64,000 nt of DNA from Chelydra serpentina (Eukaryota > Chordata > Testudines > Chelydridae). Both the position numbers and the translations under genes were made by a program. Position 1 is the stretch's first letter. Every line of letters starts with the position of its first letter. The stretch lies in the NCBI GenBank assembly GCA_037349315.1, contig JBAIAC010000004.1, positions 26,415,001 through 26,479,000 of the forward strand, in the 5' to 3' direction. Under the pieces are notes generated by a model. It searched no databases. It was not told the origin of the DNA and saw only the letters and a program-made list of their open reading frames with translations. Below, in pieces: positions 1 to 64,000 of this stretch.

Positions 1-310
1 ATTGGATGCTCCCTGCAGCCCCTCTCATTGACTGTGTTCCACACAGCTGTTCTAGGTAGCTGGGAGGACCTCTCTCTTGCTCTTTTCTGGGGCAGGGTGA
101 CCAATCTATAATTCCCTAGGTCCTTTTTGCTCTCCTCTTTAAAGTAAAGTACTGCTTGCACATCACCAGTCCGCTGGGATCTCATATGTTCTCATGAGTT
201 CTCAAAGATAATTGCTAATGGTTCCAAGATTGCTTAAGCTAGTTCCTTCAGTACGCTAGGATGAGTTTCATCAGGCCCAGCTGACTTGAATATATTTAAC
301 TTATCTGTTT
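1..310 (-). mobile_element. CR1-like LINE fragment
   Basis: Read on the minus strand, the 3' part of this stretch encodes a short piece resembling the start of a LINE reverse transcriptase: a GPDETHPSVLKELA-like motif, matching the GPDGIHPxVLKELA pattern of CR1-type elements. The frame is decayed. The same element seems to resume after a small insertion at 311-470, because the split motif around TTATCT/TAAATATTC reads through when the insertion is removed. Family assignment is from motif recognition only. Confidence 0.55.
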
Positions 311-470
311 GCCAGAAGCTGGGAATGGGTGATAGGGGATGCTTCACTTGATGATTACCTGTTCTGTTCATTCCCTCTGGGCACCCAGCATTGGCCACTG
401 TCGGAAGACAGGATACTGGGCTAGATGGGCCTTTGGTCTGACCCAATATGGCCGTTCTTATGTTATGTTC
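311..470 (-). repeat. Short interspersed repeat inserted in a LINE
   Basis: About 160 bp that on the minus strand begins with AACATAAGAACGGCCATA and contains GGGTCAGACCAAAGGCCC. I recognise this as a high-copy sauropsid interspersed repeat. It interrupts the flanking CR1-like LINE, so it is younger than that LINE. Exact ends are uncertain by several bases. The open frame crossing it is incidental. Confidence 0.5.
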
Positions 471-780
471 TAAATATTCTTTAAGCTATCTTTCCTTATC
501 TTAGCTTGCATTCCTTCCTCCTTGTTGTCAATGTTGTGTTTCATATCTAGTCATCTTTAGCCTTTTAGCGAATAATGAAACAAAATAGGCATTAAACATT
601 CCACCAAATCCTGGTGATGCCAATTAATCAATAATTTAGCTTAGGTATTAATAATTCCAGTTCGTCTGTTTATTCCCCATGCTTCTTGCATTTCTGTATA
701 GACATCTAAGTTGTTGAACAAATTCCCCCACCGATTTCCCTCTTGTTGCTCCTATGACCCTTTTGTAATTTGTACCGCTC
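471..780 (-). mobile_element. CR1-like LINE fragment, continuation
   Basis: This continues the LINE interrupted at 311-470, on the minus strand. Sequence such as AAAATAGGCATTAAACA is typical of the reverse-transcriptase region of old CR1/L3-like LINEs. No frame of useful length survives. The distal boundary near 780 is a guess. Confidence 0.4.
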
Positions 781-1090
781 GACATAGTACAGATGACTGC
801 ACAACTGGGCCTGATGCACAACCCCAGGTAGAGCTGACTCTGTTGAGCCAGGACCTAGCATCGCAGACCTGGTGGAGATAACTTTGCTAAACTAGAGGTT
901 ACCCTGTTTCTCTTGCCCTCCAAAGCATGGTGGAGATAATAGGAGAGTTTTAATATGGGCAATGGGCCAGGGTATGATCTGGGGAGTGTATGTGCAGATT
1001 GGATACACACCCAATACCCTTGTTGCATTTATTTTTATCACAGCAGCAGCTTTGGCAGAAGCTGACTTTGCTGAGTGGGACCTGGCAGCA
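781..1090. other. Non-coding stretch, nothing recognised
   Basis: No convincing coding frame, repeat terminus or RNA structure is visible. It leads into the short tandem duplication at 1091. Confidence 0.4.
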
Positions 1091-1172
1091 GCAGACCACA
1101 GTGAGACCTTCTGGGGCTGACTTCATTTTACGGGAGCAGACCACAGTGAGACCTTCTGGGGCTGACTTCATT
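1091..1172. repeat. 45-bp tandem duplication
   Basis: A unit beginning GCAGACCACAGTGAGACC occurs at 1091 and again at 1136, with no difference over the 37 shared bases. The period of 45 is a multiple of three, so it makes a repeated peptide in two frames, but no gene is apparent. Confidence 0.85.
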
Positions 1173-1464
1173 GCAGTGGAGCAGAAAGGCTGAGGAGAGC
1201 TATATGCCCCAGCACCCAGCTGACTGTCCCTAATCTTCCTGGCTGTAGGAGTGAGGTATAGGTGTGTGGGAATTGTGTTTTAACAAGTGTTGTGGGCCCC
1301 CAACAAGCCAGGCAGTTAATAACAACTCAGAGGGCGAGGTCTGCCATTCTTTCTGGCTTTTGTTAATTTCATTTTATTATGTCAATAGCTGTATATCTGT
1401 TTCCCAAGTACAAGATTTTCATGTTCCATCTTTTCAAGGACTCGCGAGTGCCTTCTGAGTGGGG

Positions 1465-1683
1465 TATCAGAGGGGTAGCCGTGTTAGTCTGGATCTGTAG
1501 AAGCGACAAAGAGTCCTGTGGCACCTTATAGATTAACAGACGTATAGGAGCATAAGCTTTCATGGGTGAATACCCACTTCTTCAGATGCAAGCAGTTGAA
1601 ATGTCCTGGGGCAGGTATAAATATGCAGGGAAGAGTCAGGCTAGAGATAACAAGGTTAGTTCAATCAGGGAGGATGAGGCCCT
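1465..1683 (-). mobile_element. Penelope-like element, 3' fragment
   Basis: Reverse-oriented Penelope-type tail: it carries GCATAAGCTTTCATGGGTGA and TGTGGCACCTTATAG, the signature shared by several other copies in this window. A 13-bp duplication CTTCTGAGTGGGG flanks it at 1452-1464 and 1684-1696, which fixes both ends and shows an independent insertion of a 219-bp 5'-truncated copy. No coding sequence remains. Confidence 0.8.
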
Positions 1684-1696
1684 CTTCTGAGTGGGG

Positions 1697-3140
1697 GAGG
1701 ATCAAGCCAAGAGTCTATTTAGAAAGGGATCCCTAAGCATTATATTAAGCCTAGTCTTTGCTACTGCTAAAGGCACCTGGCAGTGGGGTTAGATTGTGCT
1801 GGGATGGAGCTTCTGGCTAAATTCAATTTGTGCTGTAGTGCAAAGACAGGTGTTCAAATGCAGCTTGGGTTGGCTTGTGAGCGGCCTGAGGCTTTCAGTC
1901 AAGAACAGTTTCTGAAGTGGTGTGAGTCGCTGCAACCATCATCTCTTCACCCTCTACTCATCCCTCCCAATTGCAAAAGCCTGGGAGAACAAATGGGCTT
2001 TTCAGTATCACCTGGAAGTCAGCAAATTCAGGCTCTGTTGAACTGATGGGGGAGAAACAGCATGGGTGAAATCCTGGCTCACTGGAATCAAGAATAAAAA
2101 TTCCCATTAATTTCAATGGGCCCCCAGATTTCACCCCGTGTCTTGAGAATTCTCCAGAGCAGGGCGGTAGGAGCACTTGAAAGTGGAGTATTTGGGAGAA
2201 TCTGAGTTTTGTTCACTGCATTCTTATAAAGCTTCTACATGCTCCCAGAGCACTTGTTGCATTCATTATGATAAAGTGAAATAAACAGATTTTGGTATCA
2301 CAATAGTTATCTCCTATGAAAAGCCTTATATATGAGTTAGGGATTATTAAAATAAAGATTCACATAAAGCAAAGCAGGTGAGTGTCATGCTGTTCTGTTT
2401 TCAACTTATCTTGACTTTTTAAATAAATGATGAGGCCTACTTTTCAGTCATTAAGAAATGTCAGATCTCTTGGATAGTGTCCTAAAGTTTAACATGTAGG
2501 TCCTTAAAATAAACAGTAGGTGGCCTCAGAACATTCATATTCTTGTTCAGTAGAACAGAAGGCAAATACAAGTGACAGGGGAGAACCCTGCTGATTCTCT
2601 GTGGTTCCAAAAAGCTCCTTCACTGGCTCCTCTAATTATGTGAAATGTGCTAAGACAAATCTGCAGCACAGGATTATTGTATTTTACCTAAGAACTGGGC
2701 TGTACGTCAAATCTCAAAGTAGGGTGACGCGCGCGGTCTAGTCTCGTTGGACTGTTTTAAACCCAGTTTTGTCTGTTATAATGCCTTGGAGGAGACTGAG
2801 AAAGTTTGTTGAGAAAACTAAGGAGTGTATGCATTGTTATGCATATTTATATTTGCCAAACCCACTCACTAATCAGCTACCTAACATGAAGAATGTTTGG
2901 AATCCCAGGTCAGGAACTCTGCCACTCCCATGCTGTCATTTTCAAGTCACTACAAAGTTATTGCCTGTAAAAGAGATCCTGCATGAATGGTAACATATGG
3001 TGATTTTGGAAATGATGACTGAATAGCACTATGAACTATTCCAAGAGTTGGTCTTTCTTTTATGGGGAAATTATTGCACAGGGTAATGATTCAAAATAGC
3101 TATCATCCACAGACACCAGCACATGGCATAAGAGTAAATA
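1697..3140. other. Mostly unique non-coding sequence
   Basis: No coding gene recognised. Near 2066-2140 is a short imperfect palindrome (GTGAAATCCTGG ... CCCCAGATTTCAC with CAATGGG in the centre) resembling the short palindromic repeats seen elsewhere in this window. The rest is AT-rich with scattered small frames that look accidental. Confidence 0.4.
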
Positions 3141-3149
3141 TGCTCTAGT

Positions 3150-3262
3150 CCAAACAAGAATTAATGCAGGGAAATCATTTGGCCTGTGTTATCCAGGAAG
3201 TCAGACTAGGTGATCACAGTGATCCCTTCTGACCTTAGAATCTATGAAACTATGATTTGAAT
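3150..3262 (+). mobile_element. CR1-type LINE 3' end
   Basis: The sequence around AGACTAGGTGATCACAGTGA followed by CCCTTCTGACCTTAGAATCT matches the conserved 3' end of CR1-family LINEs, ending in a short ATCTATGAAACTATGA tail. Only the last ~110 bp are present; no coding part. Confidence 0.65.
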
Positions 3263-3489
3263 CCAGAACAAATCTATTAATACATTGTGGGCTTAAGTAA
3301 TCAAGACTCAGTCACCTGGCCAATCACCTTTCTATCTCCAGACCTGTCATAGCAGTTTAGACTCTTGCTACCTGTTCCTGGGGTTGAACCCTCCAGGATG
3401 GGAGGCAGTATGCTCTCCCAGGAGGATTTATGCCCCCTCTTGGAATCCAGCACAAACTGAATGTGGTGGGCATCAGGTGACCATGTCAG

Positions 3490-3561
3490 GCCTGGTCTGC
3501 ACTAAAAAGTTAGGTTGACCCAGGTACATCGCTCAGGGGTTTGAAAATTCCACACCCCTTA
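3490..3561. mobile_element. Harbinger-like MITE, left part
   Basis: Begins with GCCTGGTCTGCACTA, a terminal sequence of the same style as the Harbinger ends, followed by AGTTAGGTTGACCCAGGT. It stops exactly where H1 begins and resumes at 9481, giving a clean pre-insertion site with a single TTA. The MITE is therefore older than H1. Confidence 0.75.
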
Positions 3562-3658
3562 GCCCTGGTCTACACTACGAGTTTCGGTCGAATTTATTAG
3601 CATTATATCGATTGATCGGCGCACCCATCCACACGACGAAGCCCTTAACATCGACTTC

Positions 3659-4373
3659 ATAGAATCATAGAATCATAGAATCTCAGGGTTGGAAGGGACC
3701 TCAGGAGGTCATCTAGTCCAACCCCCTGCTCAAAGCAGGACCAACCCCAACTAGATCATCCCAGCCAGGGCTTTGTCAAGCCTGACCTTAAAAACCTCTA
3801 AGGAAGGAGATTCCACCACCTCCCTAGGTAACCCATTCCAGTGCTTCACCACCCTACTAGTGAAAAAGTTTTTCCTAATATCCAACCTAAACCTCCCCCT
3901 CTGCAACTTGAGACCATTACTCCTTGTTCTGTCATCTTCTACCACTGAGAACAGTCTAGATCCATCCTCTTTGGAACCCCCTTTTAGGTAGTTGAAAGCA
4001 GCTATCAAATCCCCCCTCACTCTTCTCTTCTGCAGGCTAAACAATCTCAGTTCCCTCAGCCTCTCCTCATAAGTCATGTGCTCCAGCCCCCTAATCATTT
4101 TTGTTGCCCTCCGTTGGACTCTTTCCAATTTATCCACATCCTTACTGTAGTGTGGGGCCCAAAACTGGACACAGTACTCCAAATGAGGCCTCACCAGTGC
4201 CGAATAGAGGGGAATAATCACGTCCCTCGATCTGCTGGAAATGCCCCTACTTATACAGCCCAAAATGCCATTAGCCTTCTTGGCAACAAGGGCACACTGT
4301 TGACTCATATTCAGCTTTTCGTCCACTGTAACCCCTAGGTCCTTTTCTGCAGAACTGCTGCCCAGCCATTCGG
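3659..4373 (-). mobile_element. CR1 LINE inserted in H1
   Basis: A 715-bp 5'-truncated CR1 retrotransposon on the minus strand. Its 3' end is the ATAGAATC repeat tail at 3659, followed by AGGGTTGGAAGGGACC, the diagnostic CR1 3' terminus. GACTTC is repeated at 3653-3658 and 4374-4379. Removing the insert restores the sequence seen uninterrupted in H3, so the boundaries are well supported. Confidence 0.92.
3751..4326 (-). pseudogene. CR1 ORF2 C-terminal fragment
   Basis: An open frame of 191 codons covering the C-terminal end of the CR1 reverse-transcriptase protein, downstream of the catalytic fingers/palm. Recognisable parts are the [18 protein letters not shown] block, the [10 protein letters not shown] block, the [16 protein letters not shown] block and the terminal [18 protein letters not shown] block. 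The frame is uninterrupted to its natural stop, so the copy is fairly young, but it lacks the endonuclease and the reverse-transcriptase catalytic region. Function is therefore lost; it is a relic carried inside H1. Confidence 0.9.
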
Positions 4374-5253
4374 GACTTCTAGGGCTCTTAAAATCGATCT
4401 TGCCACTCCACCCCCAATGAGGGGATTAGCGCTTAAAGCGATATTGCCGAATCGATCTAGGCTTAGTGAGGACGAAATACGACGGTATTGGCCTCCTGGA
4501 TCTATCCCACAGTGCAACATTTGACCACTCTGGACAGCAGTCTGAGCTCAAATGCTCTGCCCAGGTACACAGGAAAAGCCCCACGCACTTTTGAATTTCA
4601 TTTCCTGTTTGGCCAGCATGGTGAGCTGCAGGTGAGTGCAGATCTCATCAGCAGAGGTGACCATGATGGAGTCCCAGAACCAAAGACGAGCTCCAGCATG
4701 GACCGAGCGTGAGATACGCGATCTGATCGCTGTATGGGGAGATGCAACCGTGCTAGCAGAACTACGGTCGAAAAGGCGAAATGCCAATACATATGCCAAA
4801 GTCTCCAAGGGCATGCAGGACAGAGGCTACAACAGGGACGGGCAACAGTGCCGCGTTAAAATTAAGGAGCTCAGGCAAGCCTACCAAAAAACCAGAGATG
4901 CAAAGAGCCGCTCTGGGTCAGAGCCCCAGACATGCCGCTTCTATGATGAACTGCATGCCATTCTAGGGGGTGCAGCCAGCACTGACCCACCCATGTGGTA
5001 TGACTCCGTATGTGGATCATCAGAAACCACCGAGGAGCATTTTCGGGAAGAGGAAGATGATGATAATCATGCTCAAACTAGTGCACAGACACAGCAAGGA
5101 AGCGGAGAAGCCCTTTTCCCTGAGAGCCAGGAACTTTTTGTCACCCTGGAGCCAGTACCCTACGAACCCACCCAAGGCGTGCTTGATGCAGGAGAAGGGA
5201 CCTCTGGTGAGTGTACCTCTGTGAAAGTAATACATGTTTTATAAACAAGCGTG

Positions 5254-5259
5254 TTTAAT
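5254..5259 (-). promoter_or_regulatory. Candidate ATTAAA poly(A) signal of antisense frame
   Basis: ATTAAA on the minus strand, 28 bases beyond the position where the full-length antisense frame would end (5287-5289). The same signal lies at comparable distance in H2 and H3. Confidence 0.5.
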
Positions 5260-5343
5260 GATTAATTCGCCCCAGTACAGCTACAGCTACTGGAAAAGTC
5301 TGTTCACATGTTTGGTGATGGAGCGGAAATCCTCCGGGGACAT

Positions 5344-5577
5344 CTACAGAAAGCTCTCCTGGATGTACTCCCAAAGCCTGTGCAAAAGGTTTCTTGGGAG
5401 GACAGCCTTATCCTGTGCGTCGTGGTAACACACTCTACCACGCCAGGCCAGTAGCACGTAGTCCGGAATCATGGCATTGCAAAGCATGGTGGCGTATGGT
5501 CCCGGTGTTTGCTGGCATTCAAGCAACATCCGTTCTTTATCTGTCTGTGTTATCCTCACAAGAGTGATATCATTCAT
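5344..5577 (-). pseudogene. H1 copy of conserved intronic antisense ORF, truncated
   Basis: Antisense to the Myb-like gene, inside its intron. The ATG at 5577 starts a 77-residue frame ending at TAG 5344-5346, where H3 has GAG. Without that stop the frame would continue to 5287, giving 96 residues like H2 and H3. Visible features are a CQQTPGPYA motif, a WRGRVCYH motif and LPRNLLHRLWEYIQESF. The frame is open upstream of the ATG too, but that proline-rich part is not shared by H2, so the ATG at 5577 is preferred. Function unknown; see the intact copies at 14803-15093 and 58221-58511. Confidence 0.75.
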
Positions 5578-6800
5578 GGTCACCTGTTTGAAATAGGGGG
5601 ATTTTATTAAGGGGGTATTCAGAGGGGTCCATCCCTGCTGGGCTGTTTGCCTGTGGCTGAACGGAAATCTTCCCCGCTGTGACCCACGCGGTGGGGGGGG
5701 AGGGGGAACAGCGAACATCTTGGATGTGTGTGTGTGTGGGGGGGGAGGGTGTCGATTAGGTTTGCACTGCACGTTAACCCAAAAACCGCCGCCCCCTCCC
5801 TTTTCAATTGCCAACCCTTTTTAAATTGTCAGCCCAAAGGCTGTTTGTTATGGGAAATGAGGGGGTTGCTGTTTGAAACCATTCCCACAGCCTATAGACT
5901 GTGGCTTACCATGGCTGCCTGCAAGCCGAATTCTGTTGCCCGCCGGACCTGCTTGTGTGATCTCTCACACCAAACCGGCAGACCCTCAATATAACAGGCA
6001 AAGTGCAACCTTGGACCAAATGCACATGTGCTATGTAATGTTTGGAGCATTGTTCTCTAATATGTGTCTTTTAAACTACTCCTCTCCCGTTTGTTTCCTC
6101 CCGCAGCTGCAAATGTTTCAATGCCACCCCTTTCATCACCGTCCCAGAGGCTAGCGAAGATTAGAAGTAAAAAAAAAAGGGAATCGAGACGATATGTTCT
6201 CAGAGCTCATGCAATCCTCCCACACTGAAACTGCCCAGCAGACTGTGTGGAGGCAGACACTGTCGGAGTCCAGGAAGGCAGAATTTGATCGCGGGGACAT
6301 GTGGCGTGCTGAAGACAATGACTGGCGGGATGAAGAGAGATAGCGGCAGGATGAAGAGAGTAGGTGGCGTCAGCGTGCAGAGAGAAGGCAAGATGCAATT
6401 CTGAGGCTACTGGAGGATCAAACGGAAATCCTCCGGCTTATGGCTGAGGAAAGGTGTATGGTTCAGGAAAGGCCGCCTGAGCCCAGACCGCCGCTACAGC
6501 CCCTATGTAACCAACAGCCCTCCTTCCCGAGTCCCATAACCTCATCCCCGAGACGCCCAAGAACGCGTTTGGGCGGCCTCCGTGCACCCAACCACTCAAG
6601 CCAAGAGAACAGTCCAAGCAACAAAAGGCTGGCATTCAATAAGTTTTAAAGTGCTGTGTGTCCTTGTCCTTCCCTCATCCCCTCCTCCACCACCCATCCT
6701 GGTGCTTCCCTTCCTCCACCACCCATCCTGGTGCTTCTCTTCCTCCACCACCCATCCCGGGCAACCGTGGCAGTTACCCCCATAGTTCCCTCTCTTTGTT

Positions 6801-8203
6801 TTACGAATTAATAGAGAATGCATGATTTTTAAGCAACAATGACTTTATTGCCTCTGCAAGTGGTGACCGAGGGAGGGAGGGCAGGGCGGTTTGGTTAAAG
6901 GGAAGTAGAGCATCCTGTCCATTCATGAAACTGGTTTTCAAAGCTTCCCTGATGCGCAACGCACCCTGCTGTACTCTTGTAATAGCCCCGGTGTCTGGCT
7001 GCGCATAACCAGCGGCCAGGTGATTTTCCTCAACCTCCCACCCCGCCATAAACGTCTCCCCCTTACTCTCACAGATATTGTGGAGCGCACAGCAAGCAGT
7101 AATAATAATGGGAATATTGGTTTCGCTGAGATCTAATCTAGTCAATAAACTGCGACAGCAAGCTTTTAAACGCCCAAATGCACATTCCACCACCATTCTG
7201 CACTTGCTCAGCCTATAGTTGAAAAGGTCCTGACTACTGTCCAGGCTACCTGTGTATGGCTTCATGAGCCATGGCATTAAGGGGTGGGCTGGGTCCCCAA
7301 GGATAACTATAGGCATCTCAACATCCCCAACGGTTATTTTCTGGTCTGGGAAGAAAGTCTCTTGCTGCAGCAGCCGAAACAGACCAGAGTTCCTGAAGAT
7401 GCGAGCGTCATGTACCTTTCCCTGCCATCCCACATTGATGTTGGTGAAACGTCCCTTATGATCCACCAGTGCTTGCAGCACTATTGAAAAGTAACCCTTC
7501 CGGTTTATGTACTCGCTGGTTTGGTGGTCCAGTGCCAAGAAAGGGATATGGGTTCCGTCTATCGCCCCACCACAGTTCGGGAACCCCATTGCTGCAAAGC
7601 CATCCAGTATGAGCTGCACATTTCCCAGACTCACAGCCCTTGGTACCAGCAGCTCGGTGATCGCCTTGGCTACTTGCATCACAACAGCCCCCACTGTAGA
7701 TTTTCCCACTCCGAATTGATTCACGACTGACCGGTAGCTGTCTGGCGTTGCAAGCTTCCACAGGGCTATTGCCATTCGCTTCTCTACTGTGAGGGCTGCT
7801 CTCATCTTGGTGTTCTGGCACTTCAGGGCAGGGGAAAGCAACTCACAAAGTTCCATGAAAGTGCCCTTATGCATGCGAAAGTTTCTCAGCCACTGGGATT
7901 CATCCCAGACCTGCAGCACTATGTGGACCCACCAGTCTGTGCTTGTTTCCCGGGCCCAGAATCGACATTCCACTGTATCAACGAGCCCCATTACCACCAT
8001 GATGTCCACCTTGCGGGGGGGGGGTGGCTTTTTTGAGAGAGGTCTGTGTCCATGTCCTCATCACTGTCCTCAGGGCGCTGCTGTCGCCTCCTCACCTGCT
8101 GTAGCTGTAGCAGCTCCTGGTTCTCGTTCTCCATATACTCCTGGACAATGCGCATGGTGTTCATAACGGCAATAACAGCCGCGGTGATCTGATCGTGCTC
8201 CAT
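6801..8203 (-). pseudogene. H1 Harbinger transposase, one frameshift
   Basis: DDE transposase of the PIF/Harbinger superfamily (HARBI1-like nuclease fold), which cuts and rejoins the element ends. The ATG at 8203 opens a ~58-residue N-terminal part (MEHDQITAAVIAVMN ...). A run of ten G's at about 8015-8024 (plus strand) then shifts the frame, and the rest reads openly from 8009 to 6801. In that 402-codon part I see a helix-turn-helix-like region (VVNQFGVGKSTVGAVVMQVA, residues ~94-113), D151 in GGAIDGTHIP, D201 in GKVHDARIF, D239 in LGDPAHPLM and E275 in RMVVECAFGRLK, so the catalytic residues are kept. Relative to H3 about 54 bp around the original stop are deleted, so the frame runs into the former 3' UTR and past its AATAAA. 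Only one indel separates this copy from a full frame. Confidence 0.92.
6844..6849 (-). promoter_or_regulatory. Poly(A) signal of H1 transposase
   Basis: AATAAA on the minus strand. It is in the 3' UTR of the H3 copy but inside the extended H1 reading frame, because H1 lost its normal stop region. Confidence 0.6.
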
Positions 8204-8478
8204 GCTTTCCCTGGTATGGTGTCTGCAGGACAGCAGAGTGGGAGCAGAAGCGGCGGGTTGATAACAATGGTGTCAGCAATATGGCGCCCGCATGAAAAAA
8301 GGCGCGAAAGGATTTTGGGCTCCCCCCTCCGCTGCTTTCTCGGAGGGAGGAGGGAGCAAGGGTTAGGCTCCTTTCCTTCTAACAGCAGATGGTACAATAT
8401 GCCAGGAAGCAAGGGTTAGGCGCCTTCCCTTCTAGCTGCAGATGGTTCAATAGCCTTGATATCCATCATCATCTCCTG

Positions 8479-8553
8479 GCCCCCTCAAGGATTGGACTCG
8501 CAACCCTGGGTTTAGTGGGCCAACGCTCAGACCGCTGAGCTATCCCTCTGCCC
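8479..8553 (-). repeat. tRNA-derived module in H1
   Basis: On the minus strand this reads as a tRNA-like unit: an A-box TAGCTCAGCGG and a B-box GAGTCCAATCC about 43 bases apart. The intervening anticodon arm does not pair well, so I do not call a functional tRNA. The unit matches the head of a turtle-type tRNA/CR1 SINE as I remember it. A truncated relative is at about 8638-8665 and a second full one at 8953-9027. Confidence 0.65.
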
Positions 8554-8952
8554 GTATTATAGCGCGACTGAATCCCCAATAGACCTAATGTCCAGGCGTA
8601 CGCTGGCTCCATGCTTGCCATAGCAAACACGGAAACCACTGACCACTGAGCTATCCCTCTGCCCTTGTTCCAGGCAGTACTGAATCTCCCTTAAACAAAA
8701 CGTAAAAAAGAGAATGACCAGAGTCACTCTGGTCACTCCCATTTATGTCCAAGCGCCACTGGCCAGCCACACCATAGGCCAGCCAGGGGACAATGAATTT
8801 CAAACCTATTGCACAATCTGCAGCTAGAAGGCAAGGACCTTCTGCTGTGTAGTCCCGCCACTATGACCATTTATGGCATATTGTACCATCTGCTGCTAGA
8901 AGGAAAGGAGCTTATGCTGTGTAGTCCCACGACTACCAGCCCCAGGCGGAAT

Positions 8953-9027
8953 GGCCCCCTCAAGGGTTGAACTCGCAACCCCAGGTTTAGCGGGCCAACG
9001 CTCAGAATGCTGAGCTATCCCTCTGCC
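8953..9027 (-). repeat. Second tRNA-derived module in H1
   Basis: A repeat of the unit at 8479-8553, about 474 bp away, with matching flanks (ACTGAATCCCC..., AGACCTAATGT... and GGCGTACGCTGG follow each). The two modules therefore duplicated as part of a larger block rather than inserting independently. The A-box here has changed (AGCTCAGCATTC). Confidence 0.6.
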
Positions 9028-9480
9028 TGTATTACAGTGGGACTGAATCCCCACTAGACCTAATGTGCAGGCGTACGCTGGAGATGTACGGTAATTGTGA
9101 GCTGAGCAGGCTTCCGTAGCAAACCCGGAAACCCCGGAAAAAAGGCGCGAAAAAGATTGCTTTCACGGAGGGAGGGACTTTTGATGGCTTGATGACATGT
9201 ACCCAGAACCACCAGCAACAATGTTTTCTGCCCCATCAGGCTTTGGGATCGCAACCCAGAATTCCAATGGGCGGCAGAGACTGCGGGAACTGTGGGATAG
9301 CTACCCGCAATGCAACGCTCCGAAAGTCGGCACTAGCCCCGATACTGTGGACACAGTCCATCGACCTCATGGTCTTAATGCTCTTTAGTGGGGACACACA
9401 CAATCGATTCCATAAAATTGGGTTTTAAAATATCGACTTCTATAATTTCGACCTAATTCTGTAGTGTAGCCATAGCCTTA

Positions 9481-9525
9481 GTGACATAGGTAAGCTGACC
9501 TAGCCCCCAGTGTACAAACTGTGTT
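9481..9525. mobile_element. Harbinger-like MITE, right part
   Basis: Continues the MITE interrupted at 3561: GTGACATAGGTAAGCTGACC followed by TAGCCCCCAGTGTA is the expected complement of the left part. The far terminus cannot be recognised; the MITE may be internally or distally deleted. Confidence 0.6.
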
Positions 9526-10083
9526 ACACCACAGCTAATTTAAGCCTTCATTTCACATCACACTTCAAAGTATTTTTCCTCACTTTGTTGCCAATATAGT
9601 TATTTTCTCTGTCAAAGCTGTGTTTGACAATTCTCCCGCCCATTATAAATAAACTGGAGGTGTGTTCTATTTTCTGAGTAGTACACATTTTCCTACTCAG
9701 AGACACATCAGTTGCCATTTCTGGCATTTGCTGGACTATTTAAAATTGTCCATTAATGCCAGGTGACAGGCTTTTGGAGAGGGGAGGAACTTTGAATTCA
9801 AAACTGTGGAAAGACTACTGAAACATTACTACAATATTTTTGTCATTTTTGTTACGAAAAAGTGTTATGGGACATGTTAGCTGATGGCTGGCAACATTTC
9901 TGGTATTTATCAGGGCTAGCTAAATCTGCTGTATGTATATGTCTGAGTGTCTAATAAAATCTGTTTAAGATTTTGATCTAGATCTTTTTAGTTTGTGACT
10001 TTGTTTTTGTTAATGGTTGTTTTTAATGGTGCATCATACAATATACCAAAGTGATAGATACTTTTATAAGTCTCTAAGTCTCT

Positions 10084-10087
<4 letters not shown>
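9526..10087. other. Non-coding stretch, nothing recognised
   Basis: AT-rich sequence without a convincing frame, repeat terminus or hairpin. Confidence 0.4.

Positions 10088-10115
<28 letters not shown>
10088..10115. repeat. (CA)n microsatellite
   Basis: A run of about 14 CA dinucleotides. Confidence 0.95.
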
Positions 10116-10134
10116 TCGAGATGCTTGAGATTAC

Positions 10135-10310
10135 GGGCTGGTCTACACTACCGCTTAAGTCAATGTAACTTATATCATTCAGGAGTCTGAAAACAACACC
10201 CCCCTGAGCAACACAAGTTACATCGACTTAAAGTGGTGTCCACACCATGCTATGTCGGCGAGAGACATTCTCCCATTGGCATAGTCACATAGTTAATCAG
10301 TGGCATGGTT
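10135..10310. mobile_element. Harbinger-like MITE
   Basis: Begins GGGCTGGTCTACACTACCGC and contains AAGTTACATCGACTTAA and a GTCGGCGAGAGACATTCTCC block, all typical of the short non-autonomous Harbinger relatives whose pieces also lie at 3490 and 12787. The right terminus is not clear; it may be deleted. Confidence 0.6.
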
Positions 10311-11880
10311 GGAAGAAGGAACTTGCTACCTGGTATCCTGCCTCCCAGTCTAATTAGGCTGCTTTGTACATGACAGGTCTGTTCTTGATGTAAAGCTTGT
10401 CCTAATTCCGAATGAGATCAAAGGTTGATTAGAATGGCCTGGATGGAAGCGCACTACTAATTTTGGTCAGCTGCTTTTGATGCTCTAATAGTGAGACTCC
10501 TAATATTGTGCTGCACCATATGGCATGTGATCTGGGTTTCTTGCTGCTTTATGTATTTACTCTGACACCCCACAGGTTTTAATACTTACGTTTGGATCTT
10601 CATCCCCCCATCTCTGCTTTCTCGGGGTAGTGCACTTTAAAATCCAAAACAACCGCTGTGAAGCAAAATGAAAGAAAGCAAAGAAGTCAGGTGACAACAT
10701 TTGAGACACAGTAGCATCCTGGGTAGGGTCATTGCTCTGAAAGATTGCATTTTATATTCCCACTTCCCGTAAGCATTCTTCTAGTCTCCAGGAATCATAG
10801 CAATAAGAGTGGATACTGTCTACACTACAAACAACAGGTCTGATGTCCTAGTTCTTCGCACTGAAGTTATGACTATTTTGTTTCTGCAGAGCAGAAGCAC
10901 GAGGGCACACAAAAGGCCCCTGCTACAGCTTTTTCTAGTGGGATCCTAAATGCTCTATCCAAAGAGGAGAAACTTGTCAGCTACAGAGTTAGCTCTCAAA
11001 GCAACAGTGACAGAGATTAGATTAATTACCATGTGCCCTGCCCGGAGAGTGAATTTGTTAATGATTTATTGAATCTGTCTTTTGCTCAGTGTCCTCAGGG
11101 AAAGCACAGAACTTGGCTGGTCCTGTTCTGCACTGCAGTGTCAGGCAATGTAAAAAATCAGCATTTTGCTCATTACAGCACGTGATTTTTGGCCTCCCTG
11201 AGTTTCAATGTAAGGTGACCTTTGGCTCAACATGGAAATATCCATGACAGTGTCCTATGTCCTGCCCTGCGATTCAGGTTCGTCATCCACATAACCCTGC
11301 TTCTGGCTGCACTCCAGTACATGGGGATCCCGCGTGCCCTTTACCATGTGTGATTATCTGTCAGTGTGAGACAAAGTGGGGATGTGAGATTTTCCCTTGC
11401 TGGAGAATTATCTTCTGTGTCTGACATTAGGGCATTCCTATTACATGTGTACATTAAAGGAACTGTGTAAAACTGAAGTTGCTCTAAAAGAAGTTGATCT
11501 ACAGTATTCTGAGAGTGTATTCTAATGAATGACCCACTGAGTTTTAATCCCCACTCTATGGTCATTTTAAAGTGCTTGGTTCTCACAACACATTTTTTTG
11601 GTGGCCTCAGAGTGCAGGTGGCTGCTCTGACAATTTTTTCCTAAAATATTTAATTCACTTTAGGAAGAACAAATAAATATGCACATACACATGTCCAAAT
11701 CATTGTAATTTATTTATGTAGAGGTTGTTTTTTGGTTTTTTTGCAGACTCAATAATAAAAATGTACTGTTGTTTCTATTCTTTACTGGACCTAAACAGAA
11801 TAGAAACAAATAAGGTGCTTTGCATGTTTTTGTCTTTTGTGGTGGTTTCTTTTGCTTTTTTGGGTGCCTTTTTTTTTTAG
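10311..11880. other. Mostly unique non-coding sequence
   Basis: No recognised gene. Open frames here are short and not protein-like. Long T and A runs near 11720-11880 lead into the palindrome at 11885. Confidence 0.4.
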
Positions 11881-11884
11881 CCTT

Positions 11885-12013
11885 GCTAGCTAGTAAGTCT
11901 ACTTCTGTGAAAAGTGATATTTGTATGTTTAATATCACTTTTCACAGCAGCAGACTTGCTAGCTATCTGGGAGGCAGCGAAAGGTGATATTAACAAATAT
12001 CACTTTTCACAAC
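11885..12013. repeat. Long palindrome with a third repeated arm
   Basis: Left arm 11885-11921 (GCTAGCTAGTAAGTCTACTT then CTGTGAAAAGTGATATT) faces the complementary arm 11931-11963 across a 9-base loop, with one or two small mismatches. The inner part recurs at 11981-12011 as a second small hairpin (GGTGATATT ... AATATCACTTTTCAC). It probably marks the end of a DNA transposon, but no partner end was found. Confidence 0.75.
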
Positions 12014-12019
12014 AGCCTT

Positions 12020-12720
12020 ACTCAGCCCTGGCAAGCTGGATGGGGAGGCGGGTAGAGGCAGCGGGGGTCAGGGGCAATTGGGAATGGATAGTGGGGCTGA
12101 GGGAGGCAGTTGGTGCCTGGGGGAATGGATGCAGGGCTGGGGGAGGCAGCAGGGCCCAGGGGCAATGGAGGTGGGGTGGTGAGCCCAGGGCCAGAGCCCA
12201 AAGCCCAGCACCTGTTGCCCATCACCATGTGGCCAGAGGACAGAGCACACGGCTGAAACCCAGCATTGGAGGAGGCAGCGGAGGCCAGGCATGATGGGGG
12301 GTGACCCTGGAGCCAGCACCCGCTGCTGGGGCACAGCTAGGGCTGGATTCCATGGCCCTGTAGCCAGAGCCCGAAACAGCTGTGGGATGGAGCCTGCCGC
12401 CACATGGCCAGGCCAGAGCCTGGGGTCATAGGAGGCAGCAGGGCCCCGAGGTGATGGGAGGGAGCCAGGGCCCAAGTCCAAGCTCCATAGCCGGAGAACA
12501 GAGCCCACTGCCCACTGCAGAAGCCTGAGCTCCACCACCCCCAGGAAGGTGGGGAACTCACATCGTTTGCCTGCTCTTCCAGTGTTTGTGGCTCCAGAGG
12601 ATGGTGGGGGGAGGGGTGCTGCTTTGTCACCCCACCCCATCACCACCCGGGAGGCTGTGGCTGCATGAAAACCCCCTGGTGGTTGCATGTGGCCATGGTG
12701 GCCACATTTGAGAAACACTG
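12020..12720 (-). repeat. GC-rich interspersed repeat
   Basis: A purine-rich, GC-rich block with loose internal repetition of GGGCCAGAGCC-like and GGAGGCAGCAGG-like units. Its right edge, GGCCACATTTGAGAAACACTG, looks like a hAT terminus when read in reverse (CAGTGTTTCTCAAA). The opposite end is not identified. Long minus-strand frames here are by-products of composition. Confidence 0.45.
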
Positions 12721-12786
12721 TCTTAGATCCAGATCCTTAGCTGCTTTCAATATGTGCAGCTCCAATGACTTCAGGCTTCTCTGTCC

Positions 12787-12944
12787 TACGGACTAAATCA
12801 GCGCTGCTGCAATAGATGCAGTGGGCATCAATTTAGCGGTCTAGTGAAAACGTGATAAGTCAATGGCCGAGCGCTTTCCTGTTGACTTCAGTACTCCACT
12901 TCAACGAGAGGTGGAAGCTATGTTGACGGGAGAATGTCTCCTGC
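12787..12944. mobile_element. Harbinger-like MITE, left part
   Basis: Contains ATAAGTCAATGGCCGAGCGC and a CGAGAGGTGGAAGCTATGTT block typical of Harbinger-related MITEs. It breaks off at about 12944, where a Penelope-like element begins, and its terminal part reappears at 13890. Confidence 0.55.
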
Positions 12945-12973
12945 CAACCTGAAGCAAATACCAGCAACCACAC

Positions 12974-13348
12974 AACAAAAACACTAACCCGGGAACCTAT
13001 CCTTGCAACAAAGCCCGATGCCAACTCTGTCCACATATCTATTCAAGTGACACCATCATAGGACCTAATCACATCAGCCACACCATCAGGGGCTCGTTCA
13101 CCTGCACATCTACCAATGTGATATATGCCATCATGTGCCAGCAATGCCCCTCTGCCATGTACATTGGCCAAACCGGACAGTCTCTACGCAAAAGAATAAA
13201 TGGACACAAATCTGACATCAGGAATCATAACATTCAAAAACCAGTAGGAGAGCACTTCGATATCTCTGGTCACTCAATAACAGACTTAAAGGTGGCAATT
13301 CTGCAGCAGAGAAGCTTCAAAAAACAGACTCCATCGAGAAACTGCTGA
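12974..13348 (+). pseudogene. Penelope GIY-YIG endonuclease fragment
   Basis: The C-terminal part of a Penelope polyprotein: a linker with a CQLC pair, the hydrophobic VIYAIMCQQC strand and the YIGQTGQSLRKRINGHKSDI block of the GIY-YIG nuclease, which would nick target DNA for insertion. The reverse transcriptase is absent. After about 13330 the frame shifts by one; the continuation (ETAELELICKLDTINLGLN) is in another frame before the hAT insertion. Confidence 0.85.
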
Positions 13349-13415
13349 ACTGGAATTAATTTGCAAACTAGATACCATTAACTTGGGCTTGAATAGAGAA
13401 TGGGAGTGGTTGGTT

Positions 13416-13538
13416 TAGGGTGCTCAGACACCAAGTCTGAAAAATCGGGACGGGGGTTGCGGGTAATAGGAGCCTATATAAGAAAAAGACCACAAAATCG
13501 GGACTGTCCCTATAAAATCGGGACATCTGGTCACCCTA
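13416..13538. mobile_element. hAT MITE (TAGGGTG family), copy 1
   Basis: A 123-bp element bounded by TAGGGTG... and ...CATCTGGTCACCCTA, the two ends being inverse copies apart from changes at the left. GGTTGGTT is repeated exactly at 13408-13415 and 13539-13546, an 8-bp target duplication as made by hAT transposases. It interrupts the Penelope element. Confidence 0.9.
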
Positions 13539-13889
13539 GGTTGGTTCATTACACAAATTGAATCTATTTCCCCATGTTATGTATCCTCATACCTTCTTGT
13601 CAACTGTCTGAAATGGGCCATCTTTATTATCACTACAAAAGTTTTTTTTCTCCTGTTGATAATAGCTCATCTTAATTAATTAGCCTCTTAGAGTTGGTAT
13701 GGCAACTTCCACCTTTTCATGTTCTGTGTGTATATATATCTTCATACTGTATATTCCATTCTATGCATCTGATGAAGTGAGCTGTAGCCCATGAAAGCTT
13801 ATGCTCAAATAAATGTGTTAGTCTCTAAGGTACCACAAGTACTCCTGTTCTTTTTGCGGATACAGACTAACACGGCTGCTACTCTAAAA

Positions 13890-13948
13890 CTTAACTAGTG
13901 TAACTTAAATCAACGTACAGGGTTAGAGTAGACAAGGCCTTCAGTACA
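13890..13948. mobile_element. Harbinger-like MITE, right part
   Basis: AACTAGTGTAACTTAAATCA and AGTAGACAAGGCC are the expected terminal sequence of the MITE whose left part ends at 12944. Confidence 0.55.
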
Positions 13949-14483
13949 GCTGTGTTGATTTACACCAATTGAAGATTTTACCCCTTGTTTAGTAGCTGCA
14001 CAGATTGCTGTTTGTGCAGGCTGACATTTTGTATTAGCAAGCAAAGACGGGAAAAGCTGGAACTCAGGCCTGGTCTACAGTAGGAGTTTATGTCGAATTT
14101 AGCAGCGTTGACTCGAATTAACCATGCACCCATCCACACAACAAAGCTATTTATTTCGACATAAAGGGCTCTTTAAATCGATTTCTGTACTCCTCCCCGA
14201 CGAGGGGAGTAGCGCTAAATTCGACATGGCCGTGTCGAATTAGGGTTACTGTGGACGGAATTTGAAGCTAATAGCTCCTGGACCTATCCCACAGTGCACC
14301 ACTCTGTGGACACTCTGGACAGCAGTCCGAGCTCGGATGCTCTGACCAGTCACACAGGAAAAGACCCGGGAAAATTTCAATTCCTTTTCCTGTCTGGCCA
14401 GTTTGAATCCCATTTCCTGTTTGGACATCGTGGCTAGCTCAGCAGCACTGGCAATGATGCAGAGCTCTCCAGCAGAGGTTACC

Positions 14484-16584
14484 ATGCAATCCCAGAATAG
14501 AAAGAGGGCTTCCTCGGAGGTTTTCGCGGACGGGGAAGATGAGGAAGGAGATGAGGAGGACGAGGCAGTCGACAGCGCTTTCAACGCTGATTTCCCCGAC
14601 AGCCAGGATCTCTTCATCACCCTGACGGAGATCCCCTACCAACCCTCCCAAGGCGGTAACCCGGATCGTGAATCAGGGGAAGGATCCGTAGGTGAGCCTT
14701 TTAAACATTTATTTTGAATACAATAGGCATGCTATGTTAGCAATGGGTTTTTAATGATTAGTTTGCCATAGGCGCTTTAGTTTTTAGTCGTTGCCAGTGC
14801 AGCTACTGGAAAAGTCTGCTAACATGTCTGGGGATAGAGCAGAAATCCTCCTGGGACATCTCCATGAAGCTCTCCTGGAGGTACAGTGAAAGCCTTTGCA
14901 TAAGGTTTCTGGGGAGAGCGGCCTTATTGCGTCCTCCATGGTAGGATACTTTTCCGCGCCAGACTAGTAGCAGGTACTCCGGTCTCATTGCCTGGCAAAG
15001 CATGGCGGCATACGGCCCAGGTGTTTGCTGGCATTCACGCAGCATACGGTCTTTCTCTGTCTCTGTAATCCTCATCAGAGTGATATCAGTCATGGTGACC
15101 TGGTTTGAATTAGGTGACTTTTAGTATGGGGACTGGTTGCCTGTTTCTTTAAAGAAGAAGAAATGGCGGTTCTCAGCCACGTGATGGGGGTGAGGAGGGG
15201 GAACGTTTCTGCTTGGCGGTTTCCCGGCAGCTTGCAGGGATCTTTCCCGAGACCAGCCACGCGGTGGAGGCGGGGAGGCGGACCGTTCATGCTGAGCAGT
15301 TCCCCGGCAGCTTGCAGGGATCTTTCCCGAGACCAGCCACACGGTGGGGGTGGGGAGGCGGATCGTTCATGCTGAGCGGTTCACCAGCAGAATGCAGGGA
15401 CCATTCCCGGGGACAGCCACACGGTGGGGGCGGGGAGGCGGACCATTCATGCTGAGCGGTTCACTGGCAGAATGCAGGGACCGTTCCCAGGGACAGCCAC
15501 GCGGTGGGGGCGGGGAGGTGGACCGTTCACGCTGAGCGGTTCGCCGGCAGAATGCAGGGACCGTTCCCAGGGACAGCCACGCGGTGGGGGCGGGGAGGTG
15601 GACCATTCATGCTGAGCGGTTCACTGGCAGAATGCAGGGACCGTTCCCAGGGACAGCCACGCGGTGGGGGCGGGGAGGTGGACCGTTCACGCTGAGCGGT
15701 TCGCCGGCAGAATGCAGGGACCGTTCCCAGGGACAGCCACGCCGAGGGGGGAACAGGGGGAGAGTTCATGCTGGCCGTATCGCCGGCAGCAGGAAGTGGC
15801 CAATGCTAGGAGATGTGCTTGGAACGTGAAAGGACGGCGCTGCTGTAAATTAAGCTTTCAGCAGCCAAAAGTCTACAGCTTACCATGGCCGCCTGCTAGC
15901 CAAATTCCGTTGTCCGGCCCCGCTTGTGTGATCTGTACACCAAGACCCCAGGCACTCAATATAAAGATAGAAAATTCGACCTTGTAGTGAGTGCACATGT
16001 GATAGGTAGTGTGCATGGTCTTGTTCACAGGGAAAGACTATATTCATTGTTCGCGAAAATGTATCTTGGTTAGGAATTCACTTCCTTTTTTCCATCCCAC
16101 AGCTGCGAGTGTCTCCCGGCCTACCACGGCATCTCCCTCCCAGAGGCTGGCTCAGATCAGGCGGCGAAAAAAGAGAACACGGGACGAGATGTTCTCCGAA
16201 CTTATACTCTCTTCCCAAACTGAGTCGGCACAGCTGACTCAGTGGAGAGAGAACATGTCGCGAGCATCCAGAGAACGGGAGGAGAGGACGGAAGCAAGGG
16301 AGGACAGGTGGCGGCAGGAAGACCAGCAGGCGACTCAGACACTGCTTGGGCTAATGCGGGAGCAAACGGACATGCTCCGGCGCCTTGTAGATGTTCTGCA
16401 GGACCGGAGGCAGGAGGACAGAGTGCCACTGCATTCTGTCTCTAACCGCCCTCCCCCGCCACAAAGTCCCATTTCCCCCTCACCCAAAGTCCCAAGAAGG
16501 AGGGGAGGCAGGGGCCGTGAAAACATTCACTCCACCCCTGCAGACTGCTCAAGTAGCAGAAGGCTCTCATTCCCCAAGATTTGA
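14484..16584 (+). CDS. H2 Myb-like transposon protein lacking its Myb domain
   Basis: Two-exon gene matching the H1/H3 Myb-like genes at both ends. Exon 1 is 14484-14691 (GT donor at 14692); exon 2 starts after the CCCACAG at 16102 and ends with the stop at 16582-16584. The frame is uninterrupted across the junction. The ATG at 14484 (MQSQNRKRA) aligns with MESQNQRRA of H1; an upstream in-frame ATG at 14454 is possible. The whole trihelix domain, about 100 residues between QNRKRA and the acidic stretch before FPDSQDLFITL, has been removed in frame. What remains is the acidic linker, then a basic RRRKKRTRDEMF segment and a charged helical C-terminus. It cannot bind DNA as its relatives do but could still make the C-terminal contact. 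No stop or frameshift is visible. Confidence 0.72.
14752..14757 (-). promoter_or_regulatory. Candidate ATTAAA poly(A) signal of antisense frame
   Basis: ATTAAA on the minus strand, 46 bases past the stop at 14803. The wider TAATCATTAAA string is identical in H1 and H3. Confidence 0.5.
14803..15093 (-). CDS. Conserved intronic antisense ORF of Harbinger, H2 copy
   Basis: A complete 96-residue frame on the minus strand, inside the intron of the Myb-like gene. Compared with the H3 copy, 64 of 96 residues are identical, and many of the changes are conservative (D/E, V/L, I/L, K/R). Constant blocks are ITxTxKxRML, ECQQxPGPYAAML, the W-G-V-YHG cluster, K-LPRNL and the ending EDF-SI-HV-R-FQ. The ATG is preceded by AACCAGGTCACC, equivalent to AACAGGTGACC in H1, so an upstream exon ending at this AG is possible. 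I do not recognise the protein with certainty; the G-x-V-x8-K-x-LP-x-L-x6-Y pattern with several predicted helices faintly recalls the BEN DNA-binding domain. That resemblance is inference. Confidence 0.75.
   Translation of the reverse strand: MTDITLMRITETEKDRMLRECQQTPGPYAAMLCQAMRPEYLLLVWRGKVSYHGGRNKAALPRNLMQRLSLYLQESFMEMSQEDFCSIPRHVSRLFQ
15170..15755. repeat. 80-bp minisatellite in H2 intron
   Basis: About seven units of 80 bp, each with GACAGCCAC-CGGTGGGGGCGGGGAGG-GGACC-TTCA-GCTGAGCGGTTC-CCGGCAGAATGCAGGGACC as the core pattern. The first two units are more divergent (CTTGCAGGGATCTTTCCCGA). Units from about 15420 alternate between an ATTCAT...ACTGG and a GTTCAC...GCCGG type, giving a 160-bp higher-order repeat that suggests recent pairwise duplication. 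The unit is not a multiple of three, so the frames seen through it are not coding. Confidence 0.93.
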
Positions 16585-17340
16585 TGCGTCCTTTCCTTCC
16601 CTTCAACCGCACCCCACCCTAGCCCCCATCCCAGTTTCATCCCATAACTGTGTAGTCTTTAATAAAAAATACGTTTCTGTTAAGTACTGTTTCCTTCATT
16701 TTCTTTTAAAGGACGGTGTGTTTGAAGGGGGGGACGGGGGTTGGTAATTGGAGAGGATAGGCATCTTTACCAGGGTACAGACACGGGGGCAGGTTCACCA
16801 GAAAGTTATACACACATTGCAGTCCTTAGGTAGCCTGGTCAGTCTGGGAGGTAGTTTTCATGTTCTGTGTGGGGGGGGCTATGTGACTTTGTGGTGGTTG
16901 CAGATCTTCCGCAGCGGTCCGGAGCCAGGATGACATAGCCACGCAGCAGGGGATCTGTAACCGCCCTCCGCCGCCACAAAGTCACATAGCCCCCCCACAC
17001 AGAGTCCCAAAAAGGAGGGGTGGCAGGCTCCATAGAAACAACCAGTCGACCCCTGCGGACTGCTCTAGGAGCAGGAGCCTGTCAGTCCCCGAGTTTAGAA
17101 GCCACCTTTCCATCACTCCACCCGCACCCCACCATAGCCTGCATCCCAGTTTCAACCCTTTAACGTGAAATCCTTAATAAAAAGAAGGTTTTCATGAACA
17201 ATGTTTCCTTTATTTTCTGCTTAAAGGTGTGTTTGAACGGGGGGAAGGGGTTGGTAATTGGAGAGGATAGGCAACATTAACTGGGTAAAGAAACGGGGGC
17301 GGGGGCAGGTTCAGCTTCTGTTTAAACAACCGTAAGAGTC
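16443..17340. repeat. ~510-bp tandem duplication of the convergent gene ends in H2
   Basis: TAACCGCCCTCC at 16443 recurs at 16958, and TTGGTAATTGGAGAGGATAG at 16741 recurs at 17251. The repeated block holds the end of Myb-like exon 2, its AATAAA signal (about 16662 and 17176) and a copy of the last codons of the convergent transposase (about 16827-16860, compared with 17340-17375). The inner copies are non-functional leftovers. Divergence between units shows the event is not recent. Confidence 0.85.
16866..17005. repeat. Inverted repeat inside the H2 duplication
   Basis: TCTGTGTGGGGGGGGCTATG at 16866 continues to 16899 and is matched in inverse orientation by 16973-17005 (ending CCCCCCCACACAGA). 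About 33 bp pair nearly perfectly around a 73-base loop. Confidence 0.8.
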
Positions 17341-18622
17341 ACTGGTTACCCTGGTCAGTGTGGAAGCTAGCTTTCAAAGCTTCCCGGATGCGCAGCGCGT
17401 CCCGCTGGGCTCTTCTAATCGCCAGGGTGTCTGGCTGCGCATAAGCAGCAGACAGGCGATTTGCCTCAACCTCCCACCCTGCCATAAACATCTCCCCCTT
17501 GTTCTCACAGAGATTGTGGAGCACACAGCAAGCTGCAATAACAATGGGGATATTGGTTTCGCTGAGATCAGAGCGAGCCAATAAGCTTCTCCATCTCCCC
17601 TTCAGACGTCCAAAAGCACACTCCACCACCATTCTGCACTTGCTCAGACAGTAGTTGAAGAGCTCCTTTTCACTGTCCAGGGTGCCTGTGTACGGCTTCA
17701 TGAGCCAGGGCATTAGCAGGTAGGCTGGGTCCCCGAGGATCACTATAGGCATCTCCACATCCCCAACAGTTATTTTCTGGTCCGGGAAGTAAATACCTTC
17801 CTGAAGCCATCTAAACAGACCAGAGTTCCTGAAAACGTGAGTGTCATGAACCTTGCCCGGCCATCTGATGTTGATGTTGGTAAAACATCCCTTATGATCC
17901 ACCAGTGCTTGCAGCACCACTGAAAAGTAGCCCTTTCAGTTAATGTACTGGCTGCCCTGGTGGTATGGTCCCAGGATAGGGATGTGAGTTCCATCTATAG
18001 CCTCACCGCAGTTTGGGAATCCCATCGCAGCGAAGCCATCTATGATCACCTGCACATTTCCCAGGGTCACTACCTTTGAGAGCAGCAGCTCAACGACTGC
18101 GTTGGCTACTTGCATCACAGCAACCCCCACGGTAGATTTGCCCACTCCAAATTGATTCGCGACTGACCGGTAGCTGTCTGGCGTTGCAAGCTTCGACAGG
18201 GCTATGGCCACTCGCTTCTGGACTGTCAGGGCTGCTCGCATCCGGGTGTCCTGGTGCTTCAGGGCAGGGGACAGTAACTCACAAAGTTCCAGGAAAGTGC
18301 CCTTATGCATCCGAAAGTTTCGCAGCCACTGGGATTCATCCCAGACCTGCAGCACTATGCAGTCCCACCAGTCTGTGCTTGTTTCCCGGGCCCAGAATCG
18401 CTGTTCCACTGCATCAACATGACCCAGTGCCACCATGATGTCCAGGGTGTGGGGTCCCGTGCTTTGTGAGAGGTCTGTGCCCCTCTCATCGTCACTGTCC
18501 TCACCGCGCTGCCATAGCCTCCTCGCCCGATTTCTCAGCATCTGCCTCTGAAAAAGGTGGACGATAAGGCGCGAGGTGTTGACAATGGCCATAACTGCAG
18601 CGATGATTGCAGCGGGCTCCAT
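17339..18622 (-). pseudogene. H2 Harbinger transposase, one internal TGA
   Basis: Harbinger DDE transposase starting at the ATG at 18622 (MEPAAIIAAVMAIVN) and ending at 17339, 428 codons including the stop. The frame is kept throughout apart from one TGA at 17936-17938, where H1 and H3 have arginine (QYIN-stop-KGYF against EYINRKGYF). CGA to TGA is the usual outcome of CpG methylation decay. The catalytic set remains: D in EAIDGTHIP, D in LGDPAYLLM, E in RMVVECAFGRLK. The acidic N-terminal linker (GEDSDDERGTDLS) corresponds to that in H1. Its 3' end converges on the Myb-like gene through the duplicated block. Confidence 0.92.
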
Positions 18623-19101
18623 GCTCGCGGTGCTGTGTCGTCCGCGCTGTCAATCACTAGAAAAGGGTGCGAAATGACTGCCTGCCGCCGCTCTCACGGA
18701 GGGAGGGGGGAGTGAGGGTTAAATGACGACAGTTACCCAAAACCCCCCACAACACATTTTTTGCCCCAGCAGACATTGGGGGCTTGACCCAGAATTCCAA
18801 TGGCCAGCGGGGACTGCGGGAATTGTGGGATAGCTACCCACAGTGCACCGCTTGCAATGTCAACGCTTGCCCCGTTACTGTGGACTCACAAAATCGAATT
18901 ACTGTCCTTAGTGTTGATACACACGTTCGAATTTGTAATATCGGTTTCACAAATTCGGTTTAAGTAAAATCGAACTACTCTCGTAGTGTAGACATACCCT
19001 CATACAATCATTTCAGTTTAAATGGTGTATTCTACTTCTTCAAAGTGTTTTGTATTAGAATAATCAAAGAGAATTGTCATTATTAGCATCTCTGTCCAGA
19101 G

Positions 19102-19226
19102 TAGGGTGACCAGACAGCAAGTGTGAAAAATCAGGACAGAGGGTGGGGGTCAATAGGAGCCTATATAAAAAAAAAGACCCAAAAATCGGGACTATCCCCA
19201 TAAAATCGGGACATCTGGTCACCCTA
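19102..19226. mobile_element. hAT MITE (TAGGGTG family), copy 2
   Basis: Starts TAGGGTGACCAGACAGC and ends CATCTGGTCACCCTA. GTCCAGAG is repeated exactly at 19094-19101 and 19227-19234. Confidence 0.93.
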
Positions 19227-19411
19227 GTCCAGAGGGGCTCTTTCAGGATCCCAAGGAGGAGATGAGGCTGCTACTTCCTATTATTCATTTTCGGGGGGGG
19301 GGTTGAGACACAGCAGAGAAGTAGTGGGTCAAATAATCTTGATATCAAGTTTGTATATTACATAGTTAAAGATATTGGACTCAACATAGGAACTGCTGTG
19401 TAAAGTTCTGT

Positions 19412-19480
19412 GGCTTGCGTTATGTTGGTCAGTTTTGATGACTATAAGGGACACTTCTGACATTAAAAATCTATGAATCG
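19412..19480 (+). mobile_element. CR1-type LINE 3' end, degraded
   Basis: TGCGTTATGTTGGTCAG followed by GACACTTCTGACATTAAAAA and TCTATGAATCG resembles the CR1 3' terminus at 3150-3262, with many changes. Confidence 0.45.
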
Positions 19481-19530
19481 AAGAAAAGGGACTTACTAGA
19501 TTTCTAGGACCACCAGAATTCTATCCATTA

Positions 19531-19700
19531 GAGGGCGCAGTTATCTAGTAGTTAGAACAGGTGACTGGGAGATAGGATTCCTGTTCTCAACATCTAGCCA
19601 AGCCACTGACTTCCCATGTGATCTTGGGCAAATCACTTAAATTCTCTGTGCTTAAGTTTGCTCATCTGTAAAGTGGGGATAGTAAAACAAAGCTGTGAAT
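19531..19700 (+). mobile_element. MIR-like SINE
   Basis: TGTGATCTTGGGCAAATCAC, then TCTCTGTGCTTAAGTTTGCT and CATCTGTAAAGTGGGGATA follow the core and 3' part of MIR-type (CORE) SINEs. The upstream part, AGTAGTTAGAACAGGTGACTGG, is the tRNA-derived head, weakened by age. Confidence 0.65.
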
Positions 19701-21919
19701 AATACTGTTATTATGGAGCACCATAAATATCCCCACTGCTCTATAGAACATATAAAGAGACAAGGCCTGTGCCCTGGAGAGTTACACAGGACAATGGTTC
19801 ATGCAGAAGGAGATGCATGGACATTCTTGGGGAAGATATGTTGGAAGCCTTGATGAAATAAGGGAGTTAGGGAGAGGTTTGAAAGAGGATAGAGAGGGTG
19901 CTTGGTGCATAAGAAGTGTTCAAGCATGAAACATGGCTAAAAGATAAGAGTGGGAGGAGACATGTGGGGCCAAATCTTACTTTTAATTACACCAGTATAA
20001 AGCTGCAGTAACTTCTCTGAAGTTAATGGAAGATTGAACGGAGAGTGGAATTTTGCCCAAAAGGAGCAGTTAGGAGAGAGCATGCAGATGTGCAGAGGGA
20101 CTACAGTCAGAACAGAATAAAATGTCTGAGGAAAAGGTTATGTGTTGCCTTGCCTAATGTTTAATACCCTTTTCAAAGCGTGACACACACCTGCCAAAGT
20201 GTAGGAGGTGATTCTGTATCAGTGACCTGACCTTCCTCCCACACACAGAGCCAATGTCTTTACCTTGAATCCTACTCAACATCCTGAGAATGCAGGAAGA
20301 ATCAGAGACTGCACTGCATCCGTTCTTCACGGTCTGAGAAATACATCTTGATTTCAGCAAGAACTGGGTCATAGACATGTGTGTGCAGAGCAATGCTGAA
20401 CACACTGCTGGCACTAAAAAAAAAGACGCATCTCTGATAATAACAAAGCTACGCTCTCTCCAACTCCTGAATAACTCTGGTCTCCTAGACCCAAATCCAA
20501 AAGGGGACTTAGACATTGCAACACAGTAATGCAGAGCCTAATTTTTAGGCAGCTACTGCCCAGCAGAATCCACAAACCTTGGGGTGGACTAGGCTCCCTA
20601 TACAATGCATGGGGAGAATTGGGCACCTAAGTATGGGATCCATAATAGTCAGCAAGCCGAGGGAAGGGAGGGGCGGCACCTATCCAATAGCAGATGCCAA
20701 AGACAGGGGTGTGTCCTCAGCCCCACCCCTCTCAGGGAGTGCAGATGCCCAGAGGCAGAAATGTAAGGTAGCAGCTGGGAGGTGTGCTTCCTAGCCCTGC
20801 GCCAGCTAGAGTGCTACAAACAACAGTAAGGCTGCAGTGCCTCAGACTAGCCCCCTCAGTACAATCCCACCCAAGACCTTAGCTATGCACTTGGATGGCT
20901 AACTAGTGCCACAGTGGCCACATGCTATTTTTAGATGCTAGCTTGAGCCAAGCTAGCCTGTGTACATCTACCTGATCTGGGAATTACCCCCCTCAGCGGC
21001 TGTATAGAGATACCCTTAGGTGCCTTGGGGACTTCAATGGAAGAAATGTAGGTGCAAATGGATTTTAGGTGCCTCCAGGGTTAGAAGGTAGCAGAGCAGG
21101 GGTTTTGAGGCTCAGTGGTACCTAAAATTTGGACTTAGATGCCTAAAGTAGGTGTCTAAGTCCTTTTGTGGTGTGTCATGGCTTGAGGCCATCCCAGATT
21201 TCTTCAGCCATTACCGAGTTACCCTTTTCTAGCAAATGAGAAGGATGATAATTCTCACTTCCATCAGGCCCCCTTAAATCTTTAAGGGCCTAAATTCAGG
21301 ATCAGAGAAAAATTGTTTCCAACTTTAGAGTCTATCAGCTACCAGATTCCCAGGTGACGTATCCTTTCTCGAACCTGAGGAAAACTCTTTAAGGTAAATA
21401 CACTTATTAAGATTTCCCCCAGCTTGTTTTTCCTTAATGCTATCAGGATGATTTTCTTTCTCATATGCTCCCATTATACACTTCAGTTCAGGTACGTCTA
21501 AACTCTATGTAGGAAGCATGGAAAACCCAACCAAAATTTCAAGGATAAAATATTCCTCAAAAGAAAGTTTGCATTTACTATCATACGAAATTAGGTCTTA
21601 CTTGACTCCCATGGAAGCCAGGTAGTGCTACTCTCCCTTTGAGATACATTTCTTAATTCCCATTTAGGAAAAAGTTAATGAAACCTAGGAATCTTAACTT
21701 AAAAGTGTGAGACACTCTGTCACAGGCTGTCATGTGCTAGGACCCTGTATAGACATACCATGTGGTCTTTATTAGCTCCAACTCAGAAGTATAAAAGGTT
21801 TGAACGTCTCCCTGAGGCAGAGAGTACATGGAACAGGGAAGGAACTTAGGAATAGCCAAGCTCAGTTGGGAATTCAGAGGGAAGTGTATAATTCTTATTT
21901 AAGGTTGAAATATACAGTG

Positions 21920-21952
<33 letters not shown>

Positions 21953-22057
21953 GTGGGTGGGTGGGTGTCCACAAGCTCAGTTAGGAACAGGATTGAAATT
22001 CCACCTGTGTACATCCTCAAATTATACACCTTCCTCAGGGTGAGTGAAATGTCCTTG
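19701..22057. other. Mostly unique non-coding sequence
   Basis: No gene recognised. Near 21000-21180 are loose GGTGCCT/AGGTGCC units related to the short palindromic repeats found elsewhere. A minus-strand frame at 20154-20516 has no recognisable domain and I do not call it. Confidence 0.4.
21918..21965. repeat. Compound microsatellite
   Basis: (GT)n followed by (TA)n and three GGGT units. Confidence 0.9.
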
Positions 22058-23175
22058 TGTGACGGAGGGCTGCACTCACTGCACGCATGGCGCCTCCTCC
22101 TGGTCTTTTGGGGAATAGCTCACCAGGTCAACACCTCCCCCTGCAGTTGCAAGCTGTCACTCCACTTCTGTCTCTAGCCCCTCTCTTGCTCTAGGAGCTG
22201 CTGCGGCCTTTTCGTAATTCAGCCCTCCAGCCAGGTCGCTATCCCCTTCCAGGGTATCAAAGTCGTTCCTCTCCAGCAGTCCTAGGCAATCTGTCCATTC
22301 ACTGCGTTATAGTGCCACTTCCTCTGTGGCTGGCAGGGGAACCCAGCCCCCCCACTCTGGCTCAGGGATCCAGGGCCGGCGCTCCCATTAGGCGACCCGG
22401 TCGCCTAGGGCACCGGGATTTGGGGGGCGGCAACTCCCGGCGGCGATTCTAAACGCCGCCAAGAGGAGCTGCTGCCCCTGCTGCCGGCTGAGGTGAGCTG
22501 CCACGGGCGGGGAGCCGAGCCCGCCGCGGCCTGCGGGGGGAGCGGGGAGCCGAGCCCAGCGCCCCTGCCGCGGTCCGCGGGAGGGGGGGATGGGGAGCCA
22601 AGCCCAGCACCCCCGCCGCAGTCCGCGGGGGGTGGGGAGCCGAGCTCTGCCCCTGCGCCACAGCCCGCGGGCAGGTGGGGAGGCTGTCACGGGCAGGGGG
22701 GTGGTTTGCCACTGAGGGGTGTGGAGCTGACTGCTGCGGGGGGCGGCATTAGCTCGGGGGGTGGGGGGGCGCAGGGCTGGTGCAAGGAAGTTTCGCCTGC
22801 AGCGCGAAACTTCCTTGCACCGGCCCTGCAGGGTCCCTCTAGCCAGCAGACCTTACTGCCTCTCACTGAGCCCTTTCCTTATCATCTGCGGCTCCCAGAA
22901 AGTAACTGTGGACTATTTGTCCCTATAGCCTCCAAAGACACTTCCCTTCTCCCAGGGAGTGACTCAGACTTTCCCAGCAGCCCTCTTTCTGCTTTCAATT
23001 TCTTGTCTTTATAGTCCCAGCTCAGGTCATTCCTCTGCAGGTTGGCTTCCTCATGCAGTCAGAGGATTACTTGGCCACCTGATTCCCCTCAGCTGTGGCT
23101 TGGTGGGTTAATTAGCCCCCTTCTCACTCTCCATTAACCCTTTCCCGGCAAGTGTGAGGTAAACACCCCATCACA
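22058..23175. mobile_element. LTR-like terminal repeat, interrupted by a hAT element
   Basis: Starts TGTGACGGAGGGCTGCACTC and ends GTAAACACCCCATCACA, with the TG...CA ends of a retroviral-type LTR. The inner segment GGCGCCTCCTCCTGGTC is shared with a fragment at 54871-55025, and the end is shared in reverse with 34607 onwards, so this is a dispersed family. A hAT element at 22371-22828 interrupts it. No flanking direct repeat was found, so the outer ends are less certain. No viral coding sequence is present. Confidence 0.5.
22371..22828. mobile_element. hAT element (CAGGGCCGGC family)
   Basis: A 458-bp GC-rich non-autonomous element starting CAGGGCCGGCGCTCCC and ending TTGCACCGGCCCTG. Flanks CAGGGATC (22363-22370) and CAGGGTCC (22829-22836) agree at 6 of 8 positions. 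Its right end contains an inner palindrome, GCAAGGAAGTTTCGC against GCGAAACTTCCTTGC. The open frames across it are products of GC-rich composition. Confidence 0.8.
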
Positions 23176-26100
23176 CCATGGCAGATTTGTGGTTATCAAG
23201 TGAGATTAAGAACGTCTGGGATATTCCATTGCAGTGTTGCAAATTCTTGCATTTGTAACTGGGGCAACCTTAATTCTGGTGTTTCCTATCTCTGGAGTGT
23301 TTGACTTTGCAACCTTGATATTCTTTTAATGTAGTTTCTTGTGTGTAATTTCCCAGGTTTTTTTTAAAAAGCTAACCGAAAAAGTAGCCATTCTATCATG
23401 TGGACCCATACTGACTCCCTCATGGTTCATCGGCAGGGTTGGTATCTTTAGGTCCACAGCACAGCCCTCTGCCACTTCAGCTAACAGAGCAACTGACAGT
23501 GGAGGTAAGTTGTTATCCTCTACGTAAGTCAACCATTAGAAGGAAATGAGGCATACATTTTGTCAGTGGGCTTCACAGCTGAGGAATGGGGAGATGCAGG
23601 AATCTTGAGCTTCGTTCCAGGGGGATTGAGGGGACTGTCTGCTGTCCGGTACAGATACTTGGCCCCTCCAGCTTGTCCTTTTCCTAGTCCCAGTCTCCTC
23701 TCAACCCCTCTCACCTTCTTTATAGTGGCACAAAGCTCCAAGCTGGGGCTGAACGCCATCCGGAGAAGGCGTTTGAACCGTGATCCTGTTGGACTTCCTC
23801 ACCCCTACAAGGGTGAACTAAATGAGGACCTGCCTGGAGGGCCAAGTGAGCAGAAGAGAGAGACAATCACAGAGTGAGCTGAGAGCAGGAGCAGGGTACA
23901 CAATGTAATGAGAGCTACTTTCCCAGGTCCAGACACAAAGAGGAGCACTAGTGGTGAGTGGGAACCCCATTGCACTCAGCTTCCCTTTGGTTGTTTGAAG
24001 GAGTAAAAGGCAAAATAAACCTTCTGATTTGCCTGAAATTTGTATGCACCCTTGGTTCAAGCTGTCTCATCCCTTTATTCAGTTTTGGAGCTGTCATTCT
24101 ATGTTTCTGCTGTGTTTGGGGAACCACCGAGAAGCTGTTTCATAGCTTGATTAACACCTATTAATTCCTAGAGTTTCAATAAGAAACTGTGTCACTTGGT
24201 GGCTGAAGCGTTCATGTGTTTCAGAGATTCTGTATTCAAATTTGTTAAGACTGAATTATTACTATGCCAAATTCTGCCTTCAGGTGTGCAGGTACAACTT
24301 CTATTGCAGCCGACAAGCCAGACCCTTGACTGAGCTGGGGTTGCTTTGTGCTGCTTCAGGCTGTTAAGCAACCCTACAGTCAATGTAACCATTCATGAAA
24401 GGACCTCTGGTGCCATAGAGCCACTCTTGCAGCTCCCACACCACCCACAGTGAACAGCCCTCTGGCTGTTCTAAGTCATGCTGGGGTGGGGTAGACCGGT
24501 GCCCAATCGGTCCAGAATCTGAAGGGAGATGTGGCACAAAGGTGGTTTAAAGGTTCTGCTACGCAGCCCCAGCTGGGCTGTCCCGTGCCCTCTTTGGGCG
24601 AAGCAGAGATCCGAGGTTCTATACTCCTGTATCAGAGGGAAGAATTCATCCCAACAATACTAGACTTTCTTTGAACTTTTCCCCTTCGTTGTGACTTTCG
24701 ATTAATTGCTCCCATTTTTGTAAAGCAAAAATTGCTCAGAAAAACAACAAAGAGATCTTTGTTAAGCTAATGAGACTGGAAATGAAGGTGGCAACTTGCC
24801 AGGCTCATCTAAGACCATTTGGCACGAACAAGGGAAGATTTGCCCATGCACAGGGCAATAAGAAAGTGAAACATACTGGGCAATAAGAAAGTGAAACATA
24901 CATTATCATCCAAGCTGCTGACTAAATGCAATGACAAGAAATTAAGAGCTGAATGAGAGTTCTAATTCTGTATTGGAGGAAGGAAAACACTGGCACTATG
25001 GGTCAGATTTTGCTGGCAGTTACTCTAATGAACCTCAACTGAAGTCTGTGGGATTGCAGGCAGCATGCGGCAAAGAGGATTGAACATAAAGGTCATCCAC
25101 ATAAAGAGGGCAAAGGATGTGGGCAGCCATGTTATTTTTAATAAATAGTATTTAGCAAATAGTGATTTATGGGATGCAAATCACGAGTTTGATGACTAGA
25201 GGGCAATTTGCATTTCTGACTACCTGATTTGCATGTCCAGTCATGGTAACTGTGTACACAAATTAGGTATGCAACTGCAGGCTAGTATTTTTAAAAATCA
25301 GACCTATTATTGAGGTTCTGGTTTACATAGTTTGCATAACTTAGCGGGGGCGGGGAAACAAAGGTGAACTAAAGAGCATTTTACCTGCCGTGAGGATTTG
25401 GTCAGAGTGCTGGGTTTCTTTTGGAGGCATTGATAGCACAATTAACAACTAAAAGAGTAGTGGGAAATGCATTTCATGACTTGCATCAAATTCTGCACAG
25501 AAGTGGGCACCTGCAGTGACCATTGCAGTCAGTGGGTCAGGTCCTCTCCACTAGCTGCTGCAGAGACACATAGAAACTTGAATGCAGAGCAAGGCAAGTG
25601 ACTGAGGAACCAGGTTTCAGCTCCACTATTTTGCTTTCTAAATGGTTGGGTCACACTACACCCTGTTTTACCAAATCCAGCTAATCAAAGATCTTGATTA
25701 AATAAGGACGCGTTTTCCCCCTCGGGACTCTATTGTACTCTTCCCTGCACTCACACAGAGTGACGTCCATATCCCCTGGCTAGCTTCCAAGACCAACTAA
25801 CTGCAGAGGACCACATTGCTCGGTTTCCCCAAGGCCAGCTTCCACTCAGACTCACTGAACCCGGGTTCCCAGCTACGGGGCATAAGATAGGGAGGCCAGC
25901 CATATCTGCCAGAGCTGAGGCTAGAACGAAGGTCTCTTGTCCCCCACTCCTCTGTGCTAAGCACTAAACTCACAATCTCTCTCCCACCTTGTTTTTCAGA
26001 TGGGTTCAGCCATGTCCCAGGCTCTTCAGGGCCCTACTGTGCTTGTAAATTTTATTGACTCTTTTTTGCTAACGATTTGGGATCTCAAACATGGTAGTTA

Positions 26101-26765
26101 TCTGCGGAGCTATTCAGCGTTTAGGAAAGCAGCAGGTACAGCACCATTTCTCTTTAAATGCTTTTGCAGGATCAATGAACTAAACTGACAGAAGCCTGTC
26201 TGGCTTTGCAGATGCAGACAGCTTCTGATACTGAAATCCTAGCAACATGTTGTCTGACTGTAGAGCTCCCTGTTTTACACTCATTACAGATGACTGAGCA
26301 GATGGGGACACTTGTTTGCTATAGAGATGCCTTGATCTTATAGTGAAACCATTAAGTCACTATGCTTTTGTTGACTGGTGCCAACAGCAATATTGTGTGA
26401 CATGTGGATGGACAGGAATATTTTAGAAACTTTATAGGAATCAGGTTTTTCTAGTCATCTGAACCCTGTTATTCATACAGTCACAAAAGCTCCTTCAATT
26501 ATAACTCCAGCAAGTACCTGCTTTCTTGATAGTGTGGTTGGACAAGAGTTGTTATTACCCAATTTCCCAAGGCCTTCTGGAGCCACTCTCCTGTCGAAAA
26601 TGCCCAGGAAAATGAATCCTGTCTTGTATTTAAACAGTATTTATGACTAAAAGCAAAACATGCAAAATTCCTCTGTTTCAAAAGAGTGTCTAGATGTTGA
26701 TGGAATAGACCTGGAGAAGATGTTATCTTGGCACACTTGACTGCTAATTTACACATGCTATCACA
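23176..26765. other. Mostly unique non-coding sequence
   Basis: No convincing exon or RNA gene in 3.6 kb. Around 25000-25060 and 25900-25970 are faint traces of old SINE-like repeats (the latter in reverse). A tandem repeat lies at 24853-24902. Confidence 0.4.
24853..24902. repeat. 25-bp tandem duplication
   Basis: GGGCAATAAGAAAGTGAAAC plus ATACT, present twice in tandem with near identity. Confidence 0.85.
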
Positions 26766-26773
26766 CAAGCTAT

Positions 26774-27179
26774 CAGGGCCGGCTCCAGGCACCTGCCGAC
26801 CAAGCATGTGCTTGGAGTGGCACCTTCTAAGGGGCGGCCAATCTTGGGGCAGTGGGGTGGCACTTGAGGGTAGGGGGGTTGTTTTGGTGGGGTGGCGCGC
26901 GGGTTTTTTTTTTTTGTTTCAGTGGGGCAGCGCTCAGGGGGGTGTTGTTTCAGCAGGGTGGCGCTCAGGGGAGGTTGTTTTGGCGGGGCAGCGCTTGGAG
27001 GGGTTGTTTCAGCGGGGCGGCGCTGGTGGGGGTGTTTGTTTCAGCGGGGTTGCGCGCAGGGTTTTTTTTGTTTTTGTTTCAGCAGGGTGGCTCTCGAGGG
27101 GAATGTTTTTGTTTCGGCGGGGTGGCGCTCGGTTTTTTTTTTTTTGCTTGGGGTGGCAAAAAAGTTTGAGCCGGCCCTG
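26774..27179. mobile_element. hAT element (CAGGGCCGGC family)
   Basis: 406 bp from CAGGGCCGGCTCCAGG to GAGCCGGCCCTG. Flanks CAAGCTAT (26766-26773) and CAAGCTGT (27180-27187) agree at 7 of 8. The inside holds about eight degenerate units of GGGG-GGCGCTC-GGG with T-rich runs. Confidence 0.9.
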
Positions 27180-27271
27180 CAAGCTGTCTACATTAAGCGC
27201 TGAACCAGAGATTACCCTCCTTTATCTAGCCTAAACTGATGATTTAGCAGAGACTGTCACATTTGAAGAGA

Positions 27272-27303
27272 CCTACTTGTTTTGTTTTGTTTTGTTTTGT
27301 TTT
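27272..27303. repeat. (TTTTG)n microsatellite
   Basis: About five to six TTTTG units. Confidence 0.9.
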
Positions 27304-28180
27304 CCTTTGGGCATGGAACAATTTAAAATCTATGAGCCACATCCAGCATTCTTTTCTCAGGCAAGATTCCAGCTGGAGTTAATGAAAGTTCTGTCTGACT
27401 ACTACTAATACTGGAATTCTGTCCTTTCGAAATTCAGGAGACAACGTGTTTATAATCTCTGGCCTGAATCCTGGATTGCTAACTAACTTTTATGAGAAAC
27501 CACACAATCACATAGTCTGATATGCTACATATATTAAAGAAAAAAGATTTAGGAAGTTCTAGAGAGTTTAATTAAAAAAACAAAAAGATTCAAATTATTT
27601 TTGCATGCGCTTACCCATACAGCCAGGTGCCTCATGAATCCAGCAATCTAGGGCTCAGAGGGAACCATCAAAAACCTCTAAAACCAACTTTTAAATAGAA
27701 TTTTTGTGTCTAAAAATGTCAGTGTTTCAAGGATAACTAGCTTGGGACCTCCTAAGGCTAAAACAAAGTCTGTGTCCCCCTTTGGGAAGCTGGGACTCTA
27801 CTTTTTCCAATTGTGTAAAGTTCCTATTTCTAGTCTTGCAGGGCTGTGAGGCTTGAGATTAAAGTTATGATCTAGGAAAGCTGTCATTGGCCTAGGACTG
27901 AATATTGCAGTGAAGGAGGTATGCTGGGGGGCATGTCTGGAGCCCTGCGGTGCTCCAGCAATTCTCAGCTGGCAGACGTATATGGTAGTGCTGTAAACCT
28001 GCATTCCCCAGTCCTGTGCCAGTTGTGAGTATGGCCAGTGACCCAGTGTAACGGAAATCACCTCAAACCTGCTCTAATTTATGATGGCTGCAAGAGGCCT
28101 CAGCAGCCTAAGATCTGCAGGGTGTGCGTGGAAAAAACTGGCATTATCTTTACCCAGCCACAAGGAGTGGAGTAGCATAG
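27304..28180. other. Non-coding stretch, nothing recognised
   Basis: No gene, repeat end or structure that I can support. Confidence 0.4.
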
Positions 28181-28188
28181 GGGCCAGT

Positions 28189-28902
28189 CAGAGCCGGCTC
28201 CAGGCACCAGCCTACCAAGCATGTGCTTGGGGCGGCACCTGGAGGGGGGGCGGCACTTAAGGTTTTTAGTTTCTTTTATAAATTAAAAAACAAAACAAAA
28301 ACTTCCTCTGACGCCCCTGCCGGGGCAGCGGGGCGGTGGCGTGCTCCTCTCCCCGCCGCACCCGGCGGGGGCAGCGGGGCCGCCGGCGTGCTCTGCTCCC
28401 GGCGGAGGCAGCGGGGCCGCCGGCGTGCTCCGTTCCCCGCCAGCGTGCTCCGCTCCCCGGCAGCGTGCTCTGCTCCCGGCGGGGGCAGCGGGGCCGCCGG
28501 CGTGCTCCGCTCCCGGCGGGGACAGCGGGGCCGCCGGCATGCTCCGCTCCCCGCCGGGGCAGCGGGGCCGTTGGCGTGCTCCTCTCCCCGCCGGCATGCT
28601 CTGCTCCCGGCGGGGGCAGCGGGGCCGCCATGCTCCGCTCCCCGCCGGGGCAGCGGGGCCGCCGGCGTGCTCCGCTCCCCGCCGGCGCCCCGCCCGGGGC
28701 AGCGGGGCCGCCGGCGTGCTCCGTGCCCCGCCCCCCGCCCAGGCAGCGGGGCAGCGGGCATGCCGTTGCCCCCCTCCCCGCATTTTGGCGGGGCAGCGTT
28801 TTTTTGGGGGGGTGTTTTGGCCGGCGTTGGGGGGGGGGGGCGGCGCTTGTGGGTTTTGTTTTGTTTTTGCTTGGGGCGGCCGAAAAGCTAGGGCCGGCCC
28901 TG
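28189..28902. mobile_element. hAT element (CAGGGCCGGC family) with GC-rich array
   Basis: 714 bp from CAGAGCCGGCTCCAGGC to AGGGCCGGCCCTG. GGGCCAGT is repeated exactly at 28181-28188 and 28903-28910. Its centre (28320-28760) is a minisatellite. Long frames on both strands are by-products of the stop-poor GC-rich array. Confidence 0.95.
28320..28760. repeat. GC-rich minisatellite inside a hAT element
   Basis: Roughly ten variable-length units built on GCAGCGGGGCCGCCGGCGTG followed by CTCCGCTCCCCGCCGG. Unit length varies between about 35 and 60 bp. Confidence 0.88.
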
Positions 28903-29026
28903 GGGCCAGTACCAGAGCTCTATGCCACCAAAATAATCTCCTTGTGCTGGGGAGATCCTCCCATAATCAGATGCACCAGCCCTATGGTCACTTTGCATCA
29001 AGAGAGTGGCAGAAAGTGGCTGCAGC

Positions 29027-29374
29027 CAGGGCCGGTGCAAGGAAGTTTCATGCCCTAGGCGAAACTTCCTTGCACCAGCCCTCTGCCCCCAACCCCAGCT
29101 AATGCCGCCCCACCCCAGCCAGCCCCCTCCGCCCCCACGGGAGCTCAGCCACCCCCGCCCGCAGGCCGCGGGAGCTGAGTGGGGAGCCGGGAGGCAGGGG
29201 GGCAGCTCGCCGCGGCTGCCTCCCGGCTTCCCACTCAGCGGCTGAGCAGGGAGGCAGGGTGGCGGCTCGCCGCGGCTGCCTCCCGGCTGCCTCCCAGGGG
29301 GGCCGCCTGCCGCCCCCCAAATCCTGGTGCCCTGGGCGACCGCCTACAGCCGCCTAGTGATAGCGCCAGCCCTG
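29027..29374. mobile_element. hAT element (CAGGGCCGGC family), reverse relative to 22371
   Basis: 348 bp from CAGGGCCGGTGCAAGGAAG to AGTGATAGCGCCAGCCCTG. Flanks GCTGCAGC (29019-29026) and GCTCCAGC (29375-29382) agree at 7 of 8. The inner palindrome GCAAGGAAGTTTC...GAAACTTCCTTGC is at the left here, which shows the orientation. Confidence 0.9.
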
Positions 29375-29382
29375 GCTCCAGC

Positions 29383-29763
29383 ACAGCTGAGGAAGAATAT
29401 ATTAGACTCTTTGCATCCGAGAGGAAAGAAACCAGAGGCAATATGCTCTGAAATGGACATTAACATGGAGATAGGGGAATTCTTCAGTTGGTTCTTGCCA
29501 ATCCCAAACATTCAGAACTTCTGAGTCAGGGCCCTAAAATCCTCTGTTGGCTTAAAAGTAATAATATGCTTGGGGTTATTTAGCTTCTGACCTTCAAATC
29601 TTTTTGACTTTCATTTTCAAGCATTCCTCCATAACAATGAAGGCTGGAAACTTACTTTTTTGCAATAAAAGCTGAGGTTCTGGTGTCTTCACATGACTCC
29701 AGGGTCTAGAGATTTAAGAAAAACACCAAGGAACTTGGTGCCTTGCATAGTGTCAAGTATGGT
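29383..29763. other. Non-coding stretch, nothing recognised
   Basis: Nothing beyond an AATAAA at about 29664, for which no transcript is apparent. Confidence 0.4.
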
Positions 29764-29856
29764 GTTGCATCTGAAGAAGTGGACTTTTTACTCACGAAAG
29801 CTTATGCCCAAATAAATCTGTTCGTCTTTAAGGTGCCACCGGACTCCTCGTTATTA
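29764..29856 (+). mobile_element. Penelope-like tail
   Basis: GCATCTGAAGAAGTGGACTT, then CGAAAGCTTATGCCCAAATAA and AAGGTGCCACCGGACTCCTC: the shared Penelope tail, about 93 bp. Confidence 0.75.
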
Positions 29857-29894
29857 CAAAGGAACTTGAGACTTCTGATCAAATTGTGAGAGTT

Positions 29895-29972
29895 CACAAC
29901 TCTGTAAATTGGAAGTCACTCCCTTGAAGTCTATGGGATGGCACCAATTTACACCAGCTGAGGATCTGGCCA
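29895..29972. repeat. Short palindromic repeat, degraded
   Basis: Ends TTACACCAGCTGAGGATCTGG, the right half of a short palindromic repeat whose fuller copy is at 48533-48612. Confidence 0.45.
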
Positions 29973-29985
29973 TGTGACCTTGAGG

Positions 29986-30108
29986 TAGGGTGACCAGATG
30001 TCCTGATTTTATAGGGACAGTCCCGATTTTTGGGTCTTTTTCTTACATAGGCTCCTATTACCCCCCACTCCCATCCTGATTTTTCACACTTGCTGTCTGG
30101 TCACCCTA
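29986..30108. mobile_element. hAT MITE (TAGGGTG family), copy 3
   Basis: Starts TAGGGTGACCAGATGTCC, ends TGTCTGGTCACCCTA, inverse to copies 1, 2 and 4. CCTTGAGG is repeated exactly at 29978-29985 and 30109-30116. Confidence 0.94.
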
Positions 30109-30116
30109 CCTTGAGG

Positions 30117-30655
30117 CCTGGAGAATTGGATGATAAAATCAGAGCAGTAGGGCCTGAACACAAGGGCCTGAACGATGGGAGAGGATAACTTGGAGCTGAA
30201 TCCAAATCTGAAGACAAGTGCAGGAGATTTCATTTAATATGGTGTAAAGGATTGGTATTTTGCAGAAAAATGCTACTAGGATACACTTGTTGTAAGAACA
30301 AAGGCAGTTAAACAACAATCTTTGCCATTTATGTCTGATTTTTATCATTCACAGAACCTATGAAAAGGAGACATCTCAATGGACTTAAGTTAAAAGAAAT
30401 ATTTTTGAATTGTCACTCGCTTCTAATTTTTCATTTAGGCTTAATGGACACATTACTGAAATAGATATGCAGTTTATGTACTCTGTGTCAATTGCATCAC
30501 TTTTACAGGTGCTGCAATTTGTTTCTTTTTCTCCAGTGTAATATTTCAGCAGATTTCTTTCCCATTTTTGTCTTTAGAAAACAGATTCACTGTAATGTCA
30601 TCTCTCTCCTCTTAGTTTTTATATTAAGATGACACTGAAACATTCTAATTAGTGA
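30117..30655. other. Non-coding stretch, nothing recognised
   Basis: AT-rich, no feature supported. Confidence 0.4.
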
Positions 30656-30738
30656 CAAAGGGTCCTGTGGCACTTTATAGACTAACAGAGGTATTGAAGC
30701 ATAAGCTTTCGTGGGTGAATACCCACTTCTTCGGATTC
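30656..30738 (-). mobile_element. Penelope-like tail
   Basis: GGGTCCTGTGGCACTTTATA, then GCATAAGCTTTCGTGGGTGA and ACCCACTTCTTCGGAT, reverse orientation. The flanking ATTCTAATTAGTG at about 30642-30654 recurs at 30736-30748, marking the insertion site. Confidence 0.82.
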
Positions 30739-30748
30739 TAATTAGTGT

Positions 30749-31559
30749 TATTCATTATGCCCCTATGGATATTACGCTGTACTGAACAACTGGTGCTTTG
30801 CTATGTGGGATAAGCATTATATTTAGTAATATTCTTAATTGAAAAGTCTAGAAATAAAGAATTGCTAAACCACCAGAAAGGATGTTTGTGCAGAATGTAT
30901 CTGTGCTGCAACCTTGATTAGCTTATTTTATTGCCTTGTAGACTCATTTTTAAGCAAACGATATAATGTGGAATAATGGGTGTGCATAGCGAACTTGCTG
31001 ATGCACAGAGAGCACCCACAAGCACACAAGAAAATAGTCTATTGTCTGATGCCAGAGATAATTTCTAAGGGGGATACCCATGGTTGCCGTCTTCTGATGC
31101 AGGATACAACTGGCTCCAGGGGCATTATTGACACCAAGGGGCATTATTCTATCCCTCGTGGGAAGTGAGTAGGGCCCCTGCAGAGGGCCCTAGCTTCTGG
31201 GACACTCCCCCCACCTCGAGCATTATGAGAAGGGCCCACCAGGGGAAAGAAATTCCATGTTCTCAGAGCTCACCCTTAGCCCCAGGATGCTAGTTTGGGA
31301 GGATGCTAGTGGTGGAAAGAATCGGTGCCAAATGAATTTAGAAAAAGTTTTGAGCTCCAGCCTCCTCTCATAAGGACAGGACAAGTCCTTGAACTTCTCA
31401 GGCATCTTCTTCAGAATGTGACTGAGGGCACCATCCTCCCACACGTGCCCCGCAAAGACTGTTGCTGCTTTGGGAGAGAGGAGACCTCATGGCTAGACTG
31501 AGTCTGACCTTCTGCACAACAAAGGCCATAGGAATCCACCCAGTAATTCCTGCAACAAG
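30749..31559. other. Non-coding stretch, nothing recognised
   Basis: No gene recognised. The minus-strand frames near 31223-31444 do not resemble a known domain. Confidence 0.4.
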
Positions 31560-32115
31560 CCTGTATCTTGTGGCTGAAGCAGAAAGGCTACCAATCTTGA
31601 TTTAAAATTTTTCAAGTAATGTAGAATCCGTGTGGTGCCAATAATTAATTATCCTCACTGTTAAAAATGTGCACCTTATTTCTAACCTGAATGTATTTAG
31701 CTTCAGCTCCCAGCTTTTCTTGTTATGTCTTTGTCTACTAGATTCAATAGCCTTCTACTGTTAGATATCTTTTCCATATGTACATTGAATGTATTTAGTT
31801 TCTCACCAGTTTCTCACCTGGAACCAGGTGTTCCAGACCTTGAATCATTCTTGTAGATCTTTTCTGAACCCTTTCCAAGTTTTCAAATTCTTTGTGAAGA
31901 ATGGACACCAGAACTCAACACAGCATTCCAGTAGTGATCTCACTAATGCTATATACAGAGATAATAACACCTCCTTCTTGATATTCCCTGTATATACAGC
32001 CAAGGATCACATAATCCCTCTTAGTCTTTGCAGCCATTGGGAGCTCATGCTCAGGTGGTTCTCCATCATGTTCTCTAAGTCTTTTTTAGAGGTGCTGCTT
32101 TTCATGATATAATCC
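31560..32115 (-). mobile_element. Old CR1-like LINE fragment
   Basis: On the plus strand, GATCTTTTCTGAACCCTTTC, GGACACCAGAACTCAACACA and GCCAAGGATCACATAAT are the reverse of the C-terminal reverse-transcriptase region of CR1/L3-type LINEs, in the same order as in the younger CR1 copy at 3659-4373. The frame is lost. Confidence 0.6.
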
Positions 32116-33424
32116 TCATCTTGAAAGTGTGACCTATCGTCTTCTGTCTTCAGTCAAATTGTGCATCCTCGCTAAAGTCTGTTACAAAAAATAATTAAAA
32201 AAAAAAAAAAGATTGGGTGCTGAGGCCAGGAAGCAGGGTAGAGTTTATGAGGAAAATCTGAATTTATTCCAGAGGTGGGGCTGAGTTATCAAGTTCATAT
32301 CGAGTTCGATCTGAATCCAAATTTCTCCAGAGCTCCAGGGGGGTTTGGATCCAAGGTTCTGTTCCAGGCTAGGCAGAGAGAGATCTGGCCTTGGATCCAA
32401 ACTTCCCCAGTTGTTTGAAGGGGGTCAGATTTAGTGTTCAGGTTCAGGCCAACCCCACGTGTATATATAGGCCGACGTTTTCAGAAGAGGTCACTGGTTC
32501 TGGATGCCCAATCTTGGACCCAGTGGGCCTGATTTCCAGAGATGCTGACCACCTGCAGCTCTAATTGACTTCATCAAGGGTTGTGGGTGCTCAGCGCTTC
32601 TGAAATCATGCTCACGCCCTCTCAAGTTGAGCATTCGTTTATTCAAATTTTGGATGAAATGTATTGTATATGTGCTCATATACTCTGGGTCTGAATAGAG
32701 AAAGTGTCTAGGCACATTTTAAAAAGAACCAATTGCCTTTTAAATGAGCCCCTTTTACCATTTAAAATGACAGTTGGTTCCTAAGACAGTTGAGAGAGCT
32801 TCAAGATTTCCAGCAGATGGTGCACAACTTCCAACAGACCACAGTCAGCACTTAGAATAATTTCAAATGACAATCTTTAAAATTAGTCAAATCATGCTCC
32901 TTAACTCCTTGTAAGCAAAGCAAAGGAAATCTAGTTCAAAGGCAGGATTTTCCACTAGCAGGCAGTGCCTTATTTCATGGGTCAGGTGGCCATGAACATT
33001 GGTACAAGGGTTATACTAACCAGTCAGATACCACAGTGATGGATATACAAACCTACCTCGAACAGAAAATATTCCAAGAGAGGGGAATAAAAAAGGAGGG
33101 CCAAATTCTGTAGACCATAGAACTTGGCATGAAATAACTTAGTTGGCTTGTGTTATGATATGATGTTTTCGTACAGGGTAATGTGTTATCGTGGGCTACA
33201 GGAACTATTTCAATCTGAATAAGAAAGTGCATATAAAAAAGCATCCATAAATAGGAAAAATATTTAAATATTTCTCACTCATATTTTAATCTCAAGTGCA
33301 TTATGTGAACATTTTTTTAAAAGACAGTTCTGCAACATACATTCTGATTCCGTACCTTTAAGGAAGTAAGCAGAGCTGTTCCGTTCCGCAGAAAGCAAAC
33401 TACTTACTTTAAAAAGAAAACAAG
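32116..33424. other. Mostly unique non-coding sequence
   Basis: At about 32526-32606 is a degraded palindrome (GGGCCTGATTTCCAGAGATG ... GCGCTTCTGAAATCA). The remainder shows nothing I can name. A poly-A run lies at 32197-32210. Confidence 0.4.
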
Positions 33425-33512
33425 AAAAATACCTGTGGCACCTTAGAGACTAACAAATTTATTTCAGCATAAGCTTTCGTGAGTTAAGAACCCACTTCAT
33501 CGGATGCATGGA
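33425..33512 (-). mobile_element. Penelope-like tail
   Basis: CCTGTGGCACCTTAGAGAC, then CAGCATAAGCTTTCGTGAGT and AACCCACTTCATCGGATGCA, reverse orientation. Confidence 0.8.
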
Positions 33513-34606
33513 CTATTTTTCTTCTTTTCTTTTTACTTAGTTTAACCAATTTAAAGGCCAGTAACAGGCATCTTTCACACTGTTCACTTCTGCTAGTCCA
33601 GCAGAACGTGATATTAGTGGGTATTTAATCTTCTTTTTGAAGAAGGGACAAGGTGATCGTTCAAGCTAGAGTGACAGTGCACAGTGATTGTCCAGCCTCA
33701 TGTTTACATCATCAAGCTACCACAGCACTGAGGAAATAGGAGAGAGCCAGGAGAACACCTAATAATCATTTATTTTGAAACTTTAGTGAGAACAAAAAAT
33801 TCTGAGAAAAAGTAAACAGCGATGGGAAAGTGCTTCAACATCTCAAAGGCTTTATTCATTACCATACCCGTTTCTGAAATTCATTTTTAAAGGAATCTTT
33901 ATCTAAACATGGTGTGTTTCACAGATGTCATTAAAAACAACAGGGAAATGTTCGCATGTACGCACATGCACACAGAGAATTCACATGCTTTGCATACTGT
34001 AACAAGGACACTGGCTGAATTCAGCTCTCAGTTGCACCTCCAAGGATAGAACAAAAATGTGGAGACGTGAGTGCTTCAAAGGCAATGCTTCCTTGGTAAA
34101 GATAACTCAAAAGAAACTTGGGGCCAGGCCACCAGTTGGTATAAGCTGGCATAGCTCCAGTAGATCTAGCCCTAGGATTTTTTTTGTATGTCTGATAGAT
34201 CTGCTGGCATTAATAGTAATGAAAATAATAATAACTTTTAATTGCTGGTGTTTCTACAGCAGCTTTCGTTCAAAGACTTTTTTTTTACCATGATGTTTAT
34301 TTATATCTGTCAAATTCTCCTCTCATTCACACTAGTGTAAATCCTGAGTCATTGCAGAATTTGATGAAGTTACTCAGGATTCACACCAGTATGAGCCGAA
34401 TTTATAAAGGCATCACGGAAATGCAGCTACCTCTTGGGTGTAACGTGGGGAAAGTTTAACAGCCAGTAGAAACACTAGCTGATCGCTTAGGAGAAAAGGT
34501 GAAGGCTATGGTGTCTAATTGAAGCTGCGGGGGCAATTCACAGATTTTAATTGCCTAAATGGAACTGAGTTAGGATACCAGGATAACATCTTTACTGTTA
34601 ATTGCC
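33513..34606. other. Mostly unique non-coding sequence
   Basis: A short imperfect palindrome occurs near 34330-34392 (AGTGTAAATCCTGAGT ... ACTCAGGATTCACACCAGT). Nothing else identified. Confidence 0.4.
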
Positions 34607-35235
34607 TGTGATGGGGTGTTCACCATACACTAGCCTAGAAGAGGTTAGTGATGCTGAGAAGGGACCAGTTAACCAGATAGGCCACAGCTGAGGGGAATTA
34701 GTTAGTAACTCCCTGAATGATGACTGAGCCTAGCTGAAATGAAAGAGGTGGGGCTAGCATAAAGCCATGAAGCTGGTAGGCGAAAAGGGCTGCACTGAGG
34801 GGCCAAATAGCCATTCTCTGGACAGTAGAGAGGGAGGGAAGGCAAGAAACCTAGGGGAGAGGGTGTAGGAAATGGCACTAAGGTTTATGATAGTGCAGAC
34901 CTCAGAGTTGGAACCCAGACTGGGTTCCCCTACTAGCCAATGGGGAAGTGGCACCGTCTGGTCAGTGACTGGGAAGACTCCCTGAGTACTGATATCCTGG
35001 AAGGGGGGAAAACACCTAGTGACCTGGCTGGAGGGCCAACCCACCAAGAAGGAGCAGCCAAGTCACGAAAAGAGAGCACCCTGAGTTGCAGAGGGAGAGA
35101 GATGGGAGGCACTCAATGAGTGGCAGAAGGGGGTGTCCTGGAGAGAGCTAATCCCCAGTGCATCCAGGAGGAGGTGCCCTAGCAGTGAGCAGTGCCCTGT
35201 TACCTTGCCAGAGGGTTTCTAGGCGCTTGGCTTCT
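34607..35235 (-). mobile_element. LTR-like fragment, reverse
   Basis: Begins TGTGATGGGGTGTTCACC, the reverse complement of the end of the LTR-like repeat at 22058-23175, and continues with GGCCACAGCTGAGGGGAATT, matching that repeat's CAGCTGTGGC region in reverse. The far end is not recognisable. No coding sequence. Confidence 0.45.
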
Positions 35236-35815
35236 GAAAGGAGGTAAGCAATGAAAAAGTTAGAGATGAAACACCAAATTCTGCCCTCACTGACATCTCT
35301 ACAACCCAGTTAGTTCAGCCCTGTGTTCTTGGGCTGATTTGGGGCCTGAATTAGAGCTGCTGTAACTCACGCTTGCCTGCCAATAGCTCCAAGTGTGCTG
35401 TTTCCTAGGGGCTACCTTCTTGCCCTCAGCCATGCCCTGACGTACCTGGTAGGTCTGGGACTGCGAAGGTAGCCTAGAACCTTTACTCGGACTCTGTGTC
35501 AGCCAGGAAATCCATGTATACCAAGAGAATTTCCTGGAGGGCAAAGGGACCATCAAGTCTCCATTTTAGTTCATGCTGTGTTTTTCACCACCCAGTTGCC
35601 CAGAAAATCCTCTCTAGCTCACGTAGGCCTAAATTACTCCATATTTTTAAAGAGATAACAAGGTAAGGAAATAAATTTCATGGCCACCTCATCATGACTA
35701 AAATAAACATAAATCAATATGAACTGCTTAAGTAAAACTTCTCTGCAGAGCCCTCTGGTTAGCACTATGCTTGCAGAGTGTTTAAAGTGACTCTGTTTAC
35801 AATACCATAATCAAG
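35236..35815. other. Non-coding stretch, nothing recognised
   Basis: No feature supported. Confidence 0.4.
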
Positions 35816-35820
35816 CAATC

Positions 35821-37413
35821 TGTCTGTTACAGCTGTCCCCCTGCTGGATTCTTTTTCAATAGTGGCCGCCCCCCACCCCGGCCATGGAACTGACCAAAGT
35901 CACAGCCTGGCCCTGCTCATGAAAATGGCTTGTACAGACTAACTGGAGCCATTGCTCTGCCTAGGGAGGAGGCTTCTTGCTCCTTTGTTCGGTTCCTTTG
36001 TTCAGACCCGGGCTCAGTGTAGGGGTGCTCTGCCCAGGTATGCAAGACCTAAAGTGGCCACATAGCTGAGCATATGAGTCATACCTGTGGCTCAGAACTT
36101 GCCCAGGCATGCCTATGCTTAGCTGTCTTTCCCTGCTCTCTCCCTCCTCCCCTGTATCCAGAGAAGCCAATCAAAAGTACTGGTGGGAAACTGCCTAAGT
36201 TTGCCTTTAAAACCAGACATTTTCTGATCAGACCCCTGGAGAAGTTCCTTGCCTTGCCACCTGGTCTGATCAGCTAGGGGTCTTGGGAGGCCCTCTCCCC
36301 GCTCTCGTTTGTTTTTTGAGCGTACCCCCATTTTAAACTCCCCTCCCACGAACAACGAATTTGTGCCTGGAGATCTCCTGATTATTGTAAGCGAATCGAG
36401 TATTCTCTGCGTCCTCTGATGCTGAAACTTCTGCTGCTGTCTTGGGAATTGGTAAGAAAAAACCTCTTGCACGCTTCCCCTTGTTTTAACTGCTGGCTTT
36501 CTTTCCCCAGCAGGCAGACGCAAGCTAACTCCTTGGTCTGTATTAGGTTTAGTCTTTAGTCTAGATAAATTGTAATTTCATTTTGCATAGCAGTGGTTAA
36601 GTAGGTTTAAAGAATTGTTTGTATTGTGTTCTGTTACTTGCTAACTTGTGTAGTCTTGGTTAAGTTAAATCATAAGATTTTACTGTGTTCTGTATAATTG
36701 TGGTTAAGTCTGTCTTCCCGCTGCCCAAACCCCCGAAGCTCGCCCGTGTCTCCCCCCGAGCTCCCCAGTCTCATTGCAGTCTCTCTGCTGTTTAAACTTG
36801 CAGCCTGTCTGCTCTCTGTGTCTCCCTCAGTTCAAATCTCCCTCCACAGCGCCTCTGCCTTTGGTCTCTGCTCCACCACGTGTCTTCCCCCCCACCCCAA
36901 CCTCATTTCTCTACCACTGCCTTTCTCTCTCTCCCCTAATCCCTTCCACCACATGCTCACTGCCCCCCCTTCCTAGAGCTGCCAAGCCTCAATTGCATTA
37001 CTAAAGCCTAGCATAAAAACCCCATTGGTTACTTTCCTTTTTCTCTCTAACACACCTCACATTTACACCACTGTGACCCATTTTTACCTAAAGTTATTGG
37101 TTATTTAACACATTTTACCCATAACTGTTAGTTGATTATATGCTGCTGTGACACACCCTTTACATAGAAATTGTTAGCTACCTGTTACATTTATACTTCA
37201 GTGTTAATTGGTTACCAACTGTATTGTACCCCACTGTTGAAACCCCCTATCCTGTTTACTAAAAGAAACCCCTCCCCAATTGTCTACCTTAACAAACCCC
37301 ATACCCCTCACTATTGAATTTTCCCTGTTTTTATATTCTCTTAATAAAGTTTATTTTGCACCCCACCCGTGCAGTAATTGTCCCCCAAGATCCCCTACCT
37401 GCTGGCAGGGACA
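35821..37413 (+). mobile_element. Solo LTR, 1.6 kb
   Basis: A long terminal repeat starting TGTCTGTTACAGCTGTCC and ending CCTGCTGGCAGGGACA. CAATC is repeated exactly at 35816-35820 and 37414-37418, a 5-bp target duplication. Inside, a TTTAAAA promoter-like element (about 36207) lies upstream of GC-rich sequence, and TTAATAAAGTTTATTTTGCA near 37341-37360 is a good poly(A) region about 60 bases from the end, as expected for the R/U5 boundary. There is no internal region and no coding sequence, so the provirus was lost by LTR recombination. The retrovirus family cannot be told from this alone; 1.6 kb is long for an LTR. Confidence 0.75.
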
Positions 37414-37666
37414 CAATCTAGAATCAATGTGGACTCAAAATAGCAAAGTGCAGTGCTGATCACACAATACATGGCCCCAAACTCTTACATTACCATGTTT
37501 TCATGAAATTTCATTATTTAAATCATCATAACAATTATTACCTTCATTTCTGCGCAAGGCTAGCCTGATAGAAACCCCTGTGGGCTGCATTAAGGTATAA
37601 AGAAAATGTTAACGTAAGTTTGGTTCTAATGCACTGTGTGTAGGTCTGCGTGCTTTATATATGCAG

Positions 37667-37810
37667 TGTTGTAGCCATATTAGTCCCAGGATATTAAAGA
37701 GACAAGGTGGGTGAGGCAATATCTTCTGTTTGACCAACTCCTGTTGGTGAGAGACAAGTTTTTGGGCTTACACAGAGCTCTTGGATTTTTTTTAAACTGG
37801 CTTCATCAGT
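37667..37810 (-). mobile_element. Penelope-like tail, second subfamily
   Basis: TGTTGTAGCCATATTAGTCC, GACAAGGTGGGTGAGGCAAT and CTGTTGGTGAGAGACAAGTT are the signature of another dispersed Penelope-type tail of reptile genomes, here in reverse and diverged. Confidence 0.65.
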
Positions 37811-38689
37811 TCAAAGAATTCTGCAAATTACCACATGTCTTTAAAGTTCTTTTGCCATAAAAAAGATGTTTATCATAAATTTTCAGACTGTAAAATACAA
37901 GGTGCACAACAGAAGACTGGCAAAATCCTCAGCTTGGTGAAGCTATATTGAAGTTACGCTTCCATACCCTCCAGCTGAAGGCCTGGCTCGTAAATTGTTA
38001 TATAGCTGAAGTAGTTTGTCATGTGGCTGAAGTAGTTTATTTAGTGCCAGTGGAAAACTGCAGGTGATGTTCTAGTAATTGAAAGCCATCAAATCTACGT
38101 GGGCCTGTTTAGCTGACTATATCTAAAAATGCCATTTGAAAACAATATCCTAACTAATTAGGGACAGGTGTGGAAACACCTTTCAGGCTATGAATAGACC
38201 ATAGGTAGCCAGAGTCAAATTGGTGAAATGTAGAGGTCACAAGACCTCAGCAACAAAAGTGTTTTAAAATGCTAGTTTCCAGAGTACTTAGAAATGGAGG
38301 ACACTCAGATGGATATGAGTAGATTGAAATAGATACGTTTTTCAAAATAGCTGTGGGTATTGAATAATTTTTTATACCTGTAATGAAAGTGCTGTAAGCC
38401 ATAGACACCCACTAAATGAATACTATCATACTCAGCAAACCTGCCAGCCCACACAAGTACTTGACTTATGCTACTGTCTTGTGTGTTTTAAGTCTGAATT
38501 CCCCCCGCCCCCCCAAACTATGAACTCTCTTACTCACTCTTAGGCTCCAGGCAGGAAGGATGATTCTTCTATCAACTTCATCTTTTAAATTCCTTTGGAG
38601 TCAATATTAAAATGACAAATATTCAAGTTGCAGGCAAAAACAAAGCATGTGTGTCCTTCACCAGGGAATAGCATTCTCTGCTCTCCGTT
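37811..38689. other. Non-coding stretch, nothing recognised
   Basis: No feature supported. Confidence 0.4.
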
Positions 38690-38787
38690 CCTGATAGACA
38701 GGGTGCTAAACTCTGCCGTTAGCTACAGCTCTGCTGAAGTTCATAGGGTTACACGAGTGTAACTGAGGGCAGAATTTGGCTCAGGAA
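38690..38787. repeat. Short interspersed repeat
   Basis: AACTCTGCCGTTAGCTACA ... GTGTAACTGAGGGCAGAATT is a short inverted-repeat-like family related to other small palindromes here. Confidence 0.45.
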
Positions 38788-39060
38788 GTTGAGTCTGGGG
38801 TAGTCAAGATCACTTCAAAGTGGCTCTGTCAGCACAATGACCCATCATTCTCTGACACAGTACAAAGCAGTTATTAAAAAATCAATGTTTGTCAACACTT
38901 TATCTCTTTTTATATAGCGCCTACCACTGAGGTATTTAAGGTTCTGATACTGGAATTGTCTCCATGAGATGAGATTCTTGTGCCCGCGTGGAGCCCAGTG
39001 AAGTCATCAATGGGGCTCTGGTGCCACTTGCAGCATTGGCTGGGGTGGGAAGTAACTAAG

Positions 39061-39145
39061 AACCAGATCCTCCAAGGTATTTAGGCAGCTAACTCCCACT
39101 GAAATCAATGGGAGTTAGTTGCCTATATACCTTGGAGGATCTGGT
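39061..39145. repeat. Palindromic MITE-like repeat
   Basis: AACCAGATCCTCCAAGGTAT is mirrored by ATACCTTGGAGGATCTGGTT, and TAACTCCCA by TGGGAGTTA, with AATCAATG at the centre. An 85-bp near-perfect palindrome. Confidence 0.85.
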
Positions 39146-40885
39146 TCTTAGTTACTTGACTGCCTGTTAATGGGACCAAAGCCAGGGAGCTGGAGGGCAG
39201 ATGCCACAATAAATAGCCAGCCCCTGCACCTTCACTCCCCACCCTTTTCCTGCCACAAGAACTGAAAAGTGGGAAGTTAATGCTGCTTAAAGCAGAATAG
39301 CACCTTGGAGAAACCAAAGCTGCTGATATGCACTAACTACTGCACACACCGTGGTGGGTTTTTAATCTAAAATAGTTAAATTAAGGGATGGGGTAAGAAA
39401 GGAGTTTGGGGTGTAGGTCAGAAGTGGAAGGTGAAGCAAGATGTGGGCTATGCAGGAGGAGAGGAGGATGCATGGTACACAGGGTCAAGAGGGATGATGC
39501 TGCCTGCTACTCCTCCTTTCCCCTCCATCTGGAACATTGTCCTTGACTCTGCATGGCCTGAGTCTTCACTCTCCTCCTACAAATCGCGCATCAGAACTCA
39601 CTTCATTTGATTAGTGCTGACCTCTGCTCCTTCTTGTTTTCCCTGACTGACGGCATCCCCTAATTTTGCTATATTAACTAAAAATAGGAACCAGTGAGAC
39701 ACAAGATATCTCTGCAGCTATAAATGTATCTCCTGACATTTCACTGTCTTTACCTTCACCCTGCCCATGCCCCTTCACCAATCCTTCCTTTATCGCTAGC
39801 CATTGTTGTATTATGTTGAATTTAGGCCTCGAATCTATGAGAAGTTCTATGCAGGTGTAGAGGTCCATCTGCACAGAGCTCCTGGCAGGATCAGGGCCTT
39901 AAATTGGAAATGCTCCAGTTCTGTATGAATTACTAATAACCTAGGGATCCAAGCTGGTGTTCTTCCCTGGAGGCATTTTTCCTCACCCCTTCCCTTTTCC
40001 AAATCACCAACTTGGTCTAAAGCTCAGTCCAGATATATGCTGCTGGTCCTGAAGAGGTGTCTTGCAGATGGGTCATTTGGAATGAGAGTGATAGAATGTG
40101 GCCCCTCTCTCAGCCTGCCAGACAACATACTTAAAGGCACAGCACAGTTTAATCCCTTGGTGATTATACTGGTGTGTATTAATGACACTGACATTACTAG
40201 GCAGTAAACTTACCAGAAAGCATCTCTTTCCTTGTGCTTTATCGGATTAATGTATTTCTTGTGTCCCTTATCTTTTAAAGGGGGAAGGTGATTTTCAAGA
40301 ATCACTGCTAAGGAGTCTTCAAGTGTCAGGTTATTCCCATGCTTATCATTTTGATATCCAAACTATATACCATGATTTCATGGAAATGAGAAGTGAATGG
40401 AGGGTATTCTGTAACATCCATTGTATTTTTCTAAGCTTTTATTTTCAGCTCTGCTAACATTCTCCCCACCTCATTCCCTGCTTACAAATCTCTGTGTGGT
40501 CCCATTGAACTTTTACATTTGTTTCCATGTGGGATAACCTCACAGGTTCTTATGAAATGTTTGTGTGATATGGGTTTCATTTCTTGAGTTGCAGGGGCTG
40601 AACATTTCCTGCATGTAAATGGGTGCTACAACTGATGCAAATTCTGCCTCTTCTATTCTTCAGCCTGGATACATTTTTATATACTTAATAGTACAGTAAT
40701 TAGTATATATCCACCAACTTCATTCAAGTCTTCAGAAGTCTCTGCTTCATCTGATTCCTTTCCCACAACCTAACTACATTATCAATTAGTGTAAGACATT
40801 ATTTTAGTATTCAGCCAACAGAATTCAGGAACAACAATGGGCATAGCTAACCCACAAAAAGGGAGCGAGATTATTTATTATTTAG
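39146..40885. other. Mostly unique non-coding sequence
   Basis: No gene recognised. Near 39860-39900 there is a faint GGCAGGATCAGGGCC repeat trace. Confidence 0.4.
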
Positions 40886-40887
40886 AT

Positions 40888-40950
40888 TGCCTAGCACCTG
40901 GGACCCCCAGTCATGGACCACAACCCAGTAGTGCTAGATACTGTACAAAC
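40888..40950 (+). repeat. Interspersed repeat, split by an LTR
   Basis: CCCCCAGTCATGGACCACAA then GTGCTAGATACTGTACAAAC belongs to a common old reptile/bird repeat. It continues after the LTR at 41620 with AAACACAGAACAAAAAGA. Confidence 0.6.
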
Positions 40951-41619
40951 TGTGGCAAATTGCTGGCACTACTATGATGGGTCCGGCACTTTCTCTTCTT
41001 GTGGGGGGGTTTCAGGGTGCCATTTTGTGCCCCTGAACTGGGGTAACAGCTATCCTACTAGTATCCCAGGGAAGGGGAGTGGAGAGGGAGGGGCCCGCCC
41101 TCTACTCTGGGTCCCAGCCCAGGGGCCCTATGATACCAGGTGAACCACTTGTACCAGTGATTCTTTCCACTGGGCTACTTCCCTCTCCTGACCTTCAGCT
41201 TGTGGAGCTTCCTGCCTTCCCTCTGCACAAGCCAGGTGTCCCTTTACCTAGGAACTTGGTCTTCTTAGCCCGCTGCAGCACTTCTCAAAACTCTCCTCCG
41301 CTTTCCTCCGAACTGCTCACTGCTCCACCACCAATCCACTCTGCTTCACTCCTCCAAACTGCTCACTGCTCCACCACCAAACCACTCTGATTCAGCTCCT
41401 CCAAATTGCTCTCTGCTCCACCACCAAACCACTCTGCTCCAACTCCTCCTCACTCTGCTCCAACTCCTCCTCTGGCTGATTGAAGCAGGGGGATTTTATC
41501 AGGTGACTGGCTTCAGGTGCTCTAATTGGCTTCAGGTGCTTTTAATTAATCTACAGGGAATAAGGCTTCTCCTCATCCTAGATCACTCTCCTGCTGCCTT
41601 CTGGCCATGCTGTATCACA
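40951..41619. mobile_element. Solo LTR-like element, 669 bp
   Basis: Starts TGTGGCAAATTGCTGGCA and ends CTGGCCATGCTGTATCACA. AAAC is present at 40947-40950 and 41620-41623, and deleting the insert rejoins a known repeat (40888-40950 with 41624 onwards). The segment at about 41285-41470 is a tandem array of roughly 50-bp units (CTCCTCCAAACTGCTCACTG then CTCCACCACCAAACCACTCTG), three or more copies. No coding part. Confidence 0.75.
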
Positions 41620-41623
41620 AAAC

Positions 41624-42711
41624 ACAGAACAAAAAGATGCATAAGAGACTTAAATAAGACATAAGAGGATAGATGTCTGAAGTGCCCAGTGGTTAATGAT
41701 TGAAACTTGTGTGCTACTCCATGTACCAGGTTTAGTGCTTACCACACTTCAGAACAGAAGGTGTTTACGCAGAGAAAGGGTTAACAATTTCAGTTAGCTG
41801 GCTTTTTCCTGTTGATGGCATCACATAAATCAGAGGTATTGGTTGTAAACAAAGCTCCTGGCTATCTAGCATGTCCAACTCCCATAAAAGGGCAGATTCT
41901 AATAATAAGGAAGACTTCATTTTTAAATTATTTAATTTTTGGTACCCGGCTTCAGTGTCATCCAGTGTTAATTTTCTTCACAGATAAATTATTCCATGAA
42001 GTTGAGGGCACCCAAGCCTGGCAGAAAAATGACCCACAAAAATCTAGTTGTTTCACATCCATATTCCTGATGACTTTTCTAGACAATAATAAAACCCCTG
42101 TAAGACATTTGAAGAATAATATTTGACCACCTTTACAATTAATTAAGAAGCAATGCTAGTTGTTTGTTTAGTCCTAGTGTTAGCTATTCAGCGTAGAATA
42201 AAATATTACTTACAATACTCTGGTCTTAAGTGATATCTAGTCTAAGCTATTTTATTTCATTTTTTAAATGTATAGTAATAGAAGGTTACGTAAAGGAGAA
42301 GAACCTACATTTTGGCCTTGTGCCCTTTAAAAATATTAGAGGAGAAGAGAGATATGGTCTTGTCATTGTCAATTAAGAAATGGTTCAGTGCTAGAAGACT
42401 TGGTTGCGTTGGTCAGCCCACACGTCAGTGAGTCACTTCCACTTCATCGGCAATGGAAGCACACAATAGCAAAATGCATCATAGCCATCTAGCCAATGGG
42501 TACAACTCGAATGCCAAAAAAAGTAAAGTTAGTCACTGAGTTTATTTTGTTGAGATGCAGCGTTAAGGTCAGCAAGCCCTTCCATGAGTGCTTCCTCTGG
42601 AGCAAGATGATTTAGGCAGATGCCGTGCAGTAACACTGTTCACCAGAGGCTGTTTGCCTCAGCCTGCAAGTTAGAGAGTCAGCCAGAGTTGGTGTCTCTC
42701 TGTGTGCTCAA
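41624..42711. other. Mostly unique non-coding sequence
   Basis: The first ~70 bp continue the repeat interrupted by the LTR. The remainder shows no feature I can support. Confidence 0.4.
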
Positions 42712-43050
42712 ATAACGAGGAGTCCTTGTGGCACCTTAGAGACTAACACATTTATTTGGGCATAAGCTTTCGTGGGCTAAAACCCACTTCATCAGATGCA
42801 TGGAGTGAAAAATACAGTAAGAAGAATATATATTATAGCACATAAAAAGATGGGAGATGCCTTACCGAGTTGGGGGGTCAGTGCTAACAAGACAATTCAA
42901 TTAAGGTGGAAGTGGCCTATTCTCAACAGTTGACAAGAAGGGGTGAATACCAAGGGAGGGAAAATTACTTTTGTAGTGCTAACGAGGCCAATTTTAAAAA
43001 GGGCCACCTTGATTTCATTGGCCTCGTTAGCACTACACCCACCCCTCTTC
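42712..43050 (-). mobile_element. Penelope-like element, 3' fragment
   Basis: AACGAGGAGTCCTTGTGGCA, then GCATAAGCTTTCGTGGGCTA and AACCCACTTCATCAGATGCA, followed by the upstream part of the element (GACAAGAAGGGGTGAATACC). Reverse orientation. It ends in an unusual perfect inverted repeat (42973-42991 with 43018-43036). Confidence 0.8.
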
Positions 43051-43717
43051 AGTTGCACAGAGCCCTAAAGAAGACTGCTTTCCTGAGGCTCAATTCCTCT
43101 CTTGCCTAGGAGTGGCCTCAGCTGTTTTGTAGGGTAGGACAGAAAATGTTTTTGGTGCCCCCTTTTTGGTGTCCACTGCCCCCCAGACAGCCACGCAATA
43201 ACAACAGGGACAAAAAGGACCAACCAAAAGCCAATCAGTGAAGCAAAACCAGTGGAGGAGGGAAAAAGGCAACTCCACTCCCCTCCCCCGCAAAAAACCC
43301 CCCCACCTCCCACCCCAGCCTGGCACAGCAATCACCCTGCTTATTTGCTCCTAGAACCAGCCCTGTCCCTACCTCCCCATGGGACTGTGCAGCTCTGACT
43401 TTGGACACCCATTGTTGTCTCAGGTCTCACTCCAAATCATGCATGTTTAATCACACAATAGCATCATTCTGGTGCATGAACATTAGAAAGAGAAACTGAC
43501 TAAACCGAAAGTGAAACCATCTACTAATCTATGTCCAGTGTCCAAACACAGCAAAGTGCACAAGTGAACAGCCAACAACAATGGTGAAAGGTAAACCTGA
43601 GTTTAAAAACGATTTCACTTATAATAATCTAAGTGCCACAGGTAAGGAAATTTTGCTTTTTTTTAAAATATGATTTTAAACTTGACAGTGTCCTTTCAAT
43701 GCGCAATATATAGTAGG
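43051..43717. other. Non-coding stretch, nothing recognised
   Basis: No feature supported; open frames near 43065-43335 follow a C-rich stretch. Confidence 0.4.
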
Positions 43718-43725
43718 ACAACATT

Positions 43726-43849
43726 TAGGGTGACCAGACAGCAAGTGTGACAAGTCGGGACCGGGGGTGGGGGGTAATAGGAACCTATATAAGAAAAAGA
43801 CCCAAAAATCAGGACTGTCCCTATAAAATCGGGACATCTGGTCACCCTA
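43726..43849. mobile_element. hAT MITE (TAGGGTG family), copy 4
   Basis: Starts TAGGGTGACCAGACAGC and ends CATCTGGTCACCCTA. Flanks ACAACATT (43718-43725) and ACAACATC (43850-43857) agree at 7 of 8. Confidence 0.93.
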
Positions 43850-43872
43850 ACAACATCATGATCATGTGCAAT

Positions 43873-44062
43873 TAGGGTGACCAGATGGAAGGACCCAAAA
43901 ATCGGGACTTGTCTGAGCAAAAAACAAAAAACCCCCACCTTCCCGGGGAAGAAGCCCCGATATCGGGACAAATGGCGTCCCAACCATGCATCAGTCGGGA
44001 CGCAGGACAAAAGAGGAAAAATCGTGACAGTCTCGATTGTATCGAGACATCTGGTCACCCTA
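43873..44062. mobile_element. hAT MITE (TAGGGTG family), long variant
   Basis: Same ends (TAGGGTGACCAGATGG ... CATCTGGTCACCCTA) but 190 bp with a different middle. TGTGCAAT is repeated exactly at 43865-43872 and 44063-44070. Copy 4 lies only 23 bp to the left. Confidence 0.93.
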
Positions 44063-44164
44063 TGTGCAATGCAGCCAAGTTCCAGGAGATTTAGGAAACA
44101 GTCTCTGAATTTCCTGAATATTTGTGTATGTTAAGGAATAGTCTTTTACTTAAGGCACTAAAGT

Positions 44165-44345
44165 GGGACTCAAGCCATCCTGGTTCAATTCCTGGCTCTG
44201 CCACAGACTTTTTGTGTTACCCTTGAGCCTCAGTTCTCTGTACATTTGTTCCCTATCTGTAAAAGGGGGATAATAATGCTTCCCTTCCCTTCCATTATTT
44301 ATTGTGAGGATAAATTCATTAATGCTGAGGTGGTGCTCAGATACT
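44165..44345 (+). mobile_element. MIR-like SINE
   Basis: GGTTCAATTCCTGGCTCTGC (B-box region), CTCAGTTCTCTGTACAT, CTGTAAAAGGGGGATAATAA and TATTGTGAGGATAAATTCAT follow the MIR order. Old but clear. Confidence 0.75.
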
Positions 44346-44469
44346 GTGGAGATGAGAGCATACCTGTAGGTATAATGTCACATTAAGGCAGATATTTTGC
44401 ATTTAATAGCACTTTCCTTTGTGTCCTAAGAGCTTCTATACTGAAAAATACCTATAATGAGGAAGAATT

Positions 44470-44535
44470 TTGGGCCTTATCCAAAGCCCTTAGAAGTCAA
44501 GGGGACTCTTTTCATAGACTTCATTGGGCCTTAGA
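44470..44535. repeat. Short palindromic repeat
   Basis: GGGCCTTATCCAAAGCCC ... TTCATTGGGCCTTAGAT, an imperfect palindrome of the AAGTCAA-centred type. Confidence 0.5.
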
Positions 44536-44694
44536 TCGTATACTTTATTTTTTTCTCCCAACTTTTCTTCTTCCTTCCACTTCTATCCATAGCTCTTGAC
44601 TAGCTGGTTCTTTTAAGAATAGAAGGGAAAATCAGTCCAACTTGTGATCAGACAATCAATGTGTAACATCTACTTAAAGTGTGCAGCTTGTGTG

Positions 44695-44940
44695 CAGGGC
44701 CGGCGCGCCTACTAGGCAACCCTAGGCAGTCGCCTAGGGTGCTGGGATTTGGGGGGCAGTGGGCAGCTGCCTCTCGCCTCCCGGCTCCGCGGCTGAGCTG
44801 GGAGCTGGGGGGTGGCTGGCCGCGGCTGCCCCCTGGCTGGCAGCAGCTGCCTCCCAGCTCCGCAGCTGAGCTGGGGGCGGGGGTGGGGTGGCTGGCCATG
44901 GCTGCCTCCCGGCTCCGCGGCTGACCACGGCTGCCCTCTT
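44695..44940. mobile_element. hAT element (CAGGGCCGGC family), right end missing
   Basis: Starts CAGGGCCGGCGCGCC and shares GTCGCCTAGGGTGCTGGGAT with the copy at 22371. The inside consists of GGCTGCC-CTCCCGGCTCCGCGGCTGA units. The right terminus is lost around 44940, so no target duplication can be shown. Confidence 0.75.
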
Positions 44941-47175
44941 GAGTACCCTCTTGAGTATCTCTCGTGTTTAATTTTAGCTGTACAGTCTCTTTCAGTGTAA
45001 GCGTCAAGGTCAGAATCAACAGCATCATTTGTTCTTTGCCAGTCTATCTATGAAATGCAATTGATGGCTACCTTGGAGGAGGCCACATGCTTCATTCCAC
45101 ACTTGAGTCAACGAAAGGAAGGTGCCAGAATGGCAGCCAACTGTTAAAGGCAGGCAGAGGGAGGGAGACATATGGCAGTGCAGAATAAGGGGATGGGCCA
45201 AAGTACAGAATTTGTTGGTCAGTGTGTGTTGTCATCATATCAGTTCTAATTGCTAAGTTACAACCACTGAAATCTAACATGCAGGTAAGAGCCTCAGTAT
45301 TTGAGTTTCTCTTATTTCTATATGTCTGTTTCACTCTTTAGGGATGAAAACTATTTCTGTTCCATCAAAGGGGTATGATCAGTTCTTTCATGTACAACTG
45401 TCTTATCTCCTTTGTTCTCTGTTTGAACAGCACATAGCATGATGGGGTCCTGGTCCAGGGCTGATCCTAGGCACTGCAATAATACAAATAATAAATAATA
45501 TCACTGAAAAAAATGCACTTGCTAGTGACAAGTCAGCAGAGCTGTCTGGCAAGTAGACAGGAGCTGGTAGGAGTGGAGTGAAATTGACAAGGATCTGCTT
45601 AGTTTCATTGCTTCCTAATAGCTTCTGAGCAACAGCTGTGAAACAGAGAAGAGACTTGTAAGTTTCCAGCTGCTGCTGCTCCAGCGTCTCCTGCTGCTGG
45701 GGAAAGGGGAGTGGATCTAGAGAGCCTTCCCCCCCACCAGTAGCAGTGGAGGAGTAAGCCCTGCTATTACTGACCATAGCATCCAAGCAGCAGAGTGAAA
45801 CTTAATGGAATGTGGTCAGCTGACCTGCTGGTCTTCCCTAGATCACTGGGCAGCTGGAAAGATACTGTACAAACAGCAGCAGATGCACCAGTATGATCCA
45901 GGGGATACGGGGAGAAGATAAGAGTGACAAGCTTTATAGCATTCCCACAACCTCTCACTCATTTTCCAATGGAGCTGCATTGCCAAAGCGTCCCACAGTT
46001 ACTGCTGACCTCAAGATCCTTCTTAAGATGGATTTCCCCAGCACTGCTGGAGCCACAGAAAAGTTAACATAGCTCCACTTTGAATTAATTTTCCACTGGG
46101 GTTTGCACAGGACTGTGGGGGGACAGGGTGGATAGGCCTGTGGTCTGTTGAGGACTGTGTTGGCATTGCAAACAAGCACTTTAAGAGCAGGGAGGGGCGG
46201 GTTCCTGGTGCTGTCTGTAGGCTAGCAGGCTCTGCAGCAAAGCGTAGGAGTAAATTCAGTCTGAAAAGAGCCAGCTTAAAGCAAAGTGGGGTGAATTGTG
46301 TCTCACTGCATAGGGAGCAGCCACTTCTCTCTCTCTCTGTCTCTGATTTTGGATTCTTATCTTATTGTCGTTGTTCTGAATTCTGAGACATAAGCTGGTT
46401 CCGCTGCAACCTTCCAGCAAGAGTGTTTGTTTTGATCTAACTTCTCTGTGTTTGTGCTGTGAACGTAACAAGGGACAACGTGTGTTGGCTGTTCTCTGCC
46501 CACCTCTTCATGTGTCTGGCTTATCCCTGTCATCTGAGGGTTCCCAGCCCCATGGAGGATGCTCTGCAGGGCTTGGGGCAGGGGGAGATGTTGCCACACA
46601 GACAGTTGTCCTCTGTGAGCAGGAAATGGGGCTTTGCATTGAGGGAAACATTAACAGTTCTTTCTGTCGCTTTCAGCTACATGCACATGCAGACCCAAGC
46701 TGTTTTCTAGCAGTTTCTTCATTTCCAGGCTCCTGATGCGCTAGCTAGGAAGAGCTTTCCCCACAACATCTCGCCCTTTCCTATCTCTACTCAGAGCAGC
46801 AACCTGTTCTCACTGCTGTAAACTTATTTAAAGAAACAGTACGCAATTAGGCAACTCTCCATATTGCAGCTGAGAGGCGGTGGTGCGGTATATGGGCACC
46901 TCTATGAAACTACTGTCTTGTTCTCCAAAATCTCAGCTTTCATAAAAAAAGAAGTAAGCCTCTAGCTTGTAGGGGTGCAAAGAAACCCTAAAAATGTGAG
47001 GTGAGTGTAACAGATGCGGGACTGTCTAGGAGAGCCTGCTGAAAGCCTGGAGTAATAGCTCAGAAAGGGCTTATTCATCCTTATTCATGGGAGTGAGGGG
47101 TTTGGCTCAGATGCTGACTGATGATAGTTAACAATGTTGACATTGTGCCCCCTCCCCAGTGCAGGGGCCATATTC
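44941..47175. other. Mostly unique non-coding sequence
   Basis: No gene recognised in 2.2 kb. Open frames of 80-127 codons on either strand have no domain-like content. A short (CT)n lies at about 46325-46342. Confidence 0.4.
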
Positions 47176-47177
47176 AC

Positions 47178-47310
47178 AAAGGTATTTAGGCACCCAAATA
47201 TAGGCACCAAGTGGGATTTTCAAAGGTACCTGTGTGAGTTTCAAAAGCACATAACCCCCATTTGCTTCCAATAGGAGTTAGGCACCTCTGCAACTGAGGT
47301 ACTTTTGTAA
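47178..47310. repeat. Degraded palindromic repeat
   Basis: AGGTATTTAGGCACCCAAATA at the left faces GGAGTTAGGCACCTCTGCAA further right; related to the palindromes at 39061 and 52293. Confidence 0.5.
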
Positions 47311-48532
47311 ATCCTGCTAGGAGCCAATCTGCACCTATGCCTTTGGGAATCTGGCCCAAAGAGCCCAATGGAGCCTATGGGCAGATTCAAGCCCTTCCAA
47401 GGCAGTGCCAACCTCAAGGAGCCCAGTACAGCAGCACAATCATATTTTGAGCATCTTGTACAATCAGCATTGACTGGCATCTCCTTTTGGGGATTTGCAG
47501 GGACGGAGCTTATTTTGTGGGTGGAGCATGAAAGCGTACCGCAAACTTCCCCCTCCCCCCACAACCTTGGTTACATACTCCTTATTCAGTATTGGTCAAT
47601 GCGCTGTGAAATACCTCTGCCTACGCCACCTCCTTTTCACTGGCCACTAATAAGCCCTTCTTCCGTGCTCTCCTGGACTGCTACCCTCGCTTTGCCTTGT
47701 GTTTGTCTTCTCTTATTTACACGGGGAGCACTTTAGGGCAGGGAATGTGGCTTTCTCTCTGTTTGGGAAGTGCCATTTACAGTGCTATATACATGTTTTA
47801 TAATAAAAATAATAAACGCATAAGCCAGTTAAACAGAGGAGAATTACCAGGCAAGCACACAGCATTATATATTAATAGAATATGAATCAGACCAGAGAGA
47901 GTCTAATATTCGGTGGGGTGACTAGCCCATAATTTAAACCCCAGCAATTGTTGGCCCTTTTCTCTGTGAGTGCTGAGATTTGCTTCCTGAAAGTCATGGA
48001 GGTGCTTGAACACTCATCTGTTCTCTTTTGGCACCAATAATCTTTATCAGCACCCCTCCTCCGGGGCTGAACCACAGACAACAAACATCCAATATCTGAA
48101 GCATAAAGTTAATCCTGGTGTTTACCTAAAGTGTAAATAGCTAAACATACCCGTATCCCTATGCTGTGGCAACATCTGATGGATCCTGTTTATTGCTAAA
48201 TATTGTGCTGCAAATAAAACTTATAAATAATAGATTGCCTTTGGTCCCTGGCTAATGTGTTTTAGGAATAGGGATGAGTAAGAAATTTAAGGCATTGGAA
48301 ACAAATTTATATTTCTGTGTTTTGTTGCAGCAAATCAGTACAAAGCAAATGAAGCCCCCACCCCCACCCCATTCCTGAATATTGGTTTATGGAGAACATA
48401 ATTAATAAAGCTTTTGTTAATGGAGGCTCTTTCATATTACATGAGAGTAACATCTGACCTACGAACAGGAATACAGATGGGGAGGAGGTAATAGAATACT
48501 TATCCCCAGATGACGAATAGAATACTTATCCC
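47311..48532. other. Non-coding stretch
   Basis: Nothing recognised except a small duplication of AATAGAATACTTATCCCC at about 48488 and 48516. Confidence 0.4.
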
Positions 48533-48612
48533 CCTCAGTTGGTATAAGTGAATGTAGCTCCAGGGATTTCAGTGGAGCTACATTTCTTTACACCAGCTGA
48601 GGATATGGTCCA
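48533..48612. repeat. Palindromic MITE-like repeat
   Basis: CTCAGTTGGTATAAGTGAAT and ATGTAGCTCCAGG are mirrored by GGAGCTACAT and TTTACACCAGCTGAG around a central TTTCAG. Confidence 0.7.
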
Positions 48613-48651
48613 GGGTATCTAAATATATACAGTAGCCTCTAGGGGTGGATA

Positions 48652-48675
48652 GTGTGTGTGTGTGTGGGGGGGGGG
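48652..48675. repeat. (GT)n microsatellite with G run
   Basis: About seven GT units followed by ten G's. Confidence 0.9.
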
Positions 48676-50550
48676 TATGTAGGGACATTGCCTCCCCAAC
48701 TGTATACATTGATTTTTTTCCCAGCAGTTTACAATTCAGATTAAAAATACAAATATTTCCTACCCACCAATGATTCCTAATGTGAGGTAGAGCCCTGGAG
48801 TGGGATGGGGATCCTGCAGGTCCCACTGCCATAATAGCGGGAGTGGGATAAAAATTCAAGAAACAATGCAGGAGCGGGTGGGAGTGGGTATTGCAGGATG
48901 GGAGTGGGCTTTAAAAAATAGTTTTCCTGCGCCACAAACGACATGAATGCCCCGGCCAGCAGCCGTCGCTTTCTGGCTGCCCAGCTCCGAAGTTCTGCGC
49001 TGCTGCTGCCTTCGGAGCTGGGTGGTTGGAGAGTGGTGGCTGCTGACCATGGGCCTTGCCCCTCCAAATATAGAAGTTAAGCTACGTCTATGTGCCCATG
49101 CAGACAAGTAGGTCATCTATACACAGATGGGGAATTTAAGAAGGACCTTTCCCCTCCCTGTTGTAATCCTTCTGCCAGGCGGAGCCAGCAGCAACCAGGG
49201 CCAGGTTCAATATCTAGGGGTTCCTTTTCAACACTACAACACAGAACCGGCTCGAGCTCCCACCCAGTAACCTGGGAGAATTACACACCACCCCTGCGCA
49301 CCTCTAAGAGACAATACTTCCCCTCTTGCAAGCATAGAGTCTGAGTATAGCAAAGAAACTTTTAATGAAAGGAGGGAAGTCACCAGATATTAATTAGGGA
49401 AAATGCTGCAAGCAAGATTCATAATGATAAAACTGTGAGCAGGACACTCACCCCAGAGTGCATAGGGCAGTGACTTCCACCTCATGTTCTTGAGTTCTAC
49501 AACCAAAAGTTCCTTTTCTGTGCCCCTCTCTGCTCCATCACCACACCCCGCTCACAGTGGTTGTCCTTGGTCAGTGAGGACCCAGGGTTCAGAGGTGCAT
49601 CTGTGTGAGTTCACTTCCCACCCGGGGGTGGGGGGAAGAAGGCACCTTGGTTGTTCCACCATCTGAGCACTTGCTTTTTAATGACGTTAATGGCTGTACA
49701 TCTTCTTAGTCCAATAACATTAAATTTGTGCATTCACCTTGAACTTCTAGTTGTTGGTTTTTTTTTGACATAGCATCCTTTATCCACATTTGTCAGAGTT
49801 CTGATGATCAAATAACAGGGACTGATACGAAAAAAATAAAATGATCGCATTCTAAATGTATTTTGTATCTTAATGTCCATTGTGTTATGGTATATTATGT
49901 AATATACAATCGAAATTGTAAGCTCTCTGAGGCAGGAGCCATTTTTGTTGTTTGTTTGAACAGTGCTTAATAAAAGTGTGGCTCTGGCCCGTTGGTGCTA
50001 CCACAATGCAACTAAAGAATAACTGATGAAGAACGCTCAGCATCACTCCACTGACATTTACCAATTCTTTACTCTTTTCAAAATACTGAACAAAAAATTA
50101 GTTTGGCATCACTTTAAGTTGTCCATCTGACCATTCCTTCCTCCTCTTCCACAGTGGTGTAATGACTGGATGCATTCACAACCCATGGTCTCAGGAATCT
50201 GTCAATTTTTACTTCCATTAAACTACAGGCAATAGAGGGCATGAAATCATGTTATCATTAAGAGTTCTGCTGCACAAATTTCATGCACCAAAGAGTTGTA
50301 AATATAGTTGTATAATTTTTGTTTTTATTTTGTTTTGTTTTCCTGACATTTTTAGGTGGTTTAAAATTCCACAGATGCTTTCCACTGCCCTGTTTCTCTG
50401 AAGAAAGCTGGTCATGTGTTTAAAATCAAACTATTGGAAAACCATCAAAGGCTGTAGCAGGCAACTGACGACTGTTTATGGATTTTAGTCGATGAATTAT
50501 ACAGCACATTGTTTTCTCCAAATTGATCACTTCGGTAGATGAAGAGAAGA
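48676..50550. other. Non-coding stretch with possible repeat pieces
   Basis: Around 48790-49060 is a GGAGTGGG-rich segment followed by an inverted repeat (CAGCTCCGAAG ... CTTCGGAGCTG) that may be a decayed dispersed repeat. Around 49180-49330 the text (GTTCAATATCTAGGGGTTCC) also looks like a dispersed retroelement piece, but I cannot assign it. No gene. Confidence 0.35.
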
Positions 50551-50564
50551 ACTCTGTTACAATG

Positions 50565-50687
50565 CATCCGATGAAGTGGGTATTCACCCACGAAAGCTTA
50601 TGCTCCAATACGTCTGTTAGTCTATAAGGTGCCACAGGACCCTTTGTCGCTACTACAGATCCAGACTAACACGGCTACCCCTCTGAT
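50565..50687 (+). mobile_element. Penelope-like tail with exact ends
   Basis: CATCCGATGAAGTGGGTATT, CGAAAGCTTATGCTCCAATA and ACTAACACGGCTACCCCTCT. ACTCTGTTACAATG (14 bp) is repeated exactly at 50551-50564 and 50688-50701. A 123-bp insertion containing only the tail. Confidence 0.92.
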
Positions 50688-51012
50688 ACTCTGTTACAAT
50701 GTTCTTGTTCAAAATGATTAGGTCTCTTGCCAGATGCTGGAAGGTCTCTATAAAATGAAGTGGGCATCGTTACTTCTGGAAGATAAGACTTCAATATGTG
50801 GCATATGTTGCCATTTCCCATTATTCTTGCATTTGTGGGCTGACTCCAACCTGCCATACTGGCCGAAGGGCCATTGCATGGCCTTTGCTTCTGCTTTTGC
50901 GTCCTTTGTGAATTGTTGACATCACCTGTGCTCACAAAGTTTGTGGTATTGAGCTTTCTTGCAGGATTTTGGAATATTCTCTGTGACAGAGTCAAAATAC
51001 ACACAGACAAAT

Positions 51013-51137
51013 TAGGGTGACCAGATGTCCCGATTTTATAGGGACAGTCCCGATTTTGGGGTCTTTTTCTTATATAGGCTCCTATTACCCCCCCCACCCC
51101 CGTCCTGATTTTTCACATTTGCTGTCTGGTCACCCTA
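51013..51137. mobile_element. hAT MITE (TAGGGTG family), copy 6
   Basis: Starts TAGGGTGACCAGATGTCC, ends GTCTGGTCACCCTA. AGACAAAT is repeated exactly at 51005-51012 and 51138-51145. Confidence 0.94.
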
Positions 51138-51394
51138 AGACAAATTCTCAGCCTCCTGTGTCTCCTTTAGCAAAGCCTGTGTGAGTGGAGCTTTAGAAAT
51201 TACTATTGCCAGCATTTTTTGGCATTTGTGGGTGCTACTATAATAATTCTAGTGTCTAATGCAAAATCTGGAAGTTCATGCAGGGATTCCAATCCAAGAA
51301 AAGCCAAGGAAGTCATCTGCTCTGGTGTTGATAGTGAGCCCCATACCCATCCAGTAACGCTAAATACATTGGCATGCCAATAAATGTGGGAGTA

Positions 51395-51910
51395 GAATGG
51401 GACAATTACTCCCGTGTCTTACAGACAGCACTCCTGTTATTACATGCCAGAATGATGTTAGCCTTTTCTGTTGTTGACTTATATTCAATTTGTGATCCTC
51501 TATAACTCCCAGGTGCTTTTCAGCAGTACCTCTGCCTAGCCAGTTGTTCCCCATTTTGTAATTGCGCATTTGATTTTTCCTTCCTAAGTGGAGGATTTTG
51601 CACTTGTCTTTATTGAATGTCATCTTGTTGAATTCAGACCAATTCTCCAATTTGGCATCCTCTGCAAATTATATAAGCATACTATCCACTCCATTGTCCA
51701 AGTCATTAATGAAAATACTGAATAATACCGGACCCAGGACTGATCTATGCAGGATCCCATTAGATATGCCCTGCCAGTTTGACAGCAAACCATTGATTAC
51801 TACTCTTTGAATACACTCTTTCAACCAGTTGTAACCCACCTTATAGTAATTTCATGTAGGCCACATTTCCCTTGTTTACTTGTGAGAATGTCTTTCCATT
51901 CAAGCATTTT
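51395..51910 (-). mobile_element. Old CR1-like LINE fragment
   Basis: The minus strand encodes, with breaks, FNKMTFNKDKCKILHLGRKN then EKHLGVIEDHKLNISQQ, the C-terminal reverse-transcriptase/thumb region common to CR1-type LINEs (KCKVMHxG ... KDLGVxVD). Frames are interrupted. Confidence 0.72.
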
Positions 51911-52285
51911 GATCCAAGAAGGGCCAACCAAGGCTTGTGCTGTGTTTTGATCATGAACTCCATATACACATAGCAAGGCTAAACACATTAGAATACTTAT
52001 AAGTGCCTTATTTCACAATACGCACACACCACTGCTCTGCTTCTGTTATACTCAGGAAATGAAAGCAAATCTCTGTCTTATTGAAGCTGCAAAAGGGATG
52101 ACCACTGACCATATCATGAGGCATCTTCTACTGTCATCTCCTGCTTCTTTTCACTATATCATGCCAGACCAGCTAGAGTTACTCTTTAAATGGTTGTGTA
52201 ACTTGTACAAAATTGGGTATGGAGTTTTTGAGATGTAGGCTCATTCCCTGGAGTCTTACAATTTCTGAAGTATTTTTATGTGCTG
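51911..52285. other. Non-coding stretch, nothing recognised
   Basis: No feature supported. Confidence 0.4.
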
Positions 52286-52292
52286 GAAACTC

Positions 52293-52380
52293 AGGCCCAG
52301 ATCCTCAGAGGTATTTAGGTGCCTAACTTTTTGATTTCTGTTGATTTCAATGGAAGTTAGGAGCCTAAATACCTTTCTAT
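52293..52380. repeat. Palindromic MITE-like repeat
   Basis: GGTATTTAGGTGCCTAACTT is mirrored by AAGTTAGGAGCCTAAATACC around TTGATTTC; same family as 39061-39145. Confidence 0.7.
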
Positions 52381-52416
52381 GTCTAGTTTTATCTTATGTG
52401 GATCAGATTCAATCAC

Positions 52417-52736
52417 CAGGGGCGGCTCTTACAATTCTGCCGCCCCAAGCAGGGGTGGCGGTGCCCTGCCCCCGATGCAGGCAGACGTAGCGGGGCCCTG
52501 CCCCCGACGCAGGCAGTCCCATTCCGGAGCGGCAAGGGGACAGCGGCGGACCTGCCGCCCCTTTGCCGCCGCAGCAGGCGAGACTGGGGCGGCAGTCCGA
52601 GTCCCGCGGCGGCAATTCGGCGGCGGGAAGAGCGGACCTGCCACCGAATTGCCGCCGCGGGACTCGGACTGCCGCCCCCTTCTCACCTGCCGCCCCAAGC
52701 ACCAGCTTCGCAAGCTGGTGCCTGGAGCCGGCCCTG
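52417..52736. mobile_element. hAT element (CAGGGCCGGC family)
   Basis: 320 bp from CAGGGGCGGCTCTTAC to TGGAGCCGGCCCTG. TCAATCAC is repeated exactly at 52409-52416 and 52737-52744. Inside is an inverted pair of about 40 bp (CAGTCCGAGTCCCGCGGCGG and its complement at about 52592 and 52655). Confidence 0.95.
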
Positions 52737-52744
52737 TCAATCAC

Positions 52745-54427
52745 ATTAGTAAGATTGAAGATGTGTGGTCTTCAGATCTGATTTCTCTTTTGTGAGCTCA
52801 CATTTTTTTATTCAAGGTGAGATGATGAATCATTGTATCACACTCCTTTATGCATTAACATCCCTTGTCAATTTTCAATAGCAGCTTTCCTGAGAGAGAC
52901 TGTGGTGTTGTTCTGTGATGTTGCTTCAGCAATAAACCTCTTTTCTATTAAGGGTTAATGACAATCACGTATGAAAATCACGAAGCAGTTTTGTCCTATG
53001 TCTCTCACCTCTTTTGCAAGATCTGGGTTGATGTTGTCTGTCTTTTGAACTGCCCTACTTTTTTGTGATTGGGTGGTGGATTTGGGGATCTTCTATGTCA
53101 CAGCCAACGTGCACCTGGACTTGTTTTTCAAAGTCTCGTTCTCTCTCTGACAGGGGAACCTTTTCTTCTTTTTCTTTTTTAAGGCAGAGGTTCAGCCAAA
53201 TAGTTTAATTTAAGAATGGCCAGCAAAGGCTTATGATCTGCTTTGATACTGCATAGGGGAAGAGTTCATTAAGGTTTAAATATGTCCCCAGAAATGATTG
53301 TCTTTTCAGTATGTACATACTGCATTTGATGCAGCATTTGCCACTACTAGCTTTCTTCCACTGGCACCTTAGAGTGCCGCAGCATAGATGGAAACATTAG
53401 CTCTCTTAGTGTCTGTATAACTCTAAAAGATGGGGTCTGAGTTTCCTTAAATGTATATTCATCACCAGAAGTCTCCTTATCACACCTGAAGTATCTCTGT
53501 TTGCTGGAAAGTCTGTGATCAATTTGAGTTTGCTTAGACTAGGGACAATCAAATTTTTTGTTTGTATTGTAGTAGTTCTGGGAGGCACAGTTCTGAGCAA
53601 GCTTTTGTGGCAGGTGACTTAAGGGGGTCTTTGCCTTCAGTAGCTTACAATGTAAAAAGGACAGAAAGGATTGCGAGCAGCATATAATACAGTATATGAG
53701 AAAGCAGTTATGGTGATAAAAGGCATCTTGTCAATTCAGCCTTTTATCGTAGGAGGAAGATATAATTGAAATCTGTGCAAGTTTTAGTGTGTGCGTGCAT
53801 ATATATATATATATATGACATTAACATAAACTATACCCAACAGGCCCTCGCTATAACCATTGGTAGCTGAAGATTTCTCTAGGGCTCCCAAGAATTGAGC
53901 ACTGATTTATTTTATTTTTTTCCCCTAGAGAGCAAGTTGCTGAAAGAGTCGTAGCAGGTAAGCTCTCTTCATGTCCCTTGTGATATTCGTTACAGTCCAA
54001 CACATTAGCACATTGCACAGCATGCTTTGCAGTCTTGCTGCTCTGTGTTACAGTCTCTTCTGGAGATCTACTGATACCAATGAAATGCTGTAGGGAATTT
54101 GCTGAATTAATATAGAAATATAGAAAATAATGCTGAAATAATACTCAATATAGAAAATAATGAATTTTGTTAGTGGCGTTCATCATGCCAATGTCTAGCA
54201 ATATCGATCAGGTTTGAGTATACTCTGGAATTGTAGAGCTGCATGATTATTACACCTCACTGCATGACTAACAGCCTTGCCATGTAGCTGAAAATTGAGC
54301 TACCAGACACTGTTCTTGGTTTAATTCAGGCAAATGGTTAGCTCTGTGGAGATTACATTGGCATCAGATCCATGTTGCTATTTTATTATTGCCTCTTTTT
54401 TCTTGCATCTCTAGCCTAATTTATAAG
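52745..54427. other. Mostly unique non-coding sequence
   Basis: No gene recognised. A (TA)n-type microsatellite lies at about 53796-53816 and an AATATAGAAAATAATG duplication at about 54113 and 54146. Confidence 0.4.
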
Positions 54428-54435
54428 GGGGAGTT

Positions 54436-54558
54436 TAGGGTGACCAGTTGTCCCTATAAAATCAGGACAGTCCAGATTTTGGAGGCTTTTTCTTATATAG
54501 GCTCCTAATACCCCCCACCCCTGTCCCATTTTTTTACACTTGCCGTCTGGTCACCCTG
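54436..54558. mobile_element. hAT MITE (TAGGGTG family), copy 7
   Basis: Starts TAGGGTGACCAGTTGTCC, ends GTCTGGTCACCCTG. The right flank is a G run, so the 8-bp duplication (left GGGGAGTT) is only partly visible. Confidence 0.85.
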
Positions 54559-54559
54559 G

Positions 54560-54870
54560 GGGGGGGGGGTATTTAATTTAGTCTACCATGCAGTAGTTTG
54601 TGAGAATTCTGTCTCTGAACTGGCTACAGTAGTGAAGCCGTCAGTAAAATGAGGACCTTGAGGACTGCACGAGAAGCAATCCATTATGTGTTTTCTGACT
54701 AGTAACGTTATAAACTTTATTAGTAAAACAAACAGGATCACAAACACTGTAATATAGCAAAGGAGACAGAGCCAATACAAAATGTCCAGCACTTGCATCA
54801 TCCTTTGCAGAAAACTATGGAATAGGTGTGAGCCACAGAGAGTCATCAGGCCAATGCCCTCAGATTGGTG
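54560..54870. other. Non-coding stretch, nothing recognised
   Basis: No feature supported; the minus-strand frame with a hydrophobic stretch at 54583-54939 is probably accidental. Confidence 0.4.
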
Positions 54871-55025
54871 TAACACCGTGACCGGGTTGGACTCACCCCT
54901 GCGGCGCCTCCTGCTGGTCACTCCAGGGAATTGGCTCACCAGCCTCTGGAACGCCCTCTACAGGCCAGTGATCCGCCTGACCGCTCTGGCCCCATGTCCC
55001 TCCCAGGACCCCAGTGCCCCTTTAT
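54871..55025 (+). mobile_element. LTR-like fragment
   Basis: GTGACCGGGTTGGACTCACC, GGCGCCTCCTGCTGGTCACT and GGGAATTGGCTCACC match the start of the LTR-like repeat at 22058. It stops where H3 sequence begins; the junction lacks any Harbinger terminus. Confidence 0.5.
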
Positions 55026-55299
55026 CTTGAGGGGGCCATTCCACCTGAGGCTGGTAGTCGTGGGACTACACAGAAGCAGCTCCTTTCCTTCTAGCAACAT
55101 ATGGTGCAATATGCCATAAATGATCGTAGTTGTGGGACTACACAGCATAAGCTCCTTGCCTTCTAGCTGCAGATTGTGCAATAGGCTTGAAATTCATTGT
55201 CCCCTGTGTGCTCCTGGCCTGCATATGGTGTGGCTGGCCGGGGGCGCTTGGACATTTTCACGTTTTGTTTAAGGGAGATTCAGTACTGCTTGGAACACG

Positions 55300-55374
55300 G
55301 GCAGAGGGATAGCTCAGCGGTCTGAGCGTTGGCCCGCTAAACCCGGGGTTGCGAGTTCAATCCTTGAGAGGGCC
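55300..55374 (+). repeat. tRNA-derived module in H3
   Basis: The best-kept copy of the tRNA-like unit: A-box TAGCTCAGCGG at 55310-55320 and B-box GAGTTCAATCC at 55353-55363, 43 bases start to start. It is in the same position relative to the transposase as in H1, about 275 bp upstream of the ATG and in the same direction. The anticodon arm does not fold properly, so it is a SINE-type head rather than a tRNA gene. Confidence 0.7.
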
Positions 55375-55649
55375 AGGAGATGATGATGGATATCAAGCAT
55401 ATTGAACCATCTGCAGCTAGAAGGGAAGGTGCCTAACCGTTGCTTCCCGGCATATTGTACCATCTGCTGTTAGAAGGAAAGGAGCCTAACCCTTTCTTCC
55501 CCCCTCCCTCCGAGAAAGCAGCAGAGGGGGGAGCCCCAAATCCTTTCGCGCCTTTTTTCATGCGGGTGCCATATTGCTGACACCATTGTTATCCACCCGC
55601 CGCTTCTGCTCCCACTCTGCTGTCCTGCAGACACCATACCAGGGAAAAC

Positions 55650-56895
55650 ATGGTGCCCGATCAGATCACTGCGGCTGTTATTGCCGTTATGAACACCACG
55701 CGCATTGTCCAGGAGTATATGGAGAACGAGAACCAGGAGCTGCTACAGCAGGCGAGGAGGCGACAGCAGCACCCTGAGGACAGTGATGAGGACATGGACA
55801 CAGACCTCTCTCAAAAAAGGCCCCCCCGCAAGGTGGACATAATGGTGATACAGTGGAACGCCGATTCTGGGCTCGGGAAACAAGCACAGACTGGCGGGAC
55901 CACATAGTGCTGCAGGTCTGGGATGAATCCCAGTGGCTGCGAAACTTTCGCATGCGTAAGGGCACTTTCATGGAACTTTGTGAGTTGCTTTCCCCTGCCC
56001 TGAAGTGCCAGAACACCAAGATGAGAGCAGCCCTCACAGTAGAGAAGCGACTGGCGATAGCCCTGTGGAAGCTTGCAACGCCAGACAGCAGTCAGTCATG
56101 AATCAATTTGGAGTGGGAAAATCTACAGTGGGGGCTGTTGTGATGCAAGTAGCCAGGGCGATCACCAAGCTGCTGGTACCAAGGGTTGTGAGTCTGAGAA
56201 ATGTGCAGCTCATACTGGATGGCTTTGCAGCAATGGGGTTCCCGAACTGCGGTGGGGCGATAGACAGAACCCATATCCCTTTCTTGGCACTGGACCACCA
56301 AGCCAGCGAGTACATAAACCGAAAGGGTTACTTTCCAATAGTGCTGCAAGCACTGGTGGATCATAAGGGACGTTTCACCAACATCAACGTGGGATAGCAG
56401 GGAAAGGTACATGATGCTAGCATCTTCAGGAACACTGGTCTGTTTCGGCTGCTGCAGCAAGGGACTTTCTTCCCAGACCAGAAAATAACCGTTGGGGATG
56501 TTGAGATGCCTATAGTTATCCTTGGGGACCTCATGAAGCCATACACAGGTAGCCTGGACAGTAGTCAGGACCTTTTCAACTATAGGCTGAGCAAGTGCAG
56601 AATGGTGGTGGAATGTGCATTTGGGCGTTTAAAAGCTCGCTGGCACAGTTTATTGACTAGGTTAGATCTCAGCGAAACCAATATTCCCATTATTATTACT
56701 GCTTGCTGTGCGCTCCACAATATCTGTGAGAGTAAGGGGGAGACGTTTATGGCGGGGTGGGAGGTTGAGGCAAATCACCTGGCCACTGGTTATGCGCAGC
56801 CAGACACCAGGGCTATTACAAGAGTACAGCAGGGTGCGTTGTGCATCAGGGAAGCTTTGAAAACCAGTTTCCTGAATGGCCAGGATGCTGTGTGA
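55650..56895 (+). pseudogene. H3 Harbinger transposase, multiply broken
   Basis: Copy of the H1 transposase, with the ATG at 55650 and the natural stop at 56893-56895 (...NGQDAV). Lesions relative to H1: a 16-base deletion near 55850 (frameshift), a 4-base deletion near 56092 (frameshift), a TAG at about 56396-56398 where H1 has tryptophan in NVGWQGKV, and a 24-base in-frame loss at about 56528 that removes the second catalytic aspartate region (GDPAHPLMPW). The AIDRTHIP motif has also replaced glycine. The third catalytic block, RMVVECAFGRLK, is kept. Not functional. Confidence 0.92.
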
Positions 56896-57002
56896 AAGTT
56901 CTGTTTTTCCCCACTAATGAAAAGCCCCGCCCCTTGATTCACTCTACTTCCCTTTAACCAAACTGCCCTGCCCTCCCCCGCTCGGTCATCGCTTGCAGAG
57001 GC

Positions 57003-57008
57003 AATAAA
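57003..57008 (+). promoter_or_regulatory. Poly(A) signal of H3 transposase
   Basis: AATAAA about 110 bases past the stop; the equivalent in H1 is inside an extended frame. Confidence 0.6.
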
Positions 57009-58220
57009 GTCATTGTTGCTTAAAAATCATGCATTCTTTATTAATTTGTAAAACAAAGAGAGGGAACTATGGGGGTAACTGCCATGGTCGCCCGGGACAG
57101 GTGGTGGAGGAAGAGAAGCACCAGGATGGGTGGTGGAGGAGGGGATGAGGGAAGGACAAGGACACACAGCACTTTAAAACTTATTGAATGCCAGCCTTTT
57201 GTTGCTTGGACTGTTCGCTTGGCTTGAGTGGTTGGGTGCACGGAGGCCGCCCAAACGTGTTCTTGGGCACTCGGGAAGGAGGGCTGTTGGTTACACAGGG
57301 GCTGTAGTGGTGGTCTGGGCTCAGGGGACCTTTCCTGAACCATACGCCTTTCCTCAGCCATAAGCCGGAGGATTTCCGTTTGATCCTCCAGTAGCCTCAG
57401 AATTGCATCCTGCCTTCTCTCTGCATGCTGATGCCACCTACTCTCTTCATCCCGCCGCTATCTCTCTTCATCCTGCCAGTCATTGTCTTCAGCACGCCAC
57501 CTGTCCCCGCGATCAAATTCTGCCTTCCTGGACTCTGACAGTGTCTGCCTCGACGCATTCTGCTGGGCAGTTTCAGTGTGGGAGGATTGCATGAGCTCTG
57601 AGAACATATCGTCTCGATTCCCTTTTTTTTTACTTCTAATCTTCGTTAGCCTCTGGGACGGTGATGAAAGGGGTGGCACTGAAACATTTACAGCTGCGGG
57701 AGGAAACAAACGGGAGAGGAGTAGTTTAAAAGACACATATTAGAGAACAATGCTCCAAACATTACATAGCACATGTGCATTTGGTCCAAGGTTGCACTTT
57801 GCCTGTTATATTGAGGGTCTGCCGGTTTGGTGTGAGAGATCACACAAGCAGGTCCGGCGGGCAACAGAATTCGGCTTGCAGGCAGCCATGGTAAGCCACA
57901 GTCTATAGGCTGTGGGAATGGTTTCAAACAGCAACCCCCTCATTTCCCATAACAAACAGCCTTTGGGCTGGCAATTTAAAAAGGGTTGGCAATTGAAAAG
58001 GGAGGGGCGGCGGTTTTCGGGTTAATGTGCAGCACGAACCTAATCAACACCCTTCCCCCCCCACACACACACACATCCAAGATGTTCGCTGTTCCCCCCC
58101 CCCCCACCATGTGGGTCACAGCGGGGAAGATTTCCGTTCAGCCACAGGCAAACAGCCCAGCAGGGACGAACCCCTCTGAATACCCCCTTAATAAAATCCC
58201 CCTATTTCAAACAGGTGACT

Positions 58221-58511
58221 ATGAATGATATCACTCTTGTGAGGATAACACAGACAGATAAAGAACGGATGTTGCTTGAATGCCAGCAAATACCGGGACC
58301 ATACGCCGCCATGCTTTTCAAAGCAATGATTCCAGACTATGTGCTACTGGCCTGGTGTGGTAGAGTGTGTTACCACGGAGCACAGGATAAGGCTGTCCTC
58401 CCAAGAAACCTTTTGCACAGGCTTTGGGAGTACATCCAGGAGAGCTTTCTGGAGATGTCCCCGGAGGATTTCCGCTCCATCACCGTACATGTGAACAGAG
58501 TTTTCCAGTAG
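58221..58511 (+). CDS. Conserved intronic antisense ORF of Harbinger, H3 copy
   Basis: Intact 96-residue frame in the intron of the Myb-like gene, opposite in strand to it. Starts at ATG 58221 (MNDITLVRIT); an open frame reaches back to a GTG at 58215 only. Preceded by TATTTCAAACAGGTGACT, which could be a splice acceptor. Ends with the tag at 58509-58511, followed 29 bases later by ATTAAA. Compared with H1 it differs at few positions over the shared part (for example W-C-G for W-R-G), and it keeps the last 19 residues that H1 has lost. No signal peptide or membrane segment; slightly basic, mostly helical in appearance. Function unknown; a small DNA-binding domain is my best guess. Confidence 0.75.
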   Translation: MNDITLVRITQTDKERMLLECQQIPGPYAAMLFKAMIPDYVLLAWCGRVCYHGAQDKAVLPRNLLHRLWEYIQESFLEMSPEDFRSITVHVNRVFQ

Positions 58512-58539
58512 CTGTATCTGTACTGGCGGTGAATTAATC

Positions 58540-58545
58540 ATTAAA
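58540..58545 (+). promoter_or_regulatory. Candidate ATTAAA poly(A) signal of antisense frame
   Basis: ATTAAA 29 bases past the stop of the H3 antisense frame, in the TAATCATTAAA context shared with H1 and H2. Confidence 0.5.
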
Positions 58546-59559
58546 CACACTTGTTTATAAAACATGTATTACTTTCACAGAGGTACACTCACCAGAGGTC
58601 CCTTCTCCTGCATCAAGCACGCCTTGGGTGGGTTCGTAGGGTACTGGCTCCAGGGTGACAAAAAGTTCCTGGCTCTCAGGGAAAAGGGCTTCTCTGCTTC
58701 CTTGCTGTGTCTGTGCGCTATTTTGAGCATGATTATCAGCATCTTCCTCTTCCCGAAAATGCTCCTCGGTGGTTTCTGATGATCCACATACGGAGTCATA
58801 CCACATGGGTGGGTCAGTGCTGGCTGCACCCCCTAGAATGGCATGCAGCTCATCATAGAAGCGGCATGTCTGGGGCTCTGACCCAGAGTGGCTCTTTGCA
58901 TCTCGGGTTTTTTGGTAGGCTTGCCTGAGCTCCTTAATTTTAACGCGGCACTGTTGCGCGTCCCTGTTGTAGCCTCTGTCCTGCATGCCCTTGGAGACTT
59001 TGGCATATGTATTGGCATTTCGCCTTTTCGACCGTAGTTCTGCTAGCACGGTTTCATCTCCCCATACAGCGATCAGATCGCGTATCTCACGCTCGGTCCA
59101 TGCTGGAGCTCGTCTTTGGTTCTGGGACTCCATCATGGTCACCTCTACTGATGAGATCTGCACTCACCTGCAGCTCACCACGCTGACCAAACAGGAAATG
59201 AAATTCAAAAGTTCACGGGGCTTTTCCTGTGTACCTGGGCAGAGCATTTGAGCTCAGACTGCTGTCCAGAGCGGTCAAATGTTGCACTGTGGGATAGATC
59301 CAGAAGGCCAATACCGTCGAATTTCGTCCTAGATCGATTAGGCAATATCGCTTTAAGCGCTAATCCCCTCGTTGGGGGTGGAGTGGTGAAATCGATTTTA
59401 AGAGCCCTAGAAGTCGATGTTAAGGGCTTCGTCGTGTGGACAGGTGCACGGATCAATCGATATAATGCTAATAAATTCGACCAAAACTCGTAGTTTAGAC
59501 CAGGGCTGAATAAGTACATGGGAACACATATTTGATAATGGGCTCTTCACTCTATCAAA

Positions 59560-61740
59560 GAAAGGTGGTCATTGGCAGCAGCTATACCTCAATACATACA
59601 AGGATGATGTCTGCCAGGGGGAAAAGTCATTGATGAAACTTAATATGGCTGAGGAGTCCAATCCATGCTCTATAGGTTTTTCCACATATGTGACAGGTGG
59701 TTGCTTGGAGAGAGCACAACTGCTGGCCAGAATGCTGTATACCTTCCTTCCTCCTCTGCTGTTTTTCAGCCTCTGAAGCAAGTCTATTGCCAGCCAGCAC
59801 TTCCCAATTCATGAGGTCAATGCCTCCCTTCTTAAGATATACTTTCAGGGTGTCCTTGTAGTGTTTCCTCTGTCCACTGCAAATTCTCTTACCATGGCTA
59901 AGTTGAGAAAAGAGGACTTGCTTTAGAAGATGAGTGTCAGCCATCCTCATACAATGGCCAGCCCAGTGTGTGAAGCTGATGTTTCATAATCTTTGCCTCA
60001 ACACTGGTGATATTAATTGCAGAGAGAACACTGGTATTTTGTGTGATGGTCTACCCATCTGATATAGAGAATCTTCCTAAGGCAGCACTGTTGGTACCAC
60101 TTCAGACACTTAAGATGACTTTGGTATGTCACCCATGTCTTGCACCCATAAAGAAGAGTGGGGATGACTAATGCATTGTAGACCCGGATCTTAGTTTCCA
60201 TATGCAGATCTCTGTCAATAAAGACACGGCAAAGCAACTTTCCAAAGGTTACGCTGGCACAACAGATCCTATGTTCAATCTCCACATCAAGATTGCTCAG
60301 ATGGCTATCTGAGAGAGGTGGCTACGAAGGTAAGGGAAATGCTCAATGTTTTTCAGGGGCTCATCACTGATGACAATTAGTGGGAGAAGGGGAGAAACTT
60401 GTGCTGGGACAGGCTGGTGGGGCACCTTAATCTTCCCAATGTTGAGGGAAAGTTCCAGGCTATGATAGGAGTCTGAGAAAAGATATAGGATGGATTGCAA
60501 GTCAGCCTTGGTGTGTGCGAAGATAGCAGTCATCAGCACACTGAAGGTTGGTAATAACAGTCCTGGTGACCTTAGTTTTAGAATGAAGATGCCGGAAGCT
60601 GAAGAGCTGGCCTTCCATGCAATATGCAGTCCATTTCCAGAAGAAAGATGGTCATGAATAAGAATCAAGATCATGGCAAGATAGAGGGATAAAAGTGTTG
60701 GGGCCCTGCTTGACACCAGTATGGATGGTGAAAGGTCCATCTCCAAACCATTACAGAGGATGATGGCGGTCATCCCATCATGAAATAGCCTGAAAACACG
60801 AATGGACTTCAATTGACAACCGAACCTAGACAGCACCTTCCATAATACATCATGATTGGTGGAATCAAAGGCCTTAGTTAGGTCAATAAATGCCATAGAC
60901 AAGAGCTGATGTTGTTTTCTACACTTCTCTTGGATCAGTTGTGAAACAAAAATCATGTTAGTGGTGCCCCGAGATGGTCTGAAACCACATTGGGATTCTG
61001 GAAGGATGTCCTCGGGAAGAGGGAGGAGACTGCTCAAAAGGAAGCAAGCAAGGATCTTCCCAGCAGCGGACAGGAGGGCAATGCCTCAGTAATTCCTACA
61101 TGTTGACTTGTCCCCTTTCTTAAAAATGGTCACAATGTTGGCATTCTTTAGGTTGAGTAGAATTTCCTCTTTAACCCAAATGCTAACAAGACGTTGATGA
61201 AGATTTTGCACTAGTGCTATTCCTCCAGCTTTGAAGACCTCCATGGGGATGCCATCTGGGCCTGTCACCTTGTTGTTTCTAGCTGAGTTATGGCTCGCTA
61301 AACTTCCTCAGAAGATGGGGGCAGGTCAGCAAGAGGTTCTATTACTGGATGCTGAGGAATGGACTAGATGGTGGCAGCTGAGACTTCAGATTTGCAGTGG
61401 AATAAAGTCTCAAAATGTTCCTTTCAATGTTGCTTGAGGGCTACATTGTCGTTAAGAAGGGTAGAGCTGTCCTGGGATTGCAGAAGGGTTGTGCTGTTTG
61501 AACTTGGCCCATAGATGGCTTTCGTTGCTTGAAAAAAGCTTCTTGTGTCATGCTGATCAGTGAAGCTCTGGATCTCTGTGGCCTTTGCTTGACACCACTG
61601 ATTCTTGATGTCATGCAGCTTCCTTTGAACTATAGCTTTAAGTGGATGATAAGTCTCTTGTTTTTTCTGGTTAGAGAGTTCATTTTTTTTCTTCTCATTC
61701 TTTGCTGCACGCAGTGAATGAGTGTTTCTTGGTTACAGAT
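59560..61740 (-). mobile_element. Decayed LINE with reverse transcriptase and terminal zinc finger
   Basis: Non-LTR retrotransposon on the minus strand, 5'-truncated. Reading order: 61268 onwards GPDGIPMEVFKAGG and IFKKGDKSTCRNY; 61037 onwards ILPESQCGFRPSRGTT and FIDLTKAFDSTNHDVLW; 60285 onwards YNALVIPTLLYGCKTW; and a C-terminal C2H2 finger (CHICGKTYRAWIGLLSHIKFH) ending at about 59627. This layout differs from CR1 at 3659. The clade cannot be fixed without a search. Confidence 0.85.
59627..61268 (-). pseudogene. LINE reverse transcriptase ORF remnant
   Basis: Several frame breaks: a TGA just after CRNY (about 61084-61086) where arginine is expected (CGA to TGA), later frameshifts, and a C-A-D-D catalytic box (about 60535-60546) that is out of frame with the preceding fingers. 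The finger-containing C-terminus is again in a separate frame. The protein would have copied the element RNA at the nicked target site; it is dead here. Confidence 0.82.
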
Positions 61741-62408
61741 GGAGACGCAGCCCCATCAGACACCACAGAAAGCAGAGACAGGTCCTGTTTCTAAACTAAC
61801 TGCTCCTTTTTCTCTCACCAGGTATTTTATCAAGTCCTTGTAATTTGGAATCTGAGCCCTTGTTTGAGCTAATGACTCCATTAGTAGGCTCCATGTAGAT
61901 ATAACACTCTGAGGGGTAGAATATATCAAGAGTGGGACAAGAGGTTTTTGCACACAAGCCATTCCTCCCCCTCTCGCTCTTTCCTGCAGGGGACCAATGG
62001 AGGGAGCATCTCTTTGGGACCATGTGGTGCCACAGAAGTAGGACCGGCTATTAACATGATAAACCTGCTAACTATAAATACCACTGAAGCTCATCAGGTA
62101 ATTTGGGCAATTTTTGCAGGACATTAAACATATGTTGCAAGCACAAAGTATGAAGGGAGGGAGGGGTCAAAAGTCCTCTTGCTTTCACTGCCCAGGTAGC
62201 CCCCATAGTGTCCTGCTATTGCTTCCACCTTCACATTCCATTGAGTGCCTCTTGCTGTTAAACAGGAGCCAGGGTGATGAAGGATATGGGGAGAAATAGG
62301 ACAGGCCCGTAAGAGAAAGGAGGAGCTGCTGCTGCTGTCTTGTCAGGTCATCATGATTCTTAATTTTTGTACCAAAGCTGCTGTCTGGTTTGGCAGCCGG
62401 TCAGTCTG
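61741..62408. other. Non-coding stretch, nothing recognised
   Basis: No feature supported. Confidence 0.4.
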
Positions 62409-62416
62409 GTCATGTG

Positions 62417-62826
62417 CAATGTTCCCTCTAATTTTTGGCAGGCCGTGTGCGCAAAAAATGTCTTCTGTGCGAATTTTTGAAGCAGAGTTCAAATTTGTGC
62501 GCCATGAGGCAAATGCGCCCAAGCGAGTAAAATGCTTATACAAGGAGATGTGTGGGTCCCGACCGTCCCAATGTGATCAACATTCCACGTTCGGAATGCT
62601 AGTGGGGAGGGATATGATTCAGTGCACTCCTTTCCCTTCCCCCGCTTGCCAGCTAGCAGAATCTGGCTGTGTTGATAGATGGCGGGTGAACAATGTCAAA
62701 AGTCACCCGTAAATGATATTTCGGCCTGGCTCCGTTGTTGTATTTGATTTTTTGTGTGCGTGGTGTTTCGCCATGTGCGCAGGGTTTAGGATCTGTGTGC
62801 GCACGCACAGCTTAGAGGGAACAGTG
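62417..62826. mobile_element. hAT-like non-autonomous element
   Basis: 410 bp starting CAATGTTCCCTCTAA and ending TTAGAGGGAACAGTG, inverse repeats of each other with one mismatch. Flanks GTCATGTG (62409-62416) and GTCACATG (62827-62834) agree at 6 of 8. Inside are repeated GTGCGC motifs. No transposase. Confidence 0.85.
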
Positions 62827-62834
62827 GTCACATG

Positions 62835-63187
62835 CATCCCATGGGCAGTGTTCACCAGACATCTGAAAGCTGAGCCTCTGCTCCAGGAAAATGAACCCTA
62901 TCGCAACCTGCCATTGTTACAGGCATATCCAAAATGAACAGTCACTCAGCACTCATCTACACTAGAAAAGAAGATGAGATCAAGTCAGGGTGGATTAGCT
63001 AATATCATCTTGACCACGTTTTTCCTGGTGTAGACACAGGGTGACACATTTTATCGTGATTGAGTGAATCAAGATTTACCCTAAGTACACTAAGAAAATG
63101 GTTGTGGTTATGGCTGAAGTTAGTTAACATACCCCAAGCTAACATTGACCTTGCTTCAACTCCTTTTCTACAGTAAACAAGCTCTCA
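62835..63187. other. Non-coding stretch, nothing recognised
   Basis: No feature supported. Confidence 0.4.
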
Positions 63188-63195
63188 AAGTAGAC

Positions 63196-63620
63196 CAGGG
63201 GTCTCAAACATGCGGCCCGTGGAGCTCTTCCCTGCGGCCCACCCCCCCCATTTTTATTTTTATTTTTATTTTTATTTTTTACCCCCAGGCAGGTCCCGCC
63301 ACCAGAACAGCTGTTCTGGCGGTGGGAACTGCCTGGGGGGGTTTTAAAAAAAATGGGGCGCAGGGAGCCTGGCGGGCCGCAGGGAAGAGCTCCGCGGGCT
63401 GCATGGGAAGAGCTTTGCGGTTTCTGGGAGGGAGGAGGGAGGAGCGGGAAGCCATGCACACAGGGGAGGAGGTGGAGAAGGGACGGAAAAGGGGTGGGGC
63501 CTAATGGAAGGGGTGGAGTGGGGGCGGGGGCAGCGAGGGGGCAGGATCAGTGATGCAGCCCTCGGGCCAATGCACTAGTCCTCATGCAGCCCTCGTGGTA
63601 ATTTGAGTTTGAGACCCCTG
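63196..63620. mobile_element. hAT-like non-autonomous element
   Basis: 425 bp with perfect 14-bp inverted ends: CAGGGGTCTCAAAC and GTTTGAGACCCCTG. Flanks AAGTAGAC (63188-63195) and AAGTAGAA (63621-63628) agree at 7 of 8. Contains a (TTTTTA)n microsatellite at about 63251-63280 and GGGCCGCAGGG-like units. No transposase. Confidence 0.93.
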
Positions 63621-63628
63621 AAGTAGAA

Positions 63629-64000
63629 TGTATAACATAACATGATATCATACATAACATAACATCATAACATGATGCTTCTCCTTTCTTACACGTGACA
63701 ACCAGTGAAATAGCTAATTATGTAGACACCTAAAGTAGCTTTATTAGTACCCATTGAGATGAATGGGGCAGTTCAAACTCAGAGCTATTGTTTTAGACTC
63801 TCTTCAAACTCAGGCAGACATTAGTGCATCAGTACACGCAGGGCACATTTTCAAGGTTTTCCTCACAACGCTTGCAGCTTGAGACTAACTTCCTTTCAAA
63901 ATGAAATCTGGGACTGAAGAACAGATGTTTGGCCAAGACTCTTTGACTGGTCCTTTGCAATACCCAAAAGGGGTCCATCCCACATTTTAGGAAACATGGC
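63629..64000. other. Non-coding stretch
   Basis: Nothing except loosely repeated AACATAACAT units at about 63635-63675. Confidence 0.4.

Follow-up and report, generated by a model that had tools for sequence, protein, structure and literature searches.

The window analysed here, a stretch of 64,000 nucleotides from the snapping turtle Chelydra serpentina, contains three Harbinger elements, H1, H2 and H3 (Table 1). The H1 transposase is of the DDE_Tnp_4 type (profile match, E 2.6e-32) and exon 1 of its Myb-like gene matches Myb_DNA-bind_4 (E 6e-21), and H2, the one element whose ends were read (by eye), is bounded by imperfect terminal inverted repeats with a 3-bp target duplication, TCA, on both sides. 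H1 and H3 share 92% identity over 4.3 kb, and H2 is a member of a different subfamily. Exon 1 of the H2 Myb-like gene (14484-14691) has lost its SANT domain by internal deletion, and the H2-type relatives L065 and L066 retain the domain. A tRNA-like stretch (GGGATAGCTCAG...), perhaps a SINE, is located at 8516-8560 and 55300-55380, near the transposase-side ends of H1 and H3; no tRNA was called by ARAGORN anywhere in the window.

In all three elements an additional protein-coding frame is found within the intron of the Myb-like gene, antisense to it, as the initial annotation had pointed out; the frame lies on the strand of the transposase gene and downstream of it. It is intact in H2 (14803-15093, minus strand) and H3 (58221-58511, plus strand), encoding 96 residues in each, 64 of them identical (66.7%), and in H1 (5344-5577, minus strand) it is the same frame with a single TAG after 77 codons. 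An ATTAAA begins 28 nt after the stop in H3 and 47 nt after it in H2, and in H1 it is again 28 nt away, counted from the ancestral stop. AG/GT (here and below the slash marks the splice junction) directly precedes the ATG in 3/3 copies and is the putative acceptor, as the initial annotation's splice-site remark had indicated. In H2 and H3, the other five frames of the exon hold from 1 to 6 stops. The Myb-like intron of H1 and H3 can be aligned with that of H2 in two blocks only, the intron's leader end (66% identity, H1 vs H2) and approximately 332 bp that cover the acceptor region and the frame (79-80%). The poor conservation remarked upon around the H2 frame is explained by a minisatellite (15174-15750, period 80, 7.2 copies) that lies inside the BEN-like intron. 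All of these early observations were reproduced, and the comparisons below confirm the frame as real and as a predicted third gene; it would be the coding exon of a two-exon gene, here called BEN-like for its predicted fold.

Table 1. Positions of the BEN-like, Myb-like and transposase features of H1, H2 and H3 in the window.
Element	Feature	Position	Strand	Remarks
H2	BEN-like exon 2	14803..15099	-	GTC ACC ATG ... TAG; 96 codons from internal ATG, 98 from acceptor
H2	Putative BEN-like intron	15100..15883	-	784 bp, GTAAGC...CAG; holds 80-bp-period minisatellite 15174-15750
H2	Putative start codon, last three bases of exon 1	15884..15886	-	GGCCATG/GTAAGC
H2	TATA-like box TATATT	15958..15963	-	77 bp upstream of start codon; putative function
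H2	ATTAAA	14750..14755	-	Likely polyadenylation signal
H2	Myb-like exon 1	14484..14691	+	SANT domain lost in H2
H2	Myb-like exon 2	16103..16584	+	
H2	Transposase	17339..18622	-	Frame interrupted between 17920 and 17936
H2	Harbinger element	14067..18999	-	Imperfect terminal inverted repeats; TCA duplication 14064-14066 and 19000-19002; read by eye
H1	BEN-like exon 2	5287..5583	-	Premature TAG at 5344-5346
H1	Putative BEN-like intron	5584..5909	-	326 bp
H1	Putative start codon, end of exon 1	5910..5912	-	TATA-like box 5988-5993; ATTAAA 5254-5259
H1	Transposase	6801..8203	-	DDE_Tnp_4 in 8009-6801; N-terminal part in another frame
H1	Myb-like exon 1	4663..5206	+	Myb_DNA-bind_4
H3	BEN-like exon 2	58215..58511	+	Modelled protein begins at ATG 58221
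H3	Putative BEN-like intron	57891..58214	+	324 bp
H3	Putative start codon, end of exon 1	57888..57890	+	TATA-like box 57807-57812; ATTAAA 58540-58545

Gene structure and genomic copies

A donor scan on the strand of the frame, using position weights, revealed one strong site common to all seven copies scored, ATG/GTAAGC, ATG/GTAAGA or ATG/GTGAGT, and from this recurrent ATG/GTRAG leader motif the start codon is predicted to be the last codon of exon 1. The resulting architecture is a TATA-like leader ending in ATG/GTRAG, an intron of 134-784 bp, AG/GTGACC opening an exon of about 96 codons, and then ATTAAA. Among 45 copies (a set without L001, L064, which is the window itself, L042 and L043, which are the same places as L002 and L003, and any locus shorter than 3 kb), 36 have an exact ATGGTRAG no more than 1,400 bp upstream, compared with 1.68 expected after shuffling; at the corresponding place, six of the other nine hold a decayed motif and three none. 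Three of the five occurrences of ATGGTRAG in the window are the leader sites of H1, H2 and H3. TATAWW is located at most 95 bp upstream in 31 of the 36 motif copies, and the five without it are all old, which we count against our explanation. The start-codon context is mostly Kozak-like (GCAGCCATGG or CCAGCCATGG). The 5' end of the H1 Myb-like gene (4617-4668) has a similar design, CAGCATG/GTGAGC followed by AG/GTGACCATGATGGAG, and the Myb-like donor of H3 has GTG in place of ATG.

An indication of splicing comes from a divergent (old) lineage, represented by 15 copies in the same genome (L009-L023) found by BEN-like protein search. The codon that is ATG in H1, H2 and H3 is ATG in none of these (in L012 an ATG is found two codons further upstream), and 14 of them carry an in-frame TAG, which belongs to the acceptor, immediately ahead of exon 2, so that full-length translation would need splicing; the next in-frame ATG, where present, is usually codon 18 of the exon. 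The start initially assigned within exon 2 was therefore abandoned for the conserved start codon at the end of the upstream exon. The leader motif also precedes a BEN-like exon just 37% identical to that of H3. Between H3-type and H2-type copies, identity is 80, 78 and 73% for the leader and 79, 84 and 82% for the coding exon, and near the shuffled level for the intron; against the old lineage it is 68-70% for the exon, and for the leader 70% in one comparison and 52% in another, the latter no better than shuffled sequence and again counted against our explanation. The length of the BEN-like intron varies, as seen in the relatives of H2, L065 (383 bp) and L066 (621 bp). Another, older Harbinger lineage, at L031:36-2566, adjoins a young copy and has a BEN-like exon 37% identical to that of H3 with the ATG/GTGAGT leader design.

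Searching the turtle's own 2.28-Gb genome with the H3 protein gave 13,257 first-look candidates, with a stop-free frame in 148 of the best 150 scored, and the H2 query gave 7 broken frames among the 150 copies listed; since these copies, like the old-lineage loci, were ranked or chosen by BEN-like protein score, such open-frame counts are biased. Of 19 full contexts (17 chosen for one shared BEN score and two from the top of the list), 18 have a same-strand transposase upstream and all 19 an antisense Myb-like exon 1 downstream, either being partial or split in some; the transposase is open over 431 codons in four, and two have the transposase, the BEN-like exon and exon 1 of the Myb-like gene open at once. 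The 3.3-kb loci of the old lineage contain an antisense Myb-like exon 1 in 13 of 15 and a transposase in 10 of 15. At the level of sequence, the putative splice and start sites are shown to recur across lineages in association with the transposase and Myb-like genes.

A sample independent of the BEN-like score was drawn from a transposase search (26,263 candidates, 103 scored), whose first row is H1: it comprises ranks 2 to 22 with the arbitrary omission of row 19, or 20 copies. From each of these just the 551 bp in which the exon was expected were retrieved, and two of the 20 are also present in the BEN-ranked list. The exon is present in all 20 copies and open over 96 codons in 18, the exceptions being L045, frameshifted near codon 50, and L063, whose match stops at codon 92. 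A majority of autonomous copies with broken frames, the outcome that the initial annotation held fatal to its proposal, is thus not what was found in this sample. Copies are related by descent and these counts are not independent: 11 of the 20 form one subfamily with a mean difference of 0.9% over about 408 bp, a divergence that indicates recent amplification. The genome also contains dozens of transposase copies that score equally and have long open frames, which points to a recent burst of Harbinger activity.

Constraint, predicted fold and relatives

The ratio of nonsynonymous to synonymous change (dN/dS, NG86) between H2 and either H1 or H3 is 0.33-0.34 for the BEN-like frame and 0.31-0.33 for the transposase of the same copies, and it is higher, 0.43-0.44, for Myb-like exon 1, of which only 58 codons can be compared because the rest is lost in H2. 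When the same substitutions were placed at random, as few amino-acid changes arose in 0.7-1.0% of trials. Medians against the old lineage are 0.32-0.35 at dS near 1, and the ratio between H1 and H3, two decaying copies, is 0.78. A codon model with transition bias (best kappa on a grid) gave omega 0.57 for 42 copies (lnL -2537.8, vs -2551.8 at omega 1) and 0.51 for eight chosen lineage representatives (lnL -1330.6 vs -1340.2), rejecting omega = 1 with 2 delta lnL of about 28 and 19, respectively; the 42-copy set is without L001, L041-L063 and later loci, and most of it was picked by BEN score. The NG86 ratios (0.33) lie below these omegas (0.51-0.57), and the codon-model trees include neutral decay after insertion, which draws omega towards 1. 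A ratio near 1, which had been proposed as grounds for rejecting the gene, was obtained by neither method on these samples, and amino-acid-level constraint on the putative exon, like that on the transposase, is shown by these alignments. The proposal of a third gene has therefore held, with the exon in 20/20 transposase-picked copies and omega of 0.57 and 0.51, and its single-exon layout has given way to two exons with the start at the end of exon 1.

The resemblance to BEN domains, a fold by which chromatin proteins of the host bind DNA, was first suggested from sequence patterns; it finds support in structure and none in sequence profiles. An AlphaFold model of the H3 protein reached a pLDDT of 92.7 (above 90 in only two of five models), and this one predicted model has the five-helix BEN fold: in a structural comparison its top 15 rows are BEN domains. 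Foldseek returned no match at E <= 0.001 with the H3 model (best 0.098), and BEN was not matched in Pfam scans of individual proteins or of two alignments, nor in a profile search of PDB sequences with an alignment; as no BEN sequence match was found, we speak of a BEN-like fold only and claim no membership by descent. A protein of the divergent lineage was not modelled confidently (pLDDT 50.5), which says nothing either way about its fold. Residue 96 of the H3 model, where the H3 protein ends, pairs with BANP residue 316, a base-contacting arginine of the last helix that selects CpG (PMC11472053, in excerpt). The paired residue is Gln in 23 of 24 young copies (not reached in the other); among the 20 transposase-picked copies 18 have Glu or Gln, and of the 9 old copies long enough to include the position 7 have Arg. 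The Gln or Glu of the young proteins counts against our explanation. The charge of some BEN-like proteins is near neutral, a point against our explanation.

Three protein searches, one of which scored the 7,994 candidates sharing most words, yielded 25 distinct relatives, comprising 15 named proteins, all from turtles (eight species), and ten unnamed contig proteins; no relative was found in viral contigs and no match in phage records. Four named gene predictions fuse the exon to a host protein, namely Rab-3C and CENP-Q isoforms in Chrysemys, a CDK6 isoform in Malaclemys and a GlyT1-like protein in Mauremys. In the CDK6 and Rab-3C chimeras the match to the solved host protein ends at most four residues from the junction, and in the CDK6, Rab-3C and CENP-Q models the BEN-like part begins at the acceptor or one codon earlier; the join in the GlyT1-like model is less clear. 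This suggests that the exon, with its acceptor and ATTAAA, can serve as a captured last exon.

Interpretation and alternatives

We consider it likely that these turtle Harbinger elements carry three genes, the third being a two-exon gene nested antisense in the intron of the Myb-like gene and encoding a protein with a BEN-like fold. It would be transcribed from the TATA-like leader in the direction opposite to the Myb-like gene; exon 1, a short leader ending in the start codon, would be spliced to exon 2, giving a single-domain protein of about 99 residues whose BEN-like fold is predicted. Harbinger transposition needs both the Myb-like protein and the transposase, and the Myb-like protein carries the transposase into the nucleus and binds the element ends (PMC9179366, in excerpt); given this division of labour, a third, DNA- or chromatin-binding accessory to the pair is the simplest role for the BEN-like protein. 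Our confidence in that role is evenly balanced, and such an accessory would act at the element ends, on target chromatin or at the element's promoters.

The main functional alternative, which we hold to be unlikely, is that the BEN-like protein is an anti-silencing factor or host-defence antagonist and not part of the transposition machinery. Vaccinia E5 has BEN domains. It inhibits cGAS (excerpt of PMC10201048), BEND3-type BEN proteins work in heterochromatin and repression (excerpt of PMC11472053), and fungal DNA transposons encode a TET/JBP dioxygenase (excerpt of PMC12730594), but for the turtle protein these are analogies, and the pattern of constraint would fit machinery and anti-silencing alike.

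It is quite improbable that the exon functions chiefly as an alternative terminal exon for the transposase, producing a fusion of the transposase N-terminus with the BEN-like domain as a possible truncated regulator or repressor. The exon follows the transposase on its strand at a distance of about 2.4 kb, and four annotated turtle proteins (from Malaclemys, Pangshura and two from Chelonia) join transposase N-terminal sequence in frame to the exon and not to the leader; a fifth model reads from transposase through intron-like sequence into the exon. All of these models are predictions, however, and the four joins use four different transposase positions. By the weights of the donor scan, two of the join sites are weak in the copies scored, at 4.4 and 0.4, where the leader donor reaches 8.8-10.3; the donor in the H1 transposase N-terminus, where one Chelonia model joins, scores 11.2 against 9.1 for the leader donor, but the recent copies sampled have no GTRAG there. 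The leader exon and its start codon, by contrast, recur across lineages, and the transposase alternative exon, once our main reading, was demoted when the leader exon was found.

An error in the fold, with a small helical domain merely resembling BEN, is likewise improbable. We give still less weight to the single-exon gene of 96 residues starting at the ATG within exon 2, as first drawn: that ATG, usually in the form ACCATG, is present in H1, H2, H3 and the young copies, the majority of which have the frame open, but in the old lineage the ATG is absent, a stop lies directly upstream in nearly all copies, and the ATG/GT leader recurs instead. A chance open frame or conserved non-coding DNA is hardly credible, even though shared ancestry of recent copies inflates conservation, the codon model draws largely on copies chosen by BEN score and one antisense frame also has a low ratio (0.37), since omega = 1 is rejected, both shifted forward frames and the other two antisense frames have ratios above 1, the 0.37 frame holds stops and has its third codon positions in common with the sense frame, and the BEN-like frame is found again in lineages at 37-55% protein identity.

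Building on the preferred three-gene reading, we raise as a possibility, with considerable doubt, that these elements form a class of transposons in which a captured or convergent BEN-fold protein reads or counters host chromatin (its target might be unmethylated CpG, for instance, or it might relieve silencing) and so aided the recent expansion, and whose trap-like terminal exon continues to furnish host genes with BEN-like domains, the predicted CDK6, Rab-3C and CENP-Q isoforms being examples.

Relation to known systems

The third gene appears to have been overlooked in turtle Harbingers. A literature search on third open reading frames or antisense genes of Harbingers, BEN domains with transposons, and turtle or crocodilian Harbingers, a scope that did not extend to Repbase entries, found no such report among the papers listed; Harbinger and BEN domain occurred together only as single mentions of each term in one paper on lateral transfer in Lepidoptera. 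If the gene is real, a component constrained like the transposase would mean that the machinery or control of an abundant, recently active vertebrate transposon family is incompletely known. It would also connect DNA transposons with chromatin readers of the BEN family, and would offer a case in which both a chromatin factor encoded by a transposon and the capture of exons by host genes can be tested.

The turtle protein, which stands alone at about 99 residues, showed no sequence similarity in the profile searches to the BEN domains of BEND3 (BEN4), BANP, NACC1, BEND6 and insensitive. PIF/Harbinger elements are described as having two genes, for a DDE transposase and a Myb/SANT-like protein (PMC9179366 and PMC8437027, both in excerpt), the Myb-like partner being needed for transposition (PMC9179366, in excerpt). 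The turtle elements resemble them in combining a DDE_Tnp_4 transposase with a Myb_DNA-bind_4 protein, in the 3-bp target duplication (H2) and in their very many copies, and differ from the two-gene elements of those excerpts by the addition of a putative nested antisense third gene in each lineage sampled. A further parallel is ISL2EU, a Harbinger-like element whose second gene encodes a YqaJ exonuclease (excerpt of PMC9179366): the turtle element, too, is Harbinger-like with a different accessory gene, but whereas the accessory of ISL2EU, as described there, replaces the Myb-like gene, that of the turtle element is additional to it and sits inside its intron.
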